DNA of 64,000 bases, from NCBI GenBank assembly GCA_947650365.1, contig OX393552.1, positions 52,335,428 to 52,399,427 of the forward strand, given 5' to 3'. Below are positions 1-64,000 of the stretch, one piece after another (position 1 is the first letter of the stretch; each line of letters opens with the position of its first letter). The notes below the pieces were generated by a model. That model was not told the DNA's origin, did not search any database, and was given only the letters and a program-made list of their open reading frames with translations. A program made the translations under genes and the position numbers. The stretch is from Chamaelirium japonicum (taxonomy: Eukaryota > Streptophyta > Magnoliopsida > Liliales > Melanthiaceae).

Positions 1-2669
<2,669 letters not shown>

Positions 2670-2760
<91 letters not shown>
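2670..2760. repeat. (TA)n(GA)n compound microsatellite
   Basis: TA array from 2670 to 2730 followed by GA repeats to 2760. It separates two palindromic elements. Confidence 0.97.
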
Positions 2761-2764
<4 letters not shown>

Positions 2765-3097
2765 TGATACATTACAGCCGGGTAACGTGCAGCCACCCCT
2801 TTCCGGGGTATTTTTGAAATTTTTTTTTTGGGGATTGATCACCCACCCTTGGATAGCACACACAAAAAATTTCAGCTCAATCCCAGACCTGTAGGCCGTC
2901 TAAATGTGATCGACTTTTATCGATCATTCATTTTTATCGTCATTTTGATCAACACATTTGGACGACCTATAGGTCTTGGATCAAGCTGAAATTTTTTGTG
3001 TGTGCTATCCAAGGGTGGGTGATCAATCCCAAAAAAAAAAAAAATCCAAAAATACCCCGGAAGGGGGTATCGCACGTTAAGGCCGCAATGTATCATT

Positions 3098-3099
<2 letters not shown>
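2761..3099. mobile_element. foldback MITE-like element
   Basis: The ends pair (GTAGTGATAC at 2761 with GTATCATTAC at 3090-3099). The inner arms also pair: TTGGGGATTGATCACCCACC near 2828 matches GGTGGGTGATCAATCCC near 3014. The centre contains TTTTATCGATC-type words. A GA array borders it on the left and a CT array on the right, so the inverted symmetry continues into the microsatellites. Confidence 0.75.
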
Positions 3100-3184
<85 letters not shown>

Positions 3185-3351
3185 GTGTGTCTGTGTGAAT
3201 AATAAAATGCGATGTTGCGGTACATGCGGCGTGCGCCTGTAGCTGCATGGTGCACCCGCCTCGATCTGTGAATCACACTCATCCCCAATTGGTAGGTGCG
3301 TGTGATGCATTAAGCAGCTACGGACGCATGCCTCACACACCACAAACTAAC

Positions 3352-3354
<3 letters not shown>
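3100..3354. repeat. (CT)n(TA)n array and short imperfect palindromic spacer
   Basis: CT repeats (3100-3126) and TA repeats (3127-3180) are followed by a 170-bp spacer. The spacer has GTAGCTGCA-type words in both orientations and looks like a decayed relative of the neighbouring foldback elements. The TA array resumes at about 3355. Confidence 0.55.
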
Positions 3355-4405
<1,051 letters not shown>

Positions 4406-4415
4406 TATATATATA

Positions 4416-5025
<610 letters not shown>

Positions 5026-5086
5026 TTATCATTTTCCACAACACAACAATTTGCAGGTTTATGGGCATGCTGGCTTGCGGGCATGT

Positions 5087-6100
5087 CCTACACAACACAA
5101 CAATTTGCAGGTCTCTCAAGTAAATCGAAGTGCTCCAATGTGCTATAGACGAACTCTTCATCAAACAACCATATCGCCGCTCAAATGCGCCCTAAGGTGG
5201 TCAAATATCCAAAACATTGATCAAGTCCAAGCAATGTTGGAACTTGACCACAGTGACAACTTTCGTCAACATATCAGCATGGTTATCTGCAGTGCTAATC
5301 TTCTGCAAGAAAATAACGTTCTCATCCAGAGTTTTCCGAACATAGTTGAATCGAACATCTATATGCTTGGTGCGAGTATGATGGAATACAATCTTCTTGT
5401 AATAAAATCACATTCTCCTCCATAGTTTCCGAACAAAGTGAAATCTCCTCCTCCTCCCCCTTTCTTCTCCCTTTTTCCTGAGATGTGTCGATCGCTCTCA
5501 ATTAACATTTGTGGCCAGCGATCGCTTGTGAACGACATGGTGTGGATCTATTCGATTGCTCTCTACCGAACAGGTCCCCACCATTTTTACAGGTCCTACA
5601 CAACACAACAATTTGCAGGTCTCTCAAGTAAATCGAAGTGCTCCAATGTGCTATAGACGAACTCTTCATCAAACAACCATATCGCCGCTCAAATGCGCCC
5701 TAAGGTGCTCAAATATTCAAAACATTGATCAAGTCCAAGCAATGTTGGAACTTGACCACAGTGACAACTTTCGTCAAAATATCAGCATGGTTACCTGCAG
5801 TGCTAATCTTCTGCAAGAAAATAACGTTCTCATCCAAAGTTTTCCGAACATAGTTGAATCGAACATCTATATGCTTGGTGCGAGTATGATGGAATACAAT
5901 CTTCTTGTAATAAAATCACATTCTCCTCCATAGTTTCCGAACAAAGTGAAATCTCCTCCTCCTCCCCCTTTCTTCTCCCTTTTTCCTGAGATGTGTCGAT
6001 CGCTCTCAATTAACGTTTGTGGCCAGGGATCGCTCTCAATTAACGTTTGTGGCCTGAGATGTGTCGGTTGCATGGTACCGCCGCAAGTGCTCTTATCAAT
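5087..6100 (-). mobile_element. Copia retrotransposon 3' pol fragment, 507-bp tandem duplication
   Basis: Reading the minus strand from about 5425 and again from about 5933 gives the end of a Copia pol protein: a HTKHIDVRFNYVRKTLDE segment, then LLQKISTADN-like and HADMLTKVV segments, then KFQHCLDLI. This is the conserved C-terminal tail of Copia RNase H. The two copies lie 507 bp apart (CCTACACAACACAAC at 5087 and 5594) and are nearly identical. A short third copy of the distal word GATCGCTCTCAATTAACG follows at about 6028. No LTR or upstream polymerase is attached, so this is a dead fragment that was duplicated locally. Confidence 0.8.
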
Positions 6101-6261
6101 ATTTTGGGAGGCCTGAGGACACATCCGGCGGTTCCACTTTTGCCAAGTTGGGGTGCTAGTAATTCGTGGGGTGCAAATAGCAGCACCTGGACCTGAAATG
6201 TTTTGGGGGCCGTACGAGGATCAAGCGGGTTCCAACTGAACTCGACCGAGCAAAACAAGTC

Positions 6262-6487
6262 AGTACCTCACGTGGCACCGTCTTATCCATCAGATCTTCT
6301 CTGCCTCTGAAACGCGAGATCTGCTGTAAGCTGTCTGATTTATGAATCGGACGGCTGAGTGAGAAACCCTAGGGTAAAAGAAACGTGGGGAGACCTCCGC
6401 TACAAAACCCCTTATCAGTCGCTAAAGCTTCCTCTTTCCTCAATCATCCCTCTCTCGGTCGTTTGGAGCTTCGTCCCAGCCCTAAAG
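6262..6487 (+). promoter_or_regulatory. probable promoter and first non-coding exon of the RSA1 homologue
   Basis: A G-box/ABRE core CACGTGGC lies at 6269-6276 and a telo-box AAACCCTA at 6364-6371. Downstream the sequence becomes pyrimidine-rich. A splice donor (AAAG|GTGAGA) at 6487/6488 pairs with an acceptor at 6818-6819, giving an intron in the 5' leader. The start of transcription is probably between 6380 and 6440, but no TATA box is clear. The G-box would fit stress or ABA control, which is inference. Confidence 0.5.
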
Positions 6488-6847
6488 GTGAGATCTTTCT
6501 CCCTCTCCTCGTACCTCCCGTCTCGGTCTTCCGTTGCAGGACTTGATTTCCGCTGCGATCTGTGATGTTCTGGATCGAGCACCGCTAATCGCCATCTAGG
6601 GTTCTTAAATTCCAAACTTTTAATTCCTACAAGTGTTAATTTCTTTGCGAATCACTCATCCTCCTTGTTTCTTGTGATGTTCATGTTCTGTGACGATTTT
6701 GTAGTCTTCAATCCTGTTCTCATGGATTCTTGAGGATGTTCGACCGTGGGGAAATGGATCTCACCGTTGATTTATTGAATTTTTTTTAAAAATTTAATGC
6801 GTGATATTATGAGATGCAGGTATTGATCTGTTAGAGGAGGGGAGAGA

Positions 6848-8995
6848 ATGTACCCTTCGAAGGGAGGCAACGCATATGGGCAACAGGCCTATGCTTCGCA
6901 ACAGGCATATGGGCAAATCGTAAGCCATCTCCCAGTATTTAATTAATTAATTAATTTTTTTGATGTGATCATCTTTTTTTTTTTTTCCCAGTTAATAGAT
7001 GGATGTGGCTTCTGTTTAATAATGATGTCCTGTTTTTTTTTTTAATCTTGGGATGTTATTGGGTTGTAGGCTGGAGCTACTGGTTACGCCGTGAATCCCA
7101 TAGGTCCCGATGGGGCAACTCAGCATGCGTTGGCATCGCGGCAGGCACTGATGGGTGCTGCCCAAGAAGTGGATTTGAGTGCTTATAGATCCCATCCTTC
7201 ACAATTAGCTCAGTACGGTGGGCCTTATGCGTCGGTCTATGGTTCTGCTGATTTAAGCAGTGTCCAACAGGTCGTAATACATGATCGAACCTTGCAATTT
7301 ATTGTTTTTATATCGCATACTAGTATTAGTTTATGCGCTTTCGGTTGGTAAAATCGATTTGACCCTTTTTTCTTTTACAGTTGCTACATGTTTTTCATGA
7401 TTTTGATGTTTCCCATCTCGTACAAACACATCAAGTTAGAAAAGAATCCGTTCCAAGGAAGGTATAAAAAAACAGCACATGAAAATAATTCTCTACAAAA
7501 GAAACCCTAGAACCTTAATACAAACTAACAACATTTGATGTAAAGCGAAGGATAATTAATGACATGGAATCAAACGTTGAAAAAATTCCTACGAATGACC
7601 GAAATATGTCTTCTTTTTTGAGGATCCAATATAGGAAATGATCAAAGTTTTGAGAGTGCCAAATTTTTGGTCGACATCACGGAATGTCAAATGAAATGAC
7701 CAACATTTTACCGTATTCCAACATTCCGTCTTTTTTTTTTTGACCACACCACTGAAAAATTTCATCTATTTTCAGTAAAATATTCTATCTTTTTTGTTGA
7801 AAAATTCCATCCTTTTCCTCTGTTCCTATTTTTCATAACAGATCGAAAGTAACGAAAACAAGCATAATTTTGACGAAAATTCAATAAATTTTCACCTGAA
7901 ACTTCCCTTCAAATTATAAAATTTACATCGACATTTGATCGAAATCCAATAATTTTTTGTTTTGACCGACTGAAGCCGATATCTAAATCAATATTTATAA
8001 CCTCAATTCATTACCATAACCATAAAGCCATGCCCCATCTATGTGGGGTCTTCTCAATTTATCCTTCCTTGCCATTCAATTCTATCTAGGGGTATTTCCA
8101 TGTCTTTCTAACAACTTCCATGATTCCATCAATGTTATTCTAGGTCTTCCCCTTCTACTTGGACCTTCCACACTAATATGAGACCCTTTCCTTATACGGG
8201 CTGCCTCTACTTTACATTGTACATGACCAAACCATCTTAATCTATTATCCATCATCTTGTTCTCAATTTGTGCCACTCCGACACCTTTTCTAATATACTC
8301 ATTCCTCAAACCTCCTAGTTTTTCCTTACATACACCTCACCATCCTCATCTCAACCACGCGGCCCACGTCCATCTTATGGGCTTGAGATCTCTTTAAGGG
8401 CTAACATTCTGAACCATATACTATTGCGGGTCGTATTGCTGTTTTGTTAAATTTACTTTTGAGCATGGATACACCGATACTTCGAAACAGGTGCCGTACC
8501 CGTATCAGATACTTCCCGATACGTTCTGATACGGCTAGGAGCATTGGGTTTTTTTTTTTAAAAAAGATCCGATACTTCGGAGATATGGGGCCGATACTCC
8601 AGGATACGTATGGATGGTAATGTAGTACAAAATCCAAAAATCCGACCCAAATTCGATCGAAACTTCGGATTGGGTCTAAATTCTATACGTGACCATTTGC
8701 TTAATGATATCATTTATATGTTTTGTTTTTGGGATGATGCATGTGACACTAACTTTGTATTTTGTAATGAATGATGAATGTTAGCGTTTTTTGCTAGCGT
8801 TTTGTAATGGACGATGAATGTGACACTTGCGTAATGTTGCTAGTGTTACTTTTTTGTAATGGATGAATGTGACATTTGCTTTGTATTTTTTGGCTGTATT
8901 GGATGTAAATCATGTAATGAATGATGAGCATGATCATATTTAATTTTCAAACTATTCACTATTCATATTCTAGCACAAAATATTATATTTAATTA

Positions 8996-9036
<41 letters not shown>

Positions 9037-10698
9037 TACAAACGTATCATTGCCGTACCGCGTATCGTAGTTTTTCAAAAATCCATGTATCGCCGTGTCC
9101 GTATCCTCGTGTCCGTATCGGTGCTTCCTAGCTCTTGAGTCTTAAAGGCATGCGTCGATCACATAGCACTTTTGAGGCCCCTCTCCATTTTGTCTAATCC
9201 TCTCTAATCTTATTGCATAGATCATTATCTATCTCTCTATTCTTCTGTATGACAGATCCAAGATATCAAAAATAGTCATATTGTTGTACTTCATGATCAT
9301 CAATTGTGAAATGGCTTCATTATCATTATTATTTGTGATAAAATTGCACTCCATATATTCTGTTTTAGCTCGACTTATTTTTAAGGTCTTATCTTTCAAA
9401 GTTTTCCTCCACAATTTCAATTTAGTATTTTACCTCATCTTTTTCTCATCGACCAACACTATATCATCTGCAAATAACATACATTACACTACTTCTTGAA
9501 TATTAGCTGTGAGTTCATCAACGATAAGAGTAATAAGATATGGCCTTAAGACTCACCCTTGGTTAGGGGTGGGACATGGGTGGGTTGAAGGGTCTGCCTA
9601 TGCCCAACTTGACCTACACACATCTTAACTCGTTTTGCCCATGTAACCAGTGGTACCCATGGAAGCCCAACCCGGGCTTGGCCCTTCGGGTTGCTCGGGT
9701 TGCCCAATTAGAAATGCTTGTGAAACATATGTAAATGGGAAATGGCCCTTCGGGTTGCTCGGGTTGCCCAATTAGAAATGCTTGTGAAACATATGTAAAT
9801 GGGAAACAAAATAACAAAATTAAAAGGTCAAACTATTTGATTGAAAATGAAGCATTGCTCTGCACCGCTAGAGAGAGATGAGCGAGGGGGTAAGATAGGA
9901 ACAGAGGGTGTCAGTCGTGTGGGGTCAGGGTTTCTCTTTCTCTATTGTGAATTTGTAATTTATATATGAATTACTGGATTAGTAAAGCACTCGAGCTGGT
10001 GTGAGTGTGAGTCGTGTACTATGTGTGTGTGCCACTAAGCATTGCACTATTGTAGTGCAATGAGATCAGAGTGTGATCCACTCTTCATTGCTCCACTGTA
10101 GTGCAATAAGATCAGATTAGTGGAACCACAGTAGTGAGATACAAGTATGCGACTGTACTCGGGTTCCTTGGGTTGGGTAAGACCGGTGTAACTTATCCAA
10201 ATTGAAATCGGGTTGATATTTTTTTGTCTAAACCTGTTCAAGTTTTTAATAAACTTCGTCCATGCTTGTTGATTATTCGAGTTGGGTTCAGGTTGGGGGG
10301 GTTGGACTCGCCCAAGTCCCACCCCTACCCTTGGTTGAGTCATGCAGTTACTGGAAATTCATTTGTGTTGCCGCAGTTACTGCTGACACTAGTAATTGCT
10401 CCGTCATACATGTCTTCAATCACTTCAATATAACCTCGAGGCACCCTTTTTCTCCTTAAAGTTCACCAAATCACGTCGCGTTGTACTCTATTATAAACCA
10501 TCTCTAAGTCGATAAAAACCATATGTAGATTCTGTATATTCTCTCTAAATGTTTCCATCAGTTGACTCAGCAAGAAAATAGCCTCCATTGTGGACATTCC
10601 TGCTATGATCTGTGGACACGGACACGGGTGTCGAGTATCGACACGGATACGGGAGTCGGACACGGCAAAATCATAAAAGATGGATACGGGGACACGTG

Positions 10699-10755
<57 letters not shown>

Positions 10756-13700
10756 CATCAATAAAATTATGAAGTTAATAACGGTTGAAAATAACTAGAG
10801 TAGAATTATCAAATATTACTAGAGTTCACACACGAACGATTGAAAATAGAACTATAAATGATGTTCATCAAAAAAACAAATCATTTGGCAAAAAAAAAAC
10901 TCAAGCGTCTTCAAGAGGAGGCATGTCTGGATCAACATCTTGATTATCATTATCCGCTATCACAGGCATGCGTTCGACGACTGGATCATTGAGGGAAAGT
11001 TCTTCAAGGTCCATATCTATAGGAAACTCCAAGTTTGATTCTTCAGCTATCATATCCCAGCACTTTGAAGGATCATTTTTGTAACTCTGCTCCCTCCTAG
11101 ATAATAGTCTTAAATTGCTATGAATGAAAACAAGATCTTCAGCACGATTTGATTTTGTTTGATTCCGCTTCACATTCAAAATATATGAGAACGTGCTCCA
11201 ATTTCTCTCACAAGAAGAAGAAGCCGGTTGATTAAGCAACCTACAATGCACAATGTCAATGAGAAGTTAGTATCATGTCAAATTTATAACTTGGATGGAT
11301 TCAATAAAACAATATTTAAACGAAATGGTATACCTATCAGCTAATGCTGCAATCTTTGGAGCACCGGCTCCATAATTTGCCCACCATGTTTGTGGCTCCA
11401 TTAAGTATCTGTCACGATTAGATTGCCAACTTGAAAATTTATTACAAGCCATTGAGAAATCTGCATATTGTTGCCGTACTTCTGCAATGTCTTCTTCTGA
11501 AAATAATCTCTCCAGACATTTATTGCGTTCTTCTGATATTTCTTCATCACGATGTGGAGCAACACGCTTCAAACCTTCACCTCCTTCTATCAACCATCTA
11601 TCGCTGTAAAATTTGGGAACCAATGAATGTGCGAGGCAGTGCAATGAGGTATTGCTTTTATTCCATCTTTTAACCAAGACATCATGTAACTCAGTATAGA
11701 AATCACTGCTATCTGTAAGGAGATTTTTCTTCTCGTGAGCAAAGACAATAGCACGGACTTTTTCAATCATAGTATCCCACTTATCATAAATAAGGTGTAG
11801 ACAAGGTTTGTCAGAATCTGCTTCTCTCAACATATTGACAATTGATGCAATAAATGATAAAAAATATTCAACTTGATCCCACCAACTATCATACAAAATA
11901 ATGTTCTTTAGATAATCAGCTTTTTTTCTGTCATCTGGCCTATAAGATGTTTTCCAATCTTCATCAAGGACCATTTTCTCTAATGATTTCTTTACTTTTT
12001 GCACTCGTTGTATCATAATAATATTTGAAGCAAACCGAGTTTCTGCAATATTAAGAAGCCGAAGATGAGAGTATTTATTGAATATTTTTAGTGCATGCGA
12101 GTGATTTGTAACAAAAGTCTTCAATGTTCTTGCATCAAAAATAATATTTTGAATCCATTCGAACTGCTGAAATCTATTTTGATCAGCCCTCTCGGATGCA
12201 CATATGTCTTTTAAAGCTAAGTTCAACGTATGAACTACACAAGGTGTCCAAAATATGTGTGGATATGTCTCTTCAACTCGCAAACCAGCAGCTTTACAAA
12301 CAGCAGCATTATCAGTGATAATCTGGACTACATTTAAGGGCCCCACTTCAGTAATGACTTCAAGAAATAATTTAGAAATATATGTAGCATCCTTATACTC
12401 CCCAGACGAGTCAATTGCCTTCAAAAACATTGGACCACTAGAAGACGACGCTAAGAAGTTGGTGAGGGGACGACTATTATTATCTGTCCATCCATCACTA
12501 ACAATTGAAACACCAGTACGTGGCCATCCAGCTTTTATTGAAGACAAAATTTGATTTATATTGGCTTTCTCTTGTGCCATCAATATTGTTCTTACTTTAT
12601 CATAACTTGGAACTTCATATCCAGGTAAATTACTATTGCATGCATGCTTGATCATCTGTTGAAAAACTGGATTGATAACTCCTGAAAGTGCAATACCTGC
12701 TGCATAAAAATAACGAGCAATTAAATGATCCAGCTCATTCCGTGCTTCCATATTGTAAAAGTCACCCAATGTTTTGTTTCCTTTACGCTTTTTTGATCCT
12801 TCATCAACAATAGGTAAAGGAATACTAGCATAACCTCCAGCACTTGCAGAAAGTAATTTCTTTTGATTTTCAGCATCATTTTGTAATTTTCTTAATTTTT
12901 GAATGCTTTCAAAGTCAATACCACTGCACTTTCGAATTCCTTGATTGCCGATTTGAAGTAAATGTGCCTTTACCCTTGTATATGACCCTTTATATACCTC
13001 CTTACAAAAGGTGCAATGAAATTTCCAATTACCCCCACCGCCAGTTATCTTTTCAATTTTGTCAACATACTTCCATAAAAGAAACTCCCAATCAGGATCT
13101 TCAGAATTTTGATTATTGCTCCCACTACTACCCTCTTGGATGGAACTCATATTATATAACCAACAGAAGATAAACCACTCGACTGCAAGTATGAAGAGAA
13201 CAATAAATAATTAATAAATATTTGGTATCAAAAGTTTTTTACCTACATATATCACAGCAAAGAAGAAAAAATGTAATAGTCTCTACAGACCAAAAAATTT
13301 TATTAAACAAGTCCGGTTCGGCGCACATCACATTTGGCTTGAGTTTGGATCTCCTCTAGTCGGTCGCCCGGTTGGTGGGCTCGGCGTGCATCACAGCCAC
13401 ATGCAGTCGGCCGACCGGTCGGTGGGCTCGGTGTGCATCACAGCCACTTGCAGTCGACCGCCCGGTCGGTGAGCTCGACGTGCATCACAGCCACATGCAG
13501 TTAGCCGGATTAATTGCCATCGTGCGACTGTGATGCACGTAGGCCAGCCGACTGGAGAAGATCGTCGGTTGTGATGTGCGCGGGCCTACCGATCGAGGCC
13601 GACAATCGATCACCTGGTTGGTGGGCTCGGCGTGCATCACAGTCGGCGTGCACCTGGTTATTTGCCATCGTGCGGCTCTGATTCGTGCAGACCAACCGAT

Positions 13701-16700
13701 CACCGGCTGTGATGCTCGCGGGCCAGCCAATCACCGACTGTGATGCACACGGCTGTGATGCACACGGGCTGTGATGCACACCGACTGTGATGCTTGCGGA
13801 CCACACGGCTGTGATGCACACGGCTGTGATGCTCGGCGACTTAAGGTAATCAGTATACCGGCTGTGATTCACACCGGCTGTGATTCACGCGGACCACACG
13901 GCTGTGATTCACACATTACTCGCGGACCACACGACTGTGATTCACGCGGACCACACCGGCTGTGATTCACGCGGACTACACGGCTGTGATTCACGCGGAC
14001 CACACGGCTGTGTTACTCGCGGACCACACGGCTGTGATTCACGCGGACCACACGGCTGTGATTCACGCGGACCACACGACTGTGTTACTCGCGGACCACA
14101 CGGCTGTGATTCACGCGGACCACACGGCTGTGATTCACGCGGACCACACCGGCTGTGATTCACGCCCGGGGCCCACCGACTTAAGGTAATCAGTATAAAA
14201 AAAAAACCCCCACAGACCTCGATCAATCTCTGCGGAGAAGAGAGAGGAGGGAGAGAAGCTCGGAGCGGAGAAGAGAGAGGAGGCAGAAGGAGCTCGGAGC
14301 GGCGAAGATCCAGCCGTCTCGTCGGAGGAGGAGGAGCTCCGTGGGCTGCAGAGCAGATCTCGTCGGAGGAGGAGCTCCGTGGGCTGCAGAGCAGATCTCG
14401 TCGGAGGAGCTCCGTGGGCTGAGGAGATCCGTGGGCTGCAGAGCAGATCTCGTCGAAGGAGGAGCTCCGTGGGCTGAGAGGTACGCTCAAATTTATAGGG
14501 TTTTTGGTTTCTATCTCTAGATCCCCAAATCCTCTACGTTTCTGTTTTTTTTTCTTCCCCCGATCTCTATCTACTCCGTCGAAATCGCAGACGATTGCTT
14601 CCCATGATTTCCACTGCGTTGAAATCGCGCGTGAACGGATCGATCGCGTTGAAGTCGCGGACGATTGTTTCACTTCTCCGGTGTGTCGACACGGGTAGAC
14701 ACGGGGATCCGTGTCGACACGGGTAGACACGGCTCCGAAGCCCAGTTTTCCTGTGTCCCCCATATCATAGCATTCCTGGCATCAATCCGAATTGGCCATC
14801 CTAAAGTTCTTGTCATCTTTCTTAATCTTTGTTTAATCACTATCTCACATAATTTCATGGTGTGACTCATAAGCTTAATTCCATCACTCTCTCCCATAAT
14901 TTTGTATACCTTTCTAAGTCTTTAAAGTCCTTTGTTTTCTTCCATTCGTTAAAGCATAATCTCTTTTTCTTGATTCCCTTTTGGACCTCATCATTTCACC
15001 ACCATAATATCATATATCTTTATCCCCATACCGATAACCTATCGTTTCTCCATGAACCTCTTTAGCAATTCTCTTAATACAGGTTGCAATTTGATCCCAC
15101 CTCATATTTGGTGTACCGTGTACTTTTTAAGACTCTGCTCCCCTCCTATACTTCTTTTTAAAGGATGTGTTCCCTTTTAAATTCCACCACCTTGTTCTTG
15201 GGCTTATTTTAACGCCTTTATCTATAGGTGATGCATCAAGCATAGTGTTGCTTATCATGCACTTGGTCTGACCTTCAGGAGGGTTGTATTATCTTAATTA
15301 ACTCACTATAGGGCAGCTTGTTGACAACCTCAAGGTTACCTTGTTGAATTTTGGGAATGTGTTGACAGTGTTCCTTGTTTATTATACTAGAATATCTCTA
15401 TGTTTTGTCTTTTGACATTTTTTCCTTTTACTAGAAATTCTCGATATGTTAGTTCTGTATCATATGGGCTAATATTGTACTCTGTAATTTGTTGAATGCA
15501 TTGCTCAACCGTCCTCTTCAAGTAGCATCTCTGTTGTATAGGTCGGGGGTGTGAGCGGTAAAGGAGCAGTTTCGTCCAGCCTCCAGGGTCAAACTGGTTA
15601 TCCTTCAGAGTCATCTAAGTTCTCATCTGGAGGTGCTAGCTTGGGAATGAATAGTGATGAATATCTTTCAGCGACAAATCGGGGATACACCCAAAAAGCG
15701 GATCAGTTTTCTGCACTGAAGAATTCGGATTATGCATCAATGGACAGGAGGCAATTTGGCGATCAGCAGGGTGCTTATATTGGGAGGGAGTTGCAGAGCG
15801 AATCTGCTCGAAGATATACTGATTCAGTACCATTCAGCCATCAACATAAGGTTTATCTAGTCAGTTTGTTATGTTCCGTTATCTTAACATATATGCTTTG
15901 GTCACATAATCTTAACTTTATTTTATTTGATTGTTGCTGCAGTCTGAGATGCTTGATCACATTGACCAGGTACTGAGTTGTTTATTTATTTCCCCTAAGA
16001 ATATGTGCCATTGTAGCCTCGAAAACTAATGACTTGTTGCTTAAACTGTTATAAGGCGGCACTGCTTCGCCAACAGCAAATGATGAAAGCTCATGCCTTG
16101 CAGTCTGGTTCCGATATGAGGTGTGTTTAACTTCGTGTGCTTTGGGTAGGAGCTTTTGTGGGTTCAAATGTTTACAGTTCTACTTGAATGTATTATTATC
16201 ATTGGACACATGGTTGATGGTCTGCCTTACTTTGATTGCATCTTAAACCCGTGCTTATTTTTTTGGTGGGTGATATAAATTGTATGTTAAATCACTACTA
16301 GTCCATGCTAGAGATGGAAGCTCGACACTGTGCTTTATTAAATACTACTACAACTCGTATTGCACTGAGTAGGATATACATTTGTGGCAGACAAGCTGAT
16401 TACCTTGCAGCGAGGGCGGCTGCTATTCATCCTGGACCCCAAGAGCTTAGTTCATATGGTGGAAGAATGGATGCTGATCCTCGCAGCTTATCTCTTCTCG
16501 GCAGTACTGCATATGGTGGGCAACATGCAGCTTCCATTTTAGGGGGAGCTCCGAGGAGGAATGTTGACGATCTTATCTACGCTCAGGGTTCGTCTGGTGC
16601 TGGCTATGGGGTAGGTTTGCCCCCTGGTCGGGATTATGGTGCAGGTAAAGGTCTTCGTGGCCAGTCATTCGAGTCTGATTATCAGGGGAGTGTTCTGTCA

Positions 16701-19700
16701 CGTGGACACCCAAGCCTTGGAGTCTCCACGATTGATGAACACAAGGATGATAGAAGTGCGTACCGTCGAGAGATGGAGATAAGGGATGACGAGCGTCGCA
16801 GGGAGCTTATTCGGACGAGAGAGAAAGAACGAGAAAGGGAGGAGCGTGAACGTGAAAGAGATAGGGAACGAGAAAGAGATCGCCTTCGGGAACAACGAGA
16901 CAGGGATAGAGAACGAGATCGCAAGCGTGCCTCCGACGCTAGGCGGACACGAACTCCACCAAGAGCTACTAGAGATCGCGGAGGTTCTTCTTTGACGAGG
17001 ACCGAAAGACCTTTACGTCGAGTCTCTCCGCCTCGGGAGGCTGTGCATAGGTGGACCTTGATGCTTTCTTTGTACCCTGCATAGATGTAAATAGGTTGCG
17101 GCTTATTTGTGGTGCTGCTTTCTTAAGAAACTAACTCCTTGCTTTGTTATGCTGAAGGCGTCGTTCACCTGTTAAAGAAAAAAAGAGAGAATATATCTGC
17201 AAGGTAACCCATACAAGGACTTTGTGTTTAATGTTGTTGTAGACTTGATCAGCCAAAATGGGTTGGTGCTGACGATTTCTACTTCAATTCCTTCTGTTCA
17301 ACTACCGCTTTAAATTTCTTCTATTCCTCATCCTAGTATTTTCCATTTGGTTCATTTCGGGGTTTCTCTTCAATGAGAGATGTTCGAAGATCAACTTGAA
17401 CTTGATGAATTTTGTTGAGATGTGGGATTCATTGGTTGATGTCTTTTCATTGTCTTCACCTCCTCATTTATAGCTACAACTCACATTTGTTTCATGGGTC
17501 CCTGGGTCTGTAGTCTTGTTCATGGTGTTCATTGTTGCGTTTATGTTCTAGCAGACATCTCTCTTGGGAAATCCCTTTCACTAAAGTTGTCATTTGTCGT
17601 AGGACGGAACATAGCTGAGAAGGATATTCACTAGATTGCTTGCAATTTGCTTATTCATTTGCTAGTTGCTGATGCTATTCATTTGCTATTTATTTCATTT
17701 ATTCCTTGTGTGATTCTCTGTAGTAATCAAAATGGTCTTCTTTTATTAGAGCAAGTGTTATCAAAGTGTTTCTCATAATTTTAAAAATTAATTGAGGTGG
17801 TCTTGGCAGGTCTACCCATTTAGCTTGGTGGATAATGAAAGGGATTATCTATCTTTAAACAAACGATATCCTAGGCTATCAGTATCTCAAGATTTTTCCA
17901 AGGTATGGCCTCATGTATAAACAAACTATCTGTGCAGTTTAATTTTCTTGTACTAGTGGATTGCTAGGGGTTCACCATATGTTCATCATTTAGCCTAATT
18001 CACCACTTTAATGTAGGTTGTTTTGTACTGGCCGAAGGAAAGATTAAATTTATCACTTCACACTCCTGTCAGGTTCGTATCTTCTGGGAATCTCTATTTC
18101 CTCATTTAGTTACTGGTGGACACACTTTATTTAGCTACATTGGCTATGGTGGATTCATTGTTGCTGACACATTTTTACTGACTATGGATTAATGTTCATG
18201 ATGCTTTGTGGTTTCCTGTTATGGAGCAGCTTTGAGCACGACTTTGTAGAAGTTGATAACAAGATTGAAGAAAAGACTTTAGGTACCTTGTTGGATCAAT
18301 CGTCCAAACCCCAGGCCGGAAGTACTGTTTGGAATGCAAAGGTAAAAGCTATGAGAAATTTATATGGACACTTGGTTTTATAAACAGTACCTAGTTAAGT
18401 TTGGTTAATGGATGGTCTTATTGGTTTTGTAAACTGATTTTCTTTGTGTGTGAAACGGAACTTATTCCAACATTGATTGGCATTAGATTCATACATGTAA
18501 TAAACGATCTCAAGCCAACGGCTAAAATGATCATCTCACATGCTGGAAGACAAATGCTGACTGATATGGATTTTCATTGTCCATGATTTTAAGTTATATA
18601 CAGCACTTGAATTTACAGAACAATCAGCATGAACAACTATACTAGTATCATAGTGTTAAAGAAGTGGTTTTCTCTGTCTATATAGTGTGTTGTTTGTCTG
18701 AGAATTATGTATGCATCCTAATTGATCTCAAGCTGCCTGCTTAAATGTTCATCTTGAATGCTGAAAGAGAAGTGCTGAATACCATGGATTTTCAGTGTCC
18801 ATGATTTTTCAGATTTATTTTTTATTATAGTCCACTTGAACTTACAAATCCACTTGTAGGCGGTATTCATATTGCAGGTAGTGAAGTGTACTATTAACAG
18901 TTAATAAAGATTTGAGGGTCAAAACATAGATTTCTTTACTTTCCTAACTATTTTCCTTTTTTGATATTCTGAGATACTTTATGTTGTCCTGGCAAAAACC
19001 ACCCATCATTTTTTGTTATACGGAACTAGTATCGATACTGTGGTAGTTACTTTTCTCTCGTGTGATGATGTTTGACCGTTCAATTTTGATGTACTCATGG
19101 TTAATATTGAGGCACTCCCGAATATCTAAAGACTGAAGTATGTTATGATCCGTGTACTTAAGTTTTATGACAACATTATCTGTGAGGATCACATGAATTT
19201 CTCCAATTGGATCCTATCCATAAAGGTGTAAATTGGGGCTGAGTTTGGACTTTAAATTGGGCTTTGGGTCTAGCTGGGCTTGAACATTCACGCCTGAGTG
19301 TATTGTGGGCCAGGTATGGGTAATTCCTAACTCAGCCCAAAGCCCGAACTGAAGTCCGAATTATTTTTATTTTATTTTTCATAAGCAATGGATATACAGT
19401 TTTATGCACATCTACTTCATATATTTAATGCAAAGCATTACTTCACATATATCTTTTTAATATCTATTGTAAGCAATACAATTTTCCTTTTTGTCGTGTG
19501 AACAAGGGAAGGAAAGAAGATTTACGAATAGACATGTTAGGAATGTGGGCTTAATTTGGACCAGATTTGGGCTTGGGCTTCATAAAACACCTTTCGGGGG
19601 GCCTGAATATTTAATTCGGGCCTGGGACGGGTTTGGGCACACACTCACGAGTTTGGGCTGGGCCTGCGTTTGGGATGACCTGACCCGAAACAGCCCATTT

Positions 19701-21239
19701 ACAGCCCTACCTCCCAAAATTATGATGCTCTTGATTTTTTTTTCTTCTATCGACAAGAATTCTTATTAAAAAGGTCTATAGTCACCGATATAGTGTCTTA
19801 TAACCAGGCATGCGGATCATTACTCTTGTTAATGTGCTTACCAGGTTATTTTGATGAGCGGGATCAGTAGCGATGCTTTTGAGGAGCTGTCTTCCGAAAA
19901 AAGCTCAGATAAGAAGATTGTCCACTTAAACAACATCCTGAAGTTTGCTGTTATTCGGAAGGATCATTCTTTTATGGCAATTGGAGGTCAATGGGATGTA
20001 ACTAAAGACGGTGGGGATCCATCAGTTGATGATTCTCCCCTTATTCACACAGCTTTAAGGTTTGTGCTGTTTATCATTCTTTATGATGACGTTTTTCATG
20101 GCCTTGTGGACAGTCAAACCTTTTGATAGCTTTACTAAAAGGTATTCTTTTTCTATGATAGATATGTTAAGGATTTAACCCAACTTGATCTACGCAATTG
20201 CGTGAAGTGGAATCGGTTTCTTCAGGTATTTGGCTTTTTTTTTCTTCTTGCAGTATATTATGTGTATAGTGTCATTGGAGTTGATGGTTGCAAGACTATA
20301 TCATTATATCTAGTTTTTATTCTTCTAATTATATTATTCAATGATGGAAATGTTCACCCAGTATATTATCAGTCACTCCCCTGTCAAAACCTACTTGAAT
20401 GAACTGCTTGATCTTCATTTTACATATGGATATGAAGAGACATCAGATCTTTCATGCTATATCCTGAATCTCATCTTATGACAGTTACAAGTCTTTATGC
20501 TAGTTATTTTGTTGTGATAGATACTCTAATGTTTTGTTGTTTACATATACCTTTTGTTTTGTCTCAATGAATATATTGCTCACTTGCTTTCGTATTCCCT
20601 ACATTTATCCTGTAGTTGTAAATAATTTACTGATTTAAATAGTCCCAGAACTTTTCTTTGGCCAAGATTCTTATTAATGAAACATTAGGTAGTTACATAT
20701 TTTATCGGACATGAAGACTTCTGCACTATGTTTTTTTGTTATATTCTCCATCCAGCGCTGTAGCAGCAGTGATTCTTCATCCCAGCTATTTACGATTTGA
20801 GCTATTTGATTGATAATGTGAGTCCATGGAACTGGCTTGCACCAGTGATATTCTCAATTTCATCATGCTATATCCAAAGTTTACAGTTTCGTCCGAAACT
20901 GATCTGTTTCGGCTAAAACTGTACCGACACTCCCCCCGAACCCAAGGTTTCACCCCCTTTTTGGTAAAAAAAATTGAAAAAGGAGAAGAGGAGAAAGGGG
21001 AGGAAGAGGAGAAATAGGTGAACCTGCTATGCTGTTGCCCATCCCCTCCCTCCCTTCCTCTCAATTGCAAACCCTACCCCGATCCCCTCCCGGGCCCATG
21101 CCTATCGGCACTCAGACGGCTGCCTTCTGATGTATTGGCACTGTAGCGGACGATGTGGCGCAACACGATTGTCCGTAGATATTTAATGGACGATGTGGCA
21201 CACCACGATTTGCCGTAATTAAGCAGCAAATCTATCGGG

Positions 21240-21280
<41 letters not shown>

Positions 21281-24200
21281 CACTCGGGTACAGTAGAAGG
21301 GCCGGGGTGGGGAGGATTTTTTTTCTTTTTTGTCTCGTGTCTTGGAACGTGCACCGGCCCCATGTGACTTAAGTACTCAATTGCTGTCTGGAGTAATTAA
21401 ATAGGAAGGACTTGAGGGACTCAAACCATTTATTTGGTGATGTTCCTTGACAGTGGTTGTGATGTACTTCGGTTTTAGTGGAACCGGATGAAGCTGGTAA
21501 ACCCAAAAACAGTAAAAATTGAATCATGCAGAGAGGAAAACTTTGTTGCATTTTAAAAGGGCAAACTTTGCGGTCACAGTCATGTATTATAATTTATAAT
21601 TTGATTCTGAGAGGCTGCTTCAGTTGCTGTTACTCGGTTAGAATTGCAGAGTCTCGGGTGTAGTCTAAGAACTGTGGCCCAACATATGCTTAAACACTTG
21701 GATTTGTATGTATGCATACATAAGTTTTTTTTTATGGGAAATATGGTTTTTATAGATTTGCATATCCTTTCTCCGCGTATCTCTCTATTCTCTGGTAGTC
21801 TATTCTGGCTACTCATTAGAAAGGTGATGGTTTGACCCTGTTTGCTGTGTTTAACACACGCACAGAAGAAAACAAACAGTATAATAGGATTGTTTTTATT
21901 TTTCCATTGTCCTCCTCCATAATATATCACATATGAGCTTCAATATTTATAAGCATTTATATGATAAATTTTGATGTTTGAAATCTATTCCCTTTTTGTT
22001 TTTATTTCCTGTCAGATACACTATAACAGAGTTGACAAGGATGGACTGTTTAGTCATAAAGAAATTACCGTGTTATTTGTACCTGACCTTTCGGAATGCC
22101 TGCCTGCATTGGATTTGTGGCGAAGTCAGTGGCTTGCTTACATAAAGGATCTGGCAGAGAAAGAACGAGCTTTCAGGCACAAGGTTTGTCTTTTTTTTTT
22201 CTTGAAACCATTATGCCATAAGTTACTCATCCATTGGTTCAACAAAGCAGTTCCTCATTCTTTCTACTGTTCTTTTAGAAATCTAGCGAAAAGAAGGAAT
22301 CAGTGCAAGGTATATCAAGTCTCATATTTAATTTCCATTTGCTTTCATTGTCTGTTGTTGCATTTGTTATTTAATTGCTTCTAATATATGGCTGGTTAAT
22401 AATTTTTAGCTGAAAAGAGTCATACCAAAACTGAGAAAGATACCCCAGAAAAGGTTAAAGCTGAAGGCAATATAGCCAAAAATGATAAGGTTGATAAAAT
22501 GGACTTTGAGGGTCCTTCCCTTGATGAAATATCTGATAGAAAGAAAGACGACCAGTCTAAAGATGACAGCAATGAAGCCACAAAAAATGTAGCTGAGCAG
22601 AAAGGAAAAGGGCCTATATTAGAGGAAGAACAGATTGAGAAGAAAGTTGAGGGAGCTGTGGTTTCTGAACAAAAATCTGATGAAAAAGGAGTTAATGGTG
22701 GGGCCTCCGACCCACCCGTTGAGATTAAAAAGCCTGCAAAAAAGAAAATTGTGAAGAAAAAGGTTGTTGGCAAGAAAGCAGCTGTTGAAGAGACAGTTGC
22801 CAAGACTGATGAAAAGATGGATGTGAAGGATGCAGAAGATAAAGGCAGGCAAGAAACTGCTGTTCCTGAAAATGCAAGCGCAGTTAACCCTGTGAATGTC
22901 AAGACTTTTGTTCGAAAGAAGGTTGTTAAAAAAGTACCTATAGAAAAATCTGCTCAGAAGGAAGACACCGTTATGGACACTTCTGCTGTTCAAGTGGAGA
23001 AAAAATTAGAGACAGAAAATGAGCTTCAACAAGACTTGGAAAAACAAAAGGAACCAGATGGTTCCGCTGTTGTGCAGGGAACTGGTGTTAAATTGGCTGG
23101 AAAGAAGAAAATCATTAGAAGGGTCATTAAAAGAAAGGTTTCAGGGACAGAAGAGAAGGATGTGAATGCCACTGACAAGAAAACTGTTGAGAAAGATGAC
23201 AATATAATATTGCCAGAAGTGAACAAGGGGGAAGATACGAAGGACCAAGTTGGAAAGAACGATGAGGACTTAATTGTGGTCAGTGATTCCGGGAAGAACA
23301 TAACCGAAGACTCTAAAACAGTGGCTGCGGAGAAGGAAAATAAAGTTGAAAAGAAAATCAAGGATGAACAGAAAGAAAAAAAAGAGAGCAAGTCAGATGA
23401 TATTTCCAAGGCTGAAAGAGGAGGTTCAAAGAGTAGCACCGAGCCTGAGGTTGGTCGGAAAAAAGAAGATTATAGGAAAGATGGTCATGATGGCAAGGAC
23501 AAAACAAAAGATGAGAAACAGAAGAAGGGTAAAGATGCCAAGAGTGAGTCCAAGGAAAAACCACGAAAAGAAGTGAAAGAAAAAGGAAAGCCTGAAGAAC
23601 CTCCCCAACATTCTGGATTGTTTCTGCAAACAAAACAGCCCAAGGATTCTAAAGTATGTTGTATGACTACCTAAATTTTCTGTATGTTATGGTTATAACA
23701 ATGTATAAGCAGATTGTATAAGATGGATGTCCCATTAAAAATTCTTTCTTGCAGGTTCGGGTTCGTTCAATGACTCTCTCGTTGGATGGTCTCCTGGACT
23801 ATAATGACAAAGACATTGAAGAATCAACATTTGAGGTTTGCCTTTTCCTTATGCCTTGTAACTTTTACAACCATTATGTACCGGACATCAAGGGAACTGT
23901 TTAGTACATGTTTATTTGTATGAGAGGTCTGATTTTAGACATAGTTTTATTTGTATAGGAGGGGGAGGGGAAAGGGAAGGAGTTTTGATTGGGTTTGGCC
24001 TAAATTATAAATTTGGTTCAAATTATGAGCTGACTTGCATTAGATCTGGTTCATTCAACTTTGAGCCTAATCAACCGTGAAAAGAAAAAGATAAAAAATC
24101 AAATGTATTTTCTAATCTTACCTGTACGAGGCTCCCATCCTTCACTCCCAAGTGTTTCATATACTAACTTACGATGTACCAAACAATTGAAATTTGTTTC

Positions 24201-24868
24201 ACATAATAACTTACATTGTACAGAACCTTTGAAATCATAATATGAGTTGCGACACCAAACACATGTGAAATGTTGTATATGTTCATGATATTGCCATTTA
24301 CAGAAGTCCAAGATTAATTCGTAGTAGTCTGTATTACTTGTAACCAACAACATCAAAAATTGGTGGGGTTTGACCTGTTGGGTAGATTTACTGATATGGA
24401 TCCCCTATGCATTGCTTTTGGTGTATCATTCTAGTTGGTCTCAAAGACTTCCTTAATTTTTATATTTTAGCATGTAAAATTTTTAGTACATTGTACAAAA
24501 TGTAGAGAAATCTCCATACTTAGTGTGGCACGCACGGACACTTCCCCAGGCCCCCCGTACCCGTGTCGGACATCGACAGTCACCGGACACGCACCGGACA
24601 TGCATGTGCCGTGTCCCACGTGCTTCCCAGAGCCGGACACGCACCAGACACGACGGAATGACGGGCTGTTCGATATAGGGTCGGGTCACAAGCTGTTGTG
24701 ATTCGGTTGTGGTTTCAATCTATCCGATCCTCTGATAGGTTGAAGCCAAAACTGAATCGCAGCCGTTATTTTGCATGTCATTTGGGTCTGAGTAATAATT
24801 CACTTGTCAGGCTGGCTGTAACGGACGGTTACGATTCAGTTTTGGATTCAGGAACACCCCCCCCCCCC

Positions 24869-24947
<79 letters not shown>

Positions 24948-27900
24948 ACCCCGTATCTAGTCACATGCGCATAGCGCATGCATGCCCCTAGTGCACATAA
25001 AAATATAAGACATCAAAATAAAATTAGATTTATCGAAAATAGAAATATTGATTGAAAGAAATAAATAGATCCAAATCCGAGTTATGGGCAGTTAATGCCA
25101 TTAAAGAACACGTGAGAATTTTTCTGCCTTTGTCCAATTTGATTAGAATAAGTTGATCTCATGCCCAAATCAACCAACCATTTGAGGGTTTGTTTGGCTG
25201 TTGGCGGCCTAAAAGCACTTTTGGGAAGTACATGTGTGTTTAAATGTGTTTGGTAACTATTGATTAATGTTTTTAGGAGGTCCAAAGCCCGTCTATTTGA
25301 AGCACTGGACCCGAGCTTTTCCTGAAAGTACTTATAATAAATTACTTTGCTAGAAGCTAGTACACAACCAAACGGGTCCTAAAGCAATCAAACATGTCTT
25401 GAACTGTGGTATACCATGAATGATAAGCACAAGCCCTACTTGATCAGAATAGGTTGATCCCATGCGAGCCTTGAATTAAGACAAACAGCGAACCTGATGT
25501 CACCATAATATAATAAATGCAAGTACTTATAACGAAGTATAATGTCACTAGAGTTGTTTCTGGCTAATTAGGTTGGGGAGGTGTGAACCTCCTTTCTACT
25601 TAGTGAATAAACAGATAGTGTTACTATGAGTCTATCTATTAAAACACTTTTGGATCGTGTATGAGGAGAAGACATTCAAAGATTTAGGTTATAAAAGGAT
25701 AACTCTTTTTTCGTCTGAACTTAGAAGAATGCTTGCCGCTTCTAATAGTAATTTTTATATGCAATAACGGGTGCTTTGTATGACATTTATCTGGAGATTG
25801 ATGAGTCTCTTAATTCGGTACACCCACACCCACACACACATATGTCCAAATTTTGTGTGAGGAGGGAGTACACATGTTCCAAATTTTGTGAGGGAGGGAG
25901 TATATGTTCCAAATTTCATGTCTTCGATGCCAAGTAGTCTCTTCTTACATATTATGAGAATAAGGGTCTACTTTTTCTTGACAAGTTTCACTAAAATGTA
26001 GATGCTTTCCCATGTCCCATTCTCCGAAGTAAAATGTTTGGTGTTTGTATCTGATTATATAACGTGTTTTTCTAGCTTTCACTGTTTGCTGAGTCACTCA
26101 ACGAAATGCTTCAGTACGAAATGGGATGTCGCATCTTGTCATTTCTTGAGGTAAATCTGAGAATTTTCATTTTAATTTATATTGCTCCATGGCTTTAGTT
26201 GGATTACAATTGATGTATGTGCTTTCTATGTGAAGAAACTGTGGATGAGATTTGTTATCCAAAATAATCTACGCAAGAGACAAAGAGATGAAAAGCCAGA
26301 TAAGGAAAGTGAAAAAGAGAAGGCCTCAGTTAAGCGTCAAAAGATCCATGATGACCCTCCAGTGGAAAATAAATCTCCGAAATCTGTAACGCAAGATGAT
26401 TCAAACATAAAAAATATTGAAAAAAAGGGGGAGGATTGTTCTGCACCTGAACCGGTTGAATCTAAAATGGAGAATAAAACAGAGGACGATGATATTGAGG
26501 ATGAAGATGAAGATCCGGAAGAAATTATCGAAGATGATCAGCAAATGGATGATGCTACCCTCTCCGATGATGGATTTCAGGAGGTATGTTCTGTTCTTTT
26601 ATGGATTTTGAATTGTGGAAAGTCTTCCAGTTGCATATCGTTGACAGTTCTATACAGCTCATTGTTATGCATGTTATGTGCTGCTAATTTTTCTATCTAT
26701 TTTTTTAACTTTTAGTTTAAACTTATATTTTCAATTTTTTTCTTGCATGCCATTTGTTTAATTTTAGCTACCATATATGAAATTTACAATCCCGACTTTA
26801 GGATTGGGAATGCTATCGTACAAGGATCAATCAAACTCCGGTTCAAAGTCTTCACCATAACAATATAGCATTTCAGTTGATTCCCATTTGCTCTATAACA
26901 CGGATTTACTGGAGACTCTAAATGACTTTAAGAAATGTCTTTTAACAACCATGTTCATTTGTAGCAAAGATTCCCTTTATTATGCCCGTTTATCTTGCTT
27001 TGAAGTTGTTATGTTTCTTGACTTAGCAGGGTGTTTCAAAGGAGTTGATATTGTGATCTGATATATAGTCTAAAAATGCTTTAATGGAGGATTCCCAATA
27101 CCAACTCTACATACATGTGATGGCTGTTTATCATGTACACTATATTGATCACTCTAGACTAAGGATTCTTGCCGTTCTCGGCATCTGTTATTTACTCATC
27201 ACTTCTTTTGCGACCTCTCATAGTTTGTTTATATCTGCTTGAGTTGAAACAGATAAGCTACAGAATGCTGTTAAATTTGCATGCCCCAATGCTAGTGATG
27301 GCTTTGTGGCCTTGGATTTGACTAATTAGAAATTGTAGCTATTTTTCCTTTTTTGCGCTTGTTGCTTCGTTGCTTTCATTTTACTGATATGATTGCTAAT
27401 AACAAGTATTTTATCTTTACCTTTCAAAATTGATGATTTCATACTTTTTTAAAATATGATTTTATAAAGAAGCTTAATGTTAATATTGACAAACATTACC
27501 GATCCATTTATTACCTGCTAATGATCCAGACATTTACTGGCGTTAGCGTTATTAATTAATGGCAATTGTGATTTTTTTATTGCATACTGATACAATTTTG
27601 ATATCAGAGCCTTAACTAGAATTGTGCTCCGGAGTTGGCTCTTTCTTAATGAGAGAAGACTTGAATGGTGATTAAACTAGAATGCCTCAATAACAACCAA
27701 CTCCAAAGTTCGTGTTTAGCAGTACTTTAAAATGTAAGATTCCAAACAACTAAAAACCATTCCGATTTATCCTAATTGTTATGTTTTGGATAGATTTCAA
27801 TTAAATTCAAGTTGAATTTGTATGATTGCTTGCGTTGGTGGTACATTCTTTATTGAAATTGTTTCTCTTAAATAATTATTATCTCGTGTACATCAGGACT

Positions 27901-30900
27901 CAAGATAAATCTAGGTATAAGGGGTGCAATCAGCAATAATGAGAATATCAAGTCAGAAGACGGAGACAAATAGAATATTTCTAGGTTGTGATGCTGGTGA
28001 AGATTCGGCAGGTGAAGATTCGGCAATCAGGAAACACAAATGTCAAGATCCACGGTGGTCGTTTGCTGCCGATAATCCATCATCACATTAGAACCTCCAA
28101 ATAGTGCACTCTCCTTGATGAGTAGATCAGTCATTCATGAATAAATTTGGTGCTCACTAGCAGAAACTAGACTCGAATAGAGGCCAACGAGATGCAGATG
28201 CTTCCACGTGGCCAATGCACTGGTGAACTTGAAATGAAGTTGAAAATGAGCAATCACTGACTAGGAGATCTGCACTCCTAGGTAGGATTTTGATTGTCCT
28301 TGGTGGAATATGTAGGGTTTGTTTAGTGACTTAAGTCAATATGACTTCATATTTGATTGCCATGATGGTAGGACTCCATGGAATCATACCAACACTCCTC
28401 ATGCAACAGATATTGAGTTCGGCGCACTGCCACTGTGCGATGACTCTGTGTCAACAACAATCATATTTTTTACCATTGCATATTATTATTAATTTTAATC
28501 CTAACCCTCTATTGATTCTGTCATATGTATTCCACTTATCCCCCCTTTGATACCACAACCTTGTCAAATCTCTTCTAACTCTTGTCTAGTATTTCCAAGA
28601 TCTCCCCTAGCTCCAAAGTTTGCAGGTTCTTCTGCCATTCTTAAACTCGACTAGTCTAAGGATCTTTGTTGAAACACGGTTTTTGTAGGAATCCAATAGA
28701 AAAGAATGGTATAATATGCGATTTTTGTGGCTTTGTTACCACTTGTGGCATTGTGTAACACAAACAAAACTCTCGCATGGACCACGAGCTAATGCAAGAA
28801 TACGCTTGAATGTTACTCCTAAAGTACGAAGGGAATTAATGGAGTACTTGAAGACAACTTTCATGGACAAGTGAAGACAACGTTCATGTAAATGTACTGC
28901 AAGTGTCACTGCAAATTCGGATGTGGGTACATAGTGGGAAGGAATTGGGATTTAGATGTTGTTGATGAGCCCTTTTTCTCCACGCAATGCTTAAGACCCA
29001 TCACCTGCAACTTGTAATTGTGTCGCCACCAAAGAGATTGAAAACTAGCGGGTCATTCTGCCTCTTTAATAAACCACTCTTGACAGTCTGGTATCATTCT
29101 TTTTGTTCTTCATTGGATTGGCATCAGGATTCATAGGAGTTACCAAGGTTTCTTTCTTCGGTTTAACTAGGAGTCCGTACCATCCTTAGTAACATTCTGA
29201 GACCCTTTGATTCTTGACATTTTTACTACTAGGGGTGTTCATGGTTTGGGTTGGTTCGGTTTTTGGATAAATTTGGAACCGAACCAGAGTTGATCGGTTC
29301 TCTAGAAAATGGAACTGAACCAAACCATTCCTTGGTAAAAACCGAGCCAAACCAAACCAAACCGGGAAAGTTCGATTTTGTTTGGTTATGCGGGTCTTTC
29401 AAATCGCTCGATAGCCTTAAAGATCGCCTCCTCGACTATTTCCAAATACTTGATTGACAAAAATAATAAGATTGAATTGGCAGTGAACATCCAACCAAAT
29501 GTTCTTGAATTGGCAATGAGGCGTGAATGGCTGAGCTGCTGAGTTGGTTCAGGTTTTATTTTTAAGCCTTTAACTTTGGCTGTTGCTATTTGCCCCAATA
29601 GAATTACTAGCTACATCCTTAACTTTTCACTTTGAGATGTTTCATAAGTTGGGACTTGGGGTTGCTAGTAATTGTGTTGGTGCAAATAGCAACACCCTTC
29701 AGTTTTCAGTTTCATCACACAGTTGAACATTTGAAAGTCTTGAATGCACCGAATGGTGATGATTGGGGTTACCACCATGTAATGTATAATATTAGTGAGA
29801 GTGTATAGTAGTAACTACTAGGGTATACGCCCAATGGTTCGGGTTAAAAGACTCACAACCCAGAACCGAACCGATCTTAGCTGTTTTTTTTTTTTTCCGG
29901 AACCAAACCGAACCGAACAGTCAAAAATACCCGATCCATACCGAATCAAATAGACTGGTTCGGTTCAGTTTGGCGGGTCAACCTGAACCAATGAACACCC
30001 CTATTTACTACCTCTTGTGCTTCATGTTCTTTTGTACGTATCACCCTCTTTAATCTCAGATTCTCAATAGAACAAAACAATGAGGATATTATGCTTGAAA
30101 GAGCTAACAATAACATGGACATATCCAAGTCGTAAAGAAGGGTCTCATTGTCCCCACTTACCCGGATTAAATCAAAAGCTCAAAAAACGGTTCTCGAAGG
30201 CATGCAATGTACTTGAGTTGGTTTCATATGAATGTACTCGAATCAGATTTTTTTTTGCAATGTACTTGAGCTGGTTCATATGAATGGGATCGCCTTAATC
30301 AAAAACATTCTTGATTAGCTAATTAGGATCTTTTTTCAAATTTTTTAAATCAATTTCAGAAAAAAAAACACAAAAAATCAAAGTACCATGTCTGCACAAT
30401 CGCATATGTAACTAAGTTACTGCGGGCATGGCTGGATGTTGTGCAAGTGCTGCACTTGCATTTGCTTGCACATGTGACGTGCAGTTAAAGTTTCATGGGT
30501 TTTGGTGAAACTCTATTTTCACATCTTCTGCACATAAAGCTGTGCAAATTTCGTTTAGTGTGCATCTTGTTTACACATGCCAGACTCTTTTAACCAAACA
30601 ACTTCAATCTAATTATACATGTTTTTAAACACATGTCAAAAACACATCAACGAAACAAGCCCTAAACACTTGCCATATACAATGAAACAAATGATTTTTT
30701 TTTTGCTAATTTTTTTTTCATAAGTGATTTGGTGAATTTTATGGCAGTTGTCTTTTTCATGAAAAAAGTTCCCACAGAATATGTGGGCGGACGTGGTTTG
30801 GACACCCTCGTACAAACAGCTTATGCGGTCTTAAAAACGGTGGCCATATTAATACCTACTCTAGAATATATCTGTATTGTATAGGTAAAGGAAATATCAT

Positions 30901-32137
30901 TAAATAATGTGTCTTATACTTCAGAACATGGCTGTGTAAGGACACCAAACTCTATCGAACCATTTGAATACTTGCACAAGGCCATTTGCTATCGGTTGCC
31001 ATACCTATCCATTAATTGTTGTGTCAATCACTTTCTTATCATCATTGTAGAGTGCTGCATCATGTTCTTTCTTGAATGCGAGCATTTTCTTTGATCTCTG
31101 CACTTTTCCGAGCTAAACTGAGCAAGTGCCTCTCCATGATGCAGGATGAGGGTGCAGACAAAACCGACTTGGCCGAATCTGAAAAGGGCACGGGAACTGA
31201 AGATGAAAGAAACAAGAATAGTGCGAATGAGAAGAGCAGTGACAAAACTTCAAAGACAGATGATAAGTCGGAGAAGGAGGAGAAGGAAGATAAACAAGGT
31301 GGGAAGGAGAAAGAGCCTGTGAAAGAGGAGGCTGTCAATAAGGAATTGTTGCAGGTGATAATTTGTGACCCATCTTGTTTGAATGTTTTCATGTGTTATT
31401 TTGATGATATTCTCACATGGCTTCATTATTTTTGGAAAACAGGCGTTCAAGTATTTTGACCAAAACCAAGTCGGCTACATCAAGGTACAACATCTCATTA
31501 ATCTCTCGCCCAGCTTATTGCTAAATACGCATACAGTTTTGATTAATAGGCTGGTCTTGCGCTTGCAGGTTGAAGATTTAAGGTGCATTATTCACAATCT
31601 GGGCAAGTTCCTATCATACAGGGATGTGAAGGTGAGATAATTGCACATCTTTCATTCTCACTCCAGAGAAACCAACTAGGACCAGACTGTTGGATCAATT
31701 TGGCCCGGAGTTGAAACAAGTCTTTGGTTCAGTCCTGAACCAGACAGGCATAAACTGGGTTTCACAAAATTTAATCAAAATAACCCGTTTTTTTTTTAAT
31801 TAAAACATGTTTTTTTGGTCTCAAACACAGAGACCCTACTGTAGAAGAACCCTATGAAAAGTGGGTCGGCTAGAACTAACTTTGTTGATACAAAACATAT
31901 AGTTCTTTATCATGGCTCAACTGGTGGTTGTGCTAGTTTTGGATTATAGCCAACTTTCCTTTATCCTTTTTTCTAAAAAAACCTTCTCCACTTGTTTGAT
32001 TTTGGTGCAAATGGTTGTGGTTAATTTTGTCTCTCATCCTCAAACAGGAAATGGTGAAGAGTGCTTTGTTCGAAAGCAACTCTGCGAGGGATAACCGCAT
32101 TTTGTACAAGAAGCTAGTGAGGCTAGGTGACATCTAA
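6848..32137 (+). CDS. RSA1: CCAR1-like nuclear protein, homologue of Arabidopsis RSA1/EMB1579 (22 coding exons)
   Basis: Joined coding exons: 6848-6919, 7070-7270, 15542-15850, 15943-15969, 16056-16120, 16391-17050, 17158-17203, 17810-17902, 18017-18072, 18230-18341, 19845-20059, 20162-20225, 22016-22183, 22279-22309, 22410-23653, 23755-23835, 26076-26150, 26236-26583, 31145-31354, 31443-31484, 31569-31631, 32048-32137. All have GT-AG borders and consistent phase, giving 1,423 aa. Seen in the protein: a Gly/Tyr/Gln/Ser-rich N-terminus starting MYPSKGGNAYGQQ; an Arg/Glu-repeat tract (about 350-405); a DBC1/CCAR1-type region (about 455-695); a long Lys/Glu-rich disordered part with repeated KKxVKK motifs (about 707-1121); a conserved C-terminal CCAR block (about 1122-1200); an acidic stretch ending in DDxxDDATLSDDGFQE; and an EF-hand-like loop DQNQVGYIKVED (about 1365-1376) before the end. 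Known of the family: Arabidopsis RSA1/EMB1579 is a nuclear calcium-binding protein needed for salt tolerance and embryo development. The start ATG follows a leader intron and an AG-rich context. Intron 3 of the 5' region (7271-15541) carries a stack of transposons. Confidence 0.93.
7271..8019. other. start of the 8.3-kb intron, no feature seen
   Basis: AT-rich intron sequence after the second coding exon of the RSA1 homologue. There is no recognisable repeat or open frame before the LINE remnant begins near 8020. Confidence 0.5.
8464..9131. mobile_element. hAT-type MITE inside the LINE
   Basis: Terminal words CATGGATACACCGATAC and the complement of CTAGGAAGCACCGATAC form imperfect inverted repeats. 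The flanks CTTTTGAG (8456-8463) and CTCTTGAG (9132-9139) form an 8-bp target duplication with one mismatch. It interrupts the LINE frame between MPLRLKS and SKFNKTAI. It is AT-rich inside with a TA array near 9004 and is non-coding. Confidence 0.75.
9564..10327. mobile_element. hAT-type MITE, 764 bp, 8-bp TSD
   Basis: The element begins TAGGGGTGGGAC and ends GTCCCACCCCTA. The duplicated target CCCTTGGT is perfect at 9556-9563 and 10328-10335. Removing it restores the LINE frame order, so it inserted after the LINE. A local duplication of about 76 bp (GGCCCTTCGGGTTGCTCGGG near 9678 and 9745) lies inside. Confidence 0.9.
10901..13150 (-). CDS. hAT-family transposase (BED finger, DUF659, hAT dimerisation), two exons
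   Basis: Exons 13150-11334 and 11240-10901 join through a GT-AG intron (GATAG|GTATAC to TTGTAG|GTTGC), giving 718 aa with no internal stop. Residues 21-75 form a BED zinc finger (C46, C49, H63, C75). The DUF659/catalytic region follows with SDGWTD (D219/D223), ITDNAA (D280) and the CVVH motif (about 303-306). The C-terminus has the hAT dimerisation block: WWANYG, then SSSCERNWSTFS supplying the likely catalytic Glu, then RAEDLVFIHSNLRLLSR. It would cut and join the ends of its own element. An acidic tail rich in DPDMPP follows. The start is the first ATG of the long frame; an upstream non-coding exon is possible. Confidence 0.88.
13354..14170. repeat. GC-rich minisatellite inside the hAT element, 24-bp units
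   Basis: From about 13880 the unit CGGCTGTGATTCACGCGGAC plus CACA recurs at 24-bp spacing, with variants carrying GTTACTCGCGG. From 13354 to 13880 longer, decayed units share CGGTGGGCTCGGCG and GCATCACAGCC. The array lies between the transposase start and the element end, where hAT elements carry subterminal transposase-binding repeats. That role is inferred. Confidence 0.85.
14300..14482. repeat. tandem repeat CTCCGTGGGCTGCAGAGCAG, about four copies
   Basis: Units of roughly 30-40 bp containing TCGTCGGAGGAGGAGCTCCG and GGGCTGCAGAGCAGATCT repeat here. They lie upstream of the transposase and end at AGAG|GTACGC, which looks like a splice donor for the plus strand. The stretch from 14190 (TATAAAA-like) resembles a promoter and leader facing away from the transposase, perhaps a captured host fragment. 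This is weakly supported. Confidence 0.55.
15181..15541. other. end of the long intron, nothing recognised
   Basis: Intron sequence between the LINE remnant and the coding exon at 15542. It contains a normal pyrimidine-rich approach to the acceptor TTGTATAG. Confidence 0.6.
19219..19710. mobile_element. possible hAT-like MITE in an intron of the RSA1 homologue
   Basis: The stretch starts near AAAGGTGTAAATTGGGGCTG and ends near CAGCCCATTTACAGCCCTA, with GGGCTTGGGC-type words inside. The inverted ends are imperfect, and a clean 8-bp target duplication is not visible (CCTATCCA against CCTCCCAA). The overall design matches the other Gly/Pro-codon-like MITEs of this window. Confidence 0.45.
20226..22015. 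other. 1.8-kb intron of the RSA1 homologue with degenerate insertions
   Basis: It contains a segment rich in TTTCGGCTAAAACTG-type words (about 20880-21070), a GA microsatellite (about 21243-21279) and AT-rich remainder. No coding exon could be supported. Confidence 0.5.
23836..26075. other. 2.2-kb intron with repeats
   Basis: It holds degenerate CGGACAC-rich sequence at 24510-24690, a poly-C/CA microsatellite at 24855-24945 and AT-rich spacer. The (CA)n run also encodes an artefactual Thr-His peptide. No exon is seen. Confidence 0.6.
24855..24945. repeat. (C)n(CA)n microsatellite
   Basis: A run of about 16 C followed by CA repeats with one AA interruption, inside an intron of the RSA1 homologue. 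Confidence 0.97.
26584..31144. other. 4.6-kb intron of the RSA1 homologue
   Basis: Apart from the MITE at 29230-30003, the intron is AT-rich sequence without a recognisable element. Flanking the MITE on the minus strand, a short frame (about 30128-29946) has coding-like Leu/Ser/Glu content but matches no family I recognise. Confidence 0.5.
29230..30003. mobile_element. hAT-type MITE family A, copy 1 (774 bp)
   Basis: The ends TAGGGGTGTTCATGG and CAATGAACACCCCTA are inverted repeats. The target duplication TTTACTAC is perfect at 29222-29229 and 30004-30011. The interior matches copies at 39644-40337 and 48185-48916, including TTAAGCCTTTAACTTTGG and GCAAATAGCAACACCC. It is non-coding. Confidence 0.93.
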
Positions 32138-32447
32138 GAGGTGGATTCACCGACGACACCAATGAATCAAGATGTTTCGAAATTATCCCAAGTTAAAATT
32201 TGGTCGGTCGGTCATGTTGGATGTTAAGGACCGCAAGAGTTTTGGTCCAGTGTGAATTGATTCTCCCTTTTCATTCCTTTTGTTCTCAACCTGATGCTGC
32301 AATAGCGCAACGCAAAACTGGGTCCACTCACTTGTTTGTATCATGCTTTTCGCATACAATTATAAAATGATTCCATTTACTTTGCAATATTTAGGTCTAT
32401 TATATCGGAACGACACTTATAATCTCGTATTCTAGCATTGTCTCTTA

Positions 32448-32611
32448 CTACATCAGCAGCAGACCGCAACCAAGGAGTATCAAGTGCACGGGGGTTACGA
32501 GCTTGTTTCCATGGCCATAATTACCATATCCGTATCCTTCGTCTACTCCCAGACTTTCTATAACATTGAAGTCACCTGTACATCACAAGAATGATGCTAT
32601 TTAGATTGAAG

Positions 32612-32672
<61 letters not shown>

Positions 32673-33300
32673 GAACTTTCTTACCTCTCTTTTCGGTATG
32701 GCCGCACCCGGTGTTGAGGGTGTACATAACATCTCGTATAGATGCTCCGTTGTAGAATTGGAAATTGTAGAGGACGTTGTCGACGCAATTGAGCACGAGC
32801 TTGGTCTCGACGAGGCATGGGCCGTTGCAGTACTCATCGGTCGCCTCTCGAGGTACGTTTATGCTACCTTGTTGATTGAGCCTGTAGGACTCCTGGCAGC
32901 TGCTGTACACCTGTGCAAAGATCGAATCTTTCGATTAATTTCTCGCTGCCACGCCCATTTTAATTGATCCAACCCTTAATGTTCTGGATGACTATCTTAA
33001 GTCTATACTCACATAATGATCATTGAAGCAGTGCATTGCTCTGGCTACAATCCCCACTGGATCCTCATCTGCATGGATTCCAATAGTAATGTTACAATCA
33101 GTCAAAGTTTTGCAAGGGAAATGAAGATATCGATGCACTCGGACGCTCGAGAAGACTTCGTTCAACATCAGATGGTCGTGATCAAAGCGGATACATTGAA
33201 TCCTGGTAGGGGTATGCATACCTGACTTGCAGCAGGTTGCCGCCACGCCTAGGACCGCCAAGAGAAAGCACCAAACACCGAGGGGGAGAGACGAAGCCAT
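32448..33300 (-). CDS. DUF7731-type secreted or membrane-anchored protein (4 exons)
   Basis: Exons 33300-33222, 33068-33013, 32910-32685 and 32575-32448 join in frame with GT-AG borders to give 162 aa. Residues 1-24 form a signal peptide (hydrophobic run WCFLLAVLGVAA). Conserved family blocks follow: ARAMHCFNDHYVYSSCQESY, a Pro-Arg-Glu-Ala segment, YCNGPCLVETKLVLNCVDNV, then NFQFYN and KRGDFNVIES. The last residues (LILLGCGLLL) are hydrophobic with no charged tail, which suits a GPI anchor or membrane end. The Cys residues fit disulphides outside the cell. The function of the family is not established. The gene is convergent with the RSA1 homologue, the two stop codons being about 310 bp apart. 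A CT microsatellite fills most of the last intron. Confidence 0.87.
32612..32671. repeat. (CT)n microsatellite in the last DUF7731 intron
   Basis: About 29-30 CT units between exons 3 and 4 of the minus-strand gene. The intron is only 109 bp long, so the repeat is most of it (read as GA in the transcript). Confidence 0.97.
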
Positions 33301-33917
33301 CGGAGTAGGGTTTCGAGCTTCCCGACCCCTTGAGCTTAGTGAGAGAGAAGGCTGTGTTTAGATTTATAACCACATGTGCTTTGCTGGTAGAAGTAATTTG
33401 GTGAAGAATTTAAGCATCCATCCCCTCCCTCCACTCATCTAAGCTTTCTTTCTTGCTTTCTGGTGCGCAAGCCAACCAATTACTTCTGGAGTGTCAAAAA
33501 GGACCTTCAGCCACATTATATTGCCCTTGATCAACTTCCTATGCCCGTCAGTGCCCACGATCACCGTTCGATCGATGATTCTTGCTTATAGATGTATCGG
33601 GATCGAAGGGGGTTGGATGGTTGATGCTTGAAGGGTTCTGTGGTCATGGTGATTGGAGGGGGGGTAGGTGAGCAGGGATGGAGAACACTGGATGAAATTA
33701 ATTGATTGGGGGTATTTTTGTAATTTGGCATTGTTGGATGATGTAAAAAAGTGGGTTGGGATTTGGTGTGAAGGGGTGACCTAACTTCTTTGACTCCCTG
33801 CATGTTTGGTTGCAGCTGCAGATGTTTCTCAGGAGGGTATTACTGTTTCATTGTTAGGTATAACTTCATACAAAGTAACAAACGTTGGTTTTGGTCTTGG
33901 TTTTGGTATTGGTTTTT
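33301..33917. other. upstream region of the DUF7731 gene
   Basis: This is the probable promoter side of the minus-strand gene. No further gene or clear element is seen. A GGTTTCGAGC-type leader lies next to the ATG, and TTATAA words occur near 33362. Confidence 0.4.
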
Positions 33918-34135
33918 CTTTCTTTTATTTTTTTTGTGAGATCGGTGGGTGCCCCGAAATCTTTTGGATAATGAACCCACTTCAGACACAGACTAATCCC
34001 TCCGAGCACTAATCCACTCGGAAGTTTTCCTATGAATTCTTGGGTAACTCGAGATAGGGAAGGAATCGAACCCACGACCTCCTCAACGAAGCATCAATTA
34101 TTTTTGCCGACGCCCTGTCCCCTGGTGGGTTTCTT
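33918..34135 (-). mobile_element. tRNA-derived SINE, copy 1
   Basis: Minus-strand sequence carries a polymerase III B-box-like GGTTCGATTCC within GAGGTCGTGGGTTCGATTCC. It continues through ACTTCCGAGTGGAT and ends in GGCACCCACCGATCTCAC followed by A-rich sequence. The B-box region and downstream words are shared with 37640-37850, and the tail word with 63640-63849. Confidence 0.65.
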
Positions 34136-35261
34136 GGAGTTGAAGGAACTGGAGGAAAACTTGATAGAGGCTCCACCTAGCATCACAGAGGATAGTTTTG
34201 GGAGGAACAAGATCTTTCTCTATCATAAATGCAGCATTATTTTGGAAGGAAAAGCGAAAAATCGAACAAAGAACTAAATCAGAACACAAGGATTTAGGTG
34301 GTTTCCTCCAAGACGCGGTATCTCCACGGCCCACACCGATTCCTATGCTTTGAAACGGAAAAGAGACGACGATACCATTATCTGGGTTTCCAACGGCTAG
34401 CCTTTGTAGCATACGTGCAAAAAGCCAGCTCATTCTAAGATCGCTAGGTGCATCAAATGTGCTCGGCTTTATTGATCGTTCATTTTAACCGTTAATTTGA
34501 GGATCACATTTGATGACCCTAGTGCTCTTATAATGAGCTTTTTTTTTTTTTTTTTTGAGAAGTGCTATTTAGTTCTAAGGTTTTTTCGATCCCGCCAGCC
34601 CGATTGACTTGGCAGCATACAACTGCTGGCTGAAACCCACTAGCAATATTTAAATCTTTTACACCACTAGTTGCATGCTACCATCTCAATCGGGCTGAGC
34701 GAAATTGAGAAACCTTTGGACTGAATAGCATTTTTTTTTTTGTGTGTGTGTGATATCAAGGGGAATGTGATCATCCTCGGATTTTATTTTTTATTTTTAA
34801 AACCTCTAGATGCATGGTTGCTCATTAGCTGGATTCATCATAGACTATAACAGAACGAATGGATAAAGGACGACTTTGATGGATTTGGGTTAGAGATAAA
34901 GAGGGGCTGGGGAGGGGGATAAAAGAGGGGTTGAGATTTAAGGCGAGGGAGATAAAGAGCGGGTGGGATTGATTGTACTCCTCCCCCTCGACTCCACATT
35001 GGGGCAAATGCTACCCTCCTCCATAGAGCTCCTCACCAATGACCTTGGCGGCGACACCACCTTGACGACAAGGTGACGATCTCTGACGATGCTCCCCAGC
35101 TGAGTACTCGGTGAAATGACACACTCTCTCGGCTGTCGGATTCCCGAATAAGCCGAGCAGCATCTGGCGAAGTCCGTGGACACTCGTGACATGGAGACGA
35201 TCCCCACGGCCACCTTGCGGAGGGACGACAACGGTCGTGCTGCCATGGTTCAATAGTCACA
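34136..35261. other. intergenic, no gene seen
   Basis: AT-rich sequence. It contains a pair of short inverted words (AGCTCATTCTAAGATC near 34428 and its complement near 34520) that look like a small foldback remnant at about 34425-34545. A second pair lies at 34590-34730 (CAGCCCGATTGACTTGGCA against its partial complement). Confidence 0.45.
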
Positions 35262-36535
35262 CCGACATCTGCATGAATTGCTTTGTGAAGTGCAAGTATC
35301 TCAGATTGGTTGGAAGAGTTAGGAACCAAAGTCTGCATGGTAAATCGCCATGAGATTATTAATTGTACCGTACCGTCACATGTAAACACATATCCCGTCT
35401 GTGAATGAGTCTTGTAAGGATAAGAAAGATAACCAGAATATGCATATCATACTAAAAGTGGATCATTGATTGATTCTCTTAAAAAAAATAAGCCCATATT
35501 AGTTATTCCATAGAGATATCATAGGATATGTTTAATGCCATTCCAATGCCACCAAGTTGGTGCAGAGCTAAACCCTTCTAATTAGTCGATTAAAAGAGAT
35601 ATATCATATCTAGTGCATTGGACTAAGTACATCAAAAACCTATTGCACTAAGATATGACACTTCAGGATCAAGACGCGTTTTATTAACTTCTTTGGATGA
35701 AAGTGGTCCTTATTAATGCGAGTGATCGAACAACCGTTGGAGAACTCAATGTTTGAGTCTTATCCATGTTGAAGCACTTCAGTAACTTTTCCGAGATCTT
35801 TTATCTCGAATTCTTTCTTTAAGTACTTGAGAATTTTCACAATCTTTTCAAGAGTCCTAATTAGATTCATATCATCGATATAAATTGTGACGATAATAAA
35901 GCCGGATTCTGATTTCTTTATAAAGACACATGGGCACATTAAATTATTTACAAGGTATAAAAAATTGAAATACTTCGTAACATTTCACAAAATATTTCAG
36001 TTTTTCAATTAATTGAAATGTAATATATTGTTAAATATTACAATATTTCGTGAAAATTCGATACATTTCATGAAATATTTTTGTTTTTTAAGATGTCAAA
36101 ATGAGGGTCAAAATCGATATTTTAAACCTTGATTGTTCACAAATGCTTCTTTCACCAAATATCCACTAAGTCGATTATACCACTTTATTCTAGATTATTA
36201 AAATCCATAAAGGGATCGTCTTACTTTAATCGAGTATATGCTTCGTGGATTTGGTGTATTTACTTCATGCAATTTCATCCTTGAGAGATTTTCATATAAA
36301 TATGTGTATCCAATATTCTATATAGATACAAGGTAACAATATATGTAAGGTGCATGTCGAGTCTTTTTAAGACTAATAGATTGAGTAAATATCGGAACAC
36401 AATTTCATGCATCACAGGCGAATACGTTTCTTCGTAATCAATAATGGGTTTCGGCATGAAACCTTGAGCTACAAGACGTGCTTTATGTCTAACGATTTTG
36501 TTGTTTTTGTTGCACTTTCTTGTTATTATCCACTT
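35262..36535 (-). mobile_element. degraded Copia retrotransposon: reverse transcriptase and RNase H
   Basis: The minus strand reads, with frameshifts, KIVRHKARLVAQGF, then IDYEETYSPVM, RRSLYGF, CPCVFIKKSESGF, the YIDDMNLI catalytic box, LKKEFEIKDLGK, a WHWNGIKHILRYL-like segment, SQTGYVFTCDG and SEILALHKAIH. These are the conserved Copia RT and RNase H blocks in order. The AT-rich stretch at about 35946-36137 interrupts the RT region and looks like a later insertion. No LTRs are seen. Confidence 0.85.
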
Positions 36536-36584
36536 AATCCTACAGGTTTTACGTTATTAGGTGTTAGGACTATATGTTCATATC

Positions 36585-36742
36585 CATACCTGAAAGTGCA
36601 TTTGTACCCGTAACCCATACTTATATCGGATGTTTTAGGTCCCTTGTACAACCCATACCCATAACCATACCTGAAAGTACATTTGTATCCGTAACCCATA
36701 CTCGTACCAAATGTTTTAGATTGGGGTCGGGTCACAAGTTAG
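36585..36742. repeat. 79-bp tandem duplication
   Basis: CATACCTGAAAGTGCATTTG at 36585 recurs with one change at 36664, and the similarity continues through AACCCATACT and GTTTTAG. It belongs to a GGGTATGGG-rich, MITE-like stretch to about 36835. Confidence 0.75.
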
Positions 36743-36878
36743 ATAGGCAATTGGGTTTCGGGTATGAGTACTGGGGTATTCATACCCATACCCGAAAGCT
36801 AATCGGGTAGAGTTCCAATGCCCACACCCTACCCAAACATTTTCCTTGATGTTGTTTTAAAACATACGATTGAGAAGG

Positions 36879-37310
36879 GTAAAATGGGGAACAAAATGTA
36901 GGATGGAAGGAAGAATGGGTTTGTGGATTACTGAGATTGCCCTTCCCATTATAGCCCTTGTTTTTTTAATGGATAAATAAGATTCAATTGATTAGTGGCA
37001 GAGAAAAGAACGGTAAAATGAGAAACAAAAAGTAGAATGGAAGGCAGAATGGATTAGTGGGATTTATTTCCAAAGTAGCCATTGGTTTTTTAAATGGATA
37101 AATAAGACTCAATTGATTAGTGGCAAAAGGGTAATATTCTCGGATGGTATTTGTGATTTGTGTAGGGATAGAATGGGAAGGACAAAAATGGCATATTATT
37201 GTCCTAGCCCTTTTGTTTGTTTTCATGACATAGGATTCAAAATACTGGGCATGTATTCATATATATGGTGAAGGGTAAATGGGAACATATGTAAAAGGAT
37301 GGAAGGAAGT
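36879..37310. repeat. 133-bp tandem repeat, two full and one partial unit
   Basis: GGTAAAATGGGGAACAAAAT at 36879 recurs as GGTAAAATGAGAAACAAAAA at 37012, with shared downstream GGATAAATAAGA and CAATTGATTAGTGGCA. A third, decayed unit begins near 37271. Confidence 0.75.
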
Positions 37311-37639
37311 AAGAAGCCAAAACTGTGGATTTATTATATTAGGGGGGGTATGGATACTTGCTGTTTTATGTTTCCAAGAGCTCAAGTGCCAACATCATTT
37401 AGATGAGTTCAAATCTCCTCTAGTCGGACATCCCTAGTCGCGAGTCCCATGTGGGCCGGCATGCATCATAGGGGTTGTTTGACATCATCCCGGAACCGTC
37501 CGTTCTATTCCCAGCTTCTTATTTTAAAACTAAGGGATAGAAATAGAAATTTTAAAAAACCCATATGGCTCCTTATAATAGGGATTCTCTTTGGAGTTGG
37601 TTCTAAAAGGTGGCTCCCGATTTTGTTGGGATGTCAATT

Positions 37640-37850
37640 TAGTTCCCTCGGTATAAATAGTTATACCCACTTCGGCCACGAACTAATGTTTTCGGAAATG
37701 AATATTGATCCACTCAGAAGTTTCCCTACGCACTCCTGGATAACTCAGGGGGGAGGGGGAGGAATTGAACCCACAACCTCCTCACCAGTTACCTACGAAC
37801 TCTCCTACCCCCTGGTGGGTCTCGCCCTCCCGTTCTCTTATGAGAGTGTA
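37640..37850 (-). mobile_element. tRNA-derived SINE, copy 2
   Basis: The minus strand has GAGGTTGTGGGTTCAATTCC (B-box-like), preceded by CCACCAGGGGGTAGGAGAGT and followed by GAAACTTCTGAGTGGATC. The same order occurs in copy 1 at 33918-34135. No clean tail or target duplication could be set. Confidence 0.55.
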
Positions 37851-38079
37851 CGATCATGACGTAGAGTGCTACCCGAAAACTAGAATTAAACCACCAACTA
37901 ACCCTATTAACCCCTACCCTACCCTTATCACCCCCGCTTTGGTCGGTAGGGTTTCAGTTAAAATCTCATCATACTGGCGAGGGAGGAGGACTCGTCATGA
38001 AAATTGCTCCTAAATCTAGTTAGACCCTGACTAAAAAGCTGGGATAAAAATAAAAAAAAAAAAAAAAATTTTATTGCTA

Positions 38080-38152
38080 TGGAGATGCGGGGTATCGATC
38101 CCCGTACCTCTCGCATGCTAAGCGAGCGCTCTACCATCTGAGCTACATCCCC
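38080..38152 (-). tRNA. tRNA-Ala (AGC)
   Basis: The minus strand gives a complete 73-nt cloverleaf. The 5' acceptor strand GGGGATG pairs with CATCTCC through one G-U, and the discriminator base is A. The D-arm is GCTCAGATGGTAGAGC (A-box), the anticodon loop CTTAGCATG has anticodon AGC, and the T-arm GGGATCGATACCCC (B-box) is paired. There is no intron and no encoded CCA. A run of T follows on the transcribed strand (AATAAAATTTTTT), a normal polymerase III stop. The body is intact, so this is probably a working gene. Confidence 0.95.
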
Positions 38153-38319
38153 ATTTTGATTTACAGCAGCTATACAGTCTATTTGATCTAAGCGATATGA
38201 CGACCGAATCAATACCAACGCTGCTGTCGGGAAGAGCACTTATATTTCGACATACAAGGTGACATACTAGCGGACATACTGCCAACTCACCAATATGTCG
38301 GAGAGTATGAATGAACAAT

Positions 38320-38489
38320 GAGTAATAATGCTTTTTGAACAATCTACGTCGACAAACCAGACCCAGGCCCTAGTGGTAGGGCCCACTTGATACAAATAAT
38401 GATGCACGGAGCCCTGGTCCTCGCCACCACGGCATGGGTCTGGTCTGTTGAAGTTTTTGTCGACGGAGATTGTTCAAATAGCATTACTC
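38320..38489. mobile_element. foldback MITE with GAGTAAT ends, copy 1
   Basis: GAGTAATAATGCTTTTTGAA at the left pairs with GCATTACTC at the right, and inner words GTCGACAAACCAGACCCA pair with GGTCTGGTCTG. Flanks ATGAACAAT and TAGAACAAT suggest a decayed 9-bp target duplication, typical of Mutator-like elements. Confidence 0.65.
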
Positions 38490-38607
38490 ATAGAACAATA
38501 CTTGGCTACAATAGTAGTCGTCGGAGCAACGGACTCCAACAAGCTGATGTGGCATTCCATGATTGGACTACACTCCACTATCATGAAATAAACCGATTAA
38601 AACAAAA

Positions 38608-39105
38608 AGTAATGTTACTTGGACAGTCTAAAAAACAAACCAGACCCAAGAAGTGATGGTGGGACCCAAGGATCAGTGCATCAAAATTCATACCAAGCAC
38701 TAACCCCTAGGCCCCACCACCACTTCTTGGGTATGGTTAGGGATGGCAACGGTGCGGTTTTGGGCAAAACCGAAACCGCAACACCGAACTGCCACACCGA
38801 AATCACACCACACCGCGACGATGTACCGTATATAAAACCGAAACCGCACCATGCGGTGCGGTGCACCGCTGTTTAACATTATAATAGTTTAAACGGCGTG
38901 ATTTTTTATGGTTTTGGACAAAATCAAAACCGTACCGCAACACCGAAACTGTATCGCACCACGATGGTTTTATATTTTGTCAAATCAAAACTGCACCATC
39001 TGGTATGATTTTTTGCGGTTCTCGATTTTAAACCGTACCTTTGCCATCCCTAGGTTTAGTTTGTTTTTTAGATTGTTTTTGAGATTGTCCGAGTAGTATT
39101 ACTCT
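38608..39105. mobile_element. foldback MITE with AGTAAT ends, copy 2, host of a nested hAT MITE
   Basis: AGTAATGTTACTTGGACAG at the left and CCGAGTAGTATTACTCT at the right form inverted ends. The target duplication AAAACAAAA (9 bp) is perfect at 38599-38607 and 39106-39114. Inner arm words AAAAACAAACCAGACCCAAG and GTTTAGTTTGTTTTTTAG pair only after removing the 315-bp element at 38738-39052. Nine-base duplications point to Mutator-like mobilisation. Confidence 0.75.
38738..39052. mobile_element. hAT-type MITE nested in the foldback element
   Basis: It begins TAGGGATGGCAACGG and ends TTTGCCATCCCTA. The flanks GGTATGGT and GGTTTAGT match at six of eight positions. The interior is rich in AAACCG and its complement. 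Confidence 0.75.
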
Positions 39106-39535
39106 AAAACAAAAGTCTTGAGTTTAAAGTTATAATATGGGCTCCACATGATAGCTATGGAGTGGTAGACGTTCAGGTAGTATGATCCAATCATTGACCC
39201 ATCAGCTTGTTAGAGCCCGTTACTCGAACAACTGTAGCAGCCCCTTGTATGTTAAAAATTTAAAATAGTATTTTCTTCTTTAAAAATGAGAAATGATAGT
39301 CACCGTCCCCTACGAATGGTAGGGTACGAGTGTGGTAGCGAAATCAAGTGCACTTGGTTATTTTCAGATCAAGTGCTTCTACAATTGTTCATTCGAAAGA
39401 GACCGAGCGCAATGTAGCAAAATTCAACCACCGTTGATCACTCGGTCTCCAATAAACGAATGAGTTGTGGCGTATTGTATGAGATCAGTGGCGGTCGTGC
39501 GACACTCTGCATGAGCCAGCGATGGTGGCACTGGA

Positions 39536-40640
39536 TAGGGGTGGCAATGGGTCATGTCGGGTCGGGTTCATGTCGTGTCTAGTTTCGGATCGTGTCCAAA
39601 ACCTCTAGATCCGAACCCGACCCGTTTAACTAATCGTGTCTAATAGGGGTGTTCATGGTTCGGGTTGGTTCGGTTTTTTGATAAATTTGGAACCGAACCG
39701 AAATTGATCAGTTCTTTAGAAAATAGAACCGAACCAAACCATTTCTTGGTAAAAACCGAACCAAACCAAACCGGAAAAGTTCGGTTTGGTTCGGTTATGC
39801 GGGTCTTTCAAATCACTCGTCATCACACCGTGAGGCGTGAATGGTTGAGCCGCTGAGTTGGTTCAGATTTCATTTTTAAGCCTTTAACTTTGGATGCTGC
39901 TGTTTGACCATATAGAATTACTAGCAACACCCTTAATTTTTAACTTTGAGATAATTCATAAGTTGGGATTAGGGGGTGCTAGTAATTATGTGGGTGCAAA
40001 TAGCAACATCCTTCACTTTTCAGTTTCATTGCACCGTTGAACACTTGAAAGTTTTGAATGCACCGAATAGTGGCAATTGGGGTCATCACCATGTAATGTA
40101 CAATATTAGTGAGACTGTACACTGTATAGTTGTAACTACTGAGGTTATAGTACCAATGGTTCGGGTTGGGTTGGTTCGGGTTAAAAAACTCACAACCCAG
40201 AACCGAACCGACCATAGCGGTTTTTTTTTTTTGGAACCGAACCAAACCGAACTATCAAAAATACCCGATCCAAACCGAACCAAATAGACCGATTCGGTTT
40301 GGTTTGACGGGTCAACCCGAACCGATGAACACCCATAGTGTCTAGATCTTAAACCCATACCCGACTCGTTTATAAACGGATAGACCGGATAAGACTCGTT
40401 TACCACATGGGTTTGTTCAGTTGACCCGATCCGACCCAATCCGACTCAACCCGAACTAACCCGATAGACCCACTGATACTATATATATTACAGTATCGGA
40501 TTGCGGGTAGACCCGACCCGACCTGACCCGACACGACCCGTTGAATTTTAAACGGATCTTCTCGGGTCTATTGTGTCCCGACCCGTTTATTAAACGGGTC
40601 TATCGTGTCGACCCGTTTGGGGTGCCCTCTGAAAAGGACG
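39536..40640. mobile_element. truncated hAT-like repeat rich in GACCCG, host of family A copy 2
   Basis: It begins TAGGGGTGGCAATGGGTCATG, as other hAT-type MITEs here do. Its right half has CCCGACCCGACC repeats and a TATATATTACAGTATCGGATTG core that recurs inverted at about 44340. No matching right end was found, so it is truncated. Confidence 0.6.
39644..40337. mobile_element. hAT-type MITE family A, copy 2 (694 bp)
   Basis: TAGGGGTGTTCATGG and GATGAACACCCATA are the ends. Flanks GTGTCTAA (39636-39643) and GTGTCTAG (40338-40345) give an 8-bp duplication with one mismatch. The interior aligns with copies 1 and 3 but lacks about 80 bp present in copy 1 (after GGGTCTTTCAAAT). It lies inside the element at 39536. 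Confidence 0.9.
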
Positions 40641-41524
40641 GGCCTCGTTAAAACCATAGGTTGCCTTTATGGTGGGATTGTCTTGGACAGGCTGTGAGTT
40701 GTATGTAGTCGAACCCAAAGACTCATGGGGCGTGCTAGCATTGGCACCCCTCAGATATAAGCGTCATTGAGTATCACCTAATTATAAACCGGTTCGCAGG
40801 CAGACCGGCGACCGGTCTGCCGTCGCGTCGATGATCACCGGTGGTATAATAGTGATAGCCCATGGTTTAATCTAATCCGCCGACGGCACCGCCTCACCGG
40901 AGAGCGTCACATGCTCCTGTCGACCTCCACCTGATGTGTTGCTCCTGAACGTGCATTCAATCAGTTGTGGTTTTTGGAAGGAAAGGAACTTGCACATGCC
41001 TGGACCGGCTTGGGCGGGGAGGGGAACGCTAGTCCCAAAAATAGACCGGGTTTAGGATTTTCAACTACAACCCCATCTAATTCTCTTCCGGGCAATTTAG
41101 ATTTATCCCCCAACACGATACACACATTTTATTAAAAATTAGATTTACCCACAAACTATCTCATTCTGTCAGTCAAACATGTTTGATTATTATTATATCC
41201 TTCTATATTTTTTATTAGATTATTTTGTCCCTCACCAGCAAAAACCTCAATCACGAGGGATTTTTTTTTTAATTCGGTATTAAAAAAAAAATCAATTTTA
41301 GGTCCAAAAAACAAAACGTGTATTACATATAGTCCAACTTTAAGTTCCTATTTACAATAAGTCCATCAATAGGATTATTGTATAAAACCTTATCCATTGT
41401 CCATAGTTTTGTTTGCAAATGATCCGATCTTAACCGTTTTAGATAACGTGTTTTTTTAAAAGTACCATAATTACCTCTCGTATTAAATAATGGTAGATGA
41501 TATATGGCTCTTTTTTTTTTTTTT
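40641..41524. other. intergenic, no gene seen
   Basis: Mixed sequence without recognisable coding or repeat structure. GC content falls towards 41500. Confidence 0.5.
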
Positions 41525-42345
41525 ACAGAAATTATGGCACGGTTGCTACAGTGATTTTATTGTAGCTGCTACTGTGATTTCGCTGTAGTTGCTATAGTGA
41601 TTTCACTGTAGCAATATATGATTTCATTATGGATGCTACATCTATTTTACAGTAGCTGCTACAATGAAATCTCAGTAGTTGCTACAGTAAAATTACTATA
41701 GCAATTCATGATTTCATCATGGATGCTAAAAAATATTTCTATTGTAAAATCACTGTAGCAAAGTACTCAATTTTATGTAAATAATACTCAGTTGAATTGA
41801 ATATTATTTTGTATATTTAAGTAGTATGCACGGGTTGCTACAATGATTTCATTATAGCCACTACATTGAAATTCACTATGCCGGCTAAAAAGGCTTCCCT
41901 ATAGTGAATCACTGTAGCAAAACACTCAATTTTATTTAAATAATACTCAATTTTATTGAGTATTATAGTGACTAAAACTGAGTACTATAGTGATTATTGT
42001 AGCCAAGTGTTTTTAGCAGTCACAAAAAAATCACTATAATAGCTATAATTATTTCACTGTAACAAAGTACTCAAATATATGCTAATAATACTTAATTGAA
42101 ATGAGTACTATTGCTACAAACTTGAGTACTATTGCTACAATGATTTCACTGTAGTAATGTGTTTTTTAGCAGCCACGACGAAATGACTAAGCGCTACAGT
42201 GATTTTACTGTAGCTGCTACAGTAGAATCACTATAGCGCTACAGTGATTTTACTGTAGTCGCTATAGCGGAATCACTATAGCACTACAGTGATTTACTGT
42301 AGCTACTACAATGAAATTATTGTAGCTGCTATAGTGGTCCCACAC
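41525..42345. repeat. field of short palindromes based on GCTACAGTGATTTCACTGTA
   Basis: More than twenty variants of a roughly 22-bp imperfect palindrome (GCTACAGTGA, a short A/T centre, then TCACTGTAGC) occur within about 820 bp, spaced irregularly. Clear examples lie near 41553-41620, 42205-42230 and 42240-42310. Between them are repeats of GAGTACTATTG and AATACTCAATT. No ends, target duplication or reading frame could be recognised. Confidence 0.85.
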
Positions 42346-42679
42346 TAGGTCTCGAAACTGTACGTTTCATAGAGATCGGGTGAAGTTATATAGATAATAG
42401 TAGGTTGGTAAATTCAGTAACTTAACCAAGGCTATTTTAGTTTTGCATTAACCAAAAGAGTTCTTGCAACTAATCTGTTGAAATGTGAACCTGGGCTTAG
42501 AGGAAAAGGTTGTCGAGACCTATCCTAAAATGAAACCCTTAAAAATGACTGTTTGCAGTCCGACCCTTGAACCAATTAATTATAAGAAAGATCTTTATCT
42601 TCTTTCTCAAATTCGAAGATTTTAGTATTTGGGGAGAATCTTCATGTTTCTTCCGAGTGCGTTCCTTCCTTTTCGTTTT

Positions 42680-43115
42680 CACGAATGAGTTTCTTCTTCT
42701 TCCTCCCGAAAGAGTTTTAATTCATTTCTTTCCTTTTGAATGGGTTCCTTCAACCGGAATGGGTTCGTCTCTTTACTCATGCATGGGTTTAATCTCTCCC
42801 TCCCAAATTGATTCTTTCCACACGATCAGTTTCATCTTTTCCTCACGGATGGGGTCATCCCGAATGGATTTTATCTCTTTTCTCACAAATTGGTTTCATC
42901 TCTTCCTCCGAAATTGGTTCGTTCCTCATGAATGGGTTCCGCTTCTTTCTCCGAAATTGATTCATTCCTTGTGAATGGGATTCTCTTCTTCCTCTGAATG
43001 AGTTTCATTTTCTTCCCCAATTGGGTTCTTTATCGTAAATGAGTTTCTTCTTTCTCACAAATGTGTTGTATCTTCTTCCTCGTGAATGGGTTTATTTTCT
43101 TCCTCATGATCCCTT
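42680..43115. repeat. degenerate 25-35-bp tandem repeat
   Basis: Units such as TTCCTCACGAATGGGTTTC and variants recur about a dozen times (for example near 42780, 42840, 42890, 42930, 42970, 43020, 43070). The longest frame across it (42567-42974) is Phe/Leu/Ser-rich and purely a product of the repeat. Confidence 0.7.
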
Positions 43116-43258
43116 GGAATGAGTTTCTTAACAACGTTAAAAACGGATTTGAAGAAAACAACAATTTTCCTCACTAATCTATTTTTAATACAGAGTTTGG
43201 GGATTTTTTTTTCATCTTCTTTCTAAGGATTATGTTTCTTGACAAGAAGGGGCAAAAC

Positions 43259-43707
43259 TAGGGGTGGCAATGGGTCGGGTCGGGTCGGGTTGAGACATAT
43301 GTATAAGGGCAAAACACCCAACCCGAACCCAACCCGTTTAATAAACGGGTCAAAAACTTAAACCCAAACCCGACCTGCCTAATAAACAGGTTGACCCGAC
43401 CCGACCCGTTTAACCCGTTTACTAAACGGGTCGGGTCGTGTCGGGTCGGGTTGGCTCGGGTTGGGTCAACAGAACCCATGTAAACCTGTCGGGTTGGGTA
43501 AAGACCAGTCGGATTGGGCCGGGTTTGATTGGGTTGGGTCGGGTTGGCTCGGGTTGGGTTGACACGACCCATTTGTTAAACGGGTCAAGTTGGGTCAATC
43601 GGGTCACCCGTTTATGACCCGAACCTGTTTAGGCCAAACCCAAACCCGCTAACTTCGGCTTGTGTTCGGGTCGGGTTGGCGGGTCGGGTCAAGAATTGCC
43701 ACCCCTA
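43259..43707. mobile_element. hAT-type MITE, 449 bp, GGGTCGGGTT-rich
   Basis: It begins TAGGGGTGGCAATGG and ends GAATTGCCACCCCTA. The target duplication GGCAAAAC is perfect at 43251-43258 and 43708-43715. The interior is a GGGTCGGGTTGGGTC-like minisatellite and its complement, which explains the artefactual Pro/Thr/Arg frames. Confidence 0.92.
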
Positions 43708-44144
43708 GGCAAAACTGTAATAAAAAATCATGGAGAGTGGAACATACTAATTTCCATATCGGTTTGGGCAGTATGTTAAAAAAACCCAGCCCATTATCAA
43801 TATAGTGAAATACATGGGGTTCGACGTCTCTACGGTAATGGTCCCTCCATTTTCCCTGCAAGAGGGGGTCGATGCAGACTAAGTGGAATGTACTGCATCA
43901 CAATCTTATAGTGGAACATGCAATTGGGTTTAAATGGGTTCAGGCTTGGGCAACTTCAGTTGCATCCTAGCGATTAACCCATTGTTTCCCTCTCTGGAGG
44001 TGATATCATCGAATCCTGGGTATGTCTTACACCCTGTCGTGTATAAATAATGTGGTGCACATGTGGGCAAAAATAAGGCTCAGCCTTTGATGAGAAAAAT
44101 ATTTTGTGCTCAAGTGGTTGGCAGGCTTAGAACTAGGATTGGCA

Positions 44145-44602
44145 ATTTTGGACCTAACACGGCAGACCCGACACGAAGTTAGCGGGTCTGGGTCAGGGTT
44201 AAACGGGTTCGGGTCGTAAACGGGTCGACACGATAGACTTGTTTAATAAACGGGTCGGGTCCAGGTTTAGGGTCTGGACACGGTAGACCCAGAAAGACCC
44301 GTTTAAAATTCAACGGGTCGTGTTGGGTCTACGTGCAATCCGATAATGTAATATATAGTACTAGCGGGTCTATTGAGTCAGGTCGGGTCGATTCGGATTG
44401 GGTCGGATCGGGTCAACTGAAAAGACCCGTGTGGTAAACGGATCTTACCGGGTCTTATTGGGTCTACCTGTTTATTAGCGGATCGGGTACGAGTTTAGGA
44501 TCTAAATACAATTAGTTAAACTGGTCGGGTCCGGGTCTGGGGGTTTTGGACACAACCCGAAACTAGACACGACACGAACCCGACCCGACCCGAAGATCTC
44601 TA
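44145..44602. mobile_element. truncated hAT-like repeat rich in GGGTC, inverted relative to 39536
   Basis: It begins TAGGATTGGCAATTTTGG. The core ATCCGATAATGTAATATATAG matches the complement of a word near 40475, and GGGTCGGGTCGATTCGG units follow. The right terminal repeat is missing. Confidence 0.55.
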
Positions 44603-46160
44603 TTGCGGGAAAATGGAAGGACTGATCAATGAGGAGTCAGAATTCAAACATACCACATGCCTATTACTAGAAGAAAGGGGAGAATAATTAATTTTAATTA
44701 TCAAAACCATTAAAATTGTCTCAAACTGATAGCTCAGTTGGTTAGACATATGCAACCCGTGGCATATTTCCTCCTGCTCTGTTATGATAGGCCTCCCTCT
44801 TGTCTTAGTGACGAGCTTTCCTATCGATGGGATTATTAAAAATCGAAGCATTTATCTTTTTTCTAAATATGGTGAATTTTAATTCTTGGTTTATCTTGTG
44901 CCGACGTACTTACAGATGATGTACTGACCACTATAGAGATCCCTTCAAATAAAAAACCATTAAAATTTAAATAATAGCTACCTTCATTGTAAACAACTAC
45001 AACTTCTCCATACCTTTACTCGATGCCCCATATCTTTAATAGCTACCCTTATTCGCAGCAACCACAAATAATCCCAAACCCTCCCTCCTTTTCGGATGTC
45101 TATGTTGTTGGAGTTGGTGTGTTCTTAGTTTATAAAACTCTGGTTTTGATTTATTAAAAAAGAATTAATGTTATTATATAAGATGCATGGTGATATGTAA
45201 TATAGTTACGTGTTCTTTTAAGAATAGAGAGTCATGGGTATATGATAGTCTACTAAGTTGAAGACTAAGTGGATTGGTCCCATGTAACCTAAATAAGTTC
45301 ACAACTATGATCAGGTAGGTCACCTCATCATGATAGGCTGTTGGGGGTGATAGTACATGGGTGTCTTCACCATAGTCATCACCAGGTACCGAGTCTGTAG
45401 TCGAACGGAATCAACACGGTGCACAGATTGGTAAGCAAACATTAGTACACTAAGCCGTATTTCTGCTTAGGATAAAACAATTATAAACCCTAAGAAACCA
45501 CGACTGATGGACTAACCAGTTGTATGGTGCTTTGGCACATCAATATTTGAGGTTTCAGTTATATGACCCAAAACCACGGTACGGTGTACCAGATTACCCT
45601 GCTATCGTCGTATCAGTGTACCACTCCTATAGGTCATCCACACCCTTTAATGGGAGGTGCGTTCCTTTGTCTAACTTGTAGTGTATTAAACCCAGGCCTG
45701 GTGGTCATCAGTTGGACTGTTGATTGGATCCGATTACTCGGTAGGATAATCGGAGGTACGACATACATAGTCAACCTGGAAGGAACCAAGTCATATAAGA
45801 ACTCGAGTCTGATGATATTCTCCACCACTCGAGTCGCATTATAGCACCAAGTGGAGGTCGGACAACGAGTTTACCACTACTAAGCAAAGAGCAGGGATCT
45901 GCAAGAGAACATAGTAAGTCCAGAGGGAATGAAGTGTAGCCTGCTGTAGCGCGGGAAAAGGTACGGGTCGACTTTATAGCGCAAAACCAGATTACAAGTG
46001 TGGCCGGGACCCGGGTGGCTCGGGTGTAGCGAGTCCGGGTTGCGGCGAGTTTTGATCAGGGGATTGTGGGAAAGATCTTCTGGAGGATCCCTTTGATCCG
46101 TGTCTCCACGTGATGTTCGTGCGAGAGCTCTGAAGGGGCTGCCCAGGACAGGGGTCTTTA
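44603..46160. other. intergenic, no gene seen
   Basis: No coding or repeat family could be assigned. The composition becomes GC-rich after about 45950, leading into the low-complexity block that follows. Confidence 0.4.
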
Positions 46161-46182
46161 CAGGGTGAGGGTTTTGGAGAGG

Positions 46183-47127
46183 CTAAGGAATGTCCACCGT
46201 TGCTTTGTCCCTTCCGTGCTTCGCGCTTTCTCGGCTAGGGGATTTTTCGGCTTCGTTCCTCGGTCTTCGTGTCTTCCTCGCTCCTTGCTTGACCTCGGCG
46301 TCCTTGATCGTCGGTTCGCGGCGTCGATCGTGCTTTTGGCGTCGGCTTTGGCTTCGGCTTTTTGGCTTTGGCTTGGCTCCGGCGTGGCTCTGGTTTTTGC
46401 TTTGCTTCGGCGCTTGCGCTTGGACGTAGCCGGGAGAGACTTGCGATGCTTTCGTTCTTCCGGACTTCGCGTCGTATCGGATAGAACGTGCAGTGCTTTT
46501 GCTCGTGGCCGGCGTAGTCGCTTGGCTTTGGCACTTGCGTTGCTTTGGCGCGGGCTTTACTGGGGCTTTGCTTTGGCTTCTTGCGTTGGCTTTAGCTTCA
46601 GCGTCAACTCGGTCTTCTTCTTCGAACGACGTGCTACTTCTTTGGTGCTTCGACGGTTTGTGGGTCGGCTGGACTTCTCTTCTTCTCCGGGCTTCCTTAG
46701 CGTGATCAAAGTCGAAGGATGCTTTCGAAGATGGTGGGGGTAGCACCGGTATCCGTGCGACGGTTGTAGCGTCGGCTTTTGTTGGTGAAGATGGCGGGGG
46801 TAGCGACGGCCTCCGTGCGACGGTTGTAGCGTCGGCTTTTGTTGGTGAAGACGGCGGGGGTAACGATGCTTCAGACGGTCTGCTCCAGGCTTTCTTCTTC
46901 GTGGATGGCGTAAGCGTTTGTTGAAGACGACGGGGTGATGACGCTTCGTTTCTCTCCTCCGGGCTTCGGAGCTTGATCGGGATCGAGGATTTGTTGGAGC
47001 CGACGGGGTAGTGCCGCTCCGAGCTTCTTCTCCGGCCTTTGCTTCTGGCGTCTTCGGAGTCGAAGGGTCTTCTTCTCCGAGCTTTCTTCTTCGTGCACGT
47101 AGTTGAAGTCTTGATCTTCGTGTGCAA
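46183..47127 (-). other. 314-codon Lys/Arg/Ser-rich open frame, unassigned
   Basis: An uninterrupted minus-strand frame encodes a very basic, low-complexity protein (KPKPKSRSQSRRQKH-type stretches). It includes two and a half copies of a roughly 60-bp repeat encoding LPPPSSPTKADATTVAR (46729-46865). No domain is recognised, and frames in other phases are also open because the sequence is GC-rich and simple. It may be internal sequence of a non-autonomous retroelement or chance coding. I favour chance or transposon origin. Confidence 0.3.
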
Positions 47128-48176
47128 GGGTCTTCACATTGATGAGGGCTTTCAGTGGACTAAGCCGATCCCTCGGGACAGGCTTGCCCGTGCCTCGTGA
47201 AGCCTTGGGTCGATGAGGAAGCGTCTCCTCTTCTGCAGAGCTCTCGCGCTTCGTCTTCAGTCTTCAACCATCCACCTTTTGAATCTTCCCCCACCCCCTC
47301 TATTTATAGGCAAAGGGGAAGGGAGAGAGATATGAGAACTTTTAATTTTAAATCCCTTTTGTATCTCTCTCATAATTGCCCAGGATTTATTCATCCATTG
47401 ATGAGGGGAATAACACTTATTTGCTTTCCTTTTCTGGCGAGGCAATTATGGCTGGATTTCGCACACGAAATCGAAGGCGATCGGGCGCTTCTTCTTGTGC
47501 GTCGGATCGAGGGATCGGCGCAGATCCGCGTGTGTGCAGACGTCATACGCAACCTCCCCCCGCGTATGGCAGTACTTATTTCCTTTTCTTCCTTTTCTTT
47601 CCTTTTCTTTTCTTTCCTTTTCTTTTCTTTCCTTTCTTTTCTTTCCTTTTCTTTTCTTTATTTTCTTTTCTTTCCTTTTCTTTTCCTTCCTTGCAGGGCC
47701 GGCCGGCCCCTCCATGGGGTTCGGGTCCTAGTACGGCCGCCCCCCATGGGGTTCGGACCCTAGTAGGGGCCGCCCCCCCCCCCCCCCCTTTAAGCGTGGG
47801 GTCCGGGTCCTCCTTTGCTAGGTGCGAGTCGGGTCCGGGTCCGCACCGGTGCGTGCGAGTCGGGTCCGCACGTCGGGTTTGCATCCGCGTCGGCACATGT
47901 AAGTCGGGTCCGGGTCCGGGTCCGACGAAATTCGTGTGTCTACACCTGCATCACACTTTGGGTGGTTACGCAAGTTAACTCGAACTCAGAGGATCGATGA
48001 TACACTCGGGTGGTGTGTCGATTGAGTTCGAGTTGGAAGCCATGAACCCTGGTCCCTGAATATTACACCTGATCGACATTATGTACAGTCCTTATATTAT
48101 CTCCTCGAAACATATGATGCTATCAGAGGAAGCGAGAAGTCTAAGCCTAAGTTCTATGTGTGCTTCGCATTAGTGC
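47128..48176. repeat. low-complexity block with TTTCCTTTTC tandem repeats and CGGGTCCGGGT words
   Basis: 47577-47692 is a pyrimidine tandem array (CCTTTTCTTTT units). A poly-C run lies at about 47770-47788, then GGGTCCGGGTCCG-like repeats to about 47930. No gene is supported. Confidence 0.7.
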
Positions 48177-48184
48177 ACGGTAGA

Positions 48185-48916
48185 TAGGGGTGTTTATCGG
48201 TTCGGGTTGACCCGCCAAACCGAACCGAACTGGTCTATTTGGTTTGGTTTGGATTGGGTATTTTTAAAACCCACTAAGATCGGTTCGGTTATGGGTTGTG
48301 AGTTTTTTAACCCGGACTATTGGTAGTATACCCTCAGTAGTTACTACTGTACAGTCTCACTAATATTGTACATTACATGTTGGTGACCCCAATCATCACC
48401 ATTTGGTGCATTTAAGACTTTCAAGTGTTCTATCGTGTGATAAAACTAAAAAGTGAAGGGTGTTGCAATTTGCACCCACATAATTACTAGCACCCCAAAG
48501 TCCCAACTTACGAAATATCTCAAAGTAAAAAAGTTAAGGGTGTTGCTAGTAATTATGTGGGGGCAAATAGCAACACCCAAAGTTAAAGGCTTAAAAGTAA
48601 AATCTGAACCGACTCAGCGGCTCAGCCATTCACACCTCACTATCAATTCAAGAATATTTGGTTGGATGTTCACTTCCAATTCAATCTTATTATTTTTGTC
48701 AATCAAGTATTTGGAAAGATTCGAGGAGACGATCTTTGAGGCTATTGAGCGATTTGAAAGACTCTTACAACCGAATCGAACTTTTCCGGTTTGGTTTGGT
48801 TTGGTTTTTACCAAGAAATGGTTTGTTTCAGTTTCATTTTCTAGAGAACTGATCAATTTCGGTTCGGTTCCTAATTTATCCAAAAATCGAACCAACCCGA
48901 ACCATAGACACCCCTA
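48185..48916. mobile_element. hAT-type MITE family A, copy 3 (732 bp, inverted)
   Basis: It begins TAGGGGTGTTTATCGG and ends ACCATAGACACCCCTA. The target duplication ACGGTAGA is perfect at 48177-48184 and 48917-48924. The interior is the complement of copies 1 and 2. A word around GCTAGTAATTATGTGGGGGC (about 48545) is partly repeated from the CACATAATTACTAGCACC stretch just before it, giving a local inverted duplication. Confidence 0.93.
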
Positions 48917-48924
48917 ACGGTAGA

Positions 48925-50050
48925 TGCGTAGCTTCGTGTGTCTGGTAAGGGAAAACCCTAGAAGCGTATGGTAGCACGCGATGTCATCCCTTACCATAAA
49001 TGAACTTCGCCACATAAGTGCGAAGCACCGGGACATATTACGAGTTGACTAGTTGACTTTGTTAGGGGCACCCTGGTGAATAGTAAAATCACTAGTGCAC
49101 TCCACTTATGTGTATCATGCGATCTCGTGCACGAAGAACGACCAATCAGTGACACATGGGTGTTTTGGTGAAACCAAATGTCACTGTGCACTAAGGGGGC
49201 CGGCCCTATGGGTGTGAGAACATGCATGGCCAGCCCCCCTTGATGATAGGAGTGGGAAGATCCATAATAGGGGCCGACCCAATAGTATAGGACACATGGG
49301 TTTGACTTGGGTTTTTCCACACTTAGAAGTTAGGAGACAAAGGGAAAGAAGCTAGAGGACCGGCCCCAGCAAGTTGCACACACAACCTAAGGGGACCGAC
49401 CTTATCTAAATGAGCAAGAGGAGAGGGTGGCCGGCCCTATTAAAGCCACATCCGACCCCCCCCCCCCCCCTCTCCAGCTCCCAATCTGTCTTCTCTTTCT
49501 CGTCCTCCTCGATTGCAACTTCGTCTTCATTACGTGGTGTCTTCGTAGACGAGAAGGGCTAACACAAGGGGGCACTCAGAGACCCTTCGTTGGCGCGTCG
49601 TGCATCGTGTGAGATCGGGTGAACATTTAAGGCATCGCCTTTTGTGTATCGTTGGTTTCTTCGTTGACTATCTTCCGTCTCCATCGACAAAGAAGACTAT
49701 TCTCCGCGGTTAAAAGATCCGCACGAAGGTATGCAATATCCTAACTCATAGATCTAGCATATAATTGAATTGTGCATGCTCGCTATTCATATCGCTAGAT
49801 TATCGTTAGGGTGTTAGATTCACATGCACACACACACGCACGCATATGTAGCAAGTTTCAATGAAAGTTTTAATCCTATAACGCGCACCACGCATGATCT
49901 TTGAATCGGCAAATCGCTTCCGTTGTGATCTTCTATCCTATGATTTTTTCCAACATATATCGCCTTCAAGGTTCAAAATCTCTATTTCGGTGGAAATTTC
50001 TACCTTCAAGATATAGAAATATTTCGACAGTGTGAAAATATTACATTTTT
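48925..50050. other. possible LTR-like leader region, unassigned
   Basis: At 49420-49700 a CCGGCCCTATTAAAGCC word (TATA-like) precedes a CT-rich leader and a GTCTTCGTAGACGAG region, the layout of many plant LTRs. No terminal repeat partner, primer site or polymerase is visible. It could be a solo LTR fragment or simple intergenic DNA. Confidence 0.3.
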
Positions 50051-50532
50051 ATATAAATGGTGGAAATATTAATTTTTCAACAATATTTTTAAAAAAAGCA
50101 TAAAAAAAATATATTTATAAAAAGGGTACAAAATAATATAATTTATGGAAAGAGGTCTTACCCACCTATATAATAGGTGGGCTATTTTATTTTTATACCT
50201 CGCCTGTTGTACAGGTGGGTAGTGTGTGTGTGTGTGTGTATCCCGCCGGTTGTATAGGTGGGTTTGTCTCATTTTTTTTTAAAAAAATTATTTTTTGCCT
50301 GCCTGTTGTACAGGCGGGTTCGTTTCAGCTTTTTTTTTTTAAATTACCACCATTGTCCTGGCGGGGCTTTTAAAAATTTAAAATTAAAATTTAGACTGCC
50401 TATTGTACTGGCTGGTTATTTTTAAATTTCAATTCAAAGTTTCAACCCGCATTTGGAATAGGCGGGCATTTACCACTTTTATAGAGATGTGGGGGTGTGC
50501 TTGCGGTGGGAATAGGGAATTGGCGTCACAAG

Positions 50533-51410
50533 CAGGGGCGGACCTACATAGGGCCCAGGGGGGGCTCAAGCCCCCCCTCAATTTGGGAAGAAAGTTACAC
50601 TTACCCCCTTGAACTTTAGCACAAAAACCCTTAACCCCCTATAGTTTATTTTGTTTCAAATCACTCCCTAAAGTTTGAAATTTTAGCACAATACCCCTTT
50701 TGTCAATTACTTGATTTCCTCATTTTGTAATTTTTTTTTGATCTAGCTAAACTTCAGGAGGGAGGAAAGCAAAGTTTAATTTACTCAGAAAACAATTATA
50801 GCCAACTATTGGTAGCCAACTTCACATGGAGGTGGCCACCACCAGCCATCACCGCCCCACCAGCCGTCATCCCCTGCCAGTCAATATCTACCGTTTTTCC
50901 ACCAACCACCACCCAACCGCCACATGGGCCACCCGTCGCCGCCAGTATTGGTTACCCACGGCCGACCTCGCCGTTTGCCGGCCACCAACGCCCACCAGGG
51001 CCACCACTGTCCGACCGACACCTACCGCAGTCTGCCACCTCCCGCGCATGTGGCATCCCCATAGAGTTCATCCCATGGCTCTTAGTGAATAAGAATCGAG
51101 TGGGATCGGGGACTATTTATAGGTTTTTGGGGGTATGTATGAAATCTAACCCCCCCCCTAAAAAAAAAGATCTGGTCTATTATTTACAAACCGTGCATCT
51201 TGATCGAGTCGGCCAATTATAGTTTCAAATGACTCCGACGATCGAAATTCTCCTTTACTGAGGCAAAATCCTAATAGGCCTTTTACTGCACGATCGAATG
51301 GTAGGGACGCTGTCACACCGCCTGCCAAAGTCTTTGACTGTGAGGCAGCGATTATAGTTACTTTTTAATAATTATGCCCCCCCTGAGGAAAAACCCTGGG
51401 TCCGCCACTG
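50533..51410. mobile_element. hAT-type MITE, 878 bp, nested in the palindrome-array element
   Basis: It begins CAGGGGCGGACCTACATAGG and ends CCCTGGGTCCGCCACTG. The target duplication GTCACAAG is perfect at 50525-50532 and 51411-51418. A GC-rich Pro/Thr-coding stretch (50809-51070) contrasts with the AT-rich rest and may be captured host sequence. Confidence 0.93.
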
Positions 51411-51689
51411 GTCACAAGTGTGGTGAGGAGGAGCTTGTGTGGTGAGGAGTTGGCGGCAGGAGTGTGGTGAGGAGGAGGGTGATTAGGGTGTGTGGGCTCA
51501 ACGCCCGACGAGAGAAGCGGTACCATGATGAATCGGCACAGTGCAAGATGCGGTACCACGACGAGTCGACGCATGGCCATATTTGGTACCACGATGGGTC
51601 AACACACAGCAAGAGGCGGTTCCACGGCAAGTCCATTCAGCTTAAACATGTTTTTTTGAATCAAACCTCTTAACCCTTGTTATAAAATT

Positions 51690-53120
51690 GGTAGTATATG
51701 CAGGCGGGTAGTTTTTAATATGCCTTGCTAAAATTGTAAAAAATGATTTTAAAATAGTATATATCTATAGTTATAAAAATGGTAGTATATGCCTTGCTAG
51801 AATTTTCTTTTAACATTGTTAAACAATTTTGCTAGAATTTTCTTTTAAAATTGGTAGTTTTTAGGCTTCTCCATATTTTTTTAATATTGTTAAACATTTC
51901 TTTTAAGTAACTATATAATTATACATGTGGGTAGTTATTTTTTTTTTAAAAAAAAATTTGCCCATCTGTTGTACTGTTGGTTTTTTTAAAAAAAATTGCC
52001 CACCAGTTTTAAAAAATTTTATGAACCCTAAATCCTTAACCCCTAGATACGTCAGGTACATCTATCTACATCATATTTTACAAAAAAAAATTTCTTTATT
52101 ATTAACTTTGTACTTTCACACAAAATTACCTCTAATAGTTAATCTTGCGTGAAATTTTTAAAATCGAATATATTTTTGTAAGTTTTTTCAAAAATATATC
52201 ACTCACATCCTCAGTTGATGAATCAGAACTAGTATCACTAGCTTCTAACGATGAATCACTATCTTGTAATATAACATTAGTACATTCTACATTATCATGC
52301 TCTTAAGGAGAGATTATCAAAAAATTATATATTTTATTTTGAGAAAATGCTGATGAGCTAGGCTCGCCATGATGATAATTAGTCAGTTGGTAACTATTAT
52401 AATTATCTATTATATTAATTTATAGATATTCAATAAAAATTTCAATATTGCTGGAAGCTACTAGTGTAGATTGCACGACAAAATATCATGTATTTCTACT
52501 AAATAAGAATTATTCTCACAATTCTATAAACTGACCTTAATAAGAAGCCGAAAGGGAGACCACATACGGAAGCAACGCCACTTTGAAGCTTCGGTGGCAT
52601 ACTATCGGGTCCAAGTGCTATGATCCTAGCGTTCCCTTCTATATATGTTATATTTTTTTAATATAGCCATCGTATCGATAAACTATCAGAATCCGAGATC
52701 CCATGATAGAAGAAATAAGATTAGACTAGCTGCTGCAATGAGAATGAGAATATGTACGAGATAGAATAAATAGATAGATGTTGTAATGAGAATGAGAGAG
52801 AGAGAAAAACGCCGCTCGGACTCGGTTGGAGATACTCTGGAAGAAAGAAAACGTCATATGTACTTAGTTGGAGAAGCTCTGAGAGAATGAAAACCCAGCT
52901 CGGACTCGGTTGGAGATGCTTCGAGAAAGAGAAAGTGAGAGTGAGAGATAATATAGACGTACACTATATATAAATAGATTCTTACTAGCCATTGGAAACT
53001 ATCATTGGAAAATATATCCGTTGGTTTGTTTTTATTAGGACGTGCATCGAACAACCATCAAATTACGAGCCATCCATTGCTAGCTCTGTGTTGGAAAGTG
53101 CATCGATCAACCATCAAAAA
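51690..53120. other. centre of the palindrome-array element, no gene
   Basis: AT-rich sequence with no open frame above about 75 codons. A GACTCGGTTGGAGATGCT-like word recurs at about 52820, 52860 and 52910, making a short tandem repeat of about 50 bp. Confidence 0.5.
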
Positions 53121-53760
53121 AATAATTAAAAATAGCTTATCCGCCTGTACAATAGGTGGCATAAATAAAAAATTTGAAATAAACAAACAAACAAACCCGC
53201 CTGTATAACAGGCGGGAAAATTAAAAAAATCCAAATCTACACTAGCCGTTGGAAACTACAGTTGGAAAATATAATTGTTGGTTTGTTTTTTATTAAGGCG
53301 TGCATCGAACAACCATACAATTATAAGTTGTTCGTTGTGTTGGGGGTGCGCATCGAATAGCCACCAAAAAAAAAATTAAAAATAGCTTACCCGCATGTTC
53401 AATAGGCGGGCAAATAAAAAATAAAAAAACACAAATCAATTCAACCCGCCTATACAGCTAGCTTTTTAAAAAAAAATATATAAACAAATTCGCTTGTACA
53501 ATAGGCAGACAAATAAAAAAAAATGAATTTACTCAACCTGCCTATCAAACAGGCAGAATGTTTTTTTTAAAAGAAATATATCTACTAACCGCCTATACAA
53601 CAGGCTAGGGGTTAAATAAAAAAATAAAAAAGAATAGTCCGCCTATTCTATAGGCAAGTAAAACATTTTCTCATAAATACCGCTGCTTTGTACCCTTTTT
53701 TTATAAATATATTATTTTTTATAATATTTTTAAAAATTTATTATTAATTTTTTGATTGAA

Positions 53761-54921
53761 TCTTTTATTGAAACTCTGGATAATCATAAATCAAGTATAG
53801 ATGCACACTTTGGAACACTCAAATAACATTTGTAACACATCTAGGGGTGTAGAGTTTCACATAGCATATATTCAATGTATTGAGTGTATGAGTCTTGAAC
53901 AATCTTGTTTGGTCTGGTTTTGATATATATATTTTTAAATACTTTTTAATCTTTTTTGTGGATAAAAATATTTTAAAAATAAAGATTAGTTGATTGTTAA
54001 AATAATATTTTAAATAATTTTAAAAGCGGACTTAAAACAAAAAAGTTATGCAAGTTTGAAATTATACAAAAATTATGCAGAAATGTGAAGCACTGTTTTT
54101 TTACCAAGTCTGAAAAAACGAGTTTTTATATAAAAAATTTTTTATTCATTCAAAATTTTCTAAGACGGACCATGATTTTCTAGATGCACTTGTACTTCTA
54201 CATCTTGCAGAATTTTTTAAGCTAAAAAGGAGTTGATTTATCACTTTTATCATCATGTAGATTTTATAAAAAATACTGAAAATTATTTTCTCCTACTAAA
54301 CTGAAAGTATACTTCTTGAATTCTTTGGTTTTTGATTTTTTTGATATTTTTATTGAAATCAATTGGGAGTTTATTTACTTAATTATATATATAATAACTT
54401 AAAGTTTGTGTTCTTAAATGTTATTATATGTAAACAAGCGACTGAGAACCAAATCAAAAGCTTCCTTTTTATGACCAGATTCATAATTTTGGTATTATTT
54501 TACAAAAAATTTTAAAATTTTTCAAAATTTTTGTAAACCGAGGACATGTGCCCCAAGAGTTCCCATCACCTCCCGTCGATTAGCTCTGGTCGGTGGGCTC
54601 GGCGCACATCACTGCAGCACACGGTTGACCTAGTGCGATTCACTTTGGGTCACCAACCATCATGCAGTTATGATGAGTGTCGGGCCCACCGATCGGGCCG
54701 ACCGACTGGAGGAGATTTGAACTCATGGCCAAAGGGTGCAACGTAACCCCAACTGTGGAAACAGTTGGCTACAGCCGTTCGTAGTTGAACCGTATGAATA
54801 CTCCCTAAAAACATCCAAACAGTAACGTGTCGACTTCATATTACTACGCGTCCCAGTCGTGTGTGCCAGCTTTCCTACTTCAAAGTTCAAACAATCGAAA
54901 TGGACACATGAATTCCGTACT
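53761..54921. other. intergenic, no gene seen
   Basis: AT-rich to about 54540. Then a 180-bp GC-rich piece (54560-54730) shares GTCGGTGGGCTCGGCG and TTTGAACTCATGGCC-type words with the hAT minisatellite (13354 onwards) and with 37400-37480, marking a dispersed repeat. Confidence 0.5.
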
Positions 54922-55329
54922 CCCTCTCTCTTCTCTCTCTCTCTCTCTTACTCTCTCTATTTAAAGGGGCGCTCTCTCTCTCTTAGTGTCTCTCTCTCTT
55001 ACTCTCTATTTAAATGGGCGCTCTCTCTCTCTCTCTCTTATCTCTCTCTTAGTGTCTCTCTCTCTCTAAATGTACCATCACTCTCTCTCTCTCTCTCTCT
55101 CTAAATGTACCCTCTCTCTCTCTCTCTCTCTCTCTAACTCTCTCCATTTATAGCAGCGGATTCTTGGTGGAGTCATCATAGCTCCTTAACGGTACCGAAA
55201 GCTACGAAGCCACTCGATACGTTCGCTTTCCAAAAAGGTGGGAGATTCGGAATTCCTTCCCGTTTCTTTCGGACGAGCGCGGCCCTCCGCTTACACGAAC
55301 AGGCCACGAAAGCCGTCCGGCGGTGGGGG
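54922..55329 (+). promoter_or_regulatory. CT-rich promoter/leader of the plastid lipase gene
   Basis: Tandem CT-rich units of roughly 55-60 bp contain CTATTTAAAGGGGCGCTC twice (near 54956 and 55006). Further (CT)n runs continue to about 55135, and ATTTATAGC near 55146 is a possible TATA box. The start of transcription is probably close to 55175. CT-rich leaders are common in plant promoters. The duplicated TATTTAAA words could be alternative TATA boxes. Confidence 0.55.
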
Positions 55330-58300
55330 ATGGACAGCCTCAGGTTCCTCCGGGGGGTCTCCTCGCCGCCGGTCTCCGTCGGGCTCGACGCCCGGGCCCA
55401 CCACCCCCCGCCGCAGCTCTGCGCCGTGGGGCCGCGTGCCGCCGCCGCCGCGGTGGCGGAGACGGCGGCCGAAGCGTCTCCGCCGCACTCCTACATGTTC
55501 CTCCGCCCGCTGCGGAGGCTCTGGCCCGGGGGAGGGGGAGGAGACGAGAAGGGGAAGGGGAGCCACGAGTTTACCATTGAGGAGGAAGGGGAGGCGGAGG
55601 GGCGGCGAGGCGGGAATTGGGTGCTGAACATACTGCGGGTGCGATCGCTGTGGGCGGACGCGAGGGGGGGAGGAGCGGGGGTTGTGGTTGCGGAGGGGGA
55701 GGTGAGCGGTGGTGACGGGGCGGAGGAGGTGGTTGTGGAGGAGGACGAAAGGGGTTGCGGTGGTGGGTGCGGATCGGAAGGATGCGAGGTGGAGGAGGGG
55801 GTAGAGGCAGAGCGGGTGGCCTTCGACCGGGAATCATTCTCGCGGTTGCTCCGGCGGGTGCCGCTGGTGGAGGCGGAGCTGTACGCCAAGATGTCGTACC
55901 TCAGCAATCTCGCCTACACCATCCCCAAGATCAAGGTTCGATTTTTTTTTTTTTGTAAGAAATCTCTTCCTATTTCCATTTTTTTTTTCTGAGTTTCTTT
56001 GTCGGTTCAAAAATTTGTATTTTGATCAGCATTCCGTCGTTCAATCATGAAATTTCTGTAGGGTAAATTAAAGGGGATTTTCTGGGAACAAATCAAGATA
56101 CCCAATTTGCTCCTGTCAATGCAATCTGCATTTTCACAACAGTTAATCTTCAGCTTTTTTCATTCCAAAAAAAAAAACTTCATTCATTTTATTTTCACGC
56201 AATAAATATCGGAAAAAATTGTGTTGTTGTGGGAAAATGTTTTCATTTTGAGAATTTCAGGCCATCAGATGGTGTAATGTGCCTAAATAGTTATCGAGCC
56301 CAATCTCCATCAGCTCTGGAGCTTTTGGGAAAACGGTCGGATCAGTAACATTTGGTATCAGAGCCAACCGCACGTCCAAGATTCGAATCCCGGAAGGGGC
56401 GACCTATAGGCCGGATTCAAATGAGTGAAAGCCGGCCATAAATTTCTCGATTTTCTAATGCTGAAAATCATGCATTTCTCATGATATCTTGCAGTCAAAA
56501 CTTTGTTTTCATGAACTTTTCTGCTCAAATCATGCATTCTGACAATAGTTTTGCTCTCTTCTTCAGCCTGCAAGCCTCTTGAAATACCATGGCTTGCATT
56601 TTGTTACTTCCTCGCTGGAGAAGAAAGCTGGATTCTTAAATGCTCCGAAGGAGCAGGCGCCAGCTCAAGATCGAGAGCCGGAGGTGAAGTCGAGCGATGC
56701 TGAGAAGGTTGAAAAAGAGAGGGAAGACGCCAATGGAATAAGCGCATCGGCTGCCTATCAAATTGCAGCTTCCGCTGCCTCTTACCTGCAATCTCGAACG
56801 AAGGGCATTCTTCCCTTCGGGTCTGCGAAGGCAGTGATGGGGACGGATTCGCCCGGGGGAGGAGGCGGTGGTGATGGCGGATCGGAGGCCGTGAGCTCTG
56901 ACGTGGCATCTTTTGTGGCCACCGCAAATTCGGTCGCCGCAGTGGTTGCCGGGGACGAGGAGAGGAAACAAGCTGTCGCAAAGGGTTTGAACTCAGCACA
57001 GTCCTCACCTTGCGAGTGGTTTATATGTGATGACGATCGCAGCGGGACACGATGTTTTGTTATTCAGGTGAGATCATTGTCCTTGTGTCTTACTAAATTT
57101 TCACGCGATATTGATTTTATTATCTCGATGCGCAGGGTTCCGAATCTCTGGCTTCTTGGCAGACAAATCTTCTATTTGAACCGACTCAATTTGAGGTATT
57201 AGTCTTTAGAAGTGATCTGGTATTTATGTAATTTGTCCTCGAAACCTCAATAATCTTTTTTAGATTGTGCCTTCCTTATTAAGGTGCTTGTGTAAGTAGA
57301 AATGAAAGAAAAATCCGAGCTCTCGTTCGAGCATCTCCATCCCTTGCTCAAACCCTTAACTCGGATTTGAATCCGAGTACAAAAACTCCAAAATCAGTTC
57401 CAACCCTTTACTCAAACTCATACCAAATTGAATCGAGTTTTACTCGGATTTTTCACCAAATCGAGTGAGGCTCAAACCTCATACCAAAGTCCCAAAGGCC
57501 ATATCCGAGGCCTTCCCTATTTACAACATTGCCATCCAAATGTTGAGTTTTTACTCAAATCTGAGTAAGAGCTCCAAAATCAGCTCTGGCGCTTACTCAA
57601 ACTCATATCAGATTGAGTTTTTACTCAAATTTGAGTAAGGGTTGGAGTGCTCTTTATCAGATTGAGTTTTTACTCAGATTTGAGTAAGGGCGGGAGATGC
57701 TCTTAAGCATTCATCTTCCGTATTCTATCGGATTAGTTCAGTTAAGCTTGGAAAATTTGCACTTAAGACACAAATTATGTTGGCATCATGTAATTTAACT
57801 ACTACTGTTTGAAATATTCTCTTAAGGGCAAACTACAAAAACCTCCCCTGAACTACGCACATCATTTCATATTGGTCCCTCGACTTTTTCTTAACAATTT
57901 GAACTCTAAACTATGCTCCGTCTGCATTTATTCCCTGGGATAAAAATTTGACATAGGGGGCTAAATGCAAATGGTGCTTAGTTCAGGGGTTCAAATTGTT
58001 CAAAAAAAAAAAGTTTGAGGGACCAATATGAAATGAGGTGCGTACTTCAGGGGAATTTTTTGAATTTGCCCTTCTTAATTGATTCATTTCAAAGGGAAAT
58101 CGGCTTCGATCTATCGAACTATTAATCTAGTGGCATTCGTTCCGTAAATCTGTATCCCTATGAATTTACTTTTTATCCACTAATTATAGCTTGATTAGAA
58201 CATACATATTTAGTCTCCATTCTTACATAATAAAATTTGTTGCACTCTGTTGTCCAGGGACTGGATGTACTAGTGCACAGGGGTATCTATGAAGCTGCCA

Positions 58301-59667
58301 AGGGCATTTATCAGCAGATGCTGCCAGAAATCCAATATCATTTGAAGTCTCGTGGCAACTCGTCTACTCTTCGCTTCACCGGCCACTCTCTCGGTGGAAG
58401 CCTCGCACTGCTCGTGAATCTCATGTTACTGATCCGAGGAGATGCGCCGCTCTCGTCCTTGCTGCCGGTGATAACTTTTGGCGCACCGTCCATCATGTGC
58501 AATGGCAACTACTTGCTTCGGAAGCTGGGGTTGCCGCAAAGCCACGTTCAAGCGATTACGATGCACCGAGACATTGTCCCCCGCGCTTTCTCTTGCAACT
58601 ACCCGGATCATGTTGCTAATATTCTCACGGCCATAAATGGAAATTTCCGTAACCATCCATGTCTCAAGAACCAGGTGAAATCTTTCTCCATCGATAATTT
58701 TGAAGTTTAAACATGAATGCTAAGTTGCCTAAACTTGAGGATTAGGTCCAAAAAAAGCCCAATAAGCATATGTATTGGATTGGATTCCAATCCAAGTTTG
58801 GGTTGGATTGGAATGAGAATCTTCAAAACTGATCAGGGTTGGATCAGTTTGAGTTTTGTCTATATGGGTCAGTTTCAAACCGATGCACACCCCTAGCGAA
58901 AGAAAATCATCAGTCTCTTTGTTGAATTTAAGTAGAACTGATAAACTTTCAGTTGTTTATATGTTTCATCTGTACAGAAGCACACTTCTCTGGTTTCAGT
59001 TGATGGAAGTCTTCTTGAAATAGTGTGGTCGACTTGTATGTCAGAAAAATTCTAACCAGGCTGCTACCCTATTGCATGCTCTTAGCAGAAACTGCTGTAT
59101 GCACCTATGGGGAACCTTTTGATCCTACAGCCCGACGAGAAATTCTCTCCACACCACCACCTCATCCCCCCAGGGAGTGGCCTCTACCTTCTGGCCCATC
59201 CATCGCTGGAGTCCGACGATCCAACCAGGCTGTTGCACGCCGCACAGTCTGCATTCCTCAATTCTCCGCACCCTCTCGAGATCCTGAGCGACCGCTCCGC
59301 TTATGGCTCCGATGGGACCGTGTACAGGGACCACGACATGAGTGCCTACTTGAGGTCGGTGCACGGTGTGATCCATCAGGAGCTCAAACTCATCAGGAAG
59401 GCGAAGCGGGAGAGCCGACGGCTGATGTGGTGGCCTCTTGTGGCCACTGAGGGCACCTGCTCCGATGTCATGATGGGCCACCGCCCCCGATTGAAGAACT
59501 TCAAAGCACACAAATCTAACTTCGCCGGTGTGTTCAATGGAGGGAAGGAGACGATGAAGCGATTCGGAAGGATGGTTGCGTCGCAGCACGTGCGTATGTT
59601 CATCATGCTCTTGCTCCCGGCACGGCTATTGCTCGTGGGGGCAGTGCCCTTTGTAACTACCAGCTGA
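55330..59667 (+). CDS. PLIP2: plastid phospholipase A1, PLIP2/PLIP3-like (5 exons)
   Basis: Exons 55330-55935, 56567-57067, 57136-57195, 58258-58674 and 59089-59667 join with GT-AG borders and no phase breaks to 720 aa, the size of Arabidopsis PLIP2. Seen: an N-terminal plastid-targeting-like region; a block [12 protein letters not shown]; an acidic patch; [38 protein letters not shown]; then [20 protein letters not shown] and [23 protein letters not shown]. The lipase elbow GHSLG has the nucleophile at about Ser433. [17 protein letters not shown] and a late RDHDMSAYL segment supply candidate Asp/His residues. Known of the family: PLIPs release acyl groups from chloroplast membrane lipids, and PLIP2/3 respond to ABA and link to jasmonate. 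The C-terminal [17 protein letters not shown] run is hydrophobic. The first exon is strikingly GC-rich. The ATG at 55330 matches the family start MDSL. I cannot separate PLIP2 from PLIP3. Confidence 0.92.
56230..56440 (+). mobile_element. small LTR-retroelement remnant with a primer-binding site, in PLIP intron 1
   Basis: The word TGGTATCAGAGCC at 56353-56365 is the initiator-Met tRNA primer-binding site of many plant LTR retrotransposons. It follows a CA-ending word (GTAACA) two bases earlier, as an LTR end would. Only a short piece is present, so it may be a terminal-repeat-retrotransposon-in-miniature or a fragment. Confidence 0.45.
57329..57702. mobile_element. MITE with GAGCATCTCC ends, in PLIP intron 3
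   Basis: GAGCATCTCCATCCCTT at the left pairs with AAGGGCGGGAGATGCTC at the right. Inside, ACTCGGATTTGAATCCGAGT-type words and TTTTTACTCAAATTTGAG repeat in both orientations. The flanks TTC and TTA are near the TTA target of PIF/Harbinger (Tourist-like) elements. Confidence 0.65.
57826..58071. mobile_element. MITE with GGGCAAA ends, in PLIP intron 3
   Basis: GGGCAAACTACAAAAACCTC at the left pairs with GGGGAATTTTTTGAATTTGC at the right, and the inner CCTGAACTACGCAC pairs with GTGCGTACTTCAGG. It is about 246 bp. Related words occur near 50600-50700 and 61590-61820. Confidence 0.7.
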
Positions 59668-61095
59668 TTAGGGTTTGGTTTTTTTTAGTGTGATCTTGGT
59701 TGGTAGGGGTGGCATTCTTTATTCATTGGTCCTTGTATGCATGTTTTCTGAGATGAAAAGAAGAGAAATCAGAGAGGTGCTTGGAATGTAAAGAGGGAAA
59801 TATTGTTTTACAAAAATCAGTAGAGATGCAGAGGGTTTTTGGTGCAGAGTATAAGCAATTCTTCTTCAGCTTGTTTCTTTGTTTATGTGTTGGGAATCTA
59901 GACCACATGGATGTGTGCATCAAGATGAAGAAATTTACCTCCTACTCTTTGATGCATAGTAACAATATTCTCCTAATTTTTGAAAAAATTACGAATAATT
60001 TGAGAACGCAAAGGCAAACGAATTATTCGGTATCCTATGGCTTGGACAAAAACACCCGAATTATTCACAAATTTTATGAACAAATCATGAATTTAACTAT
60101 TTTGTATATGATATTTATTTTATTTTTATTATATGAATATGTGTTTTGATATCAAATTATGCAAATAGCTAGTGTGAAATAAGAATTTTTGCCCAACTCA
60201 TTCTGAACTATTCAGATTTCTTTTGAACTCCGAATTATTCGCAAACGACGAATTTGCTAATATGCTTAGGTGGTCTATTAAGAATGTAGTCGCATTTCAG
60301 CTCTTTGATTTACCGCTTGTGCCCTGGTCACCTAGTCATTTTCTAACTGGAGGAATATTTTGTTGAGGTGTGGCTTAGTAACTTTTCGTCCAATTTCTGA
60401 GAGGAGAAGACCTAAGGCAAGTATGGCTTCTCGTTGAGGAGGCGATAGATTGTACCTTTTGTTGATTCTTGGCTTCATAGTGGCTTTCGATCCTAGGCAC
60501 CTGTGGTTTTTTCTGATTTGGATTTTCACGTAAATCAATGTCTCGTGCTTGTGGTGTGTTTTTCTTTCTCTCGTCTTTACTTTTTGTTCTCCGTAAATAT
60601 ATGATTGTTCTGTTTCTGGAATTCGTTCTATTTGTATTTGTGCTTCTGCTTGTGCAGCGCAACATATTTGAGGGTTGCTTTGTTCACCATCATATCCTTG
60701 TTCGCGTTTTATCCCATCAAGATGGGGTCATCTATAGTGAAGACGGACGAGAATTTTTCGATAGGATGTCAACAACCTGAGGAGGCAGTTGATGGGTAGC
60801 AAGGCCTACACTGTTGGTTTCGCAGTTTAAGCTCGTGCAGTCAGGGAGCAACGTTCCGAGGTTTCCTTAGACCATGAAAGGGTTTAGACGTAGATAATAA
60901 GTTAGAAAAATAGGGTCGGTCCATCAAGAGATCTTAAGAAGCCTACATGGCTCCATTCCTAAAAGAGCAATGCTATGTGAACACACGTACAATACGCAAA
61001 ATCCGAACACATACTGACGTGGCGTGCATCAGCCAGCGCTCTAACACATATTTCGATGCACAAAATGTTGGCCGATCATGCCACATCAGCATGCA

Positions 61096-61139
<44 letters not shown>

Positions 61140-62202
61140 CAAGTAGCATTTTCCTTCCTAGCTATTAAAATGATATTAGTCGCCCGACCTACATTGTTGG
61201 TTACACACTTTAAGCTCAAGCTCATGCAACAAAGAGGCAACCCGTCAAAGTTCTATGAAAGAGTAATAGACCGACAACATTTGGAAAGATAGCCAATGTC
61301 TATCAAATGGTCTCGGAAATTTCTTTCCCCTATTCCTAACTTAAGTGCAAACTGAAACAAATATAATTAGCATTAGTCGACTCTTTTGAGCCTATCACAT
61401 TGGGGTTTCTTGGTTGGCTGGCGGATTCTAGGGTTTTTATCTCTTCCTTGCGGGTTGATGGATCCGATGGTTGTCTAATCAAGAAGACGGTTGTCGTCTT
61501 CTTCTTTAGCTGCGCCAAGTGGCATCATCACATTCCTATATCAATGGTGTAAGAAGAGCACTCCATTCTTCCAAAGCACACTTTACACTCCTTAGGTTTA
61601 GCTCGAAATTACTTTAACACCCCTATCGTTAACAAACTACATTTTGCGCCCCTTCAATTGAGTTTTGATTAGATAGAAATTACCAAATGAGGAAATTTAG
61701 TAGTTGGCAGAAGGGGGTGCTGTGCTACCATTTAGAACTATAGGGACCGATTTGAAGCAAAAAAAAAAAGACTTCAGGGGGTTTAAGTGATTTTGGACTA
61801 AACTTCAGGGTGTGATCTACCCTAAAATGTCGGAAAATTTTATAACCCCACAAACCTGTAAACAAACCTTGTTACCCATTAAACTTAAGTGCACCCCGTT
61901 TTCTTGGATTATACCCACTTCCATTCCGAAAATGACTCTAACCCCATCCCCTTGAATAAACCCCGGTTGAACTTATCATTCTTGTTAAATATACCCCAAC
62001 AATTAAACTGGTCACGCCCTTGAATACACCCCAGTTAAACCTCATCGCCCCTCTTGAACATACCCCTATTAATGTTTGTATCCAGTAGCTTCTATCCCCT
62101 TTTTCATGTCTATCATGTAATTTCAACCCATAATCAACTCCACTTTTCATGTCTATCTTGGAAAAGCGAATACACACGCACGCGCGCGCGCGCGTGCACG
62201 CG

Positions 62203-62270
<68 letters not shown>

Positions 62271-62458
62271 ATTAAGATGCAGTCTTGGAAGACAAAATAG
62301 CAGTAATGCCAACATTAAGATGAAGACAAAACATTATGAGAGAGGACATTATCTTGCCTTCACAACAATGACTACTAAACATATGTAGATGGATAGACAA
62401 ACAGGCCATCCGTTATGGAATGCAGCCATAAAGTTTTATCAAATGTTTCATGAGATTC
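59668..62458. other. intergenic region after PLIP, no gene seen
   Basis: The 3' end of the lipase transcript probably lies within the first 150-250 bases. The rest is AT-rich. It contains a GT microsatellite (61101-61138), a MITE-like stretch with a CTTCAGGGGGTTTAAGTG word (about 61570-61825), and a CA/CG/GA compound microsatellite (62168-62266). Confidence 0.5.
62168..62266. repeat. (CA)(CG)(GA)n compound microsatellite
   Basis: ACACGCACGCGCGCGCGCGC, then CACACACA, then about 26 GA units. Confidence 0.97.
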
Positions 62459-62677
62459 CTACATGCTGATCTTACCGGCCAAGTACCAAGAATGAACTGC
62501 GAGGCCGCCGAACGCAAAGATATTGGCGAGCGACGAAAGGCCATGGATCATCCCGAACTTCTTGTTCATGGCGGAAAGGCTCGGATTTGCTTTCGCCACT
62601 TCCACATTCTTCGACCATCCGACTTCCTCACCGATGCTCAGCTCTCTTTCAACCTTGTGCCTCTTCTTCATCATCTG
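62459..62677 (-). CDS. last exon of a TMEM205-like (DUF4149) / LEA-associated protein gene
   Basis: The minus strand reads QMMKKRHKVERELS, then EEVGWSKNVEVAKANPS, MNKKFGMIHGLSSLAN, a hydrophobic IFAFGGLAV and HSWYLAGKISM, followed by TAG. This is the conserved C-terminal end of plant proteins carrying a TMEM205-like (DUF4149) membrane domain. A pyrimidine-rich stretch and TTGGAG before CAGATGATG suggest an acceptor at about 62677 (62674 is the alternative). No upstream exon is recognisable between here and 64000. Either a long intron extends past the window or the exon is an isolated pseudogene fragment. The frame is intact and conserved, so a real exon is more likely. Confidence 0.72.
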   Translation of the reverse strand, partial: QMMKKRHKVERELSIGEEVGWSKNVEVAKANPSLSAMNKKFGMIHGLSSLANIFAFGGLAVHSWYLAGKISM

Positions 62678-62913
62678 CTCCAACGCAGAAAACGATGCTC
62701 ATTCAAAACAGAATAAGGTCCTATGCTCAAGAGGTAGACAAAGAACCGATCCCATTTAAGATGGGCACAACCACATTAAAGAAATATTAAGTTTCCCCTT
62801 GATTTTTAAAATCCAGTCAGCAGCACTTTAATAATTTGCACGATTTTTTTTTATTTGGTAACCACTGCAATAATATCAAATGCATATGAAATTCTAAGAG
62901 AGATTAAAACTAA

Positions 62914-63321
62914 TAGCATCTCCAACGGACTCCTAGCTTTGCTCCCTATTTTAGGGAGTAAAAACCACCACATCAGCTAAAATAGGGAGTAGAGTAAAGG
63001 AGCACTCCAACCGGCTCCTGGCCCACTCCCTATTAAAGTGGAATGTTCAAACTGCCCTCGGACAAACCATCAAATAACCCAAGCCGTTGGACAAACAGAT
63101 ATATTTAAAACGGTCAAAATCAACAACGGTGAGATTCAAAGCTCCACGTTGGGTGGGATCCATCATTACCAAGCGGCTGCTCACTCGTCAAGGGTGGCAT
63201 GCGATTTCCCGTTCCCTAAAAATAGTGAGGATGTGTAGCGAGCCGGTTGGGGGCGGATTCCAGGTCCTTCGCTTGCTACTTCAGCAAAATAGGGGGAGAT
63301 AGGAGTCAATTGGAGATGCTC
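62914..63321. mobile_element. Tourist/Harbinger-type MITE
   Basis: The ends TAGCATCTCCAACGGACTCC and GGAGTCAATTGGAGATGCTC pair imperfectly. The flanks TAA (62911-62913) and TAA (63322-63324) are the 3-bp target of PIF/Harbinger elements. Words TAGGGAGTAAAA and AAAATAGGGGGAGATAGGAG continue the symmetry inward. It lies in the presumed intron of the TMEM205-like gene. Confidence 0.75.
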
Positions 63322-63639
63322 TAAGTATAAGAAAAAGGTTTTTACTTTTTAGTATTTGTTATTAACAAATTGTTATTGTCAAAGGTGTTCTGCCTTGGAA
63401 GGTCCCAACACCTTGTGAAGGACCGGCTAGGCACTTATTTTCTAACACTAATTAAATTGCACATTTTTTAAATACAAAGTAAATATATATAATATGGATT
63501 AGTTAAATTTTTTGGCTCGTAATATTTAATGTCTATAATGTTTTTATTTAATAATCTGCAGTCACGTGTCTGTGTGCGTGCGCGTGCGCGTGCGTCTTGC
63601 TGAGCTCTAGGTACGCATCTTCGAATATCTATTAACATA

Positions 63640-63849
63640 CCCACTAGGGGATGGGAGAGTTGGCAAAGCCACTGATGCATGGCAGCATGGGTAACGAGGT
63701 CGTTTGATTCAAGCCTCCCCTTGATTTACGTAGGAGTGAAGTGGGAAATTCCAAGTGGATAGGGCTTCATTCCTGGCGGGACTAGTCCGACCATGAAGTG
63801 GGTCATTGCCTCACAGATTGGACCACCCGCCGATCTCAAAAAAAAAAAG
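63640..63849 (+). mobile_element. tRNA-derived SINE, copy 3
   Basis: A box-like GAGTTGGCAAAGCCACTGA, then GAGGTCGTTTGATTCAAGCC (B-box-like), then GAAATTCCAAGTGGAT. It ends ACCACCCGCCGATCTC followed by 11 A (63839-63849). The last word matches the end of copy 1, confirming the tail. Confidence 0.75.
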
Positions 63850-64000
63850 TATCATCAAAGACTTTAGATTTGAGTATTTATTATCTATAAACCTAATAAT
63901 ATTGAATAGGCACCCACCTACCCATACACTGCTCTGCCAACCCCCCTCACCCAACCCACATCTCCCATTATGCGTACACAGAGGAAGAGTTGGTGTAGAA

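Follow-up and report, generated by a model that had tools for sequence, protein, structure and literature searches.

The maize Ac/Ds system follows a two-component logic, in which full-length elements are accompanied by shorter ones that carry the same ends. DUF659, which Pfam still names as a domain of unknown function, includes hAT transposases, mostly from Viridiplantae, according to the relevant part of PMC3985635. The residue list for Ac and Hermes given in section 3.4 of PMC6027215 is D..D..CxxH..R[W/F]..E..[F/W]S, and the part of that source dealing with transposon ends deduces the pattern (T/C)AGNGNNG from 153 plant hAT ends.

As judged from its sequence, the element at positions 10603-14770 of the window (the whole stretch of DNA that was analysed, 64,000 nucleotides) is an ordinary member of the hAT superfamily, with an 8-bp target duplication, a match to PF05699 and the hAT residue motifs. 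We found no difference in kind between it and the plant DUF659 hATs, with which it shares DUF659 itself, a C-terminal Dimer_Tnp_hAT domain, the Asp/Asp/Glu residues, CxxH and the 8-bp duplication; the features of its own are the CTATGAT ends and a 5' minisatellite. With maize Ac/Ds it has in common the residue pattern and the pairing of full-length with shorter same-end elements, whereas its ends do not follow the pattern published for plants, the residue likeness being drawn by motif and from the descriptions in the sections of PMC6027215 concerned. The catalytic and auxiliary residues of housefly Hermes (PDB 4D1Q) are also alike by motif, as these are described in parts of PMC6027215 and PMC4763223 (the latter on Kat1). 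Our best explanation, which we consider probable, is that the locus belongs to a multi-copy, recently active DUF659-type hAT family, the window copy being probably disabled, with ends that can probably still be moved. The family provides a concrete DUF659 hAT system, in which full-length, damaged and same-end short copies occur together.

The full-length element is 4168 bp long and lies exactly where the initial annotation had placed it; the ends, the perfect 8-bp duplication and the two-exon frame of 718 aa described there were all reproduced. Its features and those of its flanks, in window coordinates, are as follows.

10336-10594, minus strand: LINE reverse-transcriptase relic, left of the insertion (a 50-aa piece matches RVT_1 at E 0.0074, below the cut-off)
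10595-10602, no strand: left target-site duplication CATTCCTG, 8 bp, perfect, read from the sequence
10603-10700: left end, with the CTATGAT terminal repeat (itself at 10603-10609) and GACACG subterminal repeats
10701-10754: (TA)27 microsatellite, close to the left end
11240-10901, minus strand: transposase exon 2, with the end of the dimerisation block, the putative catalytic Glu617 (codon at 11207-11209) and the stop
11213-11221, minus strand: (TCT) serine run, lacking one codon that most copies have
11333-11241, minus strand: transposase intron, 93 bp, GT-AG, predicted from sequence
13150-11334, minus strand: transposase exon 1, with a weak BED finger, DUF659 (aa 181-342), D219, D280, C304xxH307 and R372-F373
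13183-13190, minus strand: candidate acceptor TTGCAG of a putatively spliced 5'-leader intron, present in 12 of the 12 copies displayed
13358-14165: tandem arrays (the minisatellite of the transposase leader) with units of 47, 15, 16 and 24 bp and the terminal-repeat-like motif CTRNGAWNCRC
14163-14770: right-end module, with a minus-strand pyrimidine-rich leader, subterminal repeats and ATCATAG at 14764-14770
14771-14778, no strand: right target-site duplication CATTCCTG, 8 bp, perfect, read from the sequence
14779-14978, minus strand: LINE relic, right of the insertion (the stretch searched; the relic extends further)

The terminal repeat is short and imperfect: both ends share CTATGAT and match partially beyond it (9 of the first 11 bases and 14 of the first 30 agree), and GACACG subterminal repeats lie near both ends. 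A structural scan of the 64-kb window for 8-bp duplications whose adjoining ends agree at 9 or more of 11 bases gave 10 hits, including the element itself. Genome-wide, 72 places carry the left-end pattern and 356 the right-end pattern, and no place carries either reversed control pattern. Since other loci also have CTATGAT ends flanked by 8-bp duplications, chance is excluded as their origin. The element end CTATGATC disagrees with (T/C)AGNGNNG, a typical rather than a defining pattern, at 3 of its 5 fixed positions, and has 1 mismatch to the older pattern (T/C)A(A/G)NG given in PMC6027215. Among the papers listed in literature searches, the titles showed no transposon record for CTATGAT as a hAT end and no hAT-element paper for six strings of the CTRNGAAGCAC type; Repbase was outside the scope of both searches.

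Sequence comparison indicates that the insertion hit a LINE relic, which itself lies in an intron of a CCAR1/DBC1-like gene. On the plus strand, host exons were placed near 6850, near 7090-7270 and from 15542 onwards, and since the donor GT at 7271 and the acceptor AG at 15540-15541 are in matching phase, the element is predicted to be intronic and antisense to the host gene. The gene appears to be CCAR1/DBC1-like because the downstream exons match PF14443 DBC1 (E 4.6e-14 and 1.1e-11); its plant name we take to be RSA1. These phase-fitting borders and exon matches agree with the intronic location proposed initially. When the element and one duplication copy are removed, a continuous FGLMPGMSTMEAIFLL frame of the LINE relic results on the minus strand. 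A search with the joined flanks and one duplication copy (query of 400 bases; best 40 of 583 candidates scored) gave 43 rows: both halves of the window locus itself, 38 further LINE loci and 3 short side pieces. The 38 loci, at 82-87% identity, align across the uninterrupted site, as judged at the level of the alignment, and represent empty-site relatives, the initial annotation having proposed to look for empty sites; a near-identical empty allele, for instance on an unplaced contig, was not found among the best 40 of the 583 candidates.

The predicted transposase is read from an unbroken frame on the minus strand, 718 aa plus stop in two exons, and belongs to the DUF659 group, with a Pfam match to PF04937 at E 2.2e-49 (167.5 bits; cut-off 34.7). 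Dimer_Tnp_hAT (PF05699) was matched at E 5e-7 (29.9 bits; cut-off 21.4), its block being one residue short in the window copy. The match of the N-terminus to zf-BED is sub-threshold (E 0.11, 13 bits; cut-off 20.6), and C46, C49, H63 and C75 of this region are invariant in the 6 sequences compared. The hAT residues were located by motif and by eye as D219, D280, C304xxH307, R372-F373 and E617-R-N-W-S, so that, by motif, none is missing of the five residues from which PMC6027215 judges a plant hAT transposase to be active. Among solved structures there was no sequence match to the transposase at E up to 1. Of the domains and residues claimed before, the dimerisation domain, the Asp candidates and CxxH could be upheld, whereas the BED finger stayed below threshold and the dimerisation block proved one residue short. 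By analogy with other hAT enzymes, a transposase of this kind would bind the subterminal repeats, use its Asp-Asp-Glu site (D219, D280 and E617) to cut at the ends via a flanking hairpin, and paste the element with an 8-bp stagger.

A search of the genome (1.52 Gb) with the element gave at least 172 matches, the best 40 of 1498 candidates having been scored, so that counts are lower bounds; the same ends with 8-bp duplications at other loci answer the earlier call to look for further copies. We read the 21 best-scoring copies, that is, the window copy (L001) and L009-L028; fractions among them are not fractions of the family, 19 further stretches, mostly more fragmentary copies, being outside the sample. 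The target duplication is perfect (8/8) in 15 copies, which correspond to 14 sites as L013 and L014 share one, and 7/8 in 2 (L019 and L026); it was not found for L017, and L025, L027 and L028 (3 of the 21) fall outside this count. L013 lies on chromosome-size contig C10 and L014 on unplaced contig C231, and their common site is due either to a haplotype copy or to segmental duplication. Six of the 21 frames are unbroken (window, L009, L012, L016, L020 and L021), in a sample of best-matching copies from the whole genome; the rarity of intact copies had been asserted for the window.

Compared with L020, both L021 and L022 show 2 differences in about 2497 left-part bases and 1 in about 284 right-end bases, and their target duplications differ, from which it follows that the family moved recently. 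The window copy differs from its nearest relative, L009, at 17 of 2494 left-part bases, in keeping with its earlier description as young. Plant genomes accumulate about 0.7-1.3e-8 substitutions per site per year. At this general rate the insertion would be at most a few hundred thousand years old, which is an upper bound. In the 15 pairs among the six unbroken copies, dN/dS was 0.08-0.14 in 11 and undefined for L020-L021, and for the window copy it was 0.22 against L016, 0.25 against L012 and 0.70 against L009, all from small numbers of changes. By these ratios, the coding sequence is under purifying selection between subfamilies.

The window copy lacks one serine (S613), corresponding to one TCT unit of the run just before Cys616-Glu617. 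We searched with a block of 70 residues and scored the best 150 of 1346 candidates, the window and family copies included. In 142 of the 150 scored matches there was no net length change across the block around Glu617, down to 55% identity; the remaining 8, the window among them, were one residue shorter there. Four of the seven other shortened matches (L018, L023, L042 and L043) were judged broken, as they also have stops or frameshifts elsewhere, with L057 and the two other matches outside this judgement. Of 16 segments read, 13 keep the block length and 3 are shortened (L042, L043 and L057). Counting the lost serine, ten residues are private to the window copy (P24L, V134M, I230T, P436S, P502S, G541E, S613 loss, R634Q, D662N and G663D, in 719-aa numbering), compared with 2 in L009, 2 in L012, 1 in L021 and none in L016 and L020; as L012/L016 and L020/L021 are close pairs, in which common changes are hidden, the counts for these four are understated. 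At the nucleotide level, bases 1-2812 of the element contain 12 window-private substitutions, 10 of them in coding sequence, where 9 alter an amino acid, besides the lost codon.

The loss of a serine beside Glu617 together with nine further private changes weakens the claim that the element is autonomous. Of the initial wording, 'intact, possibly autonomous', the unbroken frame, both ends and the duplication stand, and the enzyme itself is placed in doubt by the lost serine and by private differences that number ten in all. We therefore consider an active window enzyme unlikely, its catalysis being presumably impaired by the serine loss and the nine private substitutions. An open frame and a checklist of catalytic residues were insufficient grounds for calling this transposon autonomous: the surroundings of the active site proved to be changed once sibling copies were compared, which had been missed when a single locus was read.

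It is possible that the window copy is nevertheless fully autonomous and active now, and that its shorter serine run is harmless microsatellite length variation. The 718-aa frame is open, splice sites, both ends and the duplication are intact, the five key residues are there by motif, and the serines are encoded by a TCT repeat prone to slippage, where a change of one residue might be tolerated. However, the constancy of block length in 142 of 150 matches, the broken state of four of the seven other shortened copies and the ten private residues, which include prolines 24, 436 and 502, kept in the sister families L059 (49% identity) and L060 (47%), make this reading improbable in our judgement. 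We regard it as an evenly balanced proposition that the window element, silenced and drifting, can now serve only as a non-autonomous substrate, which other copies would move in trans if at all. It would fit the nature of the private substitutions, 9 of the 12 being C-to-T or G-to-A and most changing an amino acid, and the dN/dS of 0.70 against L009. The numbers are small, though, and the excess of transitions is unspecific, since such changes make up 4 of 4 private substitutions in L009 and 11 of 14 in L010, against 3 of 13 in L012 and 3 of 10 in L016. This reading is more compatible with our best explanation than opposed to it.

Domestication of the transposase for a host function might keep the frame uninterrupted and would agree with purifying selection across the family, but we consider it extremely improbable: the ends and the duplication are intact, unbroken copies sit at unrelated sites, 15 of the 21 copies are decayed, and the window branch bears no sign of constraint. 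We favour the explanation of a recently active family with a probably disabled window copy. According to it, the window copy would have drifted after landing in the LINE relic, and its ends would probably still be moved by enzyme from other unbroken copies, which are likelier than the window copy to be the working ones.

The window element has the motif CTRNGAWNCRC at 20 places, every one of them in its right part. Of the 21 copies, 19 have it 5-20 times in their right part, and L025 and L028 have it there once each. It was picked post hoc from the ends of the sister elements L058-L061, and arose with shuffled array units in 40 (24-mer) and 43 (47-mer) of 20000 trials. Neither end of the element itself matches it in full, and it is found only 1-3 times in each of the four sister elements. 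We entertain, as a quite doubtful proposal, that the leader array consists of self-built, terminal-repeat-like sites, which would bind the element's own transposase and so limit its expression or titrate the enzyme, and that recombination swaps the array between subfamilies whose coding half stays the same. If the array were such a regulatory decoy, self-limitation of a hAT element would become directly testable.

The right non-repeat end (element bases 3881-4168) is more diverged than the left non-coding part in 7 of 15 picked pairs (p<0.01, the pairs being non-independent). The other 8 pairs, without a significant right-end excess, are six close pairs, L001-L020 (9.5 vs 11.5%) and L001-L011; in L011 there is an excess of divergence in element bases 3101-3880. 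The right-end module thus appears, from these comparisons, to have been exchanged between subfamilies, by recombination or by templated gap repair. That the right half diverged because it mutates faster was not supported, since the closest pairs have no right-end excess. We also considered a captured host gene in the right end, with a plus-strand leader- or intron-like reading, and rejected it because 14195-14560 matched only places of the family (31 matches from 29 candidates, all scored, one of them a fragment of just 100 bp next to a right end on contig C3).

Two of the sister elements have both ends: L058 with CTGGGATACAC/CTAGGAAGCAC and the duplication CTCCTAAG, and L060 with CTGGGAAGCAC/CTATGAAGCAC and CATGGGGC, the ends scoring 8 and 9 of 11 matches, respectively, and L060 giving one more hit, which was taken as chance. 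For L059 and L061 one end of this type each was found. The four DUF659 sisters have ends of the CTRNG type, similar to those of the window element and likewise at variance with (T/C)AGNGNNG. In many of the block matches, the last block lies within an open frame of about 200-250 aa; several sister DUF659 families may have been recently active.

The element had been suggested as an enzyme source for the many hAT-type MITEs nearby; the TAGGGGTG elements read in the window are the following.

9564-10327, 29230-30003, 43259-43707 and 48185-48916: TAGGGGTG MITEs, with their own ends and 8-bp duplications

These four resemble the element in their 8-bp duplications but differ from it in terminal sequence, TAGGGGTG against CTATGAT, a difference already pointed out in the initial annotation and upheld when the terminal repeats were compared. 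A terminal repeat shared with a source is therefore lacking, and the TAGGGGTG MITEs are ruled out as short versions of the 10603-14770 element by their end sequence. As short elements with CTATGAT ends exist elsewhere, the suggestion of a MITE source is not supported.

Among the right-end matches listed (100 of the 356 places, all on C1-C3) we picked 12 regions by hand, and 10 of these were short elements of 305-1300 bp with ends like those of the 10603-14770 element. Their other end corresponds to the left end of the element, reaching base 95-195, with L036 covering only 38-152. The duplications are 8/8 in eight of the ten and 7/8 in two, and nine that were compared have 83-97% mutual identity. 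The family probably mobilises many short elements, as the ends they share with it suggest, and not the TAGGGGTG MITEs. Of the remaining two regions, L037 is outside the count of short elements, and L029 (C3:53235374-53235724) was dropped from it as a MITE since its flanks mirror each other; it has two facing right ends in a 231-bp palindromic arrangement.

Three hAT-type elements with different end types hit the same LINE, at 8464-9131, 9564-10327 and 10603-14770. The insertion at 8464-9131, the third in this relic, is 668 bp long, with the duplication CTTTTGAG/CTCTTGAG (7/8), and its ends resemble those of the sister element L058 (CTAGGAAGCACCGATACGG, minus strand). The TAGGGGTG MITE at 9564-10327 has the duplication CCCTTGGT, and its removal continues the LINE frame. 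A possible further hAT-like element lies at 50533-51410, with ends CAGGGGCGGAC/CAGTGGCGGAC and the duplication GTCACAAG. At 40590-43413 we noted ends TTAAACGGGTC and a duplication CCCGTTTA that overlaps the complement of the end; this stretch may be an inverted repeat instead of a transposon.
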